From contig NSGV01000001.1 in assembly GCA_002300355.1 (NCBI GenBank), positions 682,001-746,000 on the forward strand: 64,000 nt of DNA, given 5' to 3'. The position numbers and the translations under genes are program-made. The DNA is from Streptomyces sp. TLI_235. Its GTDB lineage: Bacteria; Actinomycetota; Actinomycetes; Streptomycetales; Streptomycetaceae. The first letter of the stretch is position 1; each line of letters begins with the position of its first letter. The notes beneath the pieces are model-generated. The model worked only from the letters and a program-made list of their open reading frames with translations. It ran no database searches and had not been told where the DNA came from. Shown piece after piece: positions 1 to 64,000 of the stretch.

Positions 1-3000
1 TTCGCCCTGGTCGACGCACACCTGGAACTGGCACTGCGCGACCCGGTGTACAAGTTCGTCCTCGCCGAAGTCGACTACCTCAAGCCGTACTTCGACCAGC
101 ACCCGGAGCGCCGGGCGCAGCTGCGGGAGCTGCTGGCGAGCGGGCAGGTGGAGCTGGTCGGCGGCACCTACAACGAGCCCAACACCAACCTGACCGGTGC
201 CGAGACCACGATCCGCAACCTGCTGTACGGCATCGGCTACCAGCGCGACATCCTCGGCGGGGATCCGCAGACCGCCTGGCAGCTGGACGTCTTCGGCCAC
301 GATCCCCAGTTCCCCGGCTACCTGGCCGCCGCCGGACTGACCGGCAGCGCCTGGGCGCGCGGCCCGTTCCACCAGTGGGGGCCGATCCAGAAGAACTTCC
401 GCGCGGCCAAGGACGACGCGACGGTCATGCAGTTCCCGAGCGAGTTCGAATGGATCTCGCCGTCCGGGCGCGGGGTGCTCACCCACTACATGCCGCACCA
501 CTACTCGGCGGGCTGGTGGATGGACTCCTCCCCCGACCCGGCCGCCGCCGAGGAGACCGTGTACGAGCTGTACCGGCGACTCAAGCCGGTCGGCGCGACG
601 CGGAACCTGCTGCTGCCGGTCGGCACCGACTACACCCCGCCGAACAAGTGGGTCACCGAGATCCACCGCTCGTGGGCCGCGAAGTACCTGTGGCCGCGGT
701 TCGTCTGCGGCACCCCGCGCGACTTCCTGACCGCCGTCCGGGCCGAACTCACCGCCACCGGACGGCATCCGAGCCCGCAGACCCGGGACATGAACCCCGT
801 GTACACCGGCAAGGACGTCTCCTACATCGACACCAAGCAGGCCCAGCGGGCGGCCGAGACGGCGGCGCTGGACGCGGAGCGGTTCGCCACCGTGGCAGCC
901 GTCCAGCGCCTCGGCCGCTACCCGGAGGCTGCACTCGACAAGGTGTGGCGCCACCTCGCCTACGGCGCGCACCACGACGCGATCACCGGATCCGAGTCCG
1001 ACCAGGTCTACCTGGACCTGCTGGGTGGCTGGCGCGAGGCCCACGACCTGGCCGCCGCCGTCCGCGACGCCTCGCTCGATGCGCTGACCGGCCGGATCGG
1101 CACCGGCGACGACCACGCGGTGGTGGTCGCCAACTCCCTGTCCTTCCAACGCTCCGGCATGGTGTCGCTCCGGCTGCCGGACGGCCTCGACGACACGCGG
1201 GTACTCGACCAGGACGGCCGACCGGTGCCGTGCGCGGTCCACCGGGGCACACTGCACTTTCGCGCCGACGCGGTACCGGCACTCGGCTGGTGCACCTACA
1301 CGCTGGTGGACGGCCCGGCCGACGCCCTGTGGCAGGCCGCGGACGGTCTCAGCGCCGCCAACGCCCGCTACCGGGTCACCGCGGACCCGGCGCGCGGCGG
1401 CGCGCTCAGCTCCGTCCACGACCTGCTGCACGGACGGGAACTCCTGCGCGAGGGCCAGGTCGGCAACGAGGTGCGGGTGTACGAGGAGTACCCGCAGCAC
1501 CCGGACTTCGGCGAGGGGCCCTGGCACCTGGTCCCGAAGGGCCCGGTCGTCGGTTCGTCCGCCGCGGACGCCACCGTGCGGCGCGAGACCGGCCCGCTGG
1601 GCGAACGGCTGGTGGTCGCCGGCACCGTCGACGGCATCGCCTACCGACAGACGGTGACCCTCTGGGACGGCGTGGACCACGTCGACTGCCGGACCGTGCT
1701 GGCCGACTACGCCGGCGCCGACCGGCTGCTGCGGTTGCGCTTCCCGGTCGACCTGCCGGGCGGCCTGCCGGTCAGCGAGGTGGCAGGAGCAGTGGTCGGG
1801 CGCGGCTTCGCCCTGCCCGACGTGGACGCCGCCGAGGCACCCTGGACGCTCGACAACCCGGCCAACACGTGGTTCGGCCTGGGATCGACCGCCCGCATCT
1901 CTCTCACCGACCCGAACGGCGACCCGCTCGGCGACCGGGCGCTCGGCGTGGCCGAGGTGATCGTTCCCACCGTCGACGATGCCCACAGCGCAAGGGAGTT
2001 GGTGGTCGCCCTGGCCCGGGTCGGGGTGACCGCGACCACCGCCGGCGCCGACCGGGCCCGGTACGGCTGGCTCGACGTCGACTCCAACCTGCCCGACGTC
2101 CGGATCGTCCTCGGCGGCCCCGACGCCAATCCGGCCGCAGCGGCGCTGCTGGAACGCGCCGGCGCCGCGCACGCGGCGGCCCTCGCCGAGCACGGCGCGG
2201 TCTGGGTGTCCGCCGACAAGCCGCTGCACGAGGTCTGGCAGCCCAACGCCGACCTCCGCGACCTGTGGGCCCTGCCCGCGCTGGTCACCACCGACCCGGC
2301 CGCACTCGCCGCCGACCTCGCCGACGCCGTGATCCGCGCCGTCTGCCCCGGTCGGCTCCCCGACGGCGAGCGGCTCGCCGACCGCACCGTGGCCCTGCTC
2401 ACCCGCGGACTGCCCGGATTCGCCGTCGACCCGTCCGGCGCCCTCCACCTTTCGCTGATGCGCTCCTGCACCGGTTGGCCCTCCGGCGTCTGGATCGACC
2501 CGCCGAAGCGCACACTGCCCGACGGCGCGTCCTTCCAGCTCCAGCACTGGACCCACGAGTTCCGGTACGCCCTGGCCGGCGGCGACGGCGACTGGCGGGC
2601 TCAGCACCTGCCCGCACAGGGCCAGGAGTTCAACCACCCGCTGCACGCCAGGCTGCTCCCGCCCGGCCGGGCCGACGGGCTGCCCCGGACCTGCTCCTGG
2701 CTGCGGGTCGAACCGGAACGGGAGGTGCTGCTGTCCGCCCTCAAGCCGACCGGCAACCCGATCGCGCACGGTTCCGCGGCGGCCGTCTCCCCCGGGTCGT
2801 CGGTCACCCTGCGGCTGATCGAGTCCACCGGCCTCGGGCGGACGGCCCGGCTGGACGGCTCGCTGCGGCTCTCCACGCCGTACGCCTCCGACCTGCTGGA
2901 GCAGCCGGGCGGGGCACCGGCCGACCTGGTGCTGGCCGGCGCGGAGGTGCTCACGGTGACGGCGGTGCCCGAGGCCACCGGCTCCCCCGGACCGGCGACC

Positions 3001-3801
3001 GCCGTGCTCGGGCCGGCCGCGGAGGCCGCGCAGCCCGTCCACGCCCGGTACTGGCTGCACAACCGGGGCCCCGCGCCGATGGGGTACCTGCCGGTGTCGG
3101 TCGGCCTCTCCCCCGGACTGGTCCGCACGGCCGGCGGTCCCGTCGAGCTGTCCGCCGTCCTCGCCTCGCACCTGGTGGACGCCGAGGTGGAGGGCACCGC
3201 CGAGGTCCTCGCCCCCGACGGCTGGCGCGTCTCCGTCCGCCGCCGCCCCTACCGGCTCGTCCCCTCCGGCCATGTGCGCTTCCCGCTCACGCTCGACCCG
3301 CCGGCCGGCACCGAGCCCGGCCTGTACTTCGTCGCCGTCCGCACCGAGTACGGCGGCCAGCTCGTCGAGGACGTCGCCACCGTGGCCGTCGGCGACCTGC
3401 CCGCACTGCTGCCCGCCGGCGGCGGGACTCCCGAGGACTGGACGGCCGCCCAGGGCACCCGGGCCGCCGACGGACGCGACACCGGCCTGTCCGTCTCCGT
3501 CACCACCCCCTCGGTCCGCCTGTCGCCGGGCCGGCGCAGCACCCTCGGCGTCGTCCTCGGCAACCGCACGCGCGGCGAGATCCGCGGCGAGATCCAGGTG
3601 GTCGCCCCCGTCGGCTGCTGGGACGCGCTCCCCGACCCCGTCCGCGGCTTCACCCTGCCGCCCGGCGCCCGACACACCGTCACCCTCGACATCACCGTCC
3701 CGGCCGACGCCGAGCCCGGCGCGTACTGGGCGCTCGCGAAGGTGATGTGGTTCGGCCGCTGCCAGTACACCCCGACGGTGGAGCTGGTGATCGAGCCGTG
3801 A
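1..3801 (+). CDS. Alpha-mannosidase, glycoside hydrolase family 38 (5' end outside window)
   Basis: A retaining GH38 exo-alpha-mannosidase that removes terminal alpha-mannose from oligosaccharides. The reading frame is open from the first base, so the N-terminus with the first metal-binding histidines lies outside the window; 1266 residues remain. Seen: the catalytic segment QLDVFGHDPQ with the likely nucleophile Asp96 (window numbering), the metal-site motif HHDAITG near residue 324, a middle beta-sandwich domain, and two Ig-like NEW3-type domains over the last 250 residues or so, an actinobacterial style of C-terminus. A GTG at position 46 is internal and is not the start. The last codon overlaps the next gene. 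The protein is probably cytoplasmic or secreted depending on the unseen N-terminus. Family assignment is confident; the substrate is inferred. Confidence 0.93.
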   Translation, partial: FALVDAHLELALRDPVYKFVLAEVDYLKPYFDQHPERRAQLRELLASGQVELVGGTYNEPNTNLTGAETTIRNLLYGIGYQRDILGGDPQTAWQLDVFGHDPQFPGYLAAAGLTGSAWARGPFHQWGPIQKNFRAAKDDATVMQFPSEFEWISPSGRGVLTHYMPHHYSAGWWMDSSPDPAAAEETVYELYRRLKPVGATRNLLLPVGTDYTPPNKWVTEIHRSWAAKYLWPRFVCGTPRDFLTAVRAELTATGRHPSPQTRDMNPVYTGKDVSYIDTKQAQRAAETAALDAERFATVAAVQRLGRYPEAALDKVWRHLAYGAHHDAITGSESDQVYLDLLGGWREAHDLAAAVRDASLDALTGRIGTGDDHAVVVANSLSFQRSGMVSLRLPDGLDDTRVLDQDGRPVPCAVHRGTLHFRADAVPALGWCTYTLVDGPADALWQAADGLSAANARYRVTADPARGGALSSVHDLLHGRELLREGQVGNEVRVYEEYPQHPDFGEGPWHLVPKGPVVGSSAADATVRRETGPLGERLVVAGTVDGIAYRQTVTLWDGVDHVDCRTVLADYAGADRLLRLRFPVDLPGGLPVSEVAGAVVGRGFALPDVDAAEAPWTLDNPANTWFGLGSTARISLTDPNGDPLGDRALGVAEVIVPTVDDAHSARELVVALARVGVTATTAGADRARYGWLDVDSNLPDVRIVLGGPDANPAAAALLERAGAAHAAALAEHGAVWVSADKPLHEVWQPNADLRDLWALPALVTTDPAALAADLADAVIRAVCPGRLPDGERLADRTVALLTRGLPGFAVDPSGALHLSLMRSCTGWPSGVWIDPPKRTLPDGASFQLQHWTHEFRYALAGGDGDWRAQHLPAQGQEFNHPLHARLLPPGRADGLPRTCSWLRVEPEREVLLSALKPTGNPIAHGSAAAVSPGSSVTLRLIESTGLGRTARLDGSLRLSTPYASDLLEQPGGAPADLVLAGAEVLTVTAVPEATGSPGPATAVLGPAAEAAQPVHARYWLHNRGPAPMGYLPVSVGLSPGLVRTAGGPVELSAVLASHLVDAEVEGTAEVLAPDGWRVSVRRRPYRLVPSGHVRFPLTLDPPAGTEPGLYFVAVRTEYGGQLVEDVATVAVGDLPALLPAGGGTPEDWTAAQGTRAADGRDTGLSVSVTTPSVRLSPGRRSTLGVVLGNRTRGEIRGEIQVVAPVGCWDALPDPVRGFTLPPGARHTVTLDITVPADAEPGAYWALAKVMWFGRCQYTPTVELVIEP

Positions 3802-4493
3802 CCGCCGGAACCGCCCTCCTCGGCCTGCTCGACGGCCGCCCCCTCCCCCGCACCGAGCTGGACCGCCGGCTGGCCGCCCTCCGCACCGGCCCGCGGTCCT
3901 CCGCACTGCCCGCCCCCGGCAGCCCGGAGGACCGCCAGCTCACCCGCTGGGTCGCCCAGGTCCTCCTCACCGAGGCACTCTGCACCGCCGAGGCCCGAGT
4001 CCGCCGGCTCGACTGCGCCGCCGCTCCACCGGTCCGCCTCGATCAGCGGGCCGCCGTCGAGATGGGCTCGATCACCGCCGCGGCGTTCGAGGGTTGCGCC
4101 GCCGTCCGTGCGGTCTTCGCCGCCGTCACCGCCCACGTCACCGCACCACCGCCCGACCCCCACCGGCCCGCACCCGCCACCGTCTGGGAACTCGCCACCC
4201 CCGACGGCGACTTCGAGGCCGACCCGGAGACCGTCCCCGTCGCACTCACCGCCGCTCTGCGCGCCGCCCCGCCCGGCCGCCGGGTCACCGCCGCCGGCTG
4301 GACGGCGGAGCTCGTGTCGACCCGCACCCGTGCCGTCCCCGGCCCGGACGCAGCCCTCGACCTGCTCGGCCCGGCCCGCCGCCTCGCCTTCGTCCGCTGG
4401 CTCGACCACGCCCGCGCCCACCGCCTCACCCTCGTCCCCGGTCTCGAACACCCCGGCGACCCGTCGCAGCCCGACAACCACCACCGCCACTGA
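3798..4493 (+). CDS. Hypothetical protein coupled to alpha-mannosidase
   Basis: A 231-residue protein of unknown function. The GTG start overlaps the mannosidase stop in a GTGA arrangement, so translation is probably coupled and the two proteins are probably made together. The N-terminus (LLGLLDGRPLPRTELDRRLA) faintly resembles the helical chaperone part of SurA/PpiC-like peptidyl-prolyl isomerases, with a conserved-looking WVAQVLLTEALC helix, but no isomerase domain follows. No signal peptide or membrane segment is visible. I infer a role accessory to mannoside use, from position only. Confidence 0.75.
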   Translation: MTAGTALLGLLDGRPLPRTELDRRLAALRTGPRSSALPAPGSPEDRQLTRWVAQVLLTEALCTAEARVRRLDCAAAPPVRLDQRAAVEMGSITAAAFEGCAAVRAVFAAVTAHVTAPPPDPHRPAPATVWELATPDGDFEADPETVPVALTAALRAAPPGRRVTAAGWTAELVSTRTRAVPGPDAALDLLGPARRLAFVRWLDHARAHRLTLVPGLEHPGDPSQPDNHHRH

Positions 4494-4871
4494 GCCCACC
4501 GGGAGCCGAGTCCTGCCGGTCCGGGAAGGTGCAACCCGCCGATTCCGGGCACACCGACTACCCCGACCCGGCGAGACCGACCACGATCACCATCGGCGAC
4601 GGCTACGACCAGCAGCTCTACGCCTGCCCGGCATCGCCGGAACACCCACACACCGCACTGCTCCAGTAGCCGGTCGGGGTGCCGGCAAATCCGCACGCCG
4701 TTCACCCGATCGGCACAGGCGCGCAGCCGTGAACGGCCGAACCGGTACGTCCACAACCCGCTGCCCGCCCTGCGCGATCGAGCCGAAACTGATGTGCTGG
4801 GCGCGGGAATGCCTTCTGCGGGGGCTGCCCTCGCAGTACCTGGTCGTACCAGTGCTTGGGAGAGATCCGGA
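4494..4871. other. Gene-free stretch
   Basis: I see no convincing gene on either strand between the mannosidase operon and the alcohol dehydrogenase; open frames here lack homology-like features and codon bias. It probably holds the terminator of the former and the promoter of the latter, but no strong hairpin or promoter stands out. Confidence 0.5.
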
Positions 4872-5894
4872 TTGAGTACCTATCGAGTCGCACAAGTCCC
4901 GGCCGCCAGCGGGCGCTTCGAGATCGTCGAGCGTGACGTACCCCGGCCGGGCCCGGGCCACGTACGGGTGGTGGTGGAGGCGTGCGGGATCTGCCACAGC
5001 GACACCGCCTTCGTGGATGCCCTCCTGCCGGGCGTTCGGTTCCCGCTGGTGCCGGGCCACGAGATCGCGGGGCGCATCGAGGCCGTGGGCGAGAGCGTCC
5101 ACTCCAGTTGGCGGGTGGGCGACCGGGTCGCGGTCGGCTGGTTCGGCGGCAGCTGCGGCCACTGCCGGCGCTGTCGACAGGGCGACTTCATCGTCTGCGA
5201 GAGCCTGAAGGTGCCCGGCTGGGCCTACGACGGGGGGTACGCCGACGCGATGATCGCACCGGTGGACGCCCTGGCCCGGATTCCCGACGGGCTGTCGGCG
5301 GCCGAGGCGGCCCCGCTGGGCTGCGCGGGCGTCACGACGTTCAACGGACTGCGGCGCAGCTCCGCCAAGCCGGGCGATCTGGTCGCGGTGCTGGGCATCG
5401 GCGGTCTCGGCCACCTGGCGGTGCAGTACGCGGTCGCCATGGGCTTCGAGACCGTGGCCATCGCCCGCGGGGCCGCCAAGGCGGACTTCGCCAAGGAGCT
5501 CGGCGCGCACCACTACGTCGACAGCACGGCGGGCGCCGGCGTCGGGGAGGCGCTGCAGTCGCTCGGCGGAGCACAGGTGGTCCTGGGAACGGCCGCGAAT
5601 TCCGAGGCCATCACGGCGACCGTGGACGGTCTGGCCACCCGGGGCGAGCTGGTGGTGATCGGCGCGGACGCCGCACCGCTGGGCATCAGCCCGAACCAGC
5701 TGCTCATGAGCGGCAAGATCATCCGCGGCCACCCCTCGGGCACCGCGCAGGACGTGCAGGACACCATGGAGTTCAGCCTGCTCCACGGCATCCGCCCGAT
5801 GGTCGAGACGGTACCGCTCGAAGGGATCACCGCGGCCTACGACCGGATGCTCGCCGGCGCCGCCCGCTTCCGGATGGTCGTCACCACCGGCTGA
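4872..5894 (+). CDS. Zinc-dependent alcohol dehydrogenase
   Basis: A 340-residue medium-chain, NAD(P)-dependent zinc alcohol dehydrogenase that interconverts alcohols and aldehydes. Seen: catalytic zinc ligand Cys41 in GICHSD, His63-Glu64 in the GHE motif, the structural zinc lobe with Cys95, Cys98, Cys101 and Cys109, and a Rossmann loop GIGGLGHLAVQYA near residue 178. I chose the TTG start at 4872 because MSTYRVAQ matches the family N-terminus and a GGGAGAG ribosome site sits just upstream; an in-frame ATG further upstream would add unrelated sequence. The stop codon lies inside the left arm of a strong hairpin. The substrate cannot be told. Confidence 0.9.
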   Translation: MSTYRVAQVPAASGRFEIVERDVPRPGPGHVRVVVEACGICHSDTAFVDALLPGVRFPLVPGHEIAGRIEAVGESVHSSWRVGDRVAVGWFGGSCGHCRRCRQGDFIVCESLKVPGWAYDGGYADAMIAPVDALARIPDGLSAAEAAPLGCAGVTTFNGLRRSSAKPGDLVAVLGIGGLGHLAVQYAVAMGFETVAIARGAAKADFAKELGAHHYVDSTAGAGVGEALQSLGGAQVVLGTAANSEAITATVDGLATRGELVVIGADAAPLGISPNQLLMSGKIIRGHPSGTAQDVQDTMEFSLLHGIRPMVETVPLEGITAAYDRMLAGAARFRMVVTTG

Positions 5895-5950
5895 CCGGCG
5901 TGCCACGGCCCCACCGGGTTCGCCCGGTGGGGCCGTGGCACGCCGGTCAG
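5891..5950. terminator. Perfect 28-bp hairpin, bidirectional terminator
   Basis: Arms 5891-5918 and 5923-5950 are perfectly complementary and enclose the tetraloop TTCG (UUCG in RNA, an exceptionally stable loop). The hairpin lies between the converging alcohol dehydrogenase and gnd genes and includes the stop codon of the former. It should stop transcription on both strands; there is no U-tract, as is usual for high-GC actinobacteria. Confidence 0.9.
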
Positions 5951-5954
5951 CCGG

Positions 5955-7397
5955 TCAACGCTCCTCCGGACGGCTCGGCTCCTCCCAGCGGGTGTGGAAG
6001 ACCCCGTCGCGGTCGACCCGCCGGTAGGTGTGCGCGCCGAAGAAGTCCCGCTGCCCCTGGATCAGGGCGGCCGGCAGCCGCTCCGCCCGCAGGCCGTCGT
6101 AGTACGCGAGCGCCGTCGCGAAGCCCGGTGCCGGCACGCCCAGCTGCGCCGCCGTCGAGACCACCCGCCGCCAGGCCGACTGCGCGGACCCGAGCGCCTC
6201 CCTGAAGTGGACGTCGGTCAGCAGGGTGGGCAGCGCCCGGTCCTCGTCGTACGCGGCCTTGATCCGGTTGAGGAACCGGGCCCTGATGATGCACCCGCCG
6301 CGCCAGATGGCGGCCATCGCGCCGGGGTCGATCTGCCAGGAGTACTCGGCGCTGCCCGCCTGGATCTGGTTGAAGCCCTGGGCGTACGCGACCATCTTGG
6401 AGGCGTACAGGGCCTGCTCGACGTCCTCGGCGAAGCGGTCGAAGGCAGCGCTGTCGAGCCAGGTCTCGGTCGGTCCCGGCAGACCGCGGCCCGCCTCGCG
6501 CAGGGGCACGCTGCCGGACAGCGAGCGGGCGAAGACTGCCTCCGCGATGCCGCCGACGGGGACACCGAGCTCCAGCGCGGTCTGGACCGTCCAGCGTCCG
6601 GTGCCCTTCTGCTCGGCCCGGTCCAGCACGACGTCGACGAAGGGCCGCCCGGTCTCCGGGTCGGTGTGGGCGAGGATGTCCGCGGTGATCTCGATCAGGT
6701 AGGACTCCAGCCGCCCTCCGTTCCAGGTGCGGAACACCTCGGCGATCTGGGCCGGCTGCATGCCCGCCGCGTGGCGCAGCAGGTCGTACGCCTCGGCGAT
6801 CAGCTGCATGTCCGCGTACTCGATGCCGTTGTGGACCATCTTGACGAAGTGGCCGGCACCGTCCGGTCCGACGTGCGTGCAGCAGGGCCTGCCGTCGACC
6901 TGGGCCGCGATGTCCTCCAGCAGCGGCCCCAGCAACCGGTACGCCTCCGCCGTGCCGCCCGGCATGATGCTGGGCCCCTCCAGCGCGCCCTGCTCACCGC
7001 CGGAGATGCCGCTGCCGACGAAGTGCAGCCCGCGCTCGCGAAGGGCGGACTCCCGACGTCGGGTGTCGAGGAAATGGGCGTTCCCGCCGTCCACCAGCAC
7101 GTCGCCCTCGTCGAGGAGCGGGACGAGCTCGTCGATGACCGTGTCGGTCGGATCACCCGCCTTGACCATGATGACGATCATGCGTGGGCGTTCGATCGCC
7201 GCGACGAAAGCCTCCGGCGACTCGGCCGGGACGAACTCGCCTTCGTGGCCGAACTCCTCCAGCAAGGCGTTGGTCCTGGCCTGCGTGCGGTTGTGCACGG
7301 CGACCCGGTAGCCGTGGCGGGCGAAGTTCCTGGCCAGGTTGCGGCCCATCACGGCCAGTCCGGTGACGCCGATCCGGGCCTTCGGCTGCTCGGCCAT
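5955..7397 (-). CDS. gnd: 6-phosphogluconate dehydrogenase, decarboxylating
   Basis: Oxidatively decarboxylates 6-phosphogluconate to ribulose 5-phosphate in the pentose phosphate pathway, making NADPH; cytoplasmic. The 480 residues match the long NADP-type enzyme. Seen: the N-terminal Rossmann domain (GVTGLAVMGRNLA, then HNRT at the cofactor ribose/phosphate site), the substrate loop GSGISGGEQGALEGPSIMPGG around 128-148, catalytic Lys186 and Asn190 in FVKMVHNGIEYADM, and the C-terminal helical domain. It lies 9 bases downstream of a GroES-like gene in the same orientation, so the two are probably co-transcribed. Confidence 0.97.
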   Translation of the reverse strand: MAEQPKARIGVTGLAVMGRNLARNFARHGYRVAVHNRTQARTNALLEEFGHEGEFVPAESPEAFVAAIERPRMIVIMVKAGDPTDTVIDELVPLLDEGDVLVDGGNAHFLDTRRRESALRERGLHFVGSGISGGEQGALEGPSIMPGGTAEAYRLLGPLLEDIAAQVDGRPCCTHVGPDGAGHFVKMVHNGIEYADMQLIAEAYDLLRHAAGMQPAQIAEVFRTWNGGRLESYLIEITADILAHTDPETGRPFVDVVLDRAEQKGTGRWTVQTALELGVPVGGIAEAVFARSLSGSVPLREAGRGLPGPTETWLDSAAFDRFAEDVEQALYASKMVAYAQGFNQIQAGSAEYSWQIDPGAMAAIWRGGCIIRARFLNRIKAAYDEDRALPTLLTDVHFREALGSAQSAWRRVVSTAAQLGVPAPGFATALAYYDGLRAERLPAALIQGQRDFFGAHTYRRVDRDGVFHTRWEEPSRPEER

Positions 7398-7406
7398 GAG
7401 ACTCTC

Positions 7407-7667
7407 CTACTCGGCGGACAGCGAGAGGACCTCGTCCTCGGGGACCTCCAGGTACGTCTCCCCCTCAACCTCGATCGCCGAGCCGGAGAACGTGGCGAAG
7501 ACGATTCGGTCGCCGACCTTGACGTCCACCGGGTGCGGCTTGCCGCTCTCCAGTGGCCGGCCGGGTCCCACCGCCACCACCTCGCCCGTACGGGTGTCGG
7601 CGTCCGCGGCGGGTTCCCCGATCGGCCTGACGACCAGGCGATCGTGCTCCGGGTGGAAGTCGGGCAT
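7407..7667 (-). CDS. GroES-family co-chaperonin-like protein
   Basis: An 86-residue protein with the chaperonin-10 fold: an N-terminal strand HDRLVVRPI, the segment GEVVAVGPGR, the typical VKVGDRIVFATFSGSAIEVEG core, and a C-terminal strand ending LEVPEDEVLSL. GAGGAG precedes the ATG. It is divergent, stands apart from any groEL, and sits just upstream of gnd. Family is clear; whether it partners with GroEL or does something else is unknown. It is probably not the housekeeping groES, which in Streptomyces adjoins groEL1. Confidence 0.85.
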   Translation of the reverse strand: MPDFHPEHDRLVVRPIGEPAADADTRTGEVVAVGPGRPLESGKPHPVDVKVGDRIVFATFSGSAIEVEGETYLEVPEDEVLSLSAE

Positions 7668-7959
7668 GGGGTGCTCCTCTGAACTGGGCGGTACGGGTGC
7701 AAGCAGGGGGACCGACGGAACCGGGCGACGGAGGCGCGGACGAAGCGGTCCACATTCGATTCTGCCGGGGTTCCCGGATCCTGCACGGTATGACCACAGG
7801 CCTTCGGCCCCTCATGGAGTCGGGGCCACCCGGCTGCCCGACGCCTCGCCCGCCGAAGTGCGGCTCCGCAGGATCGCACGGTGGCGCGCCCGGGCCCGAC
7901 GCTCCACCGCCCCCGGCCTCACCCGAACAGCGGAGCGACTCGGCACCGGGGGCTGCTGC

Positions 7960-8155
7960 TCAGCGGGGCTGGAGCCGGGTGCGCAGGAGGCAGAACTCGT
8001 TGCCTTCCGCGCCGGCCGGTACGCAGCACCGCTGCAACACCGGAACGGCCAGGAACGCGTCCCGGGCCGCAGCCGGGCTCTCCTCGGTCCGGTTCTCCTC
8101 GGTCCGGTTCTCCTCGGTCCGGTCGGCGAGGAGGACATCGACGGCGGCGAGACAC
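7960..8155 (-). pseudogene. VOC-family (glyoxalase-like) C-terminal remnant
   Basis: The minus frame ends in EGNEFCLLRTRLQPR and a stop, a typical C-terminus of a vicinal-oxygen-chelate domain. The sequence upstream is replaced by a repeated (NRTEE) stretch encoded by a 15-bp tandem repeat, and no N-terminal half is found. I infer a decayed fragment. Confidence 0.4.
8080..8125. repeat. 15-bp tandem repeat, three copies
   Basis: The unit TCCTCGGTCCGGTTC is present at 8081-8095 and 8096-8110, with a third copy at 8111-8125 that differs only in its last two bases. It lies inside the VOC remnant. Confidence 0.9.
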
Positions 8156-8198
8156 CGGCCAGGCCGACGGGAGGTGTCGGCCTCCCGTGGACTTCACA

Positions 8199-8500
8199 TC
8201 AGTGCTGCTCCGCCATGCTGCGGGCCGAGCTACCGAGCACGGGGACGTAGCGCTCGGCGAAGTCCTGGAAGTCGGCGGCCGTGTTGTAAACGTGGGTCGA
8301 GGGGCGGAAGTAGCCGACGCCGTCGACGCTGGTGAACGCGGCCTCGACGCCCAGCTCGGCCGCGACCCGGTCGCGCAGGCACCGGCTTCGAGTCGGGTGC
8401 CCGCCAGGCCGTCGGGGAGCCGGACCGGTCGTAGGGCGTTCACCAGCATGCCGACATCGACGGCGGCGATCCCACCGGTCAGCTTCGTGACGCCCTTGCT
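8199..8500 (-). pseudogene. Class V aminotransferase-like C-terminal remnant
   Basis: The minus strand encodes LVNALRPVRLPDGLAGT in one frame and, after a frameshift near 8385, FTSVDGVGYFRPSTHVYNT in another. The last segment resembles the C-terminus of class V PLP-dependent enzymes such as isopenicillin N epimerase. The PLP-binding domain is missing and the 5' side runs straight into a transposase remnant. Assignment is by motif shape only. Confidence 0.35.
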
Positions 8501-8506
8501 GACTGT

Positions 8507-9037
8507 TCGTCCCCCGTCGGCGACGAGGCGGCGGCCACGACGGCGCCGGTGGCCAGGTACCCCGATCCGGCCCGCAGCGTGAAGGCACTGGTTGTCGAGG
8601 CGGGCCGCGGTTCGGCCACGCCGGTGTCCCGGCGCGAGGGTTCACGCCCGGGCAAGGGCCGTAGTGGATTGAAGCGCATGTACTCGCGGTTCGTCGCGCT
8701 ACGGATCCGCCCCGCCGGACGCGAGGTCCGCGACGCCACCGACGGCGTCGAGCTGCCCGAGTGCTGGCTGCTGGCCGAGTGGCCGGCCAGAGAACCCGAG
8801 CCGCGTCGAGGGCCGCACCTACACCGGCTCGCACCACCACGTCACCCTCGTCGCCCTCGCCCACGCCTACTGCACCCTGCGGAGGCTGACCCGGGCCCCA
8901 CAAAGGAACGGCAGCGGCCTGAGCCTCTACCAGGTCGTCCGCGAGCTGCAGTCACTCCTCGCCACCTGGGCCGGCGCATGCCCCACCTGCCACCGCGACA
9001 TACCCACACCCCTACGGACCCGACCAAGCCCTACTAG
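8507..9037 (+). pseudogene. IS701-family transposase remnant
   Basis: The frame from 8507 reads RYPDPARSVKALVVEAGR, then MYSRFVALRIRPAGREVR and LPECWLLAEWP, hallmark segments of the C-terminal half of IS701-type transposases. The next part, EGRTYTGSHHHVTLVALAHA through LSLYQVVRELQSLLATWAG and ACPTCH, is in another frame. The segment between AEWP and EGRT that normally carries the last catalytic acidic residue is deleted, and the N-terminal half is absent. Inactive element. Confidence 0.75.
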
Positions 9038-9046
9038 GGTGGCCCG

Positions 9047-10033
9047 ATGGCAGACGTCCCAGTGGCAGCAACGGCCTCAGTCGAGGCGCTGAACGCCGTG
9101 GTGGAGCTCGCCTGCGCACCACCCACGAGCAAGTCCCGCGCGAAGCAACTCCGGTGGGTGGCCGGTGAACTCCGCACCGCCCTGGAACGCGGCGAGATCC
9201 CGTCGGCGGCCGCCGAATCACTCGCCGGGCTCCTTGCACCGGACACCCTCGCCGCCTATCTCGGGGCGGCGGAACTGGGCCTGCTCCGGCGCAAGCCGGC
9301 CGCCCGGCCGGACCAGCCGTCGCCCGCGTCCATGAGGGTGCGGGAGGACTGCCTGCAGATCCTCGGCGCCCGGGCGGGCATCGCCGTCGTGCTCCCGGAC
9401 CGCGACCTGCGGGTCGTGCTCCGGCCGGTCGTCGCCGCCCGCCCGCGCAGCATCCTCCTCGGCCACCTGGAGTGGGCGGTCCGGCGTGGCCGGTCCGAGG
9501 CCCGCAGCCGGATTCTCGCGATCATCGGCACGGTGCTGGACACCGGCTGCCGGGCCGGCGAGCTCTGCCACCTGCGCGTGGGCGACGTCGACGCCGGCCG
9601 GGGCAGAATCCGCGTCACCCGGCTCCCCCAGCACCGGAACCTGCGCGCCGAACCGGTCACCGAGACCGTGGCGCTGTCGCCCCAGACACAGGCGGCGATG
9701 CGGCACTGGCTGACGGTGCGCAGCCGCCTGGTCGTGCGGGACGCCGCGAAGCCCGCCGGCCGGAAGAACGAGACCACCGACGCCCTGTGGGTGAGCGTCT
9801 CCCCCAGTGGCCGCAGCCGGCCCGGTCTACCGCTGCACTTCCGGGGCCTCGCCCGCGCCTACGTCCGCGAGATCCAGAGCCTCAACCTCGACATGGCCGG
9901 CGAACCCGGCTGGGAACCGCTGCCGGAACGCATGGAGCAGCTCCGCCGCGCGATCGAACTCGAACAGACCGACCTCGTCGGCGCAACCGTCCTCCGCCGC
10001 GCGCCGGCTCCTCGGATCGACGGTGATCCGTGA
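9047..10033 (+). CDS. Integrase-like protein (tyrosine recombinase fold, catalytic C-terminus absent)
   Basis: 328 residues. Residues 100-290 resemble the core of tyrosine recombinases: IGTVLDTGCRAGELCHLRV carries the first catalytic Arg (box I, RAGEL), followed by strands and the LPLHFRGLARAYVREI region. The HxLRH box II and the nucleophilic Tyr are not present; the protein instead ends in a charged helix and PAPRIDGDP. It cannot be a standard recombinase as read. The reading frame is uninterrupted and an AGGGTGG site precedes the ATG, so it looks like a real gene although remnants flank it on both sides. It may be a DNA-binding relative that lost catalysis. Confidence 0.7.
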   Translation: MADVPVAATASVEALNAVVELACAPPTSKSRAKQLRWVAGELRTALERGEIPSAAAESLAGLLAPDTLAAYLGAAELGLLRRKPAARPDQPSPASMRVREDCLQILGARAGIAVVLPDRDLRVVLRPVVAARPRSILLGHLEWAVRRGRSEARSRILAIIGTVLDTGCRAGELCHLRVGDVDAGRGRIRVTRLPQHRNLRAEPVTETVALSPQTQAAMRHWLTVRSRLVVRDAAKPAGRKNETTDALWVSVSPSGRSRPGLPLHFRGLARAYVREIQSLNLDMAGEPGWEPLPERMEQLRRAIELEQTDLVGATVLRRAPAPRIDGDP

Positions 10034-10095
10034 CGTTCCGACCACAGGTCACATGTCGACTTAGTGATCGGTGCCGTAAATCCTTCGGGGGTTGT

Positions 10096-10622
10096 TCACG
10101 CTGCCGGTGCGACAGAGGATTCCTCTCGGTGATCGGCGGTGTGCCGGTCGATCCTGGCCAGCAGCTCGTCCAGGAGCGGTGCTGCCAGGGATTGAGCGCG
10201 TCCTGGGCCAGCCGGCGACGCACGGTCGACGCCGACATGAACGGGGCGATGCCCCGCCGGGCGGCCGCGCGGACCGGTTCCGGGCACGACCAGCGTGAGA
10301 GCGGTACTTCACTCTGGGCAGGCAGCCGGCAGGCCGGCGCCTTGACCTGGGCGGCCTGCAGTGGCGTGAACGATGCGGGACGGCCGCAGCGTTGACGGTC
10401 TTTGAGCCCGAGCAGGCCCGCCTGGGCGAACCGGCCGCGCCAGCGGCGCACGGTGTCCACATGCAGCCCCGCCTCCCGGGCGATGCATGCGTTGGAGCGT
10501 CCACGCGCGGCGTGCAGCACCACCCGTGCACGCACCCGCAGCCGGTGCTCGGTCGTGTGGCCGTAGGCCGTCATCTTCAACCGCACGCGTTTGGCGGCAC
10601 TCGGCTGTCGGACAGGGGGTGC
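10096..10622 (-). pseudogene. IS630-family transposase remnant with internal deletion
   Basis: The minus strand encodes the N-terminal helix-turn-helix half of an IS630 transposase (RARVVLHAARGRSNACIARE, then VDTVRRWRGRFAQAGLLGL and FTPLQAAQVKA) as far as ALNPWQHRS. The reading then jumps, in another frame, to LLDELLARIDRHTADHREE and the normal C-terminus. The whole DDE catalytic domain is missing, so the element is dead. Confidence 0.8.
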
Positions 10623-10941
10623 GGACGGGCATGTCGCGCGAACCGATCGGCCGAAGTGGATCACTGGCACCCCGCAGCCTGCCCCGCCCGTCACCGCCCC
10701 GCCCCCCGCGCAATGACCCGGCGCAGGAGGCCACTTGGGCAGGAAAAACGCAACTTCGACATGGCCCGCAGAGGCAGCTACCTTCACCTTGTCTTCGGCG
10801 ATCGCCCACGGTCGCACAGGAGTTCCTTCAGGCTGAGCCACCCGCGACGGGACGAGTCGGTCACGCCCCACGAATCCGCGCCCCCATGCGTAAGCCACCG
10901 AACCGGGTCCACACCAGGCACCCCCAACCAGGGAGAGACAC
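10623..10941. other. Gene-free stretch upstream of DUF3291 gene
   Basis: No coding signal was seen on either strand. It contains the outer flank of the IS630 remnant and presumably the promoter of the next gene; a GGGAGAGA ribosome site lies at the right end. Confidence 0.45.
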
Positions 10942-11499
10942 ATGCCCCATCTTGCGCTGTACACATTCGGCGTCCTGAAGTCGCCTCTCGCCGATCCCAC
11001 ACCTCTCACGAACGAGTTCTACGACAGCGGCGAGGCCGTCTACCGGAAGATCAGCCAGCACCCCGGGTACCTCGCTCGTGCCGAAGCGGCAGACGGCGAC
11101 CGAGGCACACTCTTCGAGGCGGACTGGGGTGCATGGGGAGAGTTCGCCGTACCGACCTGGTACGGCAAGGGCCGTACGGTGGAAACCACCGCCCTGGCCG
11201 CGACCCTCTCACTCTGGACCGACCTGCCCTCCGCCTTCGACGCCATCTACACCGGTCTGCACCGTGAGGCGCTGAACAGGCGTTACGACTGGTTCGAGAG
11301 GACAGCACACCCGAGTTACGTGTTCTGGTGGGTCTCCGACGGCGTGATACCCACCTGGCAGGACGGGGTTTCCAGGCTGGAACACCTCCACGACCACGGC
11401 TCCGCGCCGCAAGCCTTCACCTTCCACCACTCGTTCGCCCCGCAGGGGACTCCGACCAGGATCAAAGGCATCGGGCCGAAGAGCGACCAGGTTCGCTGA
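10942..11499 (+). CDS. DUF3291 domain-containing protein
   Basis: A 185-residue protein matching the DUF3291 pattern: an N-terminal ALYTFGVLKSP strand, a central SLWTDLPSAFDAIYTGLHREAL-type helix, RYDWFERTAHPSYVFWWV, and the C-terminal APQAFTFHHSF. Related families have a dimeric ferredoxin-like fold similar to antibiotic-biosynthesis monooxygenases. The function is not known. It stands alone, with remnants upstream; GGGAGAGACAC precedes the ATG. Confidence 0.85.
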   Translation: MPHLALYTFGVLKSPLADPTPLTNEFYDSGEAVYRKISQHPGYLARAEAADGDRGTLFEADWGAWGEFAVPTWYGKGRTVETTALAATLSLWTDLPSAFDAIYTGLHREALNRRYDWFERTAHPSYVFWWVSDGVIPTWQDGVSRLEHLHDHGSAPQAFTFHHSFAPQGTPTRIKGIGPKSDQVR

Positions 11500-11759
11500 C
11501 AAGGAGGTCTGAACGACTGGGCTTCGCTGTCAAACGCCTCGATTGAATGACGGCGAACAGATGCGTCTGCGCCACGGCGGATCCGCCAGTACCCGGGGCT
11601 TCGCCCTCTACCTCGCGAGCGCCGATGAGCACCAAGACGCCATCCTCCCCACCAGCGGCTTCGCCGGCACCCCCCGAAGGATCTACGGCCGACCACTTGG
11701 GTACGGGCATCGGCCGATGCGTGTGCGGCGTGAGTGAGCCCTCCCGGCGCGTCGGATAT

Positions 11760-13985
11760 TCAGCGTGTCAGGTCTGCCAGCACGCGCCGGGCGACGGTGC
11801 GGACCTCCTCGTCCTCGCGGATGAGCTCGGTGTGGCTTCCGAAGCCCACGATGCGGCTGTCCCCCTCGGCGAGCTGCCGGACGCTCTCGATCTGGATCGG
11901 GGTGAAGGCGGCAGGGCCGAGGGCGGCGAGTGTGTCCAGCGCAGCCAGTACGGAGCGCTGGGACGCAACCGGCCCGGCGGCGGCGAGGACGCGGTCGACG
12001 AGGTCGGTGAGCGCGACGCCGGCGGGGCGGTCGCTGCCGGGATGTGCGGCCACCAGCGCCCGCGCGGCGGCCGCGGCGGCGTCCGGCCGGTCGAGCATCG
12101 GCAGCAGGTGCACGACGGCCGGCCGCGCGGCGGGGCCGAGGAGGACGGCGACCCGGGCCGCGTGGTTCGCGACCCGGTGGAACCAGAAGCCGGGCGGCCA
12201 GGTCAGACCCTCCAGCACCACGGGAAGGACGGCTTCCTGATCACCGGTCAGGTCCCAGACCGCGGCGGCCGCCGCCAGGCCGGCCTCGACCGCGTGGAGG
12301 TCGGCCCGGCTCTCCGCCGGTTCGGCGAGCAGTGCCAGGAGGTGGGGAAGCAACGGACGGGCCTGCTCGCCGAGCGAGGCGGCGGCCCGGACGCCGTGGT
12401 CGCGCGATCCGGAGCGTTCGCCGAGCGCCAGGGCCAGGACGGTGAGCAGGGGCTCCATGTCTCCCGTCCATGCGTGGAGCGCTGTCGCGGCCTCCTGGCG
12501 GTCCGGCAGGGAGCCGGTCACGGCACGCTCCCGCAGCGCGGCGGCCACACCGGGGTGGAGCCGCGCGTCGGCGACAACGGCGAGCGCCCGGGCGACGGGG
12601 GCGGGGCGATGCGGCAGCGCGTCCACCAACTCGGGAACCGCGTCCCGGGCGGCGGGCCCCCAACCCGCCAGCAGGCCGACGAGATGGACCGGCTCGTTGA
12701 CGGCCGCGAGGCCACCTGCCGTCAACGACGGGCGCTCGCGCGGGGTCGAGGCGTCGGCCGTCCAGGCCGCCAGCCGGTCCCGGACGGCGCTCAGCAGCGC
12801 CGGAGTGCACGGAAGCCGCGCCGGGGGCTTGTGCACGGCGCGGCGGAAGGCGGCCTCCAGCGCGTACGGCCGATCCGGCAGGTGCCGCGCGAGGAGATCC
12901 GCGGCCTCGGATGCGCCCAGCGTCACCAGGGCTGCCAGGGCCCGGTCGGCCGGCTCGTCGGTCCCCTCGGCGAGGCGGACGAGGGTCGGGACCGCCTGCG
13001 GGGCGGGCACGGCCCACTCGCTCACCGCGGCGATGACGCCGGCGGCGGTGGCCGGGGCGTCGAGCAGCGGCAGCATCGCCGGCAGCAGCCGTGCCGGGGC
13101 GCTCCGGGAACGCAGCGCAAGCGACTGGGCGGCCCAGGTCGCCTCGGTGGCCGCCGCCCCGGGATCCGCGCCGGAGCGCAGCTCCCGCGCCGCGCGGTCC
13201 AGCGCCGCGGCGACGAGATCGATCGCCGCGTCCACGTCGCCGCGCTCGTGCAGGGCGACGGCGAGGGCCTTCAGAGGCTCCCGCTCCCACCGGCTGCGTG
13301 CCAGGTGCGGCCGCAGCGGCAGCTGCGCCGCGAGCTCGGCGGCGGACTCCTCGTCCCACGGACAGCCCGCCGCCACGCGCGTCAGCAGCGCGGCCACCCG
13401 CACCGCCGGGGGCTCCGTCACTAGCAGCGCGGCCGCGCACAGCTCCTCCGCCGCGTCCCGGTCGGCCAGGACGCACGCGGTCAGCACGTCCGCGCGCACC
13501 ACCGGATCGGTCTCCGCCGCCCAGCGCCGCCGCAACGCCGCCCGGGCCTCCGGGCCCGCGTCCTGCCCGCAGCGGCCCACCGTCCAGGCCGCGACCTGCC
13601 GCACCTCGCGGGCGGCGTCCGCGAGCAGTGGCAGCACCAGCGGCAGCTGGGCGACGACCGCCGCGCGTGCCGCACCCGGCCGGGCCGGGCCGTGCTCGTC
13701 CGTGCTCTCGGCGACGGCTCCCAGCATGCCGAGCAGCTCCGCACGGCGCAGTCCTGCCGCCGCGAGGCGGGCCAGGAAGGGGACGGCCGCCACCGTGGCC
13801 TCGTAGACCGTGCCCTGGTGCACGAGGCTGCTCCACAGCTCGTACTCGGCCTCCGCGACGGCCTCCGGATCGACCGCGGTCAATGCGCGCAGCAGATCGG
13901 GGACATCACCTGCGGGGCCGTAGGCATGGTGCAGCTCCGACCAGGCGACCCGGTCGAGGTCCGCGAACACGGTGGCGAGATCCAT
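11760..13985 (-). CDS. HEAT-repeat protein
   Basis: A 741-residue cytoplasmic protein built almost wholly of alpha-helical HEAT/PBS-lyase-type repeats, recognisable from recurring units such as LADAAREVRQVAAWTVGRCG, VPTLVRLAEGTDEPADRALA and ARAALRRRWAAETDPVVRAD. Such proteins act as protein-binding scaffolds. I took the ATG at 13985 (MDLATVFADLDRV) because the preceding residues in the longer frame are low-complexity. The first part (SELHHAYGPAGDVPDLLRAL) is a common start in Streptomyces HEAT proteins. There is no operon partner: the next gene is divergent. Its job is unknown. Confidence 0.85.
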   Translation of the reverse strand: MDLATVFADLDRVAWSELHHAYGPAGDVPDLLRALTAVDPEAVAEAEYELWSSLVHQGTVYEATVAAVPFLARLAAAGLRRAELLGMLGAVAESTDEHGPARPGAARAAVVAQLPLVLPLLADAAREVRQVAAWTVGRCGQDAGPEARAALRRRWAAETDPVVRADVLTACVLADRDAAEELCAAALLVTEPPAVRVAALLTRVAAGCPWDEESAAELAAQLPLRPHLARSRWEREPLKALAVALHERGDVDAAIDLVAAALDRAARELRSGADPGAAATEATWAAQSLALRSRSAPARLLPAMLPLLDAPATAAGVIAAVSEWAVPAPQAVPTLVRLAEGTDEPADRALAALVTLGASEAADLLARHLPDRPYALEAAFRRAVHKPPARLPCTPALLSAVRDRLAAWTADASTPRERPSLTAGGLAAVNEPVHLVGLLAGWGPAARDAVPELVDALPHRPAPVARALAVVADARLHPGVAAALRERAVTGSLPDRQEAATALHAWTGDMEPLLTVLALALGERSGSRDHGVRAAASLGEQARPLLPHLLALLAEPAESRADLHAVEAGLAAAAAVWDLTGDQEAVLPVVLEGLTWPPGFWFHRVANHAARVAVLLGPAARPAVVHLLPMLDRPDAAAAAARALVAAHPGSDRPAGVALTDLVDRVLAAAGPVASQRSVLAALDTLAALGPAAFTPIQIESVRQLAEGDSRIVGFGSHTELIREDEEVRTVARRVLADLTR

Positions 13986-14233
13986 GTGGCGGATGCTTCC
14001 ACCCGGGTCCGACAGCACCGCGCTCGCATCTCGAAGCGGTGCCCCGCGGCCGATCGGCGTGGACATCGTGACGGCAGCGGTCCGGGATCCGGGCGCGGGC
14101 CACGGGGGACGGTGCCTCACGGCCCGGACTGCGCGTCAGATCCGGACTGCTGCACCGGGCGGCCCGGTCACCCGGCTCCGGCCGCCCGTGCGAAGATCGC
14201 AGGTAGGGGACCGCCGGGGTGAGGGGATGCGCC

Positions 14234-15067
14234 GTGTGCACCGTGTTCGTCAGCTTCGATCCAGGCTCGGCGGTGCCGGTCCTCGTTCTCGCCGCACGCG
14301 ACGAGTACGCCGACCGGGCGTGGCTGCCGCCCGCCCGGCACTGGCCGGCCCGGCCGCGGCTGGTGGGCGGCCTCGATCTGGTGGCGGGCGGCACGTGGCT
14401 GGCCGTCGACCCGGGCGGCGCCGGCCGCACTCCCCGCCTGGCCTGCATCCTGAACGGGTTCGGGCTCCCGGCCGATCCGGCCGGGCGGCTCTCGCGCGGT
14501 GAGCTGCCGCTGCTGGCCGCGGAGGGCGACGGCCTCGCCGACCGCGACTGGGCCCGTTATGACCCGTTCCACCTGATCACCGCCGGGCCGGACGCGGTGT
14601 CCATGCTGGGGTGGAGCGGCACCGAGCTGACCCGCAGGTCGCTGGAGCCGGGCCTGCACGCCGTCATCAACGACGGGATGGAGGGCCTCGCCTCGCACCG
14701 CACGTCCTCCCGGCGCGCCTCGCGGATGATGGCCGCCCGACTCGCGCACTTCCGGCCCCGGCTGGCCGCGGTCCATCGGCCGGAGCCGCCGACCGCGCCC
14801 GACCCCGCCTCCTCCGACAGCGCCGGCGCCGACGCCCCGACCGCCGAGGTGTGGGGCGACTGGCCGGCGATCGCGGACGGTGACGGCCTGGACCGCACCC
14901 ACCCGGCCGCCCTCGTCCAGCGCCGCGACTTCGGCGACGGACGGATCTGGGCGACCACCTCGCTCGCACTGGTCGGGCTGGGCCGCGACGGCGTCCGCTA
15001 CGACTTCAACCCGGCGCCGGGCAACGCCGCCTGGTACCCCGTCGACACCCGGCCGCCCCTCGGCTGA
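14234..15067 (+). CDS. NRDE-family protein (TANGO2-like)
   Basis: 277 residues beginning MCTVFVSFDPG, the typical Cys2-bearing N-terminus of NRDE/TANGO2 proteins, which have an N-terminal-nucleophile-like fold. The signature NRDE motif is here ARDE (LAARDEYADR). WLAVDPGG and LACILNGFG follow, and the C-terminus carries RIWATTSLALVGL. The GTG at 14234 is preferred over the one at 14219 because it places Cys2 correctly and has GGTGAGGGG upstream. TANGO2 relatives have been linked to haem handling; a specific role here is not supported by context. Confidence 0.85.
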   Translation: MCTVFVSFDPGSAVPVLVLAARDEYADRAWLPPARHWPARPRLVGGLDLVAGGTWLAVDPGGAGRTPRLACILNGFGLPADPAGRLSRGELPLLAAEGDGLADRDWARYDPFHLITAGPDAVSMLGWSGTELTRRSLEPGLHAVINDGMEGLASHRTSSRRASRMMAARLAHFRPRLAAVHRPEPPTAPDPASSDSAGADAPTAEVWGDWPAIADGDGLDRTHPAALVQRRDFGDGRIWATTSLALVGLGRDGVRYDFNPAPGNAAWYPVDTRPPLG

Positions 15068-15390
15068 GCCGTGCCTCCCGGCGGGCCTCAACCCGCCGCT
15101 GTGCGCACCACGTTGACATGACGACGGGCCCGCGGGATGCCCGGCGGTGGTTGGAGACCGCCGGGCACCCTGCGCCGCCCCTGCGGGCGGGCACACAGCG
15201 GAGCGCGGCGGCCGCTGTTCCACGAGACGGCCGGGGCACTCCCCGAAGCCAGGAACTCTGCCAGGGATCGGTTCTCCGCGCAGCGCGCCACCCCGCAGGA
15301 CTTCGGTAACGAATTGTTCAATTCCGGCATTCCGAACAGCGCGCCCACGCGTGCCGATGACGGCGGCTCAGGGCGCGGGCGCGGGTGCGC
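15068..15390. other. Gene-free stretch with an AT-rich palindrome
   Basis: No gene was seen. The only feature is an AT-rich inverted repeat at 15311-15324 (arms GAATTG and CAATTC), unusual in this GC-rich DNA and possibly an old operator or promoter. Confidence 0.4.
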
Positions 15391-16970
15391 TCAGACGCTC
15401 CACCGGCCGGTCCAGGTCGAAGCGCGCCGCTGCGGGACCGGGGAAGGCGGGGCAGGCCGTCCGCCGGCCCCGATCCGTCCCGCCCTGTCCACGGCCTGTC
15501 CCCGATCCGTCCGCGATTCATCGAACAGCGGGATCTCCGTGCCGGGCGCGGCGTCCGCGAGGAAGGTGGAGGAGACGCCCTTGCGCTGTCGGCCGCGCGG
15601 GCTCTCGTACCGCAGCACGGAGACGGTGAGGCTGACCCGGCCGGGGGTGGCGAGCGGGCTGGAGGCGATGGAGTAGAGGCGCGGCTGAAGGCGCTTCAGC
15701 AGGTCGATCCAGTCCTGCGCGCTCTGCCGGACGGGGAACTCGGCGAGGACGTCGACCGCCTGCCGGCCCCAACTCCACCAGGCGAGACCGTCCTTGTTGT
15801 CCGGGCGGAGCAGGTGCCTCAGCTCGCGGTCGCCGGTCTGTTCGACGGCGAGGCGGAGCAGCGCGGGGGTGATGCGGGTGATGTCGAGGTGGCGGGCGAG
15901 GGCGTCGGCGAACGTGGCGGTGCGGGTGCCGGTGAGGACGACTTCGGTGGCGGGGTCGAGTCCGGTGGCGGTGAGCCATTCGTCGACGAGCTCGGGGCAG
16001 TTGGCGGGTCGGACGCCTAGTCCGTCGCCGGGTTCGTAGGGGAGGCGGTCGCCGATGTCGAAGGTGAAGCGCCGTACCTCCTTGCCCGCGCCGGGAAGGC
16101 TGAGGAGCCGGTTCTCGGTGAGGGCGACGCGGGGGTGTCGGTGCGCGGAGGGTCGAGGGCGTCGACGGTGTCGAGGGTGGTGAGGACGGCGCCGAGCCAG
16201 GGTTCGGCGGCCTCGCCGTCGGGTTCGCAGTCGGTGCGGGGGTGGAGCCGGGTGGCGCCGAGTTCGGCGAGGCGTTCATCGAGTCGGCGGCCGTGTCCGC
16301 AGAAGTCGCCGTAGCTGGAGTCGCCGAAGGCGAGGACGGAGTAGCGGACGCCGTCGAGGCGTGGCGCGTCGGTCGCGCCGAGGGCCTGCCAGAAGTCGGC
16401 GCCGTTGTCGGGTGCGTCGCCGTCGCCGAAGGTGCTGCTGACCACCAGCAGGTCGGTGTCGCCGGTGAGCGCGGCGGGTGCAGTGTCGGCCATGGCGAGC
16501 AGTTCCGGTGTCCGTCCGGAGGCCGCGAGCCGGGCGGCCACCGTCGCGGCGAACTCCTCCGCCGTGCCGGTCTGGGACGCCCGGAGCACCACCAGCCTGC
16601 GGGTCGGTGCGGCCGTGGCCGCGCCGGTGGCCGCCGCGGGTGCGAGGGCCGGGGCGCCGGCGGCGGGGCGGGCACCGGCGGCGGTGCGGGAGAACATGCC
16701 GGCGAGGACGCCGTCGACCCAGACCGCGGTCCTCGGGTCGACCGGGGCGGACGGCGGCAGCACCGGCACCCCGCCGGGTGCCGGTGTCAGCGCGACGCCC
16801 GCGAGGTAGCCGGCCAGGTAGCGGCGTTCCGGCTCGCCGAGCGGCGGGGGTGCCAGGTCGGTGAGGCCGAACACGGCGGCGAGTGCGGGCAGTTGGCCGC
16901 CGGGGATCCCGGGCGGGGGTGCGGGTCCGACGAGCGGCACCGGCGCGGCGGTCGGCGCGGCGGCAGTCAC
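15391..16970 (-). pseudogene. CysJ-like sulfite reductase flavoprotein, frameshifted and truncated
   Basis: An NADPH-sulfite/cytochrome reductase flavoprotein ruined twice. The first frame (16970 to about 16130) gives an N-terminal helical region and a flavodoxin domain with the FMN loops [23 protein letters not shown] and [13 protein letters not shown]. Near 16128 a run of five C appears one base short, and reading continues in another frame with [20 protein letters not shown] and RLYSIASSPLATPGRVSLTV, the FAD-binding domain. After GTEIPLF homology ends and unrelated sequence leads to a stop at 15391; the NADPH-binding domain is missing. The frameshift alone could be a sequencing error, the truncation could not. 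Confidence 0.8.
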
Positions 16971-17132
16971 GACGTGGTCCTCACAGTCTGCTGGGCGGGC
17001 AGGACGGCACCGGGCACGGGCCGGATAGCCGAAGCCTAGGAAGGCTCTGTTGCCGCCGGGGCCCGGCCGGGGGTCCCGGGGGTTACACCGTCCGCACGTC
17101 CGCGGATCGACCCTGTGAGGAGCGGCCGGATG

Positions 17133-17178
17133 GACGGCCGGGAGGACGGCCGGGAGGACGGCCGGGTGGGCGGCCGGG
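17133..17178. repeat. 12-bp tandem repeat
   Basis: GACGGCCGGGAG occurs at 17133-17144 and 17145-17156, then GACGGCCGGGTG at 17157-17168 and a partial copy. It lies between the CysJ remnant and the PadR gene. Confidence 0.85.
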
Positions 17179-17201
17179 CCGCGCGCCGGACAGGTCCGCG
17201 G

Positions 17202-17765
17202 TCACTGCACGGCGGCGGCCCGCCGGTCGAGGACGGCCAGGGCGCGCCGCCCCCAGCGGATGTTCTCCTCCTCGAAGGCGAGGCCGCGCAGCAGGGTGAG
17301 GTAGGGGCCGACCCGGTCGGCGCCGGCGAGGAACTCGTCCTCGGTGCGGCCGTCGAGGAGCCTGGCCCGGAGCCGCTCCCAGCGGGCGATCTTCGCCTCC
17401 GCCCAGACGATCCGCTCCGCGATCGCGGCCCGCACGGCCTCGGCGTCGCCGGCGTCCACGGCCCGGACCTTGACCATCAACTCGTCGCGGATCGCCCCCG
17501 GGCGCGGCGGCTCGGCGGTGAAGGCGCGCAGCTGCCGGCGGCCCTCCTCAGTGAGCGAGTAGAGGCGTTTGTTGGGGCGGCGCTCCTGTTCGACGACGCG
17601 GGCCCGGACGAGCCCCTCAGCCGCCATGCGGTCGAGCTCGCGGTACAGCTGCTGCGGGGTGGCCATCCAGTAGTTCGCGACCGAGGCGTCGAACTCCTTG
17701 GCCAGGTCGTACCCGGACGCCTCGCCCTCCAGAAGCGCGGCCATCACCGCGTTGCGCAACGCCAT
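17202..17765 (-). CDS. PadR-family transcriptional regulator
   Basis: 187 residues. An N-terminal winged helix (ALLEGEASGYDLAKEFD, then WMATPQQLYRELDRMAAEGLV, and the wing RPNKRLYSLTEEGRRQL) is followed by a helical PadR C-terminal dimerisation domain (residues 95-180). It usually represses a neighbouring or divergent gene in response to a small ligand. It is divergent from a SnoaL-like gene; the 160-base interval holds an AT-rich inverted repeat (17861-17878) that I take as its candidate operator. There is no clear Shine-Dalgarno, so the mRNA may be leaderless. Confidence 0.92.
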   Translation of the reverse strand: MALRNAVMAALLEGEASGYDLAKEFDASVANYWMATPQQLYRELDRMAAEGLVRARVVEQERRPNKRLYSLTEEGRRQLRAFTAEPPRPGAIRDELMVKVRAVDAGDAEAVRAAIAERIVWAEAKIARWERLRARLLDGRTEDEFLAGADRVGPYLTLLRGLAFEEENIRWGRRALAVLDRRAAAVQ

Positions 17766-17860
17766 TCGGACAGGGTATCCCCGCCACCGTCCGCCTCGGC
17801 CGTCAGCGGCCGGCCACCCCTGGACAGCGGCCGGGGCAGCCGCCTAGTCTCCTCCACACC

Positions 17861-17878
17861 TATTCAAAAAGTTGAGTA
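17861..17878. promoter_or_regulatory. Candidate PadR operator
   Basis: TATTCAA at 17861-17867 and TTGAGTA at 17872-17878 form an inverted repeat with one mismatch around AAAG, conspicuously AT-rich, in the divergent interval between the PadR and SnoaL-like genes. Inferred binding site for the PadR protein. Confidence 0.5.
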
Positions 17879-17926
17879 TCCACCCCAGTTCATCCCCCAG
17901 TACCTGTCCCCACCGGAGGTGACCGG

Positions 17927-18328
17927 ATGCACCCCTTCCGCCAGGCCGTGGAGCGGCGCGACGCGGCGGCGATCGAGGCCCTGCTCGCCGAGGACGTCGT
18001 GTTCACCAGCCCCGTCGCCTTCAAGCCCTACCCGGGCAAGGCGATCACCGCGGCGATCCTGCGCGCCGTGATGCAGGTCTTCGAGGACTTCCGGTACGTC
18101 CGGGAGTTCGCGAGCGAGGACGGCCGCGGGCACGCGCTCGCCTTCACCGCCACCGTCGACGGCCGGCGCGTGGACGGCTGCGACTTCCTGCACCTGAACG
18201 AGGACGGCCTGATCGACGACCTGACGGTGATGGTCCGGCCGCTGTCCGGCGCGAACGCGCTCGCCGCGGCGATGGCTGCCAGGTTCGAGCAGATCAGCCG
18301 GGAGGCGCTGGAGGCCTCCGGCCGCTGA
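17927..18328 (+). CDS. SnoaL-like / NTF2-fold protein
   Basis: A 133-residue cone-shaped NTF2-like protein. The N-terminus MHPFRQAVERRDAAAIEALL, followed by AEDVVFTSPVAFKPYPG, is the classic SnoaL_2 pattern, and VDGCDFLHLNEDGLIDDLTV forms the conserved C-terminal sheet. GGAGGTGA precedes the ATG. Members are small enzymes or ligand-binding proteins; the substrate cannot be predicted. It is divergent from, and probably controlled by, the PadR regulator. Confidence 0.88.
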   Translation: MHPFRQAVERRDAAAIEALLAEDVVFTSPVAFKPYPGKAITAAILRAVMQVFEDFRYVREFASEDGRGHALAFTATVDGRRVDGCDFLHLNEDGLIDDLTVMVRPLSGANALAAAMAARFEQISREALEASGR

Positions 18329-18355
18329 CCGCCGCTCAGACGGGGTCCACGGCAC

Positions 18356-18381
18356 GGCCGGTGCGGGCACCCGCACCGGCC
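18356..18381. terminator. Hairpin between convergent genes
   Basis: Arms 18356-18367 and 18370-18381 (GGCCGGTGCGGG and its complement) are perfectly paired. The hairpin lies between the SnoaL-like gene and the convergent VOC gene, so it is a likely bidirectional terminator. Confidence 0.7.
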
Positions 18382-18421
18382 CACCGGGCCGGCAGGTCCG
18401 GCCGCACCTTCGGACGGGTCG

Positions 18422-18808
18422 TCAGTCGCCGGTCTTCTCGGTCACACAGAGGATGTTCCCCTCACTGTCCTTGAACCAGGCGGCCCGCATCCCCGAGGCC
18501 TCCGCCACGCCGTCGACCGTCTTCAGGCCGGGCAGGTCGTAGTCCTCGAACGCGACGCCCCGGTCACGCAGTTCCTTCATCTCGGCGTCCAGGCTGCCGA
18601 CCTTCCAGCTGGCCAGCGTGTGTCCGGCCTGGCCGCCGTGCGGGGTCTCGTAGATGCCGAACCGGGTGCCGCCGCACTCGAAGGTGACGTCCTCGGGGCT
18701 CGTCTCGGAGATCGTCAGCCCCAGGGTGTCGCGGTAGAACGCCTTCGCCCGTTCCAGGTCGGCGGCCGGAATGATGGCAAACAGTGGCGCATCAGCAAGC
18801 ATGTCCAT
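18422..18808 (-). CDS. VOC-family protein
   Basis: A 128-residue single-domain glyoxalase/bleomycin-resistance/dioxygenase superfamily protein. FAIIPAADLERAKAFYRDTL and WFKDSEGNILCVTE are the paired beta-alpha-beta-beta-beta module signatures. The ATG at 18808 follows an excellent GGAGGGAGGAG site. It may bind or modify a small hydrophobic compound; the true role is unknown. It is followed upstream by a TetR regulator gene in the same orientation, about 100 bases away. Confidence 0.88.
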   Translation of the reverse strand: MDMLADAPLFAIIPAADLERAKAFYRDTLGLTISETSPEDVTFECGGTRFGIYETPHGGQAGHTLASWKVGSLDAEMKELRDRGVAFEDYDLPGLKTVDGVAEASGMRAAWFKDSEGNILCVTEKTGD

Positions 18809-18909
18809 CGCCTCCTCCCTCCAGGCTAGGCCCGCCCGGGTGACGGCGACACCGACGCCCGACGGGCCGGCCGGACGGAACCGACCGCGGGCCGTGTCCG
18901 AGAAGCCCG

Positions 18910-19512
18910 TCAGCGGGCCAGGCCGTGCAGGAGCAGCTCGGCGAGGTTGGCGTACGCGTCGGCGTCGGCCAGCCCGGTGGCGGCGGCGACCTGGCGCCGC
19001 TGGATGCGGACCATCACGGAGGTGATCACGTCCGCGGCGAAGACCACGTGCACCTCGCGGAAGGCGCCGTCGGCGACCCCCTCGTCGATGAGCTCCTGGA
19101 CCCGACTGGCGGCCGCACGGGTGTTGCGCTCGTACACCTCGGCGGCCGGCTCGAACGCCGCCACGTCGTCGAAGAACGCGGCCGACACCGGGGCGAGTTC
19201 GGCGGCCACCGCGCGGAGGTAGGCGGCGAGCCGCCTCGCCGGGTCGGTCTCGGCGGCGAGCGCCGCCTCCACCCGGACCGTCGCCCGGCGGAAGAAGTGC
19301 ACCACGGCCGCCCGGACGAGCTGCTCCTTGCTGCCGGCCAGGCCGTACAGGGTGCGCTTGGAGCAGCGCAGCCGGGCGGCCAGGTCGTCCAGGGTCAGCT
19401 GGGCGAAGCCTTCCGCGATCAGGAGGGCCGTCAGCTCCTCGAAGAGCTCGGTGCGGCGGGCCGCGCCGCGCCCGGTGAGCCGTGGGCCGTCCGCGCGTGG
19501 GGTCTCGATCAC
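18910..19512 (-). CDS. TetR-family transcriptional regulator
   Basis: 200 residues from a GTG. N-terminal TetR helix-turn-helix: FEELTALLIAEGFAQLTLDD, then LAARLRCSKRTLYGLAGSKE; the C-terminal ligand-binding helices include a FDDVAAFEPAAEVYERN segment like those of the AefR/TetR_C type. It is divergent from a methyltransferase gene and may repress it and the downstream VOC gene. Homology-free low-complexity sequence lies upstream in the longer frame, so the GTG at 19512 is the better start. Confidence 0.9.
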   Translation of the reverse strand: MIETPRADGPRLTGRGAARRTELFEELTALLIAEGFAQLTLDDLAARLRCSKRTLYGLAGSKEQLVRAAVVHFFRRATVRVEAALAAETDPARRLAAYLRAVAAELAPVSAAFFDDVAAFEPAAEVYERNTRAAASRVQELIDEGVADGAFREVHVVFAADVITSVMVRIQRRQVAAATGLADADAYANLAELLLHGLAR

Positions 19513-19679
19513 CCGCCCAGTATTCCAGGGGTGATCGCCGGGCCCGCCGCCGCCGTCGCCCACGGCGCCGTGCACCCGCGGTGTCCGCCCCCGGCGCATG
19601 CCCCCGGTTCCCCGGGGCGGGGCCTGGCGCGGGCACCCAGGCTCGAAAGGGTCGGGCCACGGCGGGACGGGAGGCCGCG

Positions 19680-20486
19680 ATGAGCGTCGATCCGGGCAGG
19701 ACGGACCGGGGCGGGTACGGCGAGACACTGTTCGAGCCGTGGCAGCCGGGCGAGGGCGAACGCATCGACCTCGGCTCGCTGGCGTACGACGACACCGCCC
19801 GGCGGCGGCTGCTCGCCCTCGGGGTGGGGCCGGGCAGCCGCTGCCTGGACATCGGCGCGGGCACCGGAACGATCGCCCGCTGGCTGGCCGAGGAGGTCGG
19901 CGTCGACGAGGTGCTGGCGGTGGACCGGGACGTCCGCTTCCTCGAACCGCACGCCGGCGGGGCGCTGCGCACCCTCACCGCCGACATCACCGCGCCGGAC
20001 TTCGACCCAGGTCGCTTCGACCTGGTACACGCCCGCTTCGTGCTGATGCACATCCCGGAGCACCGCCGGCTGGCGGCCAGGCTCTGCGAGTTCCTGCTGC
20101 CGGGCGGCCGGCTCGTCCTCGGCGACGCGGTGGACCTCACCTCGGCCTCGCCGCCCGACACCCCGTACCGGCTGGCGATGCGGGCGATGTGGCGGGCGCT
20201 GCGGGAGACCATCGGCACGGACGTCTCCTGGACGCCGCAGTACCCGCGGCTGCTGGAGGGGCTCGGGCTGACCGGGGTCGGCGCGGAGATCACCGTGCCG
20301 CCGCTGACCGCGGGCAGCCCGATCGCGGCGTTCTGGGTGGACACCTGGCGGCGCTCCCGCTCCGCGATGCTGGCCACCGGCCTGGTCACCCCCGACGGGC
20401 TCGCCGCCGCCGAACGGGCGCTGGCGGAGGGCACCGCCGCCGACCTCTCCCCCGGCCTGATCACCGCCTGGGGCCGCCGCGACTGA
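19680..20486 (+). CDS. SAM-dependent class I methyltransferase
   Basis: 268 residues. Methyltransferase domain with motif I LDIGAGTGTIARWL (around 60-72), the acidic AVDRD after strand 2, DLVHARFVLMHIPEH (motif II/post II) and LLPGGRLVLGDAVD (motif III). It resembles ubiquinone/menaquinone-type or small-molecule C/O-methyltransferases. The ATG follows GGGACGGGAGG. It is divergent from the TetR regulator and converges on the ferritin-like gene. Substrate unknown. Confidence 0.9.
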   Translation: MSVDPGRTDRGGYGETLFEPWQPGEGERIDLGSLAYDDTARRRLLALGVGPGSRCLDIGAGTGTIARWLAEEVGVDEVLAVDRDVRFLEPHAGGALRTLTADITAPDFDPGRFDLVHARFVLMHIPEHRRLAARLCEFLLPGGRLVLGDAVDLTSASPPDTPYRLAMRAMWRALRETIGTDVSWTPQYPRLLEGLGLTGVGAEITVPPLTAGSPIAAFWVDTWRRSRSAMLATGLVTPDGLAAAERALAEGTAADLSPGLITAWGRRD

Positions 20487-20536
20487 CCACCGCGCGGACC
20501 GGCGACTCGGCCGCTGTCGATCCCCGTGGGCCGCGC

Positions 20537-21724
20537 TCAGGCCGTTCCGTTCATCGACCGGCGCAGGACGCGGAACTGCGGGCCGTACATGCCGCTGCCG
20601 TCCGGCAGCGGGATCTCCATGAGGGCGACGGCCGGCTCCTCCAGGGCGCGCATCGAGCGGACCGCGCCGTCCAGGGCCCGCCGGTCGCCGATCGTCCAGG
20701 CGCCCTCCAGGGAGTGCAGGACCCGGCTGAACAGCAGGTCGGACTTGCCGAGCAGGGCCGCGGCCTCGGGAGGCGGGTCGGGCCAGCCGCCGGCCGGGAC
20801 GACGCCCATCGGCCGGGCCTCGGGGAAGGGCACCGGGTCGCCGTCGTAGCCCCAGCGGTCGGCGGAGGACACCACCCGGCGCTCGTGGAAGATCTCCCCG
20901 AAGGCGTAGTAGTGGGCGGGCGCCCCGTGGCCGGCGGGCACGTCAGGGCTGGCCGAGGTGCCCTCGCCCTGCTCCTTGATCACCTCCAGTGCCTCGTCGA
21001 CGTCGGCCGGGGTGGCCAGCGGGCGCAGCGTGTCGGGCCCGATCCGGAGGGACAGCTGGCCGCGGGTGTCGAGGTCCGGGCGGACGTGGTGGAAGGAGTC
21101 CTGCAGCGCGGTGTAGAACCCGCCGATGGTCGGGCCGGACGCCCGGGCGAGCGGCGACTCCGGGGCCTCGATCGCCATCAGGACGTCGCGTACGTACGCC
21201 TTGGTGAGGCCGGAGAGGCAGACCGTCAGGTCGGGCCGGACGCCGCCGGGCAGCGGGCCCGGGTAGCCGAGGACGGAGTCGACGATCCGGGGCCGGCCGC
21301 CGACCGCGGTGAGCAGGTTGCAGGCCAGGCCCATGTGGAACATCTCGTCGCCGACGATCCCCTGGATCAGCCGGGCGGGTTCGCTCGTCCGGTCCTTGAT
21401 CGACCACAAGGCGCACAGGTACGGCGGGATGGTCGCGAGTTCGACGGCGACGGCGATCTGCAGGGCGCGCCGGATCCAACGGACGTCGCGCCGGTCGGCG
21501 GGGGTGGTCAGCAGGCGGGCCACCGCGTCGCCGTCGGCGGGGGCCGTCAGCAGGTCCGTCAGGTCGGCCGAGTCCGTCGGCACCGGCGCGGGGGGTGCGG
21601 CGGCCGCGTCGGGGGCGGTCAGCAGGACGGGCACGGCGGCCAGGCCGGCGGACTTGAGGAACCTCCGGCGCCCCAGGGCCGTCCCCGGCGGCCGGACCGT
21701 CCCATCCTCGGCTGCGTCGACCAC
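20537..21724 (-). CDS. Tat-exported ferritin-like protein (VioB / iminophenyl-pyruvate dimer synthase type)
   Basis: 395 residues. The N-terminus carries a Tat signal (GRRRFLKSAGLAAVPVLLTA, cleavage after AAAA), so it should be exported folded. The body matches the ferritin-like domain of VioB: LQIAVAVELATIPPYLCALW supplies the first metal ligand, and IQGIVGDEMFHMGLACNLL a further E-x-x-H pair; later GEIFHER and SFHHVRPD. The GTG start at 21724 is chosen for a strong GGGAGGGAAG site 5 bases upstream; an ATG at 21760 is possible. In pigment pathways VioB-like domains dimerise imine intermediates; here no partner genes are seen, so the substrate is open. Confidence 0.85.
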   Translation of the reverse strand: MVDAAEDGTVRPPGTALGRRRFLKSAGLAAVPVLLTAPDAAAAPPAPVPTDSADLTDLLTAPADGDAVARLLTTPADRRDVRWIRRALQIAVAVELATIPPYLCALWSIKDRTSEPARLIQGIVGDEMFHMGLACNLLTAVGGRPRIVDSVLGYPGPLPGGVRPDLTVCLSGLTKAYVRDVLMAIEAPESPLARASGPTIGGFYTALQDSFHHVRPDLDTRGQLSLRIGPDTLRPLATPADVDEALEVIKEQGEGTSASPDVPAGHGAPAHYYAFGEIFHERRVVSSADRWGYDGDPVPFPEARPMGVVPAGGWPDPPPEAAALLGKSDLLFSRVLHSLEGAWTIGDRRALDGAVRSMRALEEPAVALMEIPLPDGSGMYGPQFRVLRRSMNGTA

Positions 21725-21994
21725 GTGCGCTTCCCTCCCCGACTCGTCGCCCGGCGGCATCGTGCTGCAGCTGTGTGCTGCGGCTGTGTGCTGCGGCTGC
21801 TGCTCCGCCGAACCGCCCGGGCCGTCGCCCTGCGGCCGCCCCGGGCACACCGGCCGAGACTGCCGACGCTACCCAGCGGGCCGGGAGCGGGCACGTGTCG
21901 CCACCGTTTCGGCGCGGGCCGTCACCCGGGGAGAGCACCGGTCCGGCCCGCAACACGGGTGATCCGGGCCGCGTGCGCGGTCCGGGCGGTGCGG

Positions 21995-22447
21995 TCAGCC
22001 GGCCGACCAGGTGATCGCCGGCGGGCGGACCGCCGCACACAGCGGGTTGCCCCTGCCGTCGGTGAGCCCCAGGCAGGCGACCAGCAGCCCGGAGTCCACG
22101 GCCGCCGCGGCGGTGTCCGGGTCGACGGCGTCCAGCATCAGCTTGGCGCGCCGGAACACGGCGAAGGCGCCGGCCGCGTCCACACTGCCCCAGGAGAGGT
22201 AGACGAACCGGGCGTGCGGGCCGCCCTGGATGTGGGATCCGCGCAGATCGATGCCCCGGGGTGTGCGGGTGGCGGTGCACTCCAGCGTCCAGGTCGCGGC
22301 GGGGGCGTCCCCGGGCTGCGGGTCGAGCAGCTCGTCCGGCCGCCCGCGGCGCTGCACCGCGACATGGATGCCGGTCGCGCCGGGGAAGCCGGGGCCGGGG
22401 GCGCAGCTGCGGCCGGGCAGGTCGGTGGCGTCGATCCGGAGCTTCAT
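21995..22447 (-). CDS. DUF5990 family protein
   Basis: 150 residues starting MKLRIDATDLPGRSCAPG. The motifs HVAVQRRGRPDELLDPQPGD, DLRGSHIQGGPHARFVYLSW and FRRAKLMLDAV are those of the actinobacterial DUF5990 family. No signal peptide. The function is unknown. It stands alone between the ferritin-like gene and a VOC gene, all on the minus strand but with gaps over 100 bases. Confidence 0.85.
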   Translation of the reverse strand: MKLRIDATDLPGRSCAPGPGFPGATGIHVAVQRRGRPDELLDPQPGDAPAATWTLECTATRTPRGIDLRGSHIQGGPHARFVYLSWGSVDAAGAFAVFRRAKLMLDAVDPDTAAAAVDSGLLVACLGLTDGRGNPLCAAVRPPAITWSAG

Positions 22448-22574
22448 TCCGCCATCATCGCGTGGTCGTCCCGCGGGCTTTTCCGGGGCGGGCGGGCATG
22501 CGGACGGGCCGGCCGGGCGGGGTGCCCGGTCGGCCCGTGCCGTCGGTCGCGCGGTGGCGGGTCGGCGACCGGTG

Positions 22575-23387
22575 TCAGGCCGCCGGCGAGGGCTTGAGGA
22601 CGACGAAGTCCGCGCCGTTGGGGTCCACGCAGACCGCGAGGCGGCCGACGCCGGGGGCGTCCTCGGGCTCCATCTGGAGGCTGCCGCCGTTGGCGGTGAC
22701 CTTCGCGGCGGCGTCGTCGGCGTCCTCGACGGCGAACACCGGGTGCCAGTACGGCTTGCCGCCGGTGAGCACCAGGTGCTCCGGGGGCAGCTGCATCAGG
22801 CCGCCCTGCATCCGCTCCTGCGGGAGGCCGGCGGGGGTGATCAGCCAGTAGGTGCCCTCCATGCCGCCGGGCAGCGGCATGGCCCCGAACTGCCAGCCGA
22901 AGAGCTCGCCGTAGAACTCGCGGGCGGCGGACGCGTCGGTGGTGTAGAGCTCGGTCCAGTTCAGGCTGACCGGGTCGTCGACCTGCTCCACGCCGGGATC
23001 GCCGATCGGCTGCCAGACGGCGAACTGGCCGCCGAGCGGATCGGAGAACTGGGCCATCCGACCCTCCTCGCCCGCGCCCATCGGGGGCACCCGGACGGTG
23101 CCGCCGAGCCGCTGCACGGCCTCGGCGGTGGCGTCGACGTCGGTGGTCTTGAAATAGAGCATCCAGGCGGAGCGGGCGCCCTCCTCGGTGAGGGGCCCGA
23201 TGCCGGCGACGGTCTTGCCGTTGTGGCGGAAGGCCCGGAAGTCGCCGGCCTCCTCGCCGAAGGACTTGGTCTCCCAGCCGAGAACGGCGCCGTAGAAGTC
23301 GGCGGTCGCGGCGACGTCGGGGGCGCCGAGGTCGAGCCAGCAGGGGGAACCGGGTACGAAGTCGGTAGTGATCACGTCTTCTCCCAT
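22575..23387 (-). CDS. VOC-family protein with two domains
   Basis: 270 residues with two tandem VOC domains: the first starts VPGSPCWLDLGAPDVAATAD, the second DPVSLNWTELYTTDASAARE. This matches the two-domain 27-kDa-antigen-like glyoxalase family of actinobacteria. I took the ATG at 23387 (MGEDVITTDF); the residues upstream are low complexity. Such proteins bind or modify small molecules; the role is unknown. Confidence 0.9.
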   Translation of the reverse strand: MGEDVITTDFVPGSPCWLDLGAPDVAATADFYGAVLGWETKSFGEEAGDFRAFRHNGKTVAGIGPLTEEGARSAWMLYFKTTDVDATAEAVQRLGGTVRVPPMGAGEEGRMAQFSDPLGGQFAVWQPIGDPGVEQVDDPVSLNWTELYTTDASAAREFYGELFGWQFGAMPLPGGMEGTYWLITPAGLPQERMQGGLMQLPPEHLVLTGGKPYWHPVFAVEDADDAAAKVTANGGSLQMEPEDAPGVGRLAVCVDPNGADFVVLKPSPAA

Positions 23388-23468
23388 CGAGAGTGCCACC
23401 GCGGCCCAGCCTGGCAGCGGCCGGCGCCGCCCGCCCGTCGGCACACCGCCCGCCACTGCGTCCGAACG

Positions 23469-24803
23469 TCAGGAGGACACGGACCTGGCCGAGGGGGCCG
23501 GCGACGCGTCGGGCTGGGCGGGCGGCGGCGACACGGCCGGCTCCGCGGAGGTCAGCCGCCGCAGGCTCGCGCGCCGTTGCAGCAGGCCGAGGCCGGTCGT
23601 CGCCCCGCCCAGGGCGATCCAGCCCAGCGGGCCTGCGGTCATCACCACCCCGGTGAGCAGCAGCGGCCCCACCGACTTCTGCACCGACTGGGCCATCCCG
23701 GCGACCCCCAGGTACGAGGCCCGGGCCCGTGGCGGCGCCAGGCTCACCGCCAACTCCCAGGAGCTGACCGAGCGCAGCAGCTCCGCCAGGGTGACCAGGA
23801 CGGCGGCCGTCAGCAGCGCCACCGAGGCCGGCCAGGCGCCGCCGCCGGTCGCGGCCGCCAGGACCAGGCAGCAGGCGAGCAGCGTCAGCCCGTACCAACG
23901 CAGGGGCTTGACCGCTCCGTGCGGGCCGTCGGCCCAGGCGGAGACCCGCAGTTGCAGCAGCACGACGAGGACGGTGTTGAGCACCAGGAACGCGGGGACG
24001 AGGGCGTGCGGCGCGGCGGTGTGGTGGACGAGCCACAGCGGCAGGCCCACGTTGAGCACGGAGTCGTCGAGGTTCAGCGGGATGTCGAGCAGGACGAACC
24101 GCAGGTAGCCGCGGTCCCGCCAGGGGCTGGGTGCGGCCGCCGTCGCGCCCGGGGTCTCCGCTCCCCCGCCTGCCGGATGCCGAGCGACCACCAGGCCGTG
24201 CCCGTCCGGCTCGCCCGTGCGCAGGACGAGTGCAGCTGCCAGGACGAAGGAGAGGGCGTTGGCCAGGATCAGTGCGCGGTACGCGTTCGCGGTGCCGACC
24301 GCCAGCCCCAGGGCCGCGATACCCGCGCCGAGTGCGTAGCCGGCGTTGGCCGTGCTGCGGAACAGTGCCTGGTAGACGCCTCTGCGCTCACCCGCGATCC
24401 GGGTGGCGAAGAGCATCTCCAGGGTCTTGGCCGCCCGCTCGCCCAGGCAGGTGAGGGCCACCACGACCAGCAGGACCGCGAAGTCGTGCACCACCAGCAG
24501 CAGGGCCGTGGTGGCGAGCCGCAGCAGGTGGCAGGCGGTCAGCAGGCCGCGGACCGGGAGCCGTTCGGCCGCCCGTCCCGCCAGCGGGGATCCGGCGATT
24601 CCGGCCACCGCGGCGACCCCGAGGAGCAGGCCGACCTGTCGGGCGTCCAGGCCTCGGAGGAAGGTGAAGTACAGCACCGACGCCGCCGCCCATACGCCGG
24701 TGCCGGTCCGGTCGACGAACTGGGCGAGCAGCATCATCCGCCCGTCCCGACCACCCGGCGGCCGCTGCAACTGCGCTACCAGCCCATCGCCGTTCCGCCG
24801 CAT
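23469..24803 (-). CDS. Major facilitator superfamily transporter
   Basis: 444 residues with about twelve hydrophobic helices, typical of MFS drug/metabolite exporters in the inner membrane. FVDRTGTGVWAAASVLYF starts helix 1; GLDARQVGLLLGVAAVAGIA and PLAGRAAERLPVRG carry the loop 2-3 motif (G..aDR.G.R type). I chose the ATG at 24803 (MRRNGDG) because GCGGAGGGGCGG lies just upstream and a palindromic operator covers the alternative ATG at 24842. Substrate unknown; drug export is the common role. Confidence 0.88.
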   Translation of the reverse strand: MRRNGDGLVAQLQRPPGGRDGRMMLLAQFVDRTGTGVWAAASVLYFTFLRGLDARQVGLLLGVAAVAGIAGSPLAGRAAERLPVRGLLTACHLLRLATTALLLVVHDFAVLLVVVALTCLGERAAKTLEMLFATRIAGERRGVYQALFRSTANAGYALGAGIAALGLAVGTANAYRALILANALSFVLAAALVLRTGEPDGHGLVVARHPAGGGAETPGATAAAPSPWRDRGYLRFVLLDIPLNLDDSVLNVGLPLWLVHHTAAPHALVPAFLVLNTVLVVLLQLRVSAWADGPHGAVKPLRWYGLTLLACCLVLAAATGGGAWPASVALLTAAVLVTLAELLRSVSSWELAVSLAPPRARASYLGVAGMAQSVQKSVGPLLLTGVVMTAGPLGWIALGGATTGLGLLQRRASLRRLTSAEPAVSPPPAQPDASPAPSARSVSS

Positions 24804-24830
24804 GGCGATCCCCCGCCCCTCCGCTTGAAA

Positions 24831-24859
24831 TCTCGACATCAAGATACTTCATGTCGAGA
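24831..24859. promoter_or_regulatory. Perfect inverted repeat upstream of MFS gene, candidate operator
   Basis: TCTCGACAT at 24831-24839 and ATGTCGAGA at 24851-24859 are exact complements separated by 11 bases. This AT-rich palindrome is of the MarR/PadR type and sits 28-56 bases before the chosen MFS start. No regulator gene survives next to it. Confidence 0.65.
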
Positions 24860-24903
24860 TACACCGGAACACCAGGGATGAACGAGGGCATATGACTACC
24901 CGA

Positions 24904-25510
24904 TTACGCCACGAACTCGGCCTCCGGGAAGCCGCTCGACGGGCCGTCCAGCAGGCGGGTGTCGCGGTGGCGCAGTTCGCGGTCGAGGGAGGCGTCGATG
25001 TAGGCGCGCTGGGCCGCGACCGAGGCGGCGGGGTCGATGGTGCCGACCTGGGGTCTGCACGACCCCGGCCGGCGTCCGCGGCAGTTGCACCTGCAGGTCG
25101 GTGTACGAGAGGTGCCCTGCGCCGGTCAGCCGGATGTTGCGGTGCGGGCCGCGAAGGTTGGCCCAGAACGACTGCTCATCAGCAGGAAGGGCCGGTCCAG
25201 TCCGTTCGCGACGACGCTGCCGACCGGGCTCCCCTCGCCGAAGTCCAGTCCCCCGTCGAGGTCGACCGCGGCGTCCACCCGGGGTCGTCGTGCATCACCT
25301 GAGCATCGGTGGCGCCGTCGAGCGAGTGGCCGGCCATGCCGACGGCGGAGAGGTCGATCCGGCCGGCCAGTCCGGCGGGCAGGCGGCGGTGCTCGGCGTC
25401 CGGATTGCCGCCGCGATTCAACACCGCGAGGCGGTCCAGGACGAATCGGGTGTTGGCGACCCGGATGTCGACGAGCCGACGCGGTGCGGCGCCCGCCGCG
25501 GTGGGGTCGG
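24904..25510 (-). pseudogene. Alpha/beta hydrolase (lipase / PAF-acetylhydrolase-like) pseudogene
   Basis: Fragments in several minus frames align end to end with a lipase of the platelet-activating-factor acetylhydrolase type: LVDIRVANTRFVLDRLAVLN, GLAGRIDLSAVGMAGHSLDG (nucleophile elbow, GHSxDG where GHSxGG is usual), then after a frameshift NGLDRPFLLMSS, and finally RAYIDASLDRELRHRDTRLL before a stop at 24904. At least three frameshifts break it; the N-terminus is lost. Confidence 0.7.
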
Positions 25511-25705
25511 CCGTGGCCGTCTGCCGCCATCAGAACTCCCGCGGTGCCGAGGAGCACGAGTGGATCACCGACCAGGAGCACATCCCCCGGTTCGACTCAC
25601 TCATCGCCGAGGCCAAGTGGTGGAATTGGAACCACGACGCTCAAGTCGGCTGGAGCGATGCCGGTGAGATGTTCGAGGAATAGCGGTTCGAGAGAGGGTG
25701 TACCG

Positions 25706-26203
25706 GTGCACGAGAACGGCATCGAATCCTTGCGGTCCGGCGAGGTGCGTAGGGGTGTGGTGTCATCCGTCGCCCATTTCGGCGTTCTGGTGGACATCGG
25801 TGACGGAGTCGAGGGACTCGTCACCATGCCGCAGCTGTCCAGGCAGCGAGTCGCCGACGTCTCCGACGTGACGGACGTCGGGGACGAGGTGAACGTCGTC
25901 GTCCTCGGCGTCGATCCGGAGCGGGGAGAGGTTTCGCTCTCCATGAAGGACCTGTTTCCCGATCCCCTCCAGGAATTCGCCCGGACGACGCTGGGACGGC
26001 TGCTACGGGCCCGGGTGACGACGATCGCTCCGATCGGATTCTTCGTCGAGGTCGCCGAAGGCGTCCAAGCCCTGGTTCCCGTCTCCGACTACGCCGACCG
26101 CACCGACTTCGACCCGAAGGCCGGCCATGACGTGTTCGTCGAGGTCCGCGGAGTCAACCTGTACACCCGACGTGTCACGGTCGCCCTGGCCGTCGGCGGC
26201 TGA
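25706..26203 (+). CDS. Protein with two S1 RNA-binding domains
   Basis: 165 residues containing two S1/OB-fold units: residues 10-80 (RRGVVSSVAHFGVLVDIGDG, then VGDEVNVVVLGVDPERGEVS) and 90-160 (LRARVTTIAPIGFFVEVAEG, then GVQALVPVSDYA). It should bind RNA or single-stranded nucleic acid in the cytoplasm. The GTG start at 25706 follows GAGAGAGGG. It sits just ahead of the RHS locus, separated by 500 bases, and has no obvious operon partner. The precise role is unknown; it could be a stray translation-associated factor. Confidence 0.85.
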   Translation: MHENGIESLRSGEVRRGVVSSVAHFGVLVDIGDGVEGLVTMPQLSRQRVADVSDVTDVGDEVNVVVLGVDPERGEVSLSMKDLFPDPLQEFARTTLGRLLRARVTTIAPIGFFVEVAEGVQALVPVSDYADRTDFDPKAGHDVFVEVRGVNLYTRRVTVALAVGG

Positions 26204-26703
26204 GACCTCCTCGTGTCCCTCCGGCGGTCGGATGACGGCGGGGCGGGACGACCGCATGTCCGGCACGGCGAAGCTGCCCAGGACCTACGGGCGCGGGCGC
26301 AGTTCCTGGACGTGCGCATGCAAGCCCCCGCCAGAGGGCAAAGGGCCTGGTTCAGGAGCTGTTCCAGGTCGGCGTCCTCGTCGCGCAGCCAGTGGGCATC
26401 GGCGGCACCCAGGGCGGCACGGGCAAGGACCGGCGGGCGCCATGGCGTCCACCGGTGCCGTAGCGCTCCGCCGCACGGTCGGCGATGACGGGCCGCCAGG
26501 CGGCGTAGCGCAGCGTGGAGAGCTCCTACCGTTCCGAGGCGGCGAGGATGAGTGCCCTGGGTGGCACCTGCCCTGAGCTGGTGGACCCTGAGAAATGGGC
26601 GGGACCAGGCCTGTTGACGCGCCTGGTCCAACAATCGCGACTTCAGCTCTGTCGGACTCCTGTGCGATCGTGGACGCGCATGCAGTGACGGGGGAGGATC
26701 AGC
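26204..26703. other. Stretch without a recognisable gene
   Basis: Open frames here lack recognisable domains and consistent codon bias; I suspect degraded sequence. The right end should contain the promoter of the RHS locus, with GGGGGAGG just before the ATG at 26704. Confidence 0.45.
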
Positions 26704-29700
26704 ATGGCGATCGAGTTGCCCGATGAGGTGGAGTCGTTCCTGGCGTTCATCGGGATCAGGTGGCCGTCGGTGAACGAGGACAAGGTCCGCGAGTTCGCCG
26801 ACCACGTCCGGGAGTTCGCCGACAGGGTGGACGAGGCGCACCGGGAGTCGACGGCGACGATCAAGGCGCTGGGTGAGGCTTACGAGGGGGCCTCCTACGA
26901 GGCGCTGCTGACGAAGTGGGCGTCGCTGTCGGACAGTCACATGAACGAACTACCTCACCAGCGTCTACAACTCCTCCGGCAAGCCGATGCGCTTCGCCAA
27001 CGATGCCAGCGGCCGGATGCTCTCCTGGACCGACCGCAACAACTCCCAGTACGTCTACAGCTACGACGCCCACGACCGGGTCGTCGACGAGGGCGGCACC
27101 GACGGCGCCCTGCGCTTCCACTTCACCTACGGCGACCCGGACCCCGCCACCGGCCTGCGCACCCACACCGAGACCAACGCGCTCGGCCACACCACCAGTT
27201 ACCTGGTCAACGAGCACGCCCAGATCACCGCGATCACCGACCCGCTCGGCCACACCACCCACTACGAACGCGACCCCTACGATCGGCTCCTCGCCGAGAC
27301 CGATCCCCTCGGCCGCACCACCCGCTACGCGTACGACGGCGCCGGCGACCTCACCACCATCACCCGCCCCGACGGCGAACAAGCCACGGTCACCTACGCC
27401 GCGGGGCTGAGCCTGCCCGAGACCGTCACCGAACCCGGCGGCGCCACCTGGCACCACGTCTACGACCGATCCGGCCGGCTGACGACCTTCACCGATCCGA
27501 CCGGTGCCATTACCCGTTACACCTACGACGAACTCGGCCATCTCGCTTCCGTTACCAATGCGCTCGGCAGCACGACCGTGGTCCGTTGCAGTCCGGCAGG
27601 CCTGCCGATGGAAGTCACTGATCCAGCAGCCGCCACGACGCGCTTTCAGCACGATGCCTTCGGGCACACGACGGCGGTCAGCGGACCAATGGGGGATGTA
27701 ACCCGCCACACGTGGACAGCGGAGGGATACCCGCTGAACCGTGTTGCCGCGGACGGCACCACGGAGTCGTGGGCATACGACGGCGAAGGAAACCTACTGA
27801 CCCACACCGACCAGATCGGGCAGGTCAGTACGTTCGAGTACACGCATTTCGAGACCCCCGCTGCGGCGATTGGTCCTGACGGTGCCCGGTACGCCTACAC
27901 CTACGACGCCAATATGCAACTAGTGTCGGCCATCAACCCTCTTGGTCAGCAGTGGGAATACACCTACGATGCGGCTGGCAGGCTGGTCGAGGAGCGGGAC
28001 TTCGATGGCCGGAGCGTCAGCTACCGACTGGACCCAGCCGGTCAGGTGATTGCTCGTGTCAACCCGCTCGGGCAGGAGGTCCAATACACTTACGACCTGC
28101 TCGGGCGTGTTGCGGCTAAGAGCGTCGGAGGCGATGTTACTTCCTATGTCTACGACGATGCCGGATACCTGATCCGGGCCATCGGTCCGGACGCGGAGGT
28201 GGTCCGAACCGTTGATGCGCTGGGTAACCTGCTCACGGAGTCGGTCAACGGACGTACACTCGTTCAGGTCCGCGATCCGCTGGGACGGCGAGTCCAGCGC
28301 ACCACACCTGGTGGGCACATCAGTACCTGGACGTATGACGCCGCCGGTCGGCCGGCGGTCTTGGGTACCAGCGGCGGCGACCTCAGATTCACTTTCGACC
28401 TCCTTGGACGCGAGCAGCACCGTGCATATGGCGACCGCCTGAGCCTGACCAGTTCATGGGATGCCCGATTCCACCTGACCGGCCAGACCCTGAGTACGAC
28501 GGGACCGGGCCATTCCTCCGCTCTCCAAGACCGCAGGTACAGCTACCGTGCCGACGGTAATCTGATGGCCGTCGAAGACATTCTGTCGGGCCGGCGCACC
28601 TTCGATCTCGACATGGCTAACCGTGTCACCCGGGTCCAGGCAGAAGACTGGACCGAGACATACACATACGATGAGGCGGGCAACCTCACCACTGCTCAAT
28701 GGCCGGCCACCAGTGCCACCGAGGCCGCAATTGGGGTTCGGACCTACGGCGGCACTCAGCTCATCTCGGCCGGCCGCGTCCGCTATGAGTACGACGCGGC
28801 CGGCCGCATCACCCTTCGACAGAAGACCCGACTGTCCAGGAAGCCGGAAACCTGGCGGTATTCATGGGACATCGAAGGCCGAATCAGTAGCGTCATCACT
28901 CCTGACGGGACGGAATGGCGCTACCTATACGATCCGTTCGGCCGTCGAATAGCCAAACAGCGGCTCGGAACTGACGGCGTCACAATCGAAGAGCAGACCG
29001 ACTTCACCTGGGACGGCCCCGCCCTGGCTGAACAGGCGACACGTGCGCCGTACTTGCCCGGCCTGCACACAATCAGCTGGGATTACCACGAGCTGCATCC
29101 GATCACTCAAAGCGAGACGATCACCACCCCGGCCGGCGATGATACGCAGGAACGAATCGACCGCAGATTTTTCGCCGTCGTCACCGATCTGGTCGGCTCT
29201 CCGGCCGAACTTGTCGACCTTGATACAGGTGACATCGCCTGGCATGCGACCACCACTGTCTGGGGCAATACCACGTGGTCCAGCGCCAGCAATGGTTACA
29301 CGCCGCTACGATTCCCGGGGCAGTACTTCGACCCGGAATCTCGCCTGCACTACAATGTCAATCGCTACTATGATCCTGAAACTGCGCGGTACGCCAGCCC
29401 GGATCCCCTTGGTCTTGCGCCGGCCCCAAATCCGGTAGCCTACGTTCACAACCCGCACACGTGGTCCGATCCTTTGGGGTTGTCCCCGCATCAGCACGAT
29501 GACCTTCTCAGGGAAGTCAAGATCGTGGCGGATAAGAATACAAAGGTCACTCCGTCGAAAATGCGGCCCGTGGCTTCGGAGGGACTCAAGCTTCCCAATG
29601 GAACGATTTGGACGAGCCCTAGCATCAGAGGGGCTGCACCCGTCCTCCATCCTGACGTGCAAGCTCTTGTGGACGGCGTTCCGATGGACAAGCGCGGACG

Positions 29701-29905
29701 AGGCCACGGCATGTGCGGTCTTCCCGTACTTCTGTCCCGAGCCCTGGACTCCAATATCGATCCGACGGGCTCTGCGGCGGCCGCGATGATCATTCGCAGT
29801 ACTACGGAGCACGAGAAGCACGGTCGGCCGATCGGTCCGTGTTCGAGCTGCAGGCCATTGAGCGAGCATTATAAGCTGGACTTCATAACGGATGACGGGA
29901 TTTGA
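26704..29905 (+). pseudogene. RHS-repeat polymorphic toxin, internally deleted and frameshifted
   Basis: The start (ATG 26704) encodes an 80-residue WXG100-like export domain typical of Streptomyces RHS toxins (GIRWPSVNEDKVREFADHVR, then EAYEGASYEALLTKWASLSD). Near 26945 the sequence jumps in another frame into the middle of an RHS core (NYLTSVYNSSGKPMRFANDA), so several hundred residues are deleted. The rest is one open frame of more than 970 residues with over twenty YD repeats, the conserved RHS end (RYYDPETARYASPDPLGL, ending near 29485) and a C-terminal toxin tip. The tip resembles the YwqJ-like deaminase family: HGMCGLPVLLSRAL near 29705 and PCSSC at 29836. The usual C-A-E is C-G-L here, so the catalytic Glu is missing. 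The second half is visibly less GC-rich than its surroundings, suggesting transfer. Confidence 0.85.
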
Positions 29906-29911
29906 ACGCAA

Positions 29912-30352
29912 ATGTCGAGATTCTCCGATGAGACCGAGCGCGAGCTTCTGGCTGCGGGCTGGCGACCCGGGCGGAAGGTCGATGTTCTGCCCTGGCGCCG
30001 CAGGCTCGAATCTTCCGGCTTCCACATGCATGCCGCAGCCGAGCTGTTTCTATCCGAGTTCGGCGGCCTCACGGTCGATGTCGATGGTCCGGGGATCTCG
30101 TGTGCGCGTGTTCCGTTCGAGTTGGATCCCTCTCTTGCGGACGGCGAGGACGACAGATTTTCAGAATGGGGGCAGGAGGTTGGCGAGGAAATCTTCCCGA
30201 TCGGCGAGATGGATGGAGGGAGATATTTTCTCGGAATTTCATCCTCTTCGGAGATTTACATCGTCGCTGACTGGCTCGCGTCGCTCGGAGTAGGCGTCGA
30301 GGCTCTGGAGAGGCTGGTTCGGGGAATTGCAGCCGATACCGTCTGCCAGTAA
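29912..30352 (+). CDS. SUKH-3 family immunity protein
   Basis: A 146-residue SUKH-superfamily protein. The N-terminus (FSDETERELLAAGWRPGRKV), AAAELFLSEFGGLTVDV, FPIGEMDGGRYFLGIS and the end IYIVADWLASLGVGVEALER match SUKH-3 immunity proteins, which neutralise polymorphic nucleic-acid-acting toxins including YwqJ-type deaminases. It starts 6 bases after the toxin stop, the standard toxin-immunity order, and shares the lower GC of the toxin tip. It is intact, unlike its partner. It should act in the cytoplasm by direct binding. Confidence 0.88.
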   Translation: MSRFSDETERELLAAGWRPGRKVDVLPWRRRLESSGFHMHAAAELFLSEFGGLTVDVDGPGISCARVPFELDPSLADGEDDRFSEWGQEVGEEIFPIGEMDGGRYFLGISSSSEIYIVADWLASLGVGVEALERLVRGIAADTVCQ

Positions 30353-30635
30353 GCGAACCGGCACAAGAGGCCTACCGACGGATGGCCCGTCGGACGGACT
30401 GGATCCGGGATCCGACGGCGGTTCCGGTAGAACGGTTTCCAACACATCGATCCCCTGATGGATAACGCCGCTGCCACGCTTCGCATGAGATCCATCGCGT
30501 GCTCAGGTGCTGCCAGGTAGATCGTGTCGCTTCCGGCCACTGGATGATTGATTCCCAGGGATGGCTGCGGAGATGGCGCGAGGGTGTCCAACCTCGGTTT
30601 GTGACGACCGAGATGGACACCCTCGCGACCGCACT

Positions 30636-32123
<1,488 letters not shown>

Positions 32124-32216
32124 GGGCTACCACCTTGTGCGGGGGGACGGCCCGGCGGCCGCCGTGGGGGGCGGCCGCCGGGGACGGAAGGTGATGGTGC
32201 GTCTGGTGCCGGTGGG

Positions 32217-33233
32217 TCAGGAGAGAGCGGGGATGACGCTCTTGCCGTAGGCGTCGATGGTGGGCTCGATGGCGTCGTGCATGGCGTACACGGCGAACTG
32301 GTCGACGCCCAGGGCGCGGAGCTGTCCGAGCTTGGCGAGCTGCCGTTCGGGGGTGCCGATCAGGCAGAACCGGTCGACGATCTCGTCGGGGACGAAGGCG
32401 GTGTCCGGGTTCCCGGCCCGGCCGTGGTGGCTGTAGTCGTAGCCGTGGCGGTCCTTGATGTAGGCGGTGAGCTCCTCCGGGACCATCGAGGAGTGCTCGC
32501 CGTAACGGGAGACGAGGTCGGCGACGTGGTTGCCGACCATGCCGCCGAACCAGCGGCACTGCTCCCGGGCGTGCGCCAGCGCCTCGGGCGAGTCGTCGGC
32601 GGTGACGTAGGCGGGGGCGGCGACGCAGACGGTGACCTCGGACGGGTCGCGGCCCGCCTCGACGGCGGAGTCGCGGACGGCCTTGACCATCCACTCGGTG
32701 AGGTAGGGGTCGGCGAGCTGCAGGATGAAGCCGTCCGCGACCTGCCCGGTGAGGTGCAGCGCCTTGGGGCCGTAGGCGCCCATCCAGACCGGCAACCGGG
32801 CGCCCTCCTTGACCCAGGGGAGGTGGATGTCGGTGCCGTCGACCTCGACGGTGCGGCCCTCGGCGAGCCCGCGGATGGCGTGGATCGCCTCGCCGAGCAT
32901 GCCGAGCCCGGCGGGGCGGCGGCCGGCGACCCGCTGCGCCGAGTCGCCGCGGCCGATGCCGCACACGGTGCGGTTGCCGTACATGTCGTTGAGGGTGGCG
33001 AAGAGCGAGGCGGTGACCTCCCAGGTGCGGGTGGCGGGGTTGGTCACCATCGGGCCGACGATCATGCGCTCGGTCTCGGCGAGGATGCGGCTGTAGATGA
33101 CGAAGGGCTCCTGCCAGAGCACGACGGAGTCGAACGTCCACCCGTGGGTGAAGCCGGCCGCCTCGGCGCGCTTCATCCGGTCGATGAGCAGTTGGGCGGG
33201 CGGGTCGGTCTGGAGAACGAGTCCGATGTCCAC
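32217..33233 (-). CDS. LLM-class F420-type oxidoreductase (TIGR03842-like)
   Basis: A 338-residue luciferase-like TIM-barrel oxidoreductase. MDIGLVLQTDPPAQLLIDRM, TFDSVVLWQEPFVIYSRIL and NRTVCGIGRGDSAQRVAGRR are those of the TIGR03842 subfamily, predicted to use coenzyme F420; ARLPVWMGAYGPKALHLTGQ holds the usual barrel strand and phosphate-binding glycine. It sits 7 bases after the dihydropyrimidinase gene. In related operons this enzyme accompanies hydantoinases, so I infer a redox step on a cyclic ureide or its product; the actual reaction is not established. RutA, which opens the uracil ring, is also an LLM member but is FMN-dependent. Confidence 0.9.
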   Translation of the reverse strand: MDIGLVLQTDPPAQLLIDRMKRAEAAGFTHGWTFDSVVLWQEPFVIYSRILAETERMIVGPMVTNPATRTWEVTASLFATLNDMYGNRTVCGIGRGDSAQRVAGRRPAGLGMLGEAIHAIRGLAEGRTVEVDGTDIHLPWVKEGARLPVWMGAYGPKALHLTGQVADGFILQLADPYLTEWMVKAVRDSAVEAGRDPSEVTVCVAAPAYVTADDSPEALAHAREQCRWFGGMVGNHVADLVSRYGEHSSMVPEELTAYIKDRHGYDYSHHGRAGNPDTAFVPDEIVDRFCLIGTPERQLAKLGQLRALGVDQFAVYAMHDAIEPTIDAYGKSVIPALS

Positions 33234-33240
33234 GGGGCTC

Positions 33241-34641
33241 CTAGCGGTCGAGGTACTGACAGGTGGCGCGCGGCTGGTAGCGGCCGTGGCCTGCGCGTCC
33301 GAGGTAGTTGTCGCCGTCGACCACGACGGTGCCGCGGGAGAGCACGGTGCGCACCTTGCCGGTGATCCGTTTGCCCTCGTACGCCGAGTAGTCGACGTTC
33401 ATGTGGTGGGTCTCGGCGGAGATCGTCTGCACCGCGTTCGGGTCGTAGACCACGATGTCGGCGTCGGCGCCGGGCGCGACGGTGCCCTTCTTCGGGTAGA
33501 GGCCGAACATCCGGGCGGGGGTGGCGCAGGCGATCTCGATCCAGCGGCGGCGGGTGATGTGCCCGTCGACGACCGCCTGGTGGAGCAGGTCCATCCGGTT
33601 CTCCACGCCGGGCAGGCCGTTGGGGATCTTGGAGAAGTCGCCGCGGCCGAGTTCCTTCTGGCCGACGAAGCAGAACGGGCAGTGGTCGGTGGAGACCACC
33701 TGGAGGTCGTTGGTCCGCAGGCCCTTCCAGAGCTCGGCCTGGTGCTCCCTGGGCCGCAGCGGGGTGGAGCAGACGTACTTGGCACCCTCGAAGCCGGGCT
33801 CGGCGAGGTTGTCGGTGGAGAGGAAGAGGTACTGCGGGCACGTCTCGCCGAAGACCGGCAGGCCCTGGTCGCGGGCGCCGGCGATCTCGGCGACCGCGGA
33901 GGCGGCGGAGACGTGCACCACGTACAGCGGTGAGCCGGCGACCTGGGCGAGCTTGATCGCCCGGTGGGTGGCCTCGGCCTCCAGCAGTTCGCGGCGGACC
34001 TCGCCGTGGTAGCGGGGGTCGGTCCTGCCGGCGGCGAGGGCCTGCTCGACGAGGACGTCGATGGCGATGCCGTTCTCGGCGTGCATCATGATCAGGCCGC
34101 CGTTGTCGGCGCCGCGCTGCATGGCCCGAAGGATCTTGCCGTCGTCGCTGTAGAAGACGCCGGGGTAGGCCATGAACAGCTTGAAGGAGGTGACGCCCTC
34201 CCCCACCAGCAGGTCCATCTCCTTGAGGCTGGCGTCGTTGACGTCGCCGAGGATCATGTGGAAGCCGTAGTCGATCGCGCAGTTGCCCTCGGCCTTGGCG
34301 TGCCAGGCGTCCAGGCCCTCGCGCAGCGAGGCGCCGACGGACTGGACGGCGAAGTCGACGATCGTGGTGGTGCCGCCCCAGGCCGCGGCCCGGGTGCCGG
34401 TCTCGAAGGTGTCGGAGGCGAAGGTGCCGCCGAAGGGCAGCTCCATGTGGGTGTGGGCGTCGACGCCGCCGGGGATCACGTACATCCCGGCCGCGTCGAT
34501 CACCCGGTCGGCCGTCCAGTCGGCGGCGCTGCTGCCGGGCGCGGCGAGGGCGACGATCTTCTCGTCCTCGATCAGCACGTCGGCGGCGATTTCCTCGGCG
34601 GCGGTGATCACCAGGCCGCCGCGGATCACGGTACGGGTCAC
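33241..34641 (-). CDS. Dihydropyrimidinase / D-hydantoinase
   Basis: A 466-residue cyclic amidohydrolase that opens dihydropyrimidine or hydantoin rings to N-carbamoyl products. All metal-site residues are visible: His63 and His65 (DAHTHMELPFGG), carboxylated Lys154 (TSFKLFMAYPG), His187 (MMHAEN), His243 (VVHVSAASA) and Asp319 (STDHCPFCF). The GTG start at 34641 follows GAGGAG. It lies 14 bases downstream of the nitrilase-type gene, which would hydrolyse the carbamoyl product. Cytoplasmic. The symbol hydA is used for some homologues but is ambiguous, so I leave it out. Confidence 0.95.
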   Translation of the reverse strand: MTRTVIRGGLVITAAEEIAADVLIEDEKIVALAAPGSSAADWTADRVIDAAGMYVIPGGVDAHTHMELPFGGTFASDTFETGTRAAAWGGTTTIVDFAVQSVGASLREGLDAWHAKAEGNCAIDYGFHMILGDVNDASLKEMDLLVGEGVTSFKLFMAYPGVFYSDDGKILRAMQRGADNGGLIMMHAENGIAIDVLVEQALAAGRTDPRYHGEVRRELLEAEATHRAIKLAQVAGSPLYVVHVSAASAVAEIAGARDQGLPVFGETCPQYLFLSTDNLAEPGFEGAKYVCSTPLRPREHQAELWKGLRTNDLQVVSTDHCPFCFVGQKELGRGDFSKIPNGLPGVENRMDLLHQAVVDGHITRRRWIEIACATPARMFGLYPKKGTVAPGADADIVVYDPNAVQTISAETHHMNVDYSAYEGKRITGKVRTVLSRGTVVVDGDNYLGRAGHGRYQPRATCQYLDR

Positions 34642-34655
34642 GGGCGCTGCTCCTC

Positions 34656-35498
34656 TCAGGCCTCGCCGAGCGGGCCGTAGGCGTCCGGTCGGCGGTCGCG
34701 GTAGAACGCCCACTGCTGGCGGACCTGCTCGATCTGGCCGAGGTCGAGGTCGCGGACGACCAGCTCCTCGTTCTTGTCGGAGGCGACGTCGCCGACGAAC
34801 TGGCCGCGCGGGTCGACGAAGTAGCTGGTGCCGTAGAAGTCGTTGTCGCCGTACTCCTCGACGCCGACCCGGTTGATCGCGGCGATGTAGTACTCGTTGG
34901 CGACGGCCGCGGCCGGCTGCTCCAGCTGCCACAGGTACTGGGAGAGGCTGCGGCTGGTGGCCGAGGGGTTGTAGACGATCTCGGCGCCGGCGAGGCCCAG
35001 GGCGCGCCAGCCCTCGGGGAAGTGCCGGTCGTAGCAGATGTACACGCCGACCTTGCCGACGGCGGTCTCGAAGACCGGCCAGCCGAGGTTTCCCGGCTTG
35101 AAGTAGTACTTCTCCCAGAATCCCTTCACCTGCGGGATGTGGTGCTTGCGGTACTTGCCGAGGTAGCTGCCGTCGGCGTCGATGACGGCGGCGGTGTTGT
35201 AGTAGAAGCCGGCCTGCTCGACCTCGTAGACCGGCACGACGATCACCATGTGCAGTTCCTTGGCGAGGGCCTGCATGCGCTGCACGGTCGGCCCGTCCGG
35301 GACGGGCTCCGCCCACCCGTAGTGCTCGGGCTCCTGGACCTGGCAGAAGTACGGGGCGTTGAAGACCTCCTGGAAACCGATGATCTGCGCGCCCTGCGCC
35401 GCCGCGTCGCGCACCGCCTTTTCGTGGGCGGCGACCATCGTTTCCTTGTCCCCTGTCCATGCGGTCTGGAACAGCGCCGCCCTGACGACTCGGCTCAT
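34656..35498 (-). CDS. Beta-ureidopropionase-like nitrilase-superfamily hydrolase
   Basis: 280 residues. The nitrilase catalytic triad is visible: Glu44 (GFQEVFNAPYF), Lys118 (KYRKHHIP) and Cys155 (YICYDRHFPEG). The sequence style (FWEKYYFKPGNLGWPVFETA) is that of N-carbamoyl-amino-acid amidohydrolase / beta-ureidopropionase, which releases ammonia and CO2 from the ring-opened product. It is the first gene of a four-gene minus-strand operon: amidohydrolase, dihydropyrimidinase, F420-type LLM enzyme, NCS1 permease. GAGGAG precedes the ATG. No dihydropyrimidine dehydrogenase is in the window. Confidence 0.93.
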   Translation of the reverse strand: MSRVVRAALFQTAWTGDKETMVAAHEKAVRDAAAQGAQIIGFQEVFNAPYFCQVQEPEHYGWAEPVPDGPTVQRMQALAKELHMVIVVPVYEVEQAGFYYNTAAVIDADGSYLGKYRKHHIPQVKGFWEKYYFKPGNLGWPVFETAVGKVGVYICYDRHFPEGWRALGLAGAEIVYNPSATSRSLSQYLWQLEQPAAAVANEYYIAAINRVGVEEYGDNDFYGTSYFVDPRGQFVGDVASDKNEELVVRDLDLGQIEQVRQQWAFYRDRRPDAYGPLGEA

Positions 35499-35789
35499 CT
35501 CAACTCCTCGCAGAAGTCGGTGTAGACCGTTGACATTAGGAGTTTCACACCCCGAGGTGCAGTACCACGCTGTAACGCTCTCCGGTGTTTTGCGTTCCGC
35601 CGCGAAACCATGATCGGATGTAAATCCGACCCAGATGACAAATAGCGCCGGACGGGGTTACATCGGAGTTTCCGATGGGGATGATGGCTTGATCCGGCCG
35701 CGCGGGGCCGGGCCCCGCCGGGCCGCCCGGCGACGGCCCGCACCGCAAGGGCTTTGCCCGAGATGATCCGGACCAGGCAAGATAGGCCG

Positions 35790-38306
35790 GTGACCCTCCT
35801 GGACCTGATGCCGAAGCCCGCCACCCCCGACGCCCTGTTCGAGACCTTCGCCGAGTGGGCGACGGAGCGCGGCATCACCCTCTACCCCGCCCAGGAGGAG
35901 GCGCTCATCGAGCTGGTCTCCGGGAACAACGTGATCCTGGCGACCCCGACCGGCTCCGGCAAGAGCCTGGTCGCCGCAGGCGCGCACTTCGCCGCGCTCG
36001 CCGAGGGCAAGCGGACCTTCTACACCGCGCCGATCAAGGCCCTGGTCTCGGAGAAGTTCTTCGACCTCTGCAAGATCTTCGGCACCGAACAGGTCGGCAT
36101 GATGACCGGCGACGCGAGCGTCAATCCGACCGCGCCGATCATCTGCTGCACCGCCGAGGTGCTGGCCCAGATCGCCCTGCACGACGGCGAGCGGTCCGAC
36201 ATCGGCCAGGTCGTCATGGACGAGTTCCACTTCTACGCCGAGCCGGACCGCGGCTGGGCCTGGCAGATCCCTCTGCTGGAGCTGCCGCAGGTGCAGTTCC
36301 TGCTGATGTCCGCCACCCTGGGCGACGTCCGCCGCTTCGAGGAGGACCTCACCCGCCGCACCGGCCGGCCGACCGTCGTCGTCCGCTCGGCGACCCGCCC
36401 GGTGCCGCTCTTCTACGAGTACCGGCGCACCAACCTGCACGACACCCTGGAGGAACTGCTCTCCACCGGCCAGGCGCCGGTCTACGTCGTGCACTTCACC
36501 CAGAAGGAGGCGGTGGAGCGGGCGCAGTCGCTGATGAGCATCAACATGTGCACCAAGGCGGAGAAGGACGCCATCGCCGCCCTGATCGGCAACTTCCGCT
36601 TCACCACGAAGTTCGGCCGCAACCTCTCCCGGTACGTACGGCACGGCATCGGCGTGCACCACGCCGGCATGCTGCCCAAGTACCGCCGGCTCGTCGAGCG
36701 GCTCGCCCAGGCGGGCCTGCTGAAGGTCATCTGCGGCACCGACACGCTGGGCGTCGGGGTCAACGTGCCGATCCGCACCGTGCTCTTCACCGCGCTCTCC
36801 AAGTACGACGGACAGCGGGTGCGGGTGCTGCGGGCCCGCGAGTTCCACCAGATCGCCGGCCGGGCCGGCCGGGCCGGCTTCGACACCGTCGGCCAGGTCG
36901 TGGCGCAGGCCCCCGAGCACGTGGTGGAGAACGACAAGGCGCTCGCCAAGGCCGGCGACGACCCGAAGAAGCGCCGCAAGGTCGTCCGCAAGAAGGCCCC
37001 GGAGGGCTTCGTCGGCTGGTCGGAGGAGACCTTCGAGCGCCTCATCGCCGCCGACCCGGAGCCCCTGGTCAGCCGGTTCAAGGTCAGCCACGCCATGCTG
37101 CTGTCCGTGATCGGCCGGCCCGGCGACGCCTTCTCCGCGATGCGCAAGCTCCTCACCGACAACCACGAGGACCGCTCCGCCCAGCGCCGCCACATCCGCT
37201 CCACCATCGCCATCTACCGCTCGCTGCTGGAGGGCGGCGTCGTCGAGCAGCTGGACGAGCCCGACCCCGAGGGCCGCCGGGTCCGCCTCACCCTCGACCT
37301 CCAGGAGAACTTCGCGCTCAACCAGCCGCTCTCCACCTTCGCGCTGGCCGCCTTCGAACTGCTCGACCAGGAGTCGCCCTCGTACGCGATGGACGTCGTC
37401 TCCGTGGTCGAGGCGACCCTCGACGACCCGCGGCAGATCCTCGCCTCCCAGGAGAACAAGGCGCGCGGCGAGGCCGTCGGCGAGATGAAGCGCGACGGCA
37501 TCGAGTACGAGGAGCGGATGGCCCGGCTCCAGGAGATCACCTACCCGAAGCCGCTCGAGGAGCTGCTCGGCCACGCCTACGAGGTCTACCGCCGGGCCCA
37601 CCCGTGGATCGGCGACCACCCGCTGGCGCCCAAGTCCGTCGTCCGCGACCTGTACGAGCGGGCCATGACCTTCACCGACTACGTCGGCTTCTACGAGCTG
37701 GCCCGCACCGAGGGCATCGTGCTCCGGTACCTGGCCAGCGCCTACAAGGCACTGGAGCAGACCGTCCCCGACGACATCAAGACCGACGACCTGAAGGACG
37801 TCATCGCCTGGCTCGGCGAACTCGTCCGGCAGGTCGACTCCTCGCTGCTCGACGAATGGGAGCAGCTCGCCAACCCGACCGAGCCCGAGGCCGGCGAGGT
37901 CAGGCTCGACGACAAGCCGGCGCCGGTCACCGCGAACGCGCGGGCGTTCCGGGTACTGGTGCGCAACGAGATGTTCCGCCGGGTGGAGCTCGCGGCGCTG
38001 GAGCACTACGACGCGCTGGGCGAGCTGGACAGCGAGTACGGCTGGGACGGCGACCGCTGGGCGGACGCGATGGACGGGTACTGGGAGGAGTACGACGACC
38101 TCGGCACGGGGCCCGACGCGCGCGGCCCGAAGATGCTGCTGATCGAAGAGGTCGAGGACGAGGGCCTCTGGCGGGTCCGGCAGATCTTCGACGACCCGGC
38201 GGGCGACCGCGACTGGGGCATCAGCGCCGAGGTCGACCTCTACGGCTCCGACGAGGAGGGCCGCGCCGTCCTCCGGGTCACCGCCGTGAACCGGCTGGGA
38301 GGCTGA
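35790..38306 (+). CDS. Ski2-like DEAD/DEAH-box helicase with DUF3516
   Basis: An 838-residue ATP-dependent RNA/DNA helicase. Motif I is ATPTGSGKSL (about 52-61), Ia TAPIKALVSEK, motif II DEFH (a DExH variant), motif III MSATLGD; the second RecA domain has HHAGMLPKYRR, TDTLGVGVNVP and the QIAGRAGRAG motif VI. A winged-helix and DUF3516 C-terminal half follow (TYPKPLEELLGHAYEVYRRA). Such proteins resemble the Ski2/Mtr4 group and are universal in Streptomyces. I chose the GTG at 35790 (MTLLDLMPKPATPD) to match the family start, although ATG 35763 is possible. Confidence 0.93.
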   Translation: MTLLDLMPKPATPDALFETFAEWATERGITLYPAQEEALIELVSGNNVILATPTGSGKSLVAAGAHFAALAEGKRTFYTAPIKALVSEKFFDLCKIFGTEQVGMMTGDASVNPTAPIICCTAEVLAQIALHDGERSDIGQVVMDEFHFYAEPDRGWAWQIPLLELPQVQFLLMSATLGDVRRFEEDLTRRTGRPTVVVRSATRPVPLFYEYRRTNLHDTLEELLSTGQAPVYVVHFTQKEAVERAQSLMSINMCTKAEKDAIAALIGNFRFTTKFGRNLSRYVRHGIGVHHAGMLPKYRRLVERLAQAGLLKVICGTDTLGVGVNVPIRTVLFTALSKYDGQRVRVLRAREFHQIAGRAGRAGFDTVGQVVAQAPEHVVENDKALAKAGDDPKKRRKVVRKKAPEGFVGWSEETFERLIAADPEPLVSRFKVSHAMLLSVIGRPGDAFSAMRKLLTDNHEDRSAQRRHIRSTIAIYRSLLEGGVVEQLDEPDPEGRRVRLTLDLQENFALNQPLSTFALAAFELLDQESPSYAMDVVSVVEATLDDPRQILASQENKARGEAVGEMKRDGIEYEERMARLQEITYPKPLEELLGHAYEVYRRAHPWIGDHPLAPKSVVRDLYERAMTFTDYVGFYELARTEGIVLRYLASAYKALEQTVPDDIKTDDLKDVIAWLGELVRQVDSSLLDEWEQLANPTEPEAGEVRLDDKPAPVTANARAFRVLVRNEMFRRVELAALEHYDALGELDSEYGWDGDRWADAMDGYWEEYDDLGTGPDARGPKMLLIEEVEDEGLWRVRQIFDDPAGDRDWGISAEVDLYGSDEEGRAVLRVTAVNRLGG

Positions 38307-38322
38307 ACGGCCGGGGGCGCGG

Positions 38323-38409
38323 GGAACTGCGCAATCCGAGGGTGGCGCGCTGTACTGATCGGGGCCGCCCCTGATCGGTGTAGTCCGCCACATCCGGAAT
38401 GCGCAGTTC
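38323..38409. terminator. Inverted repeat between convergent genes
   Basis: GGAACTGCGCAATCCG at 38323-38338 pairs, with two mismatches, with 38394-38409; a smaller bulged hairpin (around 38354-38380, ACTGATCGGGG against CCCCTGATCGGT) is nested inside. It sits between the helicase and the convergent membrane-protein gene. The GCGCGGGGAACTGCGC motif is common in Streptomyces intergenic regions. It may end transcription from both sides. Confidence 0.45.
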
Positions 38410-38504
38410 TCCCCCAGCCTTCGGCCGGGAGGTGCCCCCACGCGCCCCCAGGTACTCGGCCATGTCCGCGCAGTTCCCGCTGATCACCCGCCCCGGAGGG
38501 CTCG

Positions 38505-39338
38505 CTACATCCAGAGGAAGGGGGCGCGGGCGGCGTAGGAGAGGGCGCGGGTGGCCTTGTCGAGGGTCTGGTCGCCGGCGGTGAGGGTGGTGCGCTGGTC
38601 GGTGTAGCGGGAGACGGTGACGGTCAGGTAGTGGCCGACCGGCTCGATGCGGGCCACGCCGGCGGGCTTCGGCGCGGGGGTGGTCGGGCTGGGCGGCGGG
38701 GTGGTGCCCGCGGGGGTGCCCGGCGAGGCGGTGGTGCCGACGGTCGCGGTCGGCGAGGGGGTCGGGCTCGGCGAGGGCGCCGCGGACTCGGCGGTGAGGA
38801 AGGCCAGGGCCGCCGGGTCGGTCAGTGCCTGCCGGGCCTTCTGGGCGCTCTGCTCGTCGGCGAAGCGGAGGACGGTCACGCTGCCGACGACCTGCTGGTC
38901 GGCGTTGGTGAAGGCGACCGAGAGGTAGGCCTGGCAGCCGGCGCCGTGCAGCGGGTCGTGGTCGCGGTCGGCGAGGATCTCGGTGCAGTCGCCGCCCTCG
39001 CGGGCCGCCGTGCGGTGTGCCTGGAAGCCGGCCTGGTCGACGGTGCGCTGGCTCGGGAAGTAGTGGTCGGCGGTGAAGGCCTGGGACTCCGTCAGCGGCT
39101 GCTCGGAGGCGAGGCCGGGGGCCGGCTGGGCCTTCTTGGAGTGGCCGCTGGTGCTGCCGAGGCCGGGTATGAGATCACCGGGGTTGGGGCGGCTGACCAC
39201 CCATCCGGTGCCGGCGGCGGCTATCGCCAGGGCGCACCACAGGGCGGTGCGGCGCCGGCCGGGGCCGAATCGGCGCGGGCGGGCGGCCGTGCCGTCCTGG
39301 CCGGCCGCGGTCTGGTCGGGCTCCCCCTGCGTGGTCAT
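38505..39338 (-). CDS. Membrane-anchored protein of unknown function
   Basis: 277 residues. A Lys/Arg-rich cytoplasmic N-terminus (RPRRFGPGRRR) leads into one transmembrane helix (ALWCALAIAAAGTGWVV, residues 35-52), after which the bulk lies outside. A compact extracytoplasmic part with two cysteines (GDCTEIL, GAGCQAYLSV) is followed by a Ser/Thr/Pro-rich linker (SPSPTPSPTATVGTT) and a C-terminal segment GHYLTVTVSRYTDQRTT. It looks like a duplicated surface domain. No named family recognised. The ATG at 39338 is directly flanked by the TnpB element's right end. Confidence 0.8.
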   Translation of the reverse strand: MTTQGEPDQTAAGQDGTAARPRRFGPGRRRTALWCALAIAAAGTGWVVSRPNPGDLIPGLGSTSGHSKKAQPAPGLASEQPLTESQAFTADHYFPSQRTVDQAGFQAHRTAAREGGDCTEILADRDHDPLHGAGCQAYLSVAFTNADQQVVGSVTVLRFADEQSAQKARQALTDPAALAFLTAESAAPSPSPTPSPTATVGTTASPGTPAGTTPPPSPTTPAPKPAGVARIEPVGHYLTVTVSRYTDQRTTLTAGDQTLDKATRALSYAARAPFLWM

Positions 39339-39355
39339 GCGGGAGATTGTAAGCA

Positions 39356-39412
39356 GTTGACTTCCTCCCCCTCCTGCGGGGGTTCCCCTCAGCCTCGCGG
39401 CTGAGCCGCCGC
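39356..39412 (-). ncRNA. IS605-type right end / candidate omega-RNA 3' part
   Basis: Just after tnpB on the minus strand there are two hairpins: arms 39399-39405 and 39388-39394 (CTCAGCC/GGCTGAG) with a GCGA tetraloop, and arms 39378-39382 and 39367-39371 (five G:C pairs), followed by GAGGAAGTCAAC. This is the usual layout of an IS200/IS605 right end, from which the guide (omega) RNA of TnpB is made. The adjacent 16 bases (minus strand, 39355 downward) would be the guide. Exact RNA ends are unknown. Confidence 0.55.
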
Positions 39413-39421
39413 GCGTGAGCG

Positions 39422-40612
39422 CTACGGGCGGACGACTTCCTGCTTCATCGACGACCGCCCGCCCGGAGTGCCCCGTTGAGGTCCTACATCGTCTCCACAG
39501 GCTGCAACCGCCAGTCCGGCGGCCAGGATGTTGCGTGCCGCGTTCACGTCCCGGTCGTGGACCGCGCCGCAGCCACACGTCCACTCGCGGACGTTCAGCG
39601 GCAGCTCGTCGCGGACGGTGTCGCAGGCCGAGCACAGCTTGGAGCTGGGGAACCATCGGTCGACGACGACGAGCTCGCGGCCGTACCAGGCGCACTTGTA
39701 CTCCAGCATGGTCCGCAGCTCGCTCCAGGACGCGTCCGATACGGCTCTCGACAGCCTCCGGTTCTTGAGCATGTTGCGGACGGTCAGGTCCTCGATCACG
39801 ACCACTTGGTTTTCGCGGACGAGTCGGGTGGTGAGCTTGTGCAGGAAGTCCCGGCGGCGATCGGCGATCCGCGCGTGCACGCGCGCGACCTTCCCGCGGG
39901 CCTTCTCCCGGTTCTTCGAGCCCTTCGCCTTGCGGGACAGCGCCCGCTGCGCCCTGGCCAGGCGCTCCCGGTCCTTGCAGCCGTGCCTCGGGTTGCTGAT
40001 CTTCTCCCCGGTGGACAGCGTCACCAGGTTGCTGATCCCCGCGTCGATGCCCACCACCGCATTGACGGCGGGCAGCGGCTCGATGCCCGAGTCCTCGCAC
40101 AGCATCGACACGAACCAGCGGCCGGCCGCATCCCGGCTCACGGTCACCGTGGACGGCGACCGCCCCACGGGCAGCGGCCGAGACCACACGATGTCCAGCG
40201 GATCCGCCATCTTCGCCAGCGTGAGGCGACCGTCCCGGTACCGGAACCCGGACCTGGTGCACTCGGCACTGCCACGGGACTTCTTCTTCGACTTGAACCG
40301 GGGATACTCCGCCCGCTTCTGCCAGAAGTTGGAGAACGCGCCCTGCAAGTGCCGGAGGGCCTGCTGGAGCGGCACGGAGGAGACCTCGGAGAGGATCGCC
40401 AGTTCGTCGGTCCGCTTCCACTCCGTCAGCATCGCCGACGTGGCGTCGTACCCCACCCGCTCGCGGCGCAGAGTCCACGCCTCGGACCGGGCGGCCAGCG
40501 CCTTGTTGTAGACGAGCCGCACACACCCGAACGTGCGCGACAACTCAGCCGCCTGCGCATCCGTCGGGTAGAAGCGGAACCTGAACGCCCGCCTCACACG
40601 GGTGATCGCCAC
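39422..40612 (-). CDS. tnpB: TnpB, IS200/IS605-family RNA-guided endonuclease
   Basis: 396 residues from the GTG at 40612 (starts up to 40651 are possible). The RuvC catalytic residues are all present: Asp190 (VVGIDAGISNLVTLS), Glu274 (VVVIEDLTVRNM) and Asp355 (HDRDVNAARNIL), spaced as in characterised TnpBs. Zinc-finger cysteines: C327 and C330 (KLCSAC), C346 and C348 (WTCGCG, one residue shorter than the usual C-x-x-C). The N-terminus FRFRFYPTDAQAAELSRTFG is the conserved bridge-like segment. No TnpA Y1 transposase is nearby, so this is a TnpB-only element that cannot move alone. It would cut DNA next to a target-adjacent motif using the right-end RNA. Confidence 0.93.
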   Translation of the reverse strand: MAITRVRRAFRFRFYPTDAQAAELSRTFGCVRLVYNKALAARSEAWTLRRERVGYDATSAMLTEWKRTDELAILSEVSSVPLQQALRHLQGAFSNFWQKRAEYPRFKSKKKSRGSAECTRSGFRYRDGRLTLAKMADPLDIVWSRPLPVGRSPSTVTVSRDAAGRWFVSMLCEDSGIEPLPAVNAVVGIDAGISNLVTLSTGEKISNPRHGCKDRERLARAQRALSRKAKGSKNREKARGKVARVHARIADRRRDFLHKLTTRLVRENQVVVIEDLTVRNMLKNRRLSRAVSDASWSELRTMLEYKCAWYGRELVVVDRWFPSSKLCSACDTVRDELPLNVREWTCGCGAVHDRDVNAARNILAAGLAVAACGDDVGPQRGTPGGRSSMKQEVVRP

Positions 40613-40889
40613 GACACACACGGTAACACCCGCCCTTACGGCCACCCGCATGACGGGAGCTTCGCCTCCTCCTCCATGGAAACCGGGCGGATCCGCGGAA
40701 GAACGCAGATGATCAGTCGGGCCCGAAGCGAGGGCCCGGCGACGAGGGCGCTGCGCGCACGAAGGGGGCGTACGTGACCTGCGCCACTACCCTGTGCGGC
40801 GACACTGTGACAACTCGCACACCGCCGAGCGGATCTTCTGGCGGGTTCCCTCTGGCGGAACGCGACGCGGCACGGGCAGGATCGGGCGC

Positions 40890-42128
40890 ATGGATCTGCT
40901 CGACACCCTCACCGCCAAGGGCCTGCGCCGGGAACTGCCCACCCGGGAGGAGGCGCTGGCCGTCCTCGCCACCACCGACGACGAACTGCTCGACGTCGTC
41001 GCGGCCGCCGGCAAGGTCCGCCGCCAGTGGTTCGGCCGGCGGGTCAAGCTCAACTACCTGGTGAACCTGAAGAGCGGTCTCTGCCCGGAGGACTGCTCGT
41101 ACTGTTCGCAGCGGCTCGGTTCCAAGGCGGAGATCCTCAAGTACACCTGGCTGAAGCCGGAGCAGGCGGCCGAGGCGGCTGCCGCGGGTCTGGCCGGTGG
41201 CGCGAAGCGGGTCTGCCTGGTCGCCAGCGGCCGCGGTCCGACGGACCGTGACATCGACCGGGTGGCCGACACCATCGCGGCCATCAAGGGCGCCGACGAG
41301 CAGGTCGAGGTCTGCGCCTGTCTGGGTCTGCTCTCCGACAACCAGGCGGAGCGGCTGAAGGCGGCCGGCGCGGACGCCTACAACCACAACCTGAACACCT
41401 CCGAGTCGACGTACGGCGACATCACCACCACCCACACCTACGCGGACCGGGTGGACACCGTGCAGAAGGCGCACGGCGCGGGCCTGTCCGCCTGCTCGGG
41501 CCTGATCGCGGGCATGGGCGAGAGCGACGAGGACCTGGTCGACGTGGTGTTCGCGCTGCGCGACCTGGGTTCGGACTCGGTGCCGGTGAACTTCCTGATC
41601 CCGTTCGAGGGCACGCCGCTGGCGCAGGAGTGGAACCTCACCCCGCAGCGCTGCCTGCGCATCCTGGCGATGGTCCGCTTCGTCTGCCCGGACGTCGAGG
41701 TGCGGATCGCCGGCGGCCGCGAGGTGCACCTGCGCTCGCTGCAGCCGCTCGGCCTGGAGATCGCCAACTCGATCTTCCTGGGCGACTACCTGACCAGCGA
41801 GGGCCAGGCCGGCCAGGCCGACCTCGACATGATCAAGGACGCGGGCTTCACCGTCGAGGGCGCGGACGAGCGGACGCTGCCCCGCCACCGTGCGGACGCG
41901 GTGGCGGCCGGCGGCTGCGGCGCCTCGGCCTCCGCCTCTGCCTCTGCCTGCGGCACCGCGGAGCACGCCTGCGGCAGCGGCGGCGGCTGCGGCCCGTGCG
42001 GCGGGCACGCCGAGCAGGCCCCGGCCGAGGCCGCGGACGCCGCGGCGGAGTCTGCGGACGAGGTGCGGACCGACCTGGTGCGGGTGCGCCGCCGCGGCGC
42101 GGGCACCGAGCTGGCCCCGAACGCCTGA
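40890..42128 (+). CDS. bioB: Biotin synthase with Cys-rich C-terminal tail
   Basis: A 412-residue radical-SAM enzyme that inserts sulfur into dethiobiotin, the last step of biotin synthesis. The [4Fe-4S]-SAM cysteines are Cys65, Cys69 and Cys72 ([10 protein letters not shown]); auxiliary-cluster residues lie in [18 protein letters not shown] and [16 protein letters not shown]. Beyond the usual end (about residue 335) a 70-residue extension holds five cysteines ([29 protein letters not shown]). Start ATG 40890 is the first ATG matching the family. The stop overlaps the bioA start. No BioQ or BirA box is evident upstream. Confidence 0.96.
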
Positions 42129-43423
42129 TGTCGGACGTCCAGCACCTCCTCGGCCTCGACCGGGCGCACGTCTGGCACCCGTACGGGCCGATGCCCGGCA
42201 CCGTCGCCCCGTACGTGGTGGAGTCCGCGTCCGGGGTGCGGCTGCGGCTCGCCGAACCGGCGGGCGGCCACCGGGAACTGATCGACGGCATGTCCTCCTG
42301 GTGGGCGGCGATCCACGGCTACCGGCACCCGGTGCTGGACGAGGCCGTGCGCGAGCAGCTCGGCCGGATGAGCCACGTGATGTTCGGCGGGCTCACCCAC
42401 GAGCCCGCCGTGCGGCTGGCGGCGACGCTGGTCGACATCACCCCGGAGCCGCTGCGGCACGTCTTCCTCGGCGACTCCGGGTCGGTCGCGGTCGAGGTGG
42501 CGCTGAAGATGTGCCTGCAGTACTGGCAGTCGGTCGGCCGCCCGGCCAAGCGCCGGGTGCTGACCTGGCGCGGCGGCTACCACGGCGACACCTTCCACCC
42601 GATGTCGGTCTGCGACCCGGACGGCGGGATGCACCACCTGTGGGGCGGTGTGCTGCCCCGTCAGCTGTTCGCCCCGGAGCCGCCGGCCGGCTTCGACGCG
42701 CCGGTCGACGAGGCGTACGCGGGTGCGCTCGCCGACCTGGTCGCGCAGCACGCCGACGAGCTGGCCGCGGTGATCGTGGAGCCCGTGGTGCAGGGCGCGG
42801 GCGGGATGCGCTTCCACTCCCCCGGCTACCTGCGGCTGCTGCGCGAGCTGTGCGACGAGCACGGCATGCTGCTGGTCTTCGACGAGATCGCCACCGGCTT
42901 CGGCCGCAGCGGCGCGCTGTTCGCCGCCGACCACGCCGGGGTGTCGCCGGACGTGATGTGCCTGGGCAAGGCGCTGACCGGCGGCTACCTGACGATGGCG
43001 GCGACGCTGTGCACCGCGGAGATCGCGGACGGGATCAGCCGCGGCGAGATGCCGGTGCTGGCGCACGGGCCGACGTTCATGGGCAACCCGCTGGCCGCGG
43101 CGGTCGCCAACGCCTCGATCGGCCTGCTGCTCGGCCAGGACTGGCAGCTGGAGGTCAAGCGGATCGAGGCCGGGCTGGCCGCCGGGCTGGCCCCGGTCGC
43201 GCAGGCGCCGGGCGTGCGGGAGGTCCGGGTGCAGGGCGCGATCGGCGTCGTCCAGCTGGATCACCCCGTCGACATGGCGGCCGCCACCGAGGCCGCCGCC
43301 CGCGAGGGCGTCTGGCTGCGGCCGTTCCGCGACCTCGTGTACACGATGCCGCCGTACGTGACGGACGATCAGGACCTGGCGCGGATCGCCGCCGGTGTCG
43401 CGGCCGCGGCGGTGGCCGGATGA
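42128..43423 (+). CDS. bioA: Adenosylmethionine--8-amino-7-oxononanoate aminotransferase
   Basis: A 431-residue PLP-dependent class III aminotransferase that makes 7,8-diaminopelargonate from KAPA with SAM as amino donor. Seen: HVWHPYG and [14 protein letters not shown] of the BioA N-terminus, [14 protein letters not shown] for phosphate binding, [28 protein letters not shown] with the pyridine-binding Asp, and Lys281 in [10 protein letters not shown] forming the Schiff base. The ATG overlaps the bioB stop by one base (TGATG), and the 3' end overlaps bioD, indicating coupling. Confidence 0.97.
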
Positions 43424-44160
43424 CCGTCCTGTTCGTGACCGGCACCGGGACGGAGGTCGGCAAGACCGTGGCCACGGCCGCGGTGGCCGCGCTGGCCGAT
43501 GGCCCGGTGGCGGTGCTGAAGCCCGGCCAGACCGGGGTCGCCCCCGCGGAGGCCGGCGACGTCGCCGAGGTGCTCCGGCTCACCGGGCGCAGCCTCACCA
43601 CCCGCGAGCTGGCCCGCTACCCGGAGCCGCTCGCCCCGGACACCGCAGCCCGCCGGGCCGGGATGCCGACCGTCCGCCCGGAGCAGGTCGCCGAGGCGGT
43701 CGCGGAACTCGCCCGGGACCACGCGCTGGTGCTGGTGGAGGGCGCGGGCGGGCTGCTGGTCCGCTACGACGAGCAGGGCCGCACGCTGGCCGACATGGCG
43801 CTCGCCACTGCGGCGCTCGGCCTGGACCCGGCCGTGCTGGTGGTGGCGACCGCGGGCCTCGGCACGCTCAACACCACCGCGCTGACCGCGGAGGCGCTGG
43901 CCGCCCGGGGCCTTGCGCTGCATGGTGTCGTGATCGGCGCCTGGCCCGGGGAGCCGGACCTGGCGATGCGCTGCAACCTCGCCGACCTGCCGGTCGCGGC
44001 AGGCGCACCGCTGCTCGGCGCCCTGCCCGCCGGCTGCGCCGCGGACACCGGCGCGCCCTTCGTCACGACGGCCCGCACCTCGCTCGCCCCGGCCCTCGGC
44101 GGCACCTGGGACGCCGCCGCGTTCACGGCCACCCACGCGATCCCCGCCCCCGGCAGGTAG
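43420..44160 (+). CDS. bioD: Dethiobiotin synthetase
   Basis: A 246-residue ATP-dependent enzyme that carboxylates diaminopelargonate to dethiobiotin. The P-loop GTGTEVGKT with Lys15, KPGQTG (residues 37-42) and [13 protein letters not shown] match BioD. It overlaps the bioA stop by four bases (ATGA). It completes a bioB-bioA-bioD operon; bioF is not in the window, so KAPA synthesis is encoded elsewhere. Confidence 0.96.
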
Positions 44161-44175
44161 GACGGACGCGCCGGT

Positions 44176-44208
44176 GCGGCCCCTGTTCCCGGGTGGGAGC
44201 GGGGCCGC
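44176..44208. terminator. Terminator hairpin after bioD
   Basis: GCGGCCCC at 44176-44183 pairs with 44201-44208; an inner GTTCCC/GGGAGC stem closes around GGGT. It lies between bioD and the convergent SRPBCC gene, so it is a probable bidirectional terminator. Confidence 0.65.
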
Positions 44209-44219
44209 GCCGCGGGCGG

Positions 44220-44741
44220 TCACTGGGCGAGAGTCTTGCCCGTCTCCAGGAGCGACTTGAGGTCGCTGAGCACCCAGCTCCAGCCGCCGCCACCGCCCAT
44301 CTGCTCGTCGTCGTGGGCGCCGCTGACCAGGGACGCGAGCTGCGGGGCGCCGGAGAGCTCGTGGGTGACGGTGAGCCGGGTGGAGCCGTTCTTCTCCGCC
44401 AGCTCGTAGGTGAGCCGGGTGAAGCCCTCGGCGGCCAGCTGCGGGTCCATGAGCATCCGCCAGGTCAGCACCAGCTTGCGCGGCGGGTCGGCCTCGACGA
44501 CCTCGCCGTCGATGACGGTCTCCGGGACGGGGAAGCCCATCGCCTTGGATCCCTCGACCATCGCCGGGCCCGGCCGGGTCCGGTAGGCCGCGCCGGGGGT
44601 GAGGTCGTAGTCGGTGAGGCCGCCGTAGCCGTAGCGGTCGGTCCACTCGGGCTTGGTGATGGCGTCCCACACCTGTTCGGGGGAGGCCTTGATGTAGACG
44701 CGGTAGACCTGGGTGGTCGCCGCGGTCTCGGTCCCGCTCAT
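44220..44741 (-). CDS. SRPBCC-family protein (AHSA1-like)
   Basis: A 173-residue START/Bet v1-fold protein. VYRVYIKASPEQVWDAITKP is the classic AHSA1 start, and EADPPRKLVLTWRMLM and LTYELAEKNGSTRLTVTHEL the middle strands. Its ATG overlaps the stop of the ArsR-type gene (ATGA). Such pairs of ArsR regulator and SRPBCC protein are common; the protein may bind a hydrophobic ligand. Specific function unknown. Confidence 0.9.
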   Translation of the reverse strand: MSGTETAATTQVYRVYIKASPEQVWDAITKPEWTDRYGYGGLTDYDLTPGAAYRTRPGPAMVEGSKAMGFPVPETVIDGEVVEADPPRKLVLTWRMLMDPQLAAEGFTRLTYELAEKNGSTRLTVTHELSGAPQLASLVSGAHDDEQMGGGGGWSWVLSDLKSLLETGKTLAQ

Positions 44742-45058
44742 GAGTCCTTCTCCAACTCTGCTTTGAGCTCGGTCAAAGCGGTCACGTGGCGTTCGGTGTA
44801 CTTGTCGATCCAGCGGTCGTGGATCAGCCGGATCGGCACGGGGTTGAGGAAGTGGAGCTTCTCGCGGCCCGATTTGCGGGCGACCACGAGGCCGGCGTCC
44901 TCCAGGACGCGCAGGTGCTTCATGACGCCGAACCGCGACATCTCCAGCTCGGAGTCCAGCTCGGTCAGCGTTCGCCCGTCGCGGGCGAAGAGCAGGTCGA
45001 GGAGGAACCGGCGGGTCGGATCGGCGAGCGCCTTGAACACCAGGTCGTCGTCGGACAC
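44738..45058 (-). CDS. ArsR-family transcriptional regulator
   Basis: 106 residues with an ArsR winged helix: LVFKALADPTRRFLLDLLFA, ELDSELEMSRFGVMKHLRVL (recognition helix) and GLVVARKSGREKLHFLNP (wing). No metal-binding CxC is seen, so it is not a classical metal sensor. I prefer the GTG at 45058 (with TGGAG upstream) to the ATG at 45079, because a palindrome that looks like its own operator covers that ATG. It is translationally coupled to the SRPBCC gene. Confidence 0.9.
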   Translation of the reverse strand: MSDDDLVFKALADPTRRFLLDLLFARDGRTLTELDSELEMSRFGVMKHLRVLEDAGLVVARKSGREKLHFLNPVPIRLIHDRWIDKYTERHVTALTELKAELEKDS

Positions 45059-45071
45059 GACTCCAGAATAG

Positions 45072-45087
45072 GTGACCATTTGGTCAC
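45072..45087. promoter_or_regulatory. Palindrome GTGACCATTTGGTCAC, candidate autoregulatory operator
   Basis: GTGACC at 45072-45077 and GGTCAC at 45082-45087 are exact complements around ATTT. It lies immediately before the chosen ArsR start, a normal place for autoregulation. Confidence 0.6.
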
Positions 45088-45126
45088 ATGTCTACCGGGA
45101 CGCGCGGGCCCGGCCGACCCCGGCCG

Positions 45127-45435
45127 TCAGGCCACGCCGCAGAGCCGGAGCAGCGCCGTCGTGCCGGCCGCCGCCACCACGACCAGCGGGAAGGGCGCGC
45201 GGCGCAGCACCAGCACGCCCGCGACGAGCACGCCCGCCGGGCGGGCCCAGCCGGCGAAGCCGTGCGCCTGGGTGAGCGCGGCGGTCGCCACCAGGGCGAT
45301 CAGCAGCACGGCGGTGGCGGTGGAGAGCAGTTTCTCCAGGGCGTCGGAGAGGTGCATCCGGTCGCGCAGCACGGGGCCGGCGAGGCGGAAGGCGTAGGTG
45401 CCGCCGGCGAGCAGCAGGATGGCGTAGAGCGGCAT
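45127..45435 (-). CDS. azlD: AzlD-family branched-chain amino acid exporter subunit
   Basis: A 102-residue membrane protein with about four hydrophobic helices. PLYAILLLAGGTYAFRLAGP is the conserved AzlD start; VLLIALVATAALTQ and AGVLVAGVLVLRRAPFPLVV follow. It is the small partner of AzlC in branched-chain amino acid export. Its start overlaps the azlC stop (TGATG). Confidence 0.9.
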   Translation of the reverse strand: MPLYAILLLAGGTYAFRLAGPVLRDRMHLSDALEKLLSTATAVLLIALVATAALTQAHGFAGWARPAGVLVAGVLVLRRAPFPLVVVAAAGTTALLRLCGVA

Positions 45436-46157
45436 CAGCGGACCTCCGCCACGGGTTCGGGTTCGGGCGTGCGGGCCGGGGTGCGGCGCAGTGCCGCGCG
45501 AACGGCCGGGACGAGAGCGGCCAGGGCCAGCAGGACGGGCAGGCCGGCCGGCAGGAAGGGGGTGGCGGCGACCGCGATCACCGCGCCGACGAGGGCCGGG
45601 TTGCGGACGGAGCGGTCGGTGAGCGAGGGCAGCACCAGGGCGAGCAGGACGGCGGGGAACGCGGCGTCCAGCCCGAGGGCGTCGGTGTCGCCGACGGCGC
45701 CGCCGACGAGGGCGCCGAGCAGCACGGCGGCGTTCCACACGGCGAACAGGGCGACGCCGCAGATCCAGAAGGCGGCGCGGCGGGCCTTCGGGTCGCGCTG
45801 CAGCAGGGTGAAGGCGGCGGACTCGTCAGTGAGCATCTGGGCGCCGAGCAGCCGCTGCCATCGGCTGCCGCCGAGGACGTCGGCGACGGCGAAGCCGAAG
45901 GGCAGCAGCCGCGCGTTGAGGACGAGGCCGGTGACCACGGCGGCGATCGGGCCGCCGCCGGCCAGGATGACGCCGACCGCGGCGAACTGCGAGCCGCCCG
46001 CGAAGACCAGCAGGGACATGGCGACCGGCACCCAGGCCGGCAGGCCGCCGGAGACGGCGATCGCGCCGAAAGAGGCGCCGACGAGGGCGTCGGCGAGACA
46101 GACCAGGGCGATGTCGCGGAGCGTGCCGCGATCGAGTGTTCGCATTGCCGAACGCAT
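45435..46157 (-). CDS. azlC: AzlC-family branched-chain amino acid exporter
   Basis: 240 residues from the ATG at 46157. A multi-helix inner-membrane protein with the AzlC signatures ADALVGASFGAIAVSGGLP, FAGGSQFAAVGVILAGGGP and TDESAAFTLLQ. With AzlD it exports branched-chain amino acids or analogues. A TTGACG / CATTCT promoter places the transcription start almost at this ATG, so the mRNA may be leaderless; other ATGs at 46178, 46163 and 46145 are possible. It is divergent from an XRE-cupin regulator. Confidence 0.9.
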   Translation of the reverse strand: MRSAMRTLDRGTLRDIALVCLADALVGASFGAIAVSGGLPAWVPVAMSLLVFAGGSQFAAVGVILAGGGPIAAVVTGLVLNARLLPFGFAVADVLGGSRWQRLLGAQMLTDESAAFTLLQRDPKARRAAFWICGVALFAVWNAAVLLGALVGGAVGDTDALGLDAAFPAVLLALVLPSLTDRSVRNPALVGAVIAVAATPFLPAGLPVLLALAALVPAVRAALRRTPARTPEPEPVAEVR

Positions 46158-46202
46158 GTCCATTAGAATGAACAGCACGACAGGCGTTCGTCAAGTCGAA
46201 CG
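46157..46202. promoter_or_regulatory. azlCD promoter and inverted repeat
   Basis: On the minus strand TTGACG (46189-46194) and CATTCT (46165-46170) stand 18 bases apart. CGTTCG (46185-46190) and CGAACG (46197-46202) form an inverted repeat overlapping the -35 box, a plausible site for the XRE-cupin regulator. Inferred. Confidence 0.5.
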
Positions 46203-46224
46203 ATCGGCAGTCTGGAGCGAACAC

Positions 46225-46815
46225 GTGGACCACGCGGACGTACCGGTACCCGGCGGGCACCGGTCCTCCCTCGACCTCATCACCCTCATCTCCGCCGCCA
46301 TCCGGCGGGAGCGGGAGCGGGCCGGCCTCTCGATGGCCGAGCTGGCCCGCCGGGCGGGCATCGCGAAGTCCACGCTCTCGCAGCTGGAGGCGGGCGCTGG
46401 CAACCCGAGCGTGGAGACGCTCTGGGCGCTCGGCGCCGCACTCGACGTGCCGTTCAGCCGGCTGGTCGACCCGCCGCGCCCACAGGTCCGGATCGTGCGG
46501 GCCGGCGAGGGGCCGGTCACCTGGTCCGAGCGCGCCGACTACGCGGCCACCCTGCTGGCCTCCTGCCCGCCCAACGCGCGCCGCGACATCTACCGTATCG
46601 ACGCCCAGCCCGGCGGTGCCCGGCGCTCCGACCCGCACCTGCCCGGCTCGGTCGAGCACGTGGTGCTCGGCACCGGCCGGGCCCTGGTCGGCCCGGCCGA
46701 GGCCCCGGTCGAGCTCGGCCCGGGCGACTACATCGCCTACCCCGGCGACGCGCCGCACGTCTTCGAGGCACTGGAGCCCGACACCACGGCGACGCTGACC
46801 ATGGAACACATCTGA
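46225..46815 (+). CDS. XRE-family regulator with cupin domain
   Basis: 196 residues. A helix-turn-helix at 22-75 (RERERAGLSMAELARRAGIA, then KSTLSQLEAGAGNPSVETLW) is fused to a C-terminal cupin (HLPGSVEHVVLGTGRALVGP, LGPGDYIAYPGDAPHVFEAL). The cupin likely senses a small molecule, perhaps an amino acid. It is divergent from azlCD and by analogy controls it. The GTG start at 46225 follows TCTGGAG. Confidence 0.92.
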   Translation: MDHADVPVPGGHRSSLDLITLISAAIRRERERAGLSMAELARRAGIAKSTLSQLEAGAGNPSVETLWALGAALDVPFSRLVDPPRPQVRIVRAGEGPVTWSERADYAATLLASCPPNARRDIYRIDAQPGGARRSDPHLPGSVEHVVLGTGRALVGPAEAPVELGPGDYIAYPGDAPHVFEALEPDTTATLTMEHI

Positions 46816-46843
46816 GCGCCCGCGGCGGCCGGGCGGGCCGTCC

Positions 46844-47269
46844 TCAGACCGCCAGCGGGCGGACCCACCGGCGCCAGTCCTCCTCGCGCCGGTAGCCGGC
46901 GCCCGCCCAGGCGCTCTGCCCCAGGGCGTTGCGCTCCAGCACCATGGCGTCCACCCGGCGGCCGCCCAGGGCGGCGAACCGTTCCTCCGCGGCCGCGATC
47001 AGCGCGCCGCCCACGCCGCGGCGGCGCAGCTCCGGGGCCACCGCCAGCCGGTAGAGGTGGCAGCGCCAGCCGTCGAAGCCGGCGATCACGGTGCCGGCGA
47101 GCACCCCGCCGACCTCGGCGACCAGCAGCGCCTGCGGGTCGCGCTCGACCAGGCGGGCCACGCCGTCCTCGTCGTCGGTGATGCTGGCGCCCTCGGCGGC
47201 CCGCGCCCAGAAGGCGAGCAGGGCGGGAATCTCGTCGGGGCGCGCGGGGCGGATCTCGATCTCGGTCAT
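46844..47269 (-). CDS. GNAT-family N-acetyltransferase
   Basis: A 141-residue GCN5-related acetyltransferase. The acetyl-CoA motif A, RLAVAPELRRRGVGGALIAA, is clear (R-R-x-G-V-G), and the end LERNALGQSAWAGAGYRRE is typical of motif B. I took the ATG at 47269 (MTEIEIRPARPDE) over longer versions. Substrate unknown. It is divergent from a methyltransferase gene. Confidence 0.92.
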   Translation of the reverse strand: MTEIEIRPARPDEIPALLAFWARAAEGASITDDEDGVARLVERDPQALLVAEVGGVLAGTVIAGFDGWRCHLYRLAVAPELRRRGVGGALIAAAEERFAALGGRRVDAMVLERNALGQSAWAGAGYRREEDWRRWVRPLAV

Positions 47270-47400
47270 GCGCCTCTGTCTAGCAGCCGCGCTCCGTACC
47301 GACACGACGTTCCGCATGCCGGGACGGACCTCGGCTGACCGCATGTCACCGATCGCGTAGGCTCGGGCCACGCCGCCAGCGACACCCCTCGAGGAGCACT

Positions 47401-48099
47401 GTGCCGACAGCATCCACCGCCGACCCCGCCAGGGCCGACACCGCCGGTCCGACCGAGTCCGCGGAGGACTTCGTCCGCGCGCAGACCGCCGTCGGCGCGG
47501 TCCCCTTCGTCCCGGAGGTGCGGCTGCACCTGGCGGAGGAGGCGATCGGCCTGTGGGAGCGCACCGAGTCCGCGAAGGGTGAGATCGGGCTGCCGCCGCC
47601 GTTCTGGGGGTTCGCCTGGGCGGGCGGTCAGGCCGTCGCCCGGTACGTCCTCGACCACCGGGAGGCCGTCGAGGGTCGGACGGTCCTCGACCTCGCGGCC
47701 GGCTCCGGGCTGGTCGGCATCGCCTGCGCGCTGCGCGGCGCGGCCGCCGTCGCCGCGGCCGAGATCGACGCCTACGCGGTCGCCGCGATCGGCCTCAACG
47801 CCGAGGTCAACGGCGTACGGATCGACGCCCGGTGCGCCGACCTGCTGGCGGGCGACGGCGCCCCGGCCGAGGTCGTGCTGGCCGGCGACGTGTTCTACGA
47901 ACGGGCCATGGCCCTGCAGGTGCTGCCGTTCCTTCAGCGCGCCCGGGCCCGCGGCGCCCTGGTGCTGGTCGGCGACCCCGGCCGGGCCTACCTGCCGCGC
48001 GAGCACTTCACCGAGGTCGCCTCCTACCGGGTGCCCGTGGTGGCCGACCTGGAGGACACCCCGGTGAAGACCTCGGTGGTCTGGCGGCTCACCGGCTGA
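47401..48099 (+). CDS. Class I methyltransferase (ETFB/Nnt1-like)
   Basis: 232 residues. LPPPFWGFAWAGGQAVARYV and LDLAAGSGLVGIACALRG (motif I) are typical of the lysine/nicotinamide N-methyltransferase-like family that includes electron-transfer-flavoprotein beta lysine methyltransferases; EVVLAGDVFYERAM follows as the D/NxxY-like region. GAGGAGC precedes the GTG. The substrate may be a protein lysine or a small molecule. Confidence 0.88.
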   Translation: MPTASTADPARADTAGPTESAEDFVRAQTAVGAVPFVPEVRLHLAEEAIGLWERTESAKGEIGLPPPFWGFAWAGGQAVARYVLDHREAVEGRTVLDLAAGSGLVGIACALRGAAAVAAAEIDAYAVAAIGLNAEVNGVRIDARCADLLAGDGAPAEVVLAGDVFYERAMALQVLPFLQRARARGALVLVGDPGRAYLPREHFTEVASYRVPVVADLEDTPVKTSVVWRLTG

Positions 48100-48376
48100 T
48101 CCCGCACCGGCCGATCCCGCCCCGGCCGCCCTCCACGCCGACCGCCGGCCGCACCGGAGCGTCACCGCGTTCGTACCGTTTCCATACCGAAGCCGTGATG
48201 AGCTGCGGAAACGCTCGCGGCCCGAGGGGTGCCCGAGTACCATCCGGCTGACGCCTCCGGGGTGCGCGCCGCTGTGCCGTGCCGCCCCGCGGCGGACTCT
48301 CGCGGGGCAACGTAGGTCACCGCGCACTCGGCACCGCGCGCCAGAGCTGTCGCGCGAACGCGGGAAGGGCAGCGAC

Positions 48377-49537
48377 TTGGCGGATCGGCTCACCGGAGGC
48401 GACTCCTCGCTGCTGCGTCGGATCAACGCGGCGGTCACCCTGCGGGCACTGCGCGACGGACAGACCGTCACCCTGACGCAACTCGTCGGCGACACCGGCC
48501 TCTCCCGGCCGACCGTCGAGGGCGTCATCGAAAGCCTGGTGGAGTCCGAGCTGGTCGCCGAGGTCGAGCACGGCCAGGACGGCGGCGGGCGCCGCGGGCG
48601 GCCCGCCCGCTGGTTCCGGTTCCGCGCCGAGGCCGGGCACGCGCTCGGCATCGAGATCGGCGTGCACGACGTCCGGGTGGTGCTGGCCGACCTCAGCGGC
48701 GAGATCCTGACCGGCCACGCCAAGCCCGTCGACGAGACCCTCGACGCCGAGGAACGGCTCGGCGTCATGCGGACCACCGTGGCCGAGGTGCTGCGCAAGA
48801 CCGGTGTCTCCCGGGACAGCCTCTGGGCGGTCGCCGTCGGCACCCCCGGCATCGTCGACGGCGAGGGCACCGTCCGGCTCAGCACCGCCATGCCCGGCTG
48901 GACCGGCCTCGACCTCGGCGCCCGGCTGCGCCGCTCGTTCCGCTGCCCGGTCGTCATCGAGAACGACGCCAACCTCGCCGCGATCGCCGAGCACTGGAAG
49001 GGCGCCGCGGTCGGCAAGGGCGACGTGGTCTTCGTGATGGCCGGCCTCAGCCCGGGCGCCGGCTCCCTCATCAACGGCCGGCTGCACCGCGGGTACGGCG
49101 GCGCCGCCGGCGAGATCGGCGCCCTCCACCTGCTCGGCCAGGAGGCCACGCCGGAGCGGCTGCTCTCCACCACCGGCAAACCGCTCGACCCGCTGGACGA
49201 GGCCGCCGTCGCCCGGGTGCTGCGGCTGGCCCGGGAGGGCGACGAGGTCGCCAAGGACGCCATGGACCGCTTCCTGCACCGGCTGGTGCACGACGTGGCG
49301 GCGCTCGTCCTCGCCCTCGACCCGCAGCTGGTGGTGGTCGGCGGCTGGGCGGCCGGACTGGACGGCGTGCTGGAGCCGCTGCGCGAGCGGCTCGGCCGGT
49401 TCACGCTGCGGGCGCCCGAGGTGGCGCTCGCCGCGCTCGGCACCGAGGTGGTGGCGACCGGCGCACTGCGGGTCGCGCTGGACCACGTGGAGGAGCAGCT
49501 GTTCGCGGTCGACCCGCCTGGGACCGGCCCGCGCTGA
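48377..49537 (+). CDS. ROK-family transcriptional regulator
   Basis: 386 residues. An N-terminal winged helix (RINAAVTLRALRDGQTVTLT, LVGDTGLSRPTVEGVIESLV) is followed by an actin-like ROK sugar-kinase fold (GIEIGVHDVRVVLADLSGEI, AVGTPGIVDGEGTV, IENDANLAAIAEHW, GGAAGEIGALHLLG). The usual C-x-C-G-x-x-G-C zinc motif after the GEIG segment is absent. It resembles NagC/XylR-type repressors of sugar genes, but no sugar gene adjoins it. The TTG start at 48377 follows GGGAAGGG. Confidence 0.9.
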   Translation: MADRLTGGDSSLLRRINAAVTLRALRDGQTVTLTQLVGDTGLSRPTVEGVIESLVESELVAEVEHGQDGGGRRGRPARWFRFRAEAGHALGIEIGVHDVRVVLADLSGEILTGHAKPVDETLDAEERLGVMRTTVAEVLRKTGVSRDSLWAVAVGTPGIVDGEGTVRLSTAMPGWTGLDLGARLRRSFRCPVVIENDANLAAIAEHWKGAAVGKGDVVFVMAGLSPGAGSLINGRLHRGYGGAAGEIGALHLLGQEATPERLLSTTGKPLDPLDEAAVARVLRLAREGDEVAKDAMDRFLHRLVHDVAALVLALDPQLVVVGGWAAGLDGVLEPLRERLGRFTLRAPEVALAALGTEVVATGALRVALDHVEEQLFAVDPPGTGPR

Positions 49538-49558
49538 CCCGCAGTCCGCACGACAGCA

Positions 49559-49590
49559 CGCGGGCCCGTCCGGTGTCGGACGGGCCCGCG
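49559..49590. terminator. Perfect 14-bp hairpin between ROK and GntR genes
   Basis: Arms 49559-49572 (CGCGGGCCCGTCCG) and 49577-49590 are exact complements with loop GTGT, lying between the convergent ROK and GntR genes. Likely bidirectional terminator. Confidence 0.85.
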
Positions 49591-49609
49591 CTGCGTGTTC
49601 TGGCAGGTG

Positions 49610-50386
49610 TCAGGCCGAGCGGACGGCCTCGACCGGGGTGACCTCGACGGCGCCGGTCTCGCCGAAGGTGAGCTTGCAGGTGTCGGCGCGGTAGGTGCAC
49701 ACGGCGCGGGCGATGTGACGGCCGGCGGACGCGTACACGGTGGTGACCACCAGCACCGGGGTGCCCGGCGGGCGCTCCAGCAGAGCGGCCTGCTCGGCCT
49801 CGGCGACGCCCAGCTCGACCGTGCGGGACTCGCCGTCCACCCCGCAGCGCTCCAGCTGGCGGAGCACCGAGCGGGCGCGCTCGCCCTCGGCCGACGAGCC
49901 GACCAGCTGCGGCAGCGCGGGCAGGTGCGGCACCGCGGAGTCGGGGACGTGCAGCGACTCGGTCGCCATCACGCGGCCCTGGACGAGGCGCACCCGGCGC
50001 ACGGTGTGCACCGTCTCGCCCGGCAGGACGCCCAGCTCCGCGGCCAGCCGGACCGGGGCAGGGGCGCTGGTGCAGTCGACGATCCGCCAGGACTGGTTGC
50101 GCGAGGCGCTGGGCCAGCCCTCCTCGCTGCTGCTGACCGGGACGCCCACCCGCGGGGCCGCGATCACGGTGCCGATGCCGCGGCGGCGGACCAGGCGGCC
50201 CTCCAGCTCCAGCTGGTCGAGGGCCTGGCGCAGCGTCGCCCGGGCCACGCCGAAGCGGGCGGCGAGCTCGCGCTCGTTGGGCAGCACCTGACCGGCGGAG
50301 AACTCCGAGTCGATCGTGCGCACCAGGACGGTGCGCAGATGCCAGTACTTCGGCTCAGGGGCCGCCGCGAGCTGTCCTTGCGCCAC
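49610..50386 (-). CDS. GntR-family regulator with UTRA domain
   Basis: 258 residues from a GTG. GntR winged helix (VLPNERELAARFGVARATLR, ALDQLELEGRLVRRRGIGTV) plus a C-terminal UTRA ligand-binding domain (VHTVRRVRLVQGRVMATESL, PPGTPVLVVTTVYASAGRHI). UTRA regulators sense phosphorylated sugars or similar. No target gene adjoins it, so regulon unknown. GGAGGA precedes the start. Confidence 0.93.
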   Translation of the reverse strand: MAQGQLAAAPEPKYWHLRTVLVRTIDSEFSAGQVLPNERELAARFGVARATLRQALDQLELEGRLVRRRGIGTVIAAPRVGVPVSSSEEGWPSASRNQSWRIVDCTSAPAPVRLAAELGVLPGETVHTVRRVRLVQGRVMATESLHVPDSAVPHLPALPQLVGSSAEGERARSVLRQLERCGVDGESRTVELGVAEAEQAALLERPPGTPVLVVTTVYASAGRHIARAVCTYRADTCKLTFGETGAVEVTPVEAVRSA

Positions 50387-50456
50387 CGTGTCCTCCGCCC
50401 TGAAGGTGTGGGGCCGCCCGCCACTCCCCCGGTTTCGGCAGGTGGGGAGGGTGGGC

Positions 50457-50505
50457 TTTATCCGTCCTTCTTTATTAAAGGTCTTTGCAGTAAGCGACCC
50501 TAGGG
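50457..50505. promoter_or_regulatory. AT-rich promoter region upstream of the GntR gene
   Basis: A short AT-rich island (TTCTTTATTAAAGG around 50468-50481) stands out of GC-rich DNA between the divergent GntR and exonuclease III genes; CTTTATTAAAG is close to a palindrome. Presumed promoter/operator, not defined further. Confidence 0.4.
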
Positions 50506-50639
50506 GTGGCCGAGGAGATGGTCAAGACCAATGACCGAGCTTGACCGGAGTGCGGACGGCGACCGACCGTTCGTGACCCGCGCCACAGCGGAAGCGGACC
50601 GCTTCGGCGATCCGGCGGGGCGGCGGGTACCCTCCCGGG

Positions 50640-51443
50640 GTGATCGTGGTTTCAACAGTCAACGTCAACGGCATCCGTGCGGCCGCCAAGAAGGGCCTCA
50701 CCGAGTGGCTCGCCGGCACCAAGGCCGACGTCGTCTGCCTGCAGGAGGTCCGCGCCGAGCAGGACCAGCTGCCGGCCGAGATCCGCGACCTGGAGGGCTG
50801 GCACGCGGTCTGGGCGCCGGCGGCCGCCAAGGGCCGGGCCGGGGTGGCGGTGCTCTCCCGCCGCGCGCCCGAGCGCACGGCGATCGGCTTCGGCTCGACG
50901 GAGTTCGACGGATCCGGCCGGTACGCCGAGATCGACCTGCCGGGTCTCACCGTCGCCAGCCTGTACCTGCCCTCCGGAGAGGTCGGCACCGAGCGCCAGG
51001 ACGAGAAGGAACGCTTCATGGCGGAGTTCCTCGTCCACCTCGACAGCCTGAAGCGGCGGGCCGCCGAGGACGGGCGGGAGGTGCTGGTCTGCGGGGACTG
51101 GAACATCGCGCACCGCCCCGAGGACCTGAAGAACTGGCGGGCCAACCAGAAGAACGCCGGCTTCCTCCCCGAGGAACGCGCCTGGCTGACCCGGATCCTC
51201 GACGACGTCGGCTACGTGGACGTCGTCCGCGACCACCACCCCGACCAGGCCGGCCCCTACACCTGGTGGTCGTACCGCGGCCGCGCCTTCGACAACGACT
51301 CCGGCTGGCGAATCGACCTGATCTGTACAACGGAGGGTATCGCACGCCGCTGCACCGAGGCATACGTGGAGCGCCCGGCCTCCCATGCGGAGCGCTGGTC
51401 CGACCACGCCCCCGTCACCGCGGTCTTCGATCACAAGCTCTGA
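50640..51443 (+). CDS. xth: Exodeoxyribonuclease III
   Basis: A 267-residue AP endonuclease/3'-exonuclease of base-excision repair, EEP fold. Conserved metal and catalytic residues: VNVNGIRAA (Asn), CLQEVRAEQ (metal Glu), the catalytic Tyr in the ASLYLPSGE strand, CGDWNIAH (Asp/Asn), DNDSGWRIDLI and the C-terminal WSDHAPVTAVF (Asp-His). Starts at GTG 50640. Stands alone, divergent from the GntR gene. Confidence 0.94.
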   Translation: MIVVSTVNVNGIRAAAKKGLTEWLAGTKADVVCLQEVRAEQDQLPAEIRDLEGWHAVWAPAAAKGRAGVAVLSRRAPERTAIGFGSTEFDGSGRYAEIDLPGLTVASLYLPSGEVGTERQDEKERFMAEFLVHLDSLKRRAAEDGREVLVCGDWNIAHRPEDLKNWRANQKNAGFLPEERAWLTRILDDVGYVDVVRDHHPDQAGPYTWWSYRGRAFDNDSGWRIDLICTTEGIARRCTEAYVERPASHAERWSDHAPVTAVFDHKL

Positions 51444-51500
51444 CTCAGTGACCCGGCATCGCCAAGCGCCGGGGTACCCCAGCAGTACTGCAAGTTCGGC

Positions 51501-51528
51501 GGTTGGCGGTTGGCGGTTGGCGGTTGGC
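51501..51528. repeat. 7-bp tandem repeat, four copies
   Basis: GGTTGGC is repeated four times without mismatch at 51501-51528, just after xth. Confidence 0.95.
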
Positions 51529-51538
51529 GGCCAGGGTT

Positions 51539-52035
51539 GCTCGTCGTCGGAATCGTGACCCGGTTGGAGCACGGACAGGAGGTCCTCGACCGCCTCAAGC
51601 CAGTGCAGCGCCGACTCGTCGACCTAGACCGTCACCGCAAGGTGATCCGGGAACGGATCACGCCGCCGCCACGTGGTATCGATGTGGACTGGATCGCCGT
51701 CGATGTCGACAGTGGCGTCCTGATCATCCAGATCCCCGTACAGCAACCCGGTCGGCTTCCCCACATCGTCGCCGCATCGACCCGCGGGCCCAAGGCCACC
51801 CGGCCTCGGTGGCAGTCCCGGTCCGCGAGGGGGACGGGACGGACTGGCTTCCGCGCACAGAAATACAGCGTCTACTGGCAGCCGGCTGGGCAGCGACCGG
51901 CGGCCCCAGCCACCATCTCCTCACCGAGATCGCGCACCAGGCCGCATCCGCTGCCGTGCTACAGAACACGCCCCCTGTCACACCGTTGGCACCCGGCGAG
52001 GGGCAGCCCTCAGCGCATCGGCGCTGGACTTCGGC
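51539..52035 (+). pseudogene. AlbA_2 / Schlafen-like ATP-binding protein remnant (tentative)
   Basis: Two frames read together resemble the middle of an AlbA_2-type protein: IDVDWIAVDVDSGVLIIQIP and RLPHIVAASTRGPKATR in the first, VAVPVREGDGTDWLPRTEIQ and RLLAAGWAATGGPSHHLL in the second, with a frameshift near 51805. Both ends are missing. The domain name is a tentative impression. Confidence 0.35.
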
Positions 52036-52302
52036 CTACGAGGCGCTCGGCGGCCGGAGCGTACTCGGTGCGGCGGACGGCATGGCCGACGAGGACGGCC
52101 CGGGCCTTGTCCAGCACTTCAGCGGAAGCGGATCGGGGCCCGCGGCCTCGATCGCCTCGACGACCGGCTTGCAGGCCGCCTCGTCGAGGTCGAGGGCCGC
52201 CACGGCGAGGCCGTCCGCGGCCAGGCGCTTCGCCACACCGGCACCGATGCCGCGGGCGGCTCCGGTGACGATCGCGACGCGGGGTGCGGGGGTGGTGGTC
52301 AT
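52036..52302 (-). pseudogene. Short-chain dehydrogenase N-terminal remnant
   Basis: The ATG at 52302 begins a typical SDR: RVAIVTGAARGIGAGVAKRL (TGxxxGxG cofactor motif), then LAVAALDLDEAACKPVVEAI. After EAAG homology stops and an unrelated tail ends at 52036; the catalytic YxxxK part is absent. Confidence 0.7.
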
Positions 52303-52379
52303 GCTGGGGCTCCGTTCAGCGAAGGGCGCAGGCCCGGGACGAGGGGCGGCGAGGGCCGCGCGGGTGGAGGGCGGCGTCG

Positions 52380-52970
52380 GTGTGCGACCAGGACGTGCAG
52401 TCCGCGCTGAACGCCGCCACGGCCGCGTTCCCTGGCGATCCGTCGGCCGTCGCCGCCGCGGTCGCGGTGGAGGGTGTGGCGCACACCGACCCGGTCTACC
52501 CCGGTCCGGCGTCCGACCCGCACAACATCGCGGTGATCCAGCTCTCCGCCCACGCCGTCGCCGCCCGCTGGAGCTTCACCCCGGCCACCCTGCCCACCGC
52601 CGGGCGGCTGGACGCCCTCGGCCCGCAGGGACTGAACGCGACCCCGTTCCAGGTGACCGGGTACGGCACCCAGGAGGCCGAGCGCGGGCCCGGCGGACTG
52701 ACCCACCCGGGTGGCGGCGTCCGGCTCAAGGCCCCGGTCACCTTCGACGCGCTCAACCCGGCCTGGGCGCGCCTGGCCATGACGGCCCCGCAGGGCAACG
52801 GCGGCGCCTGCTACGGCGACTCGGGCGGCCCGAACTTCGCCACCGTCGAAGGGAAGCTCACCCTGGTCGCCACCACCATCACCGGTGACGGTCCCTGCTA
52901 CGCCACCACTGTCTCCTACCGTCTCGACGCGCCCTCGGCTCGCGCCTTCCTCGCCCCGTTCCGTCGCCCT
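52380..52970 (+). pseudogene. Trypsin-like serine protease, 5'-truncated remnant
   Basis: The frame contains the catalytic Asp region DPHNIAVIQLSAHAV, the active-site Ser in ACYGDSGGPNF, and the end of the chymotrypsin fold (TTVSYRLDAPSARAFLAPF). The secretion signal and the catalytic His strand are missing, and the frame runs on past the natural end. A dead fragment of a secreted S1 peptidase. Confidence 0.65.
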
Positions 52971-53165
52971 GCCCTGACGCGGGCAGCAACGCCCCCGCAC
53001 CGAGTCGGTGCCAGGGCGCGCGGTGGCGAGCACATCGATGCCCGCAGGCCCACGGCATGGAGGCGACTCGGTTCGGCCGGGGCCCGGGGGCAAGGCTCTG
53101 TCTCCGGCCACGTGCTCCGCGTCCCCGGAGGCTCGCAGACCTGACGGTTCGCCGGCGCCGGTGAA

Positions 53166-53576
53166 TCAGCCGAGGAGCAGGGCGAGGGCGAGCACCGCGC
53201 CCGTCACCACGACGGGGAGCAGGACCAGCAGCAGGACCCGCCCCACCCGGCGGCCCGGTTCGGGGACGGGTGCGGGCGGCGGCGGTGCCGGACTTGGGGC
53301 GGGCTCGCCGGCCCGGCCCGGCCGGAGCTCCGCGCCGCAGATCTCGCAGCGGACGCGGTGCGCCGGGTTCTCGTGCCGGCAGGCCGGGCAGTCCGGGCCG
53401 GCGCCCGGCCGCTGTCCCACCGGCGTCGGCCGGGAGACCGGGGTGGGCCGGCCGAGCGGGGCGGCACCGGACACCGGACGCGGCTGGATCCCCCGCACCT
53501 CACCGGGCCTGCGGGCGGGACCGGTGGGGCCGGTCGGGCCTCCCCTGCCGGCCGGCTCGCCGTACGGGCTGCTCAT
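53166..53576 (-). CDS. Zinc-ribbon protein with C-terminal membrane helix (contractile injection system operon)
   Basis: 136 residues. A Gly/Pro/Arg-rich N-terminus (1-58) leads to a zinc ribbon with two C-x-x-C knuckles (CPACRHENPAHRVRCEICG), a Pro-rich linker (APSPAPPPPAPVPEPG) and one C-terminal transmembrane helix (VLLLVLLPVVVTGAVLALAL). It should hang in the cytoplasm from the membrane. Its ATG overlaps the stop of the tail-protein gene (ATGA), so it belongs to the operon. I infer a tether for the cytoplasmic injection system, comparable in layout to the CIS-associated membrane protein CisA described in Streptomyces; homology is not proven. Confidence 0.8.
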   Translation of the reverse strand: MSSPYGEPAGRGGPTGPTGPARRPGEVRGIQPRPVSGAAPLGRPTPVSRPTPVGQRPGAGPDCPACRHENPAHRVRCEICGAELRPGRAGEPAPSPAPPPPAPVPEPGRRVGRVLLLVLLPVVVTGAVLALALLLG

Positions 53577-54100
53577 CGCGCACCCCCGCCGCGCACGGTC
53601 AGCGTGTAGCCGACGCCGATCGGCAGTTCCTCCGCGATGACGGCACGCAGTTGGCGTTCGGTCAGCGATCCGGTGCGGTGGAGTGCGATCTGCACGGTGG
53701 GGTCGGCGGCCGGGACGGGGTCGCCCGGCCCGAAGATCCCGCCGGAGTCGGTGACCTCCGCCCGGCCGCCGGTCAGTGCCTCCAGTAGTGCTTCCAGGCC
53801 CTGGGCCGTCCCGCGCCGGCCGAGGTGGGCGCCGACCGCGCGGATGGTGCGCCGCTGCGCGGCGAGGGTCTCCTCGGCGTCGGCGTCGTACCCGACGACC
53901 GGTCGAACGTCGATGCCGAGCCAGCCGGCCAGGTAGGCGATCATCTCGGCGGGGGCGAGCGTGCTGTCGAGTTTGTGCTCCAGGTCGTCGATGTGCGCGG
54001 TGACGGTGTCGACGGTCTCCTCGCAGCCCCGGACGAACCCGGCGAGCACCCGGTCGCGGGCCATCGCCTGCGGGAGCTGGTTCAGCAGCCAGCCGCTCAC
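53573..54100 (-). CDS. Phage tail protein I-like baseplate component
   Basis: 175 residues of the phage tail protein (P2 gpI / TIGR02242) type found in extracellular contractile injection systems: an N-terminus WLLNQLPQAMARDRVLAGFV, the EMIAYLAGWLGIDVR segment typical of the family, and RRTIRAVGAHLGRRGTAQGL. It should sit at the baseplate. Overlaps its neighbours at both ends. Confidence 0.88.
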   Translation of the reverse strand: MSGWLLNQLPQAMARDRVLAGFVRGCEETVDTVTAHIDDLEHKLDSTLAPAEMIAYLAGWLGIDVRPVVGYDADAEETLAAQRRTIRAVGAHLGRRGTAQGLEALLEALTGGRAEVTDSGGIFGPGDPVPAADPTVQIALHRTGSLTERQLRAVIAEELPIGVGYTLTVRGGGAR

Positions 54101-56031
54101 TGGGTCACCCCCACCGTGTGCCGCCCGGAGACGAAGAGCTCGTCGGCCCGGAGCTTCAGTTCGCGGCCGGGCTCCACCCGCAGCAGCTCTCCGTTCACGC
54201 CGATCCGGGACACCTGCACCGAGATCACGCTCAGCACCCCTGGGACCGCCCCCAGGACCGCGTAGAGGAATCCGTTGGACAGCCCGAGGCCGAACGGCCA
54301 GCCCCTGCCGCCGGGTCCGCCGCTGACCGGGTTGACGAACCGGTAGAGCTCGGCCTCGGCGGCCGAGCGGACCTGGTCGGGGTCCGCCGTCGCCGCGGCG
54401 CGGACCGCGGCCGTGACCGCCACGCCCTGGTAGGAGGGCTTGCCGATGAGGACCTGGGTGGTGAGCAGCCGGCGCGGGTCCAAGTGGCGCTTGACCGCGT
54501 CGGTGACCGCCCGGTCCGGTTCAAGCTCCTCGGGCGTCAGGTAGCGGGTGGAGTCGGCGATCCGGGGCACCAGCAGCAGCCGGACGGGGTCGTCCGGCTG
54601 CGGGGTCGGGCAGTGCGCGCGGGCCACGGCCGGCACGCCCTCCAGTGTGAGCCGCTCGAAGTCGGCGGCGGTGACCGCGCGTTGGCCGCTGCGCAGCTCG
54701 ATCGGCCCGCGCAGCCTGGCGTTCTGCAGGGTCTCGGCGTCGACCCCACCGGTGGCCGGGGCCAGGTTGCGGACCGCGCCGACCTGGGGCACCGAGGTGA
54801 GCAGGACGTTGAGCTTGCCGGTGCCGACGTTGCCGCGGCTGCCGCCGCCGTAGCGGTAGCCGGTGACCAGGATCCGGGCGTTCTCCGGGGGCACCGCACC
54901 GTACTGCCGGGCGGTGCCGTCCCGGCCGGTGATCCGCGGGCCGAACCGGATCTCACCGGTCGCGCCATGCCAGGTAACGTACCGATCGTCGGGGCCGACT
55001 CCGCTGAACTCCTCTACCTCACCCCAGAGTTGTGACTCGCCGTCGGTCCTGACCTCGACCGCCTCGCCGGCGCCGCGGACCAGCACCGGCGCCCGGCGGA
55101 CGGTGAAGCTCTGGCCGGGCCGCCCGGTGCTGGTGCCGAGGAACTCCTCGGGGGCGGCCTCGGCGTGCTCGGCGGTGGCAGTGCCGCCGACGGTCGCGGC
55201 GGCGACCGCGTACAGGGTCGGCGAGCTCTCGTAGGACGGCACGCCCTCGACCGCGCGCAGTTCGCAGCGCACCCAGTGGGCGGAGACCCCGTCGACGGTG
55301 AGCGGTTCGTGCCGGGAGGCCAGCAGCACGGTGACCCGGCCGGAGCGGTTGAGACTGCCGGTGGTGTCCTGGTGGACCGGCGCGTCCTGCCAGCCGGTGC
55401 CGTCCCAACTCTGCCAGGCCAGCGGCGGGTAGCGCACGTCGGCGCCGGCGCCGCCCGCGGTGCCGACGGTCAGGTCCAGGCGCAGCAGGTTGGCGGCGAG
55501 GCTGTCGCGGAAGCCGAGGTAGAGGGCGTCGCCCGGGCTGACGTTCCCGAAGAACTTGGTGGCGACGGCACCGCTGGCCACGTCGTCGGTGCGGTTCTGG
55601 TAGCGGCCGCCGCTCCGGGTGAGGCAGGCGGTCAGCTCCGGCTGGACGATCCTCAGGTCGTGCTTGGTCATGAAGACGACCTGGTCGCCCGTCTCGTCCC
55701 GCTCGGTGCCGACCCGGGTGCCGCGGCGGACCAGGACGGTGCCCTTGGCCGGGCCGGTGAGGTCGAACAGCAGGTCGGTCACGGCCGGTTGGGCGGAGCG
55801 CAGGGTGATGCCGACCAGTTCGAGGAACTTCACGTAGAGCCGGTCGGGCACCTGGTTGAGCCGGTAGACGATCATCTCGGTCATCCAGGCGAACAGCTCG
55901 ATCAGGGCCACCCCCGGGTCCGAGACGTTGTGATCGGTCCACTCGGGGCAGTGCGCGGCGATCCGGCGCTTGGCCTCGTCGACGATGTCCTGGAAGCGCC
56001 GGTCGTCCAGGTTGGGCGCGGGCAGGGTCAC
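54097..56031 (-). CDS. Baseplate assembly protein (baseplate J-like)
   Basis: 644 residues of the putative baseplate assembly family (TIGR02243 type) with similarity to phage baseplate J / T4 gp6. Seen: the start PNLDDRRFQDIVDEAKRRIA, HCPEWTDHNVSDPGVALIEL, FAWMTEMIVYRLNQVPDRLY, and towards the end LTLEGVPAVARAHCPTPQPD of the J domain. It builds the wedge ring of the injection device. The GTG start overlaps the gp25 gene stop. Confidence 0.92.
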   Translation of the reverse strand: MTLPAPNLDDRRFQDIVDEAKRRIAAHCPEWTDHNVSDPGVALIELFAWMTEMIVYRLNQVPDRLYVKFLELVGITLRSAQPAVTDLLFDLTGPAKGTVLVRRGTRVGTERDETGDQVVFMTKHDLRIVQPELTACLTRSGGRYQNRTDDVASGAVATKFFGNVSPGDALYLGFRDSLAANLLRLDLTVGTAGGAGADVRYPPLAWQSWDGTGWQDAPVHQDTTGSLNRSGRVTVLLASRHEPLTVDGVSAHWVRCELRAVEGVPSYESSPTLYAVAAATVGGTATAEHAEAAPEEFLGTSTGRPGQSFTVRRAPVLVRGAGEAVEVRTDGESQLWGEVEEFSGVGPDDRYVTWHGATGEIRFGPRITGRDGTARQYGAVPPENARILVTGYRYGGGSRGNVGTGKLNVLLTSVPQVGAVRNLAPATGGVDAETLQNARLRGPIELRSGQRAVTAADFERLTLEGVPAVARAHCPTPQPDDPVRLLLVPRIADSTRYLTPEELEPDRAVTDAVKRHLDPRRLLTTQVLIGKPSYQGVAVTAAVRAAATADPDQVRSAAEAELYRFVNPVSGGPGGRGWPFGLGLSNGFLYAVLGAVPGVLSVISVQVSRIGVNGELLRVEPGRELKLRADELFVSGRHTVGVTQ

Positions 56032-56426
56032 GGGGCTTGCTCCTCACCGGGGATCACGTAGAAGGGGTGGACGAGGTTGCGGTGGTCGTTGGTGGCCCGC
56101 ACCCGGTACGCGACCTCGATCCGCACCGCGGCGGCGCCGTCGCTCGCCGCGCGCACCTCCTCCAGGTCGATCCGCGGCTCCCACCTGACCAGCGCCTCCC
56201 GTACGCACTGCTCGATCAGGCCGAGGGTGCCGGAGTTCATCGGCGCGAACACCTGGTCCCACATCGCGCAGCCGAAGTCCGGGCGCATCACCCGCTCCCC
56301 CGGCGCGGTGGCCAGGATCATCCGGATCGCCGAGTCGATCTCCTCGCCTCCGGTGACCAGCCGGACGGTACCGGCCGGGGTGAACGTGGTCGGGAACGAC
56401 CAGCCGGATCCGATCAGCCCGCTCAT
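56028..56426 (-). CDS. GPW/gp25-family baseplate protein
   Basis: 132 residues. The gp25 fold is evident from SAIRMILATAPGERVMRPDF, then GCAMWDQVFAPMN, FGCAMWD being the usual R-x-F-G type loop, and YRVRATNDHRNLVHPFYV at the end. gp25 nucleates the sheath on the baseplate. Overlaps the PAAR gene by four bases (ATGA). Confidence 0.93.
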   Translation of the reverse strand: MSGLIGSGWSFPTTFTPAGTVRLVTGGEEIDSAIRMILATAPGERVMRPDFGCAMWDQVFAPMNSGTLGLIEQCVREALVRWEPRIDLEEVRAASDGAAAVRIEVAYRVRATNDHRNLVHPFYVIPGEEQAP

Positions 56427-56821
56427 GCCACCACCACGTTCGGCGAGCCGGCCCCGATGGTGGCCGGCGCCTGCAGCTCGCAGCAGGTCTTCACCGGGTC
56501 GCCCTGGCGGGCCAGCGGCTTGCCGTTGACGTAGACGCTGGGCGAGCCCTGCAGCACCGTCCCCCGGTTCTCCGGCGGGGCGACGAAGGCCGTGGCGGGC
56601 GGTTGCAGAAGGTGTGCCGGCAGGTTGTCGGCGGTGGAGCCGACGGTGGCTGCCTTCTGCCCGTTGATCAGGACGTCCTCCGACAGGTCCGAGTCCAGCG
56701 TCCCGGCGAAGGCGAACGGCATGGGGACCGGCTGCGGCGCGCCGGGTGGGCTGGGCACCAGCACGGTGTGGGTGTCGGTCCCGGTCACCTGGTCGCCCTG
56801 CCGGGCGGCGGGCTGCGCCAT
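56423..56821 (-). CDS. PAAR-domain spike tip protein
   Basis: 132 residues. A PAAR-type protein that caps the VgrG spike: QPAARQGDQVTGTDTHTV at the start and NGKPLARQGDPVKTC with ATIGAGSPNVVVA at the end, forming the conical repeat that holds a metal ion at the tip. No effector domain is fused. Lies 33 bases after the VgrG gene. Confidence 0.93.
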   Translation of the reverse strand: MAQPAARQGDQVTGTDTHTVLVPSPPGAPQPVPMPFAFAGTLDSDLSEDVLINGQKAATVGSTADNLPAHLLQPPATAFVAPPENRGTVLQGSPSVYVNGKPLARQGDPVKTCCELQAPATIGAGSPNVVVA

Positions 56822-56854
56822 CGGGTGTGCCTCTCTCGCGTCGGTGGTGGTGGG

Positions 56855-58507
56855 CTAGTTGAGACTGATCGGGTTGCCGCCGGCCTTCAGTTCGGACTGG
56901 GCTGAGAGCTCGATCCGCTCGGCGCTGAGCACCAGCTTCCCCGTCGCCTTGATCTCGATCTCCTGGGCGCTGAGAGTGAGTTTCTGCTCGGTGGCGAGGG
57001 TCGACTCGGACTTCGCCAGGGTGAGCCCGCAGTCCGCGTCACCGAGCGAGAGCTCGATGCCGCTGGTCGGGTCGTCGGTGAACACCAGCCGGTGGTCCTT
57101 GCGGCTGGCCAGCAGCCTCCGGTCGACCTGTCCGTCGTGGGCGGCGTCGGGTTCGGGCGGGGCCTCGCCGCGGTTCCAAAGCCCGCCGATCACGAACGGC
57201 CGGGTCCGGTCGCCGAATTCGAAGCCGATCAGGACCTCGTCGTCGACCTCGGGGAGCCACTGCACGCCCCGTTGGCGGCCCGCGCCCGGCGCGGCGGGCC
57301 GGGCCCAGGCGCTCTCGTCCTCGGCCGACAGGGTCGGGAACTTCACCTTGACCCGGCCGAGCTTCTCCGGGTCGTCGTTGCCGGTGACCACGCCGACGAT
57401 CAGGCCGGCCGCGGGCGCCGAGGAACCGCCCGCGGCGGAGCCGCCGAGCAGGTCGGCCAGTTCGCCGGCGCCCTTGGACCCGCAGGTGAAACGGCTGGTG
57501 TACACCCGGCCGCTGCCGTAGTCGTGCTCCACGTCGGTCACCCGGTAGCGTCCGGCCAGCCGGTCGCCGACCCGTTCCAGGCGGATGTCGGCGCCGGCGG
57601 CGATCAGCGGGTTGCCGACCGCCTCGCCGCGCAGCACCACCTCGGAGCCGGAGGCCCGCAGCAGCAGGGCGGTGGCGTAGGCGTCCGCCTCGGCCTGGCC
57701 GGCCGCGGGCGCCTGGCCGGCCCGACGGGTGACCCGGCCGAAGGCCTGCCGGGCCGCGTCGGCCATCTGGGCGGCGGCGGGCGCGTCGGTGCCCAGGTCG
57801 GGTTCGGTGGCGCGGCCGGTCACGGTCCGCTTGTCCACCGGGTCCCAGGCGGTGACCACCACCTCGTCGCAGTGCTCGGCGGAGGCGAACCGGACGGTGA
57901 AGTCCAGCAGGTTCTCGCCCCAGCGCAGCGCGGGCGCCGACTGCCGGGCGGCCGGGCGCCGCTTGAAGTGCAGCGTCCGGTCGGCGACCCACAGGTCGTA
58001 GCCGATCCGGTCGGCGAGTCGGCGCAGGAAGGCGTAGTCGGTCTCGCCGGCCTGGAGGACGTACTCCCGGGTCTCGCGGGTGTGGTCGATGTCGGTGTCG
58101 AGTCCGTACTCGCCGGCGATCCGGGCGGCGATGTCGGCGTCGGACATCCGGGTGAAGGTCCGACTCTTCGGCCCGCGCGCCAGACGGTGCGTCAGATCAA
58201 GGCCGGTTAGGACGAGTTCGTGCCGTCCGGAGGCGCCGGGTGCGACGCTGACCGCGGTGATCTCTCCGGTGGTCACGGTGACCGGGTCGCCCTCTGCCCG
58301 GAACGCGATCCCGATCCGGGTGCCGAGCCGGAAGCGGTCCTCGTCGAACAGCTCGAAGTGGGCGTCCTCGAAGCGGATGGTGAAGGCGTCAGGCAGGTGC
58401 ACCGACTCCTCCACCCGGACCCGGGTGATCCGGGGGTAGAGGGCGGCGGGCAGCGGCGCGCCGTTCACGGTGATCACCACGCCGTCGAGACTGCGCTGCT
58501 CAGGCAC
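56855..58507 (-). CDS. VgrG-like spike protein
   Basis: 550 residues. The first 330 form the gpD/gp27-like hub (YPRITRVRVEESVHLPDAFT, AGETDYAFLRRLADRIGYDL); residues 365-440 form the gp5 OB fold (GLIVGVVTGNDDPEKLGRVK, VQWLPEVDDEVLIGFEFGD), followed by a short beta-helix ending in SELKAGGNPISLN. No extra effector domain. It is the trimeric spike of the injection system. Overlaps the preceding LysM gene by 8 bases. Confidence 0.95.
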   Translation of the reverse strand: MPEQRSLDGVVITVNGAPLPAALYPRITRVRVEESVHLPDAFTIRFEDAHFELFDEDRFRLGTRIGIAFRAEGDPVTVTTGEITAVSVAPGASGRHELVLTGLDLTHRLARGPKSRTFTRMSDADIAARIAGEYGLDTDIDHTRETREYVLQAGETDYAFLRRLADRIGYDLWVADRTLHFKRRPAARQSAPALRWGENLLDFTVRFASAEHCDEVVVTAWDPVDKRTVTGRATEPDLGTDAPAAAQMADAARQAFGRVTRRAGQAPAAGQAEADAYATALLLRASGSEVVLRGEAVGNPLIAAGADIRLERVGDRLAGRYRVTDVEHDYGSGRVYTSRFTCGSKGAGELADLLGGSAAGGSSAPAAGLIVGVVTGNDDPEKLGRVKVKFPTLSAEDESAWARPAAPGAGRQRGVQWLPEVDDEVLIGFEFGDRTRPFVIGGLWNRGEAPPEPDAAHDGQVDRRLLASRKDHRLVFTDDPTSGIELSLGDADCGLTLAKSESTLATEQKLTLSAQEIEIKATGKLVLSAERIELSAQSELKAGGNPISLN

Positions 58508-59171
58508 GGCGGCGCACCGGCTGCTCGGGGATGACCAGGCTGGTCCCGGCCTTCAGCGCGAGCGGGTCGAGGATGTCGTTGGCCTCGGCGATCAGCCGCC
58601 ACCTGGTGGGGTCGCGGTAGCGCACGGCGGCGATCCGGTCCAGGGTCTCGCCGGGCCGCACCACGTGCACCGAGTGCAGGGTGGGGGTGGAGGAGGTGGG
58701 GTTCTGCAGCGGCAGAATGCCCTCGTCCCGCCACTGGCGCAGCGCGAGGTCGGCCTTGGCGCGCAGCGGCCGCCCGGAGGCGGCGAAGTAGGTGAACCGC
58801 ACCTGGAGCCGGTCGACCACCGCCTTGAAGGAGTGCAGGTCGCCCCAGTGGAACTTGACCCACGGCGGGCGGCCGGACTGCCGGTTCTCGTCGGAGGCGG
58901 GCAGGTCCTTGTCCACGTTCAGCAGGTTGAGCAGCTTCGAGGTGTAGCGGGTGACGTCGTCGCCGGTCCGGGTGGTGTCGAACATCAGGGAGAGCGCGAG
59001 CGTCGCGGACTGGCCGGCCTGGAAGCGCAGTTCCGGCGCGTTGCCGCCCTTGGCCTGGCCGGCGTTCCAGGTGTTGGACTTGCTGATGGTCAACTCCGAG
59101 GGGTTGAAGAGGCATTCAAGCCGCTCGCTGCTGCCCTCGACTTCCAGGTACGCCTTGGACGGCTGGTTCAT
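58500..59171 (-). CDS. LysM-containing tail tube/baseplate protein
   Basis: 223 residues. The N-terminal two thirds match the contractile-injection-system tube-to-baseplate adaptor (AYLEVEGSSERLECLFNPSE, LSLMFDTTRTGDDV); the C-terminal 50 residues are a LysM-like module (HVVRPGETLDRIAAVRYRDP, then TRWRLIAEANDILDPLAL), as in T4 gp53 and Afp7-type proteins. The ATG at 59171 follows GAGGAGGAGG. Confidence 0.9.
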   Translation of the reverse strand: MNQPSKAYLEVEGSSERLECLFNPSELTISKSNTWNAGQAKGGNAPELRFQAGQSATLALSLMFDTTRTGDDVTRYTSKLLNLLNVDKDLPASDENRQSGRPPWVKFHWGDLHSFKAVVDRLQVRFTYFAASGRPLRAKADLALRQWRDEGILPLQNPTSSTPTLHSVHVVRPGETLDRIAAVRYRDPTRWRLIAEANDILDPLALKAGTSLVIPEQPVRRRA

Positions 59172-59184
59172 GGTGGCCTCCTCC

Positions 59185-60927
59185 TCAGAACGTTCCCGCG
59201 TATCGGCCGCCGCGCCGTTCCAGCTGGTGCAGCACCCGTTCCTCGATCTCCCGGACGATCTCCTCGATGCCCGGGGTCCGGTGCCCGGGCACCGCTGCCT
59301 CCGCGGGGGTGGCGGCGCCCGGCGGGGCGACGGCCGGCCCGGCGGTGTCGGGGGCGGCTCCCGCGGCGGCGGTCGGCGCGGCCTCCGCCCGGGAGGCCAG
59401 GGCGCGCTCCACCTCCTCGCGGACGGCGTCCCGGGCGGCCTGCGCGGCGGCGTCCACCAGTGCGCCGAGGCCGGCGGCGGCGCCGCCCACCGGCAGCTCG
59501 CCGACTCCGTCGGCCGCCGCCCGGCGGACGGCGGCCCCGGCCGCCCGGGCGGCCCGTTCGTCGGCGTCGGCGGCGCCGGGGGCGTGCAGCGAGAACCTGG
59601 GCCGCAGCAGCGGGCTCCGCGCATGGCTCAACTCGTGCGCGAGCAGCCCGACATCGGTCCGCTCGGGGGCGCTGGGCAGGTGCACGGTGGTCCGGGTGGT
59701 GGCGCCGTGCGCGCCCGCTGCGGCGAGCGCAAGCCGGGTCGCCGGGCCGGTGGTGTACGTGGCCGCGGTGCCCCCGGTGAGTACCCTGACCAGCGGGCGC
59801 AGGCTGCCGGGGAAGGCGCGGGGGGTCTCCAGCGGGACCCTCGCCACCGCCGCCCGCCACCGGTCCTCCACCCCGCCGACCGGGCCCGGCCGGCCGCCCG
59901 CCGGGCCGCCGACGGCCGCGGGGCCCGGACCCGACGGTCCGTCGGCTCCCGGTGCCGCCGCGCGGCCGGGTCCGGCGGTCCGCCCGATCAGGTTCCCGCC
60001 GCGTTCCCGGGCCCGCCCCACCGCACCCGCCGCGAGCTCCGGACCCCGGCGGGCGCCCCGGGCCGTGGTCGCCGGGGGCGGGGGGTCGGCGGACGGGACG
60101 CGTGCCCCGCCGGTTCGAGCAGCGGACCGGTCGCCGGTGGCCGGAGCGCGCCGGACCGCTACCGGACCACCCGCGAGCACCGGGGCCGCCCGCCCCACCG
60201 TCAGCTGGCCGGCCGCCGGATTTCCCGAGGTCGACGACGCGTCCGGCCGAGCCAGCTCGCCTCCGACCGGATGTCCCGAACCGCCGACCGACGGCCGAAC
60301 GGCCCGGGCGAGCGGGCCGGCCGGGCCGGTGGCCGACGGCCGAACCGCCCGGACGAGCGGGCCTCCCGGCGCCGCGGAGGACGGTCGAACCGCCCGGACG
60401 GGCTCGCGGCGGACGGTCATGCCGCCGCCGCCCCGCTGCGCGCCGCTCGCCCCTCCGCCTGGGGTACGGCGGTCGGCAGCGCTGTCCGGGCCCGGGGCGA
60501 TCGGTCCGCGCCACGCCGGTGTCGCCACCACCGCCGGGTGGAAGTCCAGGTCGACCCCGGCGACCGCGCCGCCACCCGCCACCCGCAGGTACGCGACCTC
60601 GCTCACCCCGCTGACCACCGGCCCCGGCCGGGCCGCCGCCGGTCCGCCCAGCGTCGCGGGCCGGCGCATCCGCCGGACCCGCGCGATCGGCTGCCGGGCG
60701 CTGTCGCCCGGCCGCGGCAGCGGCCCGGCCTGCCGCACGGCGGGCGCGGCCGCGGGCACCCGCGGCCGGAGCAGCACTGCCCGCCGCACCATCAGCAGCC
60801 AGGGCGCGCGCACCCGTAGGCCGTGGACACCCGCACCGCCGGCCACCGGGCCGACCGCCCACCGCCGCGTGAGGACGGGGCGCCGGGCCGGCAGGTCAGC
60901 CGCGCCGCCCCTCCATGGTGAATCCAC
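59185..60927 (-). CDS. DUF4157 (eCIS core domain) protein
   Basis: 580 residues. The C-terminal third contains the eCIS core domain DUF4157 with a zinc-protease-like HExxH motif in DVGLLAHELSHARSPLLRP (usually GHELTHVVQQ), preceded by TTRTTVHLPSAPERTDV. The N-terminal half is disordered, Ala/Gly/Pro-rich, and has three RAVRPS repeats (around residues 178-220). DUF4157 proteins are markers of extracellular contractile injection systems and may be toxins, processing factors or cargo loaders. The GTG start overlaps the tube-like gene by 32 bases; a later start is possible. Confidence 0.85.
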   Translation of the reverse strand: MDSPWRGGAADLPARRPVLTRRWAVGPVAGGAGVHGLRVRAPWLLMVRRAVLLRPRVPAAAPAVRQAGPLPRPGDSARQPIARVRRMRRPATLGGPAAARPGPVVSGVSEVAYLRVAGGGAVAGVDLDFHPAVVATPAWRGPIAPGPDSAADRRTPGGGASGAQRGGGGMTVRREPVRAVRPSSAAPGGPLVRAVRPSATGPAGPLARAVRPSVGGSGHPVGGELARPDASSTSGNPAAGQLTVGRAAPVLAGGPVAVRRAPATGDRSAARTGGARVPSADPPPPATTARGARRGPELAAGAVGRARERGGNLIGRTAGPGRAAAPGADGPSGPGPAAVGGPAGGRPGPVGGVEDRWRAAVARVPLETPRAFPGSLRPLVRVLTGGTAATYTTGPATRLALAAAGAHGATTRTTVHLPSAPERTDVGLLAHELSHARSPLLRPRFSLHAPGAADADERAARAAGAAVRRAAADGVGELPVGGAAAGLGALVDAAAQAARDAVREEVERALASRAEAAPTAAAGAAPDTAGPAVAPPGAATPAEAAVPGHRTPGIEEIVREIEERVLHQLERRGGRYAGTF

Positions 60928-61366
60928 AGTGGCACACCTCCAGTTCCTCGACGGCGAGGTCCTTGGAGCTCGCGGCGAGCCGCGGGCCGGTCCACTTCAC
61001 GGGGTAGGCGTCGACGAACCGCCAGGTCTGCACCGCCCGCCCGGCCGCGCTCTGCAGCCGGATCTCGCCGTTGCGCAGCTGAAGTTTGCTACCCGCCCTG
61101 GCGTACCCCTCGCCGGAGCTGGCGGCGAACCAGGTGAACAGGTTGTCCGCGTCGGTCATCCCGCGCTTGAACACCAGGTTGGGCCACTTCATCCGACCGG
61201 GCAGCCGGTGGGTGTACTGGTTCTGGCCGCCCTCGGCATACTCCTCCACCTCGATCGAGACGCTGAGCCCGCCCACCTCGGTGAAGCTGCCGATCTGCAG
61301 CCCGTCGACCAGGAGCACGAACCGTCCGGTCCAGGGCGGGTCCATGGTCCGCACCGCGCTACCCAT
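60896..61366 (-). CDS. Second tail-tube-like protein (gp19 family)
   Basis: 156 residues. T4 gp19-like fold: PPWTGRFVLLVDGLQIGSFT, EVGGLSVSIEVEEYAEGG, LPGRMKWPNLVFKRGMTD and EELEVCHCGF. It is more divergent than the main tube gene and probably forms the first ring between spike and tube. Overlaps the DUF6760 gene stop. Confidence 0.9.
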   Translation of the reverse strand: MGSAVRTMDPPWTGRFVLLVDGLQIGSFTEVGGLSVSIEVEEYAEGGQNQYTHRLPGRMKWPNLVFKRGMTDADNLFTWFAASSGEGYARAGSKLQLRNGEIRLQSAAGRAVQTWRFVDAYPVKWTGPRLAASSKDLAVEELEVCHCGFTMEGRRG

Positions 61367-61514
61367 GCATCACTCCTTCCCACGACCGTTCGTTCAGCGC
61401 GGCGACCTGGCGCAGGAACCGGATCCGGTCGCCGTGCTCGAGCTCGAGCAGCTGGTCGAGGCTCCAGTGCAGGTGGTACGCCAGGTAGCTGATCTCCTGC
61501 CAGATCTCGTCCAC
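61359..61514 (-). CDS. DUF6760 small protein (51 aa)
   Basis: A short gene between the two neighbouring tail genes: MDEIWQEISYLAYHLHWSLD, followed by QLLELEHGDRIRFLRQVAAL. The Tyr/His-rich helix and the LEHxxR motif match the small DUF6760 proteins of Streptomyces-type injection systems. The GTG at 61514 is the likely start, with GGAGG a little far upstream; the end overlaps the next ATG. Function unknown; perhaps an assembly chaperone. Confidence 0.8.
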   Translation of the reverse strand: MDEIWQEISYLAYHLHWSLDQLLELEHGDRIRFLRQVAALNERSWEGVMHG

Positions 61515-61525
61515 GTCGTAGCGGC

Positions 61526-61882
61526 CTAGCCCGCCTCCAGCGACTCCGGCGGGAAAGGGGTGCCGGGCTCGACCTCCGCCAGCACCGCCGGGTCGCCGAA
61601 GTTGATGATGCGGTAGAAGTCCTGCAGGTAGGCGAAGTCCCCGGCGAACATCCGCTCGACCACGCTGGTGTTGATCCGCGCCAGCGTGCCGAGCTCGGTG
61701 ATCACCCGGGCGAGCACGATCACCGTGCCGTACGACTCGTTCTCCTTCACCCGGGGGTCGCGCAGCGGCTCGATCTCGTCGCGGGCGCAGGCCAGCCGCA
61801 TCACACCGCTGCGGTGCAGCGTGCCCTCCTCGTCGACGTAGCCCTTGGGCAGGGTGAACGGGTACTCGGTGTGCAGGCTCAC
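61526..61882 (-). CDS. Small tail assembly protein
   Basis: 118 residues from a GTG that overlaps the tube gene stop (GTGA). VSLHTEYPFTLPKGYVDEEG and ARDEIEPLRDPRVKENESYG, then LARVITELGTLARINTSVVE, match the conserved small protein placed after the tube in these operons, similar to a phage tail assembly chaperone. Ends 11 bases before the start of the DUF6760 gene. Confidence 0.85.
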   Translation of the reverse strand: MSLHTEYPFTLPKGYVDEEGTLHRSGVMRLACARDEIEPLRDPRVKENESYGTVIVLARVITELGTLARINTSVVERMFAGDFAYLQDFYRIINFGDPAVLAEVEPGTPFPPESLEAG

Positions 61883-62313
61883 TTGACCCGGACCAGCCCT
61901 TCGTGGGTGATCACGACCTTCTCGGTGGCGATGTCGTTGGAGCCGGCGTCGAAGTCCGCGCCGCTCCACTTGGACGGCCAGCCGGCCACGAACTCCCAGC
62001 GGGCCACGGTCTCGCCCTGGCCGTTCTTGGCCAGGATCGCGCCGTTGCGGCGGCCCTTGTCCACGTCGCCCTGGATGATCTCCTTGCGCCAGTTCCACAG
62101 CACCTGGGAGACGTCGATCCGGCGCTCCAGGGTGATGTCGGACCACTTCATCGCGCCGGGCTGCTTCCGGATGATCATCTTGCCGTCCTTGGTCACCTCC
62201 TTGTACTCGATGGTCTCGGTCTCCGACTCGATGCCGGACACCTTGCGGAAGCTGCCGACCTCGACGCTGTCGATCTCGAGGACGAACGTGAACGTGGTGA
62301 GCAGATCGCTCAT
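61879..62313 (-). CDS. Inner tail tube protein (gp19 family)
   Basis: 144 residues. The main tube protein of the injection system: LLTTFTFVLEIDSVEVGSFR, KVSGIESETETIEYKEVTKD, KQPGAMKWSDITLERRID and a C-terminal SNDIATEKVVITHEGLVRVK. Stacked hexamers form the inner tube that is driven out. Lies 43 bases after the sheath gene with a good ribosome site. Confidence 0.95.
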   Translation of the reverse strand: MSDLLTTFTFVLEIDSVEVGSFRKVSGIESETETIEYKEVTKDGKMIIRKQPGAMKWSDITLERRIDVSQVLWNWRKEIIQGDVDKGRRNGAILAKNGQGETVARWEFVAGWPSKWSGADFDAGSNDIATEKVVITHEGLVRVK

Positions 62314-62356
62314 GTCCTACTCCTGGTTCTCGGGTCTGCCACGGGGGTCGTGCCGG

Positions 62357-63943
62357 TCACTCGCTGCTCGAGGCGCCGCCCTGCCACTGGCTGATCCGGA
62401 AGATGACGTACTCGGCCGGCTTCACCGGCGCGATGCCGACGTCGACGATCAGCTTGCCCTCGTCGATCGAGCTCTGCGGGTTGTTGCTCTCGTCGCACAG
62501 CACGAAGAACGCCTGCTCGGGCGTGGCTCCGACCAGCGCGCCGCGCATCCAGAGGTTGTGCAGGAACGCTCCGATGGTGCGGTTGACCCGGCCCCACAGG
62601 TCGCTGTCGTTGGGCTCGAAGACCACCCACTGGGTGCCCTGACGGATCGTCTCCTCGATGAAGATGAACAGCCGTCGGACGTTGATGTAGCGCCAGCTCG
62701 GGTCCTGCTTGGTGGCCAGCGTACGGGCGCCCCAGACCCGCAGGCCGTTGGCGCCGAAGGAGCGCAGGCAGTTCACGCCGACCGGGTTGAGCTTGTCCTG
62801 CTCGCCTGCGGTCACCTCGGTCTCGAACCGGGCGATCCCGCGCACCACCTCGTTGGCCGGCGCCTTCCAGACGCCCCGCGCGCCGTCGGTGCGGGCCCAC
62901 ACCCCGGCCACATGGCCGCTCGGCGGGACGGTCAGGAAGCGCTCGCCGTCGGTGGCGCCGGGCCGCGCCAGCGGGTTGGGCACCACCAGCTGCGGGTAGT
63001 ACGCGGCGCCGAACGCGCTGCTGCGGCCCAGCCGTTCGCGCCACTCGGCGGCCTGCAGGGTGTTCAGCCCGGGCGGGGTGTCGAGGATCGCCATCAGGGT
63101 GCGCTTGTCGTCGCACCAGTCGACCAGCCGGCCCTGCGCGGCCAGGTACTTCTCCTCGTCCAGGCTCCCGTCGGGGTTGCGGCAGACGGTGATCAGGTCC
63201 GGAATCGCCACGATGGAGGTGTCCTCGGCGATCGCCAGGCCCGCGTACCCGGTGCGGGTGGTCTCGGAGCCCTCCAGGTCGGTCGGGGTGGCGGTGATCG
63301 CGGCCGGGGCGGCCGGCTCGATGGTGTACACGCCGGCGGCGGGGATCCGCTCGGCCGGCGCCAGGCCGGCGGCGGTCCGCGCCTCGACCCGGATCAGCTC
63401 GGAGCCGTCGTTGACCACCTTCACCGCGTACTGCGTCCCCTTGACCGGGCTCAGGTGCTCGAAGCTCTCCACCTGCGTCCCACCGCGCAGCACCCGCAGG
63501 GTGAAGGTCGGCGTCGCGCCCTCCTCCGCGGCCGGCTCCGGCTCCACCGCGACCTGCAGTGCGGCGCCCGCCTCGCGGGCCTCCACCAGCAGCGACTCCA
63601 CCTCCGGCCGGCCGGCCGCCGGGAGCGCGCAGCGTCCGCCGCCCGCCGGCCCCGCCGGGATCCTGACGATGTAGCAGCTGGTGCCGCCGTTCTCGAAGTA
63701 GCCCTTCACCGCGTGCGGCAGCATGATCCCCGGCGCGAACCCGCCGTACACCCGCTCGTACTGCGGCCAGCTGGTGACCAGCTGCGGCTTCACGCCGTCC
63801 GGGTCCGTCGCGTCCCCGTTTCTCGGGTCGTACCGCTGGGTGAAGCCGACGAACGCCGCCACCGCGGTGCCCACCCCCTGCAGCGGCATCGAGCCGCTGA
63901 CCTGCTCCTGCACGTAAACGCCGGGAGCCCCGTTCTCCTGCAC
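62357..63943 (-). CDS. Contractile tail sheath protein
   Basis: 528 residues. The N-terminus APGVYVQEQVSGSMPLQGVG and GVGTAVAAFVGFTQRYDPR, and the C-terminal sheath domain (WGARTLATKQDPSWRYINVR, RRLFIFIEETIRQGTQWVVF, EPNDSDLWGRVNRTIGAFLH), are those of phage/CIS sheath proteins. It contracts around the tube. I took the GTG at 63943 because CAGGAG lies just upstream; the longer frame adds unrelated residues. It is the most upstream CIS gene fully in the window. Confidence 0.95.
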   Translation of the reverse strand: MQENGAPGVYVQEQVSGSMPLQGVGTAVAAFVGFTQRYDPRNGDATDPDGVKPQLVTSWPQYERVYGGFAPGIMLPHAVKGYFENGGTSCYIVRIPAGPAGGGRCALPAAGRPEVESLLVEAREAGAALQVAVEPEPAAEEGATPTFTLRVLRGGTQVESFEHLSPVKGTQYAVKVVNDGSELIRVEARTAAGLAPAERIPAAGVYTIEPAAPAAITATPTDLEGSETTRTGYAGLAIAEDTSIVAIPDLITVCRNPDGSLDEEKYLAAQGRLVDWCDDKRTLMAILDTPPGLNTLQAAEWRERLGRSSAFGAAYYPQLVVPNPLARPGATDGERFLTVPPSGHVAGVWARTDGARGVWKAPANEVVRGIARFETEVTAGEQDKLNPVGVNCLRSFGANGLRVWGARTLATKQDPSWRYINVRRLFIFIEETIRQGTQWVVFEPNDSDLWGRVNRTIGAFLHNLWMRGALVGATPEQAFFVLCDESNNPQSSIDEGKLIVDVGIAPVKPAEYVIFRISQWQGGASSSE

Positions 63944-64000
63944 CAGCCCACTCCTGTCTGGGTAACGCCGCTCTCGCAACAGCCGTTCATCGCTTGCCCT

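What the first reader, a model, noticed from the sequence alone, without database searches (positions are those of the whole stretch)
26704..30352. RHS toxin twice disarmed but immunity gene intact
The export domain is fused by an internal deletion, out of frame, to the middle of the RHS core near 26945. In addition the YwqJ-like deaminase tip has C-G-L where family members have C-A-E, so the catalytic Glu is lost while the PCSSC metal motif stays. The SUKH-3 gene directly after it looks intact. This could be a decaying toxin kept only as an immunity reservoir, or a silent cassette for recombination.
Basis: partly seen in the sequence, partly recalled or inferred. Interest (0 to 1): 0.7.

Follow-up and report, generated by a model that had tools for sequence, protein, structure and literature searches.

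The report
Silenced toxin gene with moved glutamate
In a Kitasatospora bacterium a stretch of about 1.4 kb that related loci keep is missing across the ends of two neighbouring genes, so a bacterial toxin would no longer be made or exported, while its likely immunity gene is intact and its toxin tip belongs to a group of predicted enzymes in which every member examined lacks the usual glutamate and carries one at another site, where it is predicted to do the same job.

Summary
The frame-shifted junction, the C-G-L motif, the PCSSC motif and the intact SUKH-3 gene are all there. The junction is not inside one gene: close relatives have two genes, a WXG export partner and a separate RHS toxin, and the window lacks about 1.38 kb spanning their boundary. 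A search found no copy of the missing RHS start elsewhere in this genome.

The second 'disarming' does not. C-G-L (or C-G-I) is the rule in a whole subfamily of tips: all 24 distinct members with the site covered have Glu at one place in the first strand, while all 42 C-x-E rows have Ala, Gly or Ser there. Glu33 is one of eight invariant columns, with the three metal cysteines. The tip folds confidently as a deaminase. I read this as a catalytic Glu moved once to another element; the geometry was not measured.

A SUKH-3 frame follows 13 of 15 such tips and is intact in 3 of the 4 loci whose toxin looks damaged, so a leftover immunity gene is plausible. A silent cassette lacks a recipient that my search could find in this genome. 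Reads could not be examined.

The parts
26704..26950 (+). 5' third of a WXG100-like export partner gene, cut after about codon 82
   Evidence: PF25547 28.2 bits against cut-off 27; 94% identical to the WXG gene of L121; the whole relative scores 54.1 bits
26942..26952 (.). deletion junction; TGA at 26942-26944 closes the RHS frame; left and right homology to relatives meet at about 26949-26951
26945..29482 (+). RHS core without its first ~297 codons (DUF6531 part absent); first ATG 26987
   Evidence: RHS_repeat 264.5 bits, Rhs_assc_core 77.0 against 32.5, scored on 26945-29902; the K. cathayae gene starts ~297 residues earlier
29483..29905 (+). toxin tip, YwqJ-type deaminase fold, C-G-L variant
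29579..29581 (+). codon of Glu33, the predicted relocated catalytic glutamate
   Evidence: invariant in 21 of 21 aligned distinct C-G-[LI] tips
29705..29722 (+). H-G-x-C-G-L motif (His75, metal Cys78, Leu80 where C-x-E relatives have Glu)
29837..29851 (+). PCSSC metal motif
29912..30352 (+). intact SUKH-3 immunity gene
   Evidence: PF14433 87.1 bits; 70% identical to the gene after the whole relative's tip in G007

Best explanation
This is a WXG-RHS-SUKH-3 island in which about 1.38 kb that 12 related loci keep is missing across the WXG/RHS boundary, so the toxin would no longer be made or exported, leaving an intact SUKH-3 gene that likely still protects the cell and a tip whose C-G-L motif belongs to a subfamily with a predicted relocated catalytic Glu. 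Shown: the WXG frame runs into RHS sequence in the wrong frame and ends at 27621; the RHS frame keeps no start codon before 26987; a search found the missing RHS start nowhere else in the genome; C-G-[LI] and Glu33 occur together in every relative in which both could be read. Inferred: a deletion at a few matching bases removed the stretch; Glu33 from strand 1 takes the place of the helix Glu that C-x-E deaminases use to activate the zinc-bound water; SUKH-3 binds the tip of relatives that still make the toxin.
For: Deletion: distance between the joined points 1349-1397 nt in the 12 of 81 loci with a close WXG match, about -2 in the window (from the coordinates); the orthologous locus L121/G049 matches the window at 92% before the junction and at 89-93% for the first 300 nt after it, consistent with one vertical locus on both sides; missing module: no match in G000 at E 1e-10, 41 of 70 genomes positive. 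Glu: 22 of 22 C-G-[LI] rows with the site covered have Glu33 and 42 of 42 C-x-E rows have Ala/Gly/Ser; 21 distinct, median identity 39%, eight invariant columns including Glu33, Cys78, Cys120, Cys123; three further distinct plasmid tips agree. Fold. Immunity: SUKH-3 frame after 13 of 15 C-G-type tips; intact in 3 of 4 loci whose toxin looks damaged.
Against: The Glu change happened only once on the tree (one change, branch support 86/86), so it is one coupled event and not replicated covariation. The tool gives no coordinates, so the distance from Glu33 to the metal site is unmeasured; His75 is equally invariant and could be the catalytic residue. The best Foldseek E-value is only 4.9e-3. The RHS reading frame shows no decay: no stop in 986 codons and 19 private changes at otherwise invariant columns against 12-41 in five relatives, which fits a recent event, continued use, or an assembly error. 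Two of 15 C-G-type tips (L017, L018) have no SUKH-3 frame on their strand in the stretch held. No expression data.
Confidence: 0.68

Rival explanations
1. The C-G-[LI] subfamily is catalytically dead or does other chemistry, and Glu33 has a structural or substrate-binding role.
For: The helix Glu, which recalled deaminase mechanisms need, is missing in all members read; His75, Gly79, Pro94 and Gly96 are also invariant.
Against: All three metal cysteines are invariant; Glu33 is present exactly where the helix Glu is absent; the tips are kept with SUKH-3 genes on RHS and HINT-type carriers, also on plasmids, which a dead domain would not need.
Confidence: 0.27
2. The junction is an assembly error and the strain has the full WXG and RHS genes.
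For: No decay of the RHS frame; the shortened protein is known only from a contig of the window's own length (P0001, one contig of 5,539,073 bases); reads not available.
Against: The missing module was not found in any of the 12 contigs; the other RHS copies nearest to this one are 68% identical over 221 residues and 53% over 173, so collapse of near-identical repeats is unlikely.
Confidence: 0.13
3. The locus is a silent tip-immunity cassette kept for recombination into an active RHS gene, as in the orphan Rhs of Salmonella.
For: Precedent in PMC3967940 (abstract read); the RHS 3' part looks like an exchangeable module, with identity to 11 relatives falling at about 27400; orphan tip-SUKH cassettes without a whole carrier gene occur on plasmids L249 and L250.
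Against: No RHS start module found in this genome to recombine with.
Confidence: 0.12
4. A shortened RHS protein is still made from ATG 26987.
For: Open frame of 972 codons without decay; a database holds it as a 972-aa protein.
Against: No ribosome-binding-like sequence seen before 26987 by eye; no DUF6531 part and no whole WXG partner.
Confidence: 0.1

Closest known systems
WXG/RHS island of Kitasatospora cathayae (G007, P0003, L022)
   Same: WXG gene, RHS gene, C-G-L tip (76% identical), SUKH-3 (70% identical) in the same order
   Different: There both genes are whole (WXG frame of 242 codons, 236 from the ATG that matches the window's; RHS 1282 codons)
Orthologous locus of Kitasatospora sp. 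DSM 101779 (G049, L121)
   Same: Same chromosomal site beside a permease gene; WXG start 92% and downstream flank 91.6% identical
   Different: WXG and RHS whole; divergent core end, no C-G-L tip found in G049
YwqJ-type deaminase toxins (PF14431)
   Same: Pfam score over the cut-off, deaminase fold, metal cysteines
   Different: C-G-[LI] for C-x-E, and Glu in strand 1
Orphan Rhs toxin and orphan immunity genes (PMC3967940, PMC10539506; abstracts read)
   Same: Toxin fragment without start or export signals next to an immunity gene; immunity that could act against non-self toxins
   Different: Here no intact RHS partner was found in the genome, and the loss is a deletion that also cuts the export partner

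Membership tests
PF14431 YwqJ-like deaminase | Pfam curated score | tested here: met
   28.5 bits for the tip alone against 25.9; 23.0 when scored in the 986-aa frame
PF14431 YwqJ-like deaminase | deaminase fold | tested here: met
PF14431 YwqJ-like deaminase | metal ligands Cys and PCxxC | tested here: met
   Cys78, Cys120, Cys123 invariant
PF14431 YwqJ-like deaminase | C-x-E catalytic Glu | tested here: not met
   C-G-L; so it is filed as a variant clade, not as a canonical C-x-E deaminase
PF14431 YwqJ-like deaminase | deaminase activity | not testable with these tools
   needs an assay
RHS toxins | RHS repeats and RHS-associated core end | tested here: met
   264.5 bits; TIGR03696 77.0 against 32.5
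RHS toxins | N-terminal DUF6531 part | tested here: not met
   not among the five families listed for 26945-29902; found in P0003 at 73.9 bits
WXG100 export partners | Pfam curated score, full length | tested here: inconclusive
   28.2 against 27, but only about 82 of ~236 codons left
SUKH-3 immunity proteins | Pfam curated score over full length | tested here: met
   87.1 bits against 23, profile 1-146 of 146
SUKH-3 immunity proteins | neutralises the neighbouring toxin | not testable with these tools
   needs co-expression

The most novel reading that the evidence does not exclude
A clade of RHS and HINT-borne deaminase toxins has moved its catalytic glutamate from the C-x-E helix to the first strand of the deaminase fold, an active-site rearrangement within one family that keeps the zinc site and its immunity partner; the window's toxin is a silenced member of that clade.
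Probability: 0.58. Interest if true: 0.75.

Novelty: new variant of a known kind. Interest (0 to 1): 0.52.

Why it matters
Zinc deaminases are usually recognised, and declared dead, by their [HC]-x-E motif (general knowledge). If the Glu can come from strand 1 instead, scans that require the motif miss active toxins, and this clade would be a natural experiment in moving a catalytic residue while the metal site stays. The locus also shows how delivery can be lost while tip and immunity gene survive. Seven searches of the open-access library listed no paper whose title or abstract start reports a moved Glu in this family; of the listed papers I looked into two by passages only. The main deaminase-fold survey (Iyer 2011, recalled) was not held, so prior notice is not excluded.

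Tried and rejected
Local loss of the Glu: rejected, as the motif is subfamily-wide. Replacement of the whole RHS gene at the junction: first suspected from 69% overall identity to L121, rejected because the first 300 nt after the junction are 89-93% identical and the drop comes at about 27400, in all 11 relatives compared; GC3 falls there in the window, L121 and L120 but stays above 90% in several others. Relaxed selection in the RHS frame: not seen. Solved structures by sequence profile: only one chance match. First genome-contig scan with the tip found no relative; alignment A3 was not conserved enough for that tool, so the RHS core was used. A phylum-wide search found the C-G-type tip in 1 of 396 genomes, the window's own; an order-wide search gave 10 of 245 genomes at E 1e-9, three of which (G321, G322, G357) carry C-x-E sister tips. 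In some searches at most 10 to 16 of the first-look candidates per genome were scored, so their counts are lower bounds.

Rows dropped from the Glu count (69 rows): P0006 (has Glu33, motif cut off), P0012 and L101 (strand 1 not covered), L115 (remnant), L107 (empty through my script). P0003 is the same protein as L014, so 21 distinct C-G-[LI] rows and 42 C-x-E rows, many of these near-copies, went into. L248 equals L094 in the stretch printed, so add three distinct rows; L249 and L250 have one extra residue before the Glu and were read by eye, not in the alignment. L098 has a stop in the last residues of its match and was counted as whole. In one search several minus-strand loci were translated on the wrong strand; one search corrected this. 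In one search the printed residue counts before the RHS start are meaningless (two residues aligned at the far end); the private-change counts use 902 columns filled in all six rows. In one search the S1 query was in a wrong frame and says nothing. The SUKH-3 search looked at frames of 60 or more codons on the tip's strand only.

Full report
Setting. The window lies in a 9.25-Mb genome of 12 contigs. Two of the nameless genomes in the genus set carry contigs with exactly the length of named Kitasatospora records (G049 = NZ_JAHTIK010000001.1, Kitasatospora sp. DSM 101779; G054 = NZ_JARZAG010000004.1, Kitasatospora sp. GAS204B), and P0003, on a contig of the length of G007:C1, is named K. cathayae, so I infer the genus Kitasatospora.

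Anatomy. ORF 26704-27621 begins with a WXG100-like domain (PF25547 28.2 bits, cut-off 27) and runs into RHS sequence in the wrong frame. The RHS frame is open from 26945 to 29902; the codon before, 26942-26944, is TGA, and the first ATG is 26987. The RHS part has repeats and the core end, then a 140-residue tip (PF14431 28.5 bits against 25.9), then an intact SUKH-3 gene (87.1 bits against 23).

What is missing. In K. cathayae the same order is a WXG gene (242 codons as listed), a separate, slightly overlapping 1282-codon RHS gene with DUF6531, and SUKH-3. I compared 81 loci, L022 and the 80: 12 have a WXG match of 60-94%, and in all 12 WXG stops on its own, RHS is in another frame, and the two points joined in the window lie 1349-1397 nt apart. 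Eight more have weaker WXG matches of 36-48%; in seven of them the WXG frame runs on into the RHS. Sixty-one have no WXG match in the stretch held. So the window lacks about 1.38 kb: the last two thirds of WXG and the first ~297 codons of RHS. That RHS module (308 residues of the K. cathayae protein) has no match at E 1e-10 in the window's genome and matches in 41 of the 70 genomes searched. Relatives share only a few bases at the two break points, so a deletion at short matching bases is likely but the exact bases cannot be fixed.

Vertical locus, exchanged end. L121 is the orthologous locus: 92% identity for 26638-26948, 91.6% for 30656-34606. RHS identity is 89-93% for the first 300 nt after the junction, 83% for the next 150, and 57-74% from about 27400; in the window GC3 falls from 98 to about 70% at the same place. 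Identity falls there in all 11 relatives compared; GC3 falls in some of them only. The RHS 3' end thus looks like an exchangeable module, and its border is not the deletion junction. Beside the permease I looked in 19 of the 39 other genomes that have it: one (G049) has WXG and a close RHS at this site; G035 has only a distant RHS match (24-27%) some kilobases away; the others show neither in the stretch fetched. In G030 the permease is followed about 0.5 kb later by the gene that lies at 22575-23456 in the window.

Mechanism proposed. In C-x-E deaminases (general knowledge) the Glu shuttles protons for the zinc-bound water. I propose that in this clade Glu33 does so from strand 1. The swap with a small residue at the same site fits two carboxylates competing for one place. 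Against: it is one event, not replicated; His75 is equally invariant. The name-giver, B. subtilis YwqJ, stops growth without visible effect on chromosome or rRNA (PMC8321402, passages), so the target of the family is open. SUKH proteins are listed as partners of YwqJ deaminases in PMC3482391 (passages).

Immunity. Among the 15 C-G-type tips, whole or broken, of the window, a SUKH-3 frame follows 13 (not L017, L018); it also follows all four C-x-E sister tips. Four of the 15 look damaged: the window, G200 (tip remnant), G247 (tip in two frames), G069 (remnant). SUKH-3 is intact in the first three and broken in G069. G016 and G041 have a SUKH-3 relative (54%, 46%) but no C-G-type tip was found in them. 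So the immunity gene tends to outlast the toxin here, on few cases. Orphan Rhs fragments and protective orphan immunity have precedents (PMC3967940, PMC10539506, abstracts).

Verdict. The delivery half is cut in the assembly; the tip carries the normal motif of its own subfamily; the immunity gene is intact and plausibly useful. The deletion is ordinary gene decay; the moved Glu is the interesting part.

Noticed in passing
G000:C1:3217627-3218019: PF14431 matches occur in 388 of 394 Streptomycetaceae genomes, often in short stand-alone frames, C-P-E or C-A-E in those read; in many Kitasatospora genomes a SUKH-like frame lies beside it (e.g. G018:C1:3510348-3510797 next to 3510966-3511367). A near-universal deaminase-SUKH pair could be a domesticated system.
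   Followed up: partly
G000:C2:169779-170444 (L026:9177-10916): The nearest other RHS copy in this genome (68% identical over 221 residues) has a different tip and is cut beside a frame that looks by eye like a transposase; a second piece at C7:6137-6592 (53%) has a stop inside.
   Followed up: partly
L227:17281-18753 and L228:4328-5800 (G049): In the orthologous locus the WXG-RHS island lies between two permease copies in the same orientation, 88% identical to each other.
   Followed up: no
window 27400 (and relatives): Border of the exchangeable RHS 3' module: identity falls in all 11 relatives compared, GC3 in the window and some relatives.
   Followed up: partly
L103:1866-2852 and L104:1873-2847 (reverse strand): Two SUKH-3 domains in one open frame after C-G-E sister tips.
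   Followed up: no
L249 and L250: Orphan HINT-end-like plus C-G-L tip fragments without a whole carrier gene, directly before or overlapping SUKH-3 genes on Streptomyces plasmids.
   Followed up: no
P0006: In Kitasatospora sp. NPDC049258 the closest RHS relative (79% identical over 902 columns) ends abruptly inside the tip, likely an independent tip loss.
   Followed up: no
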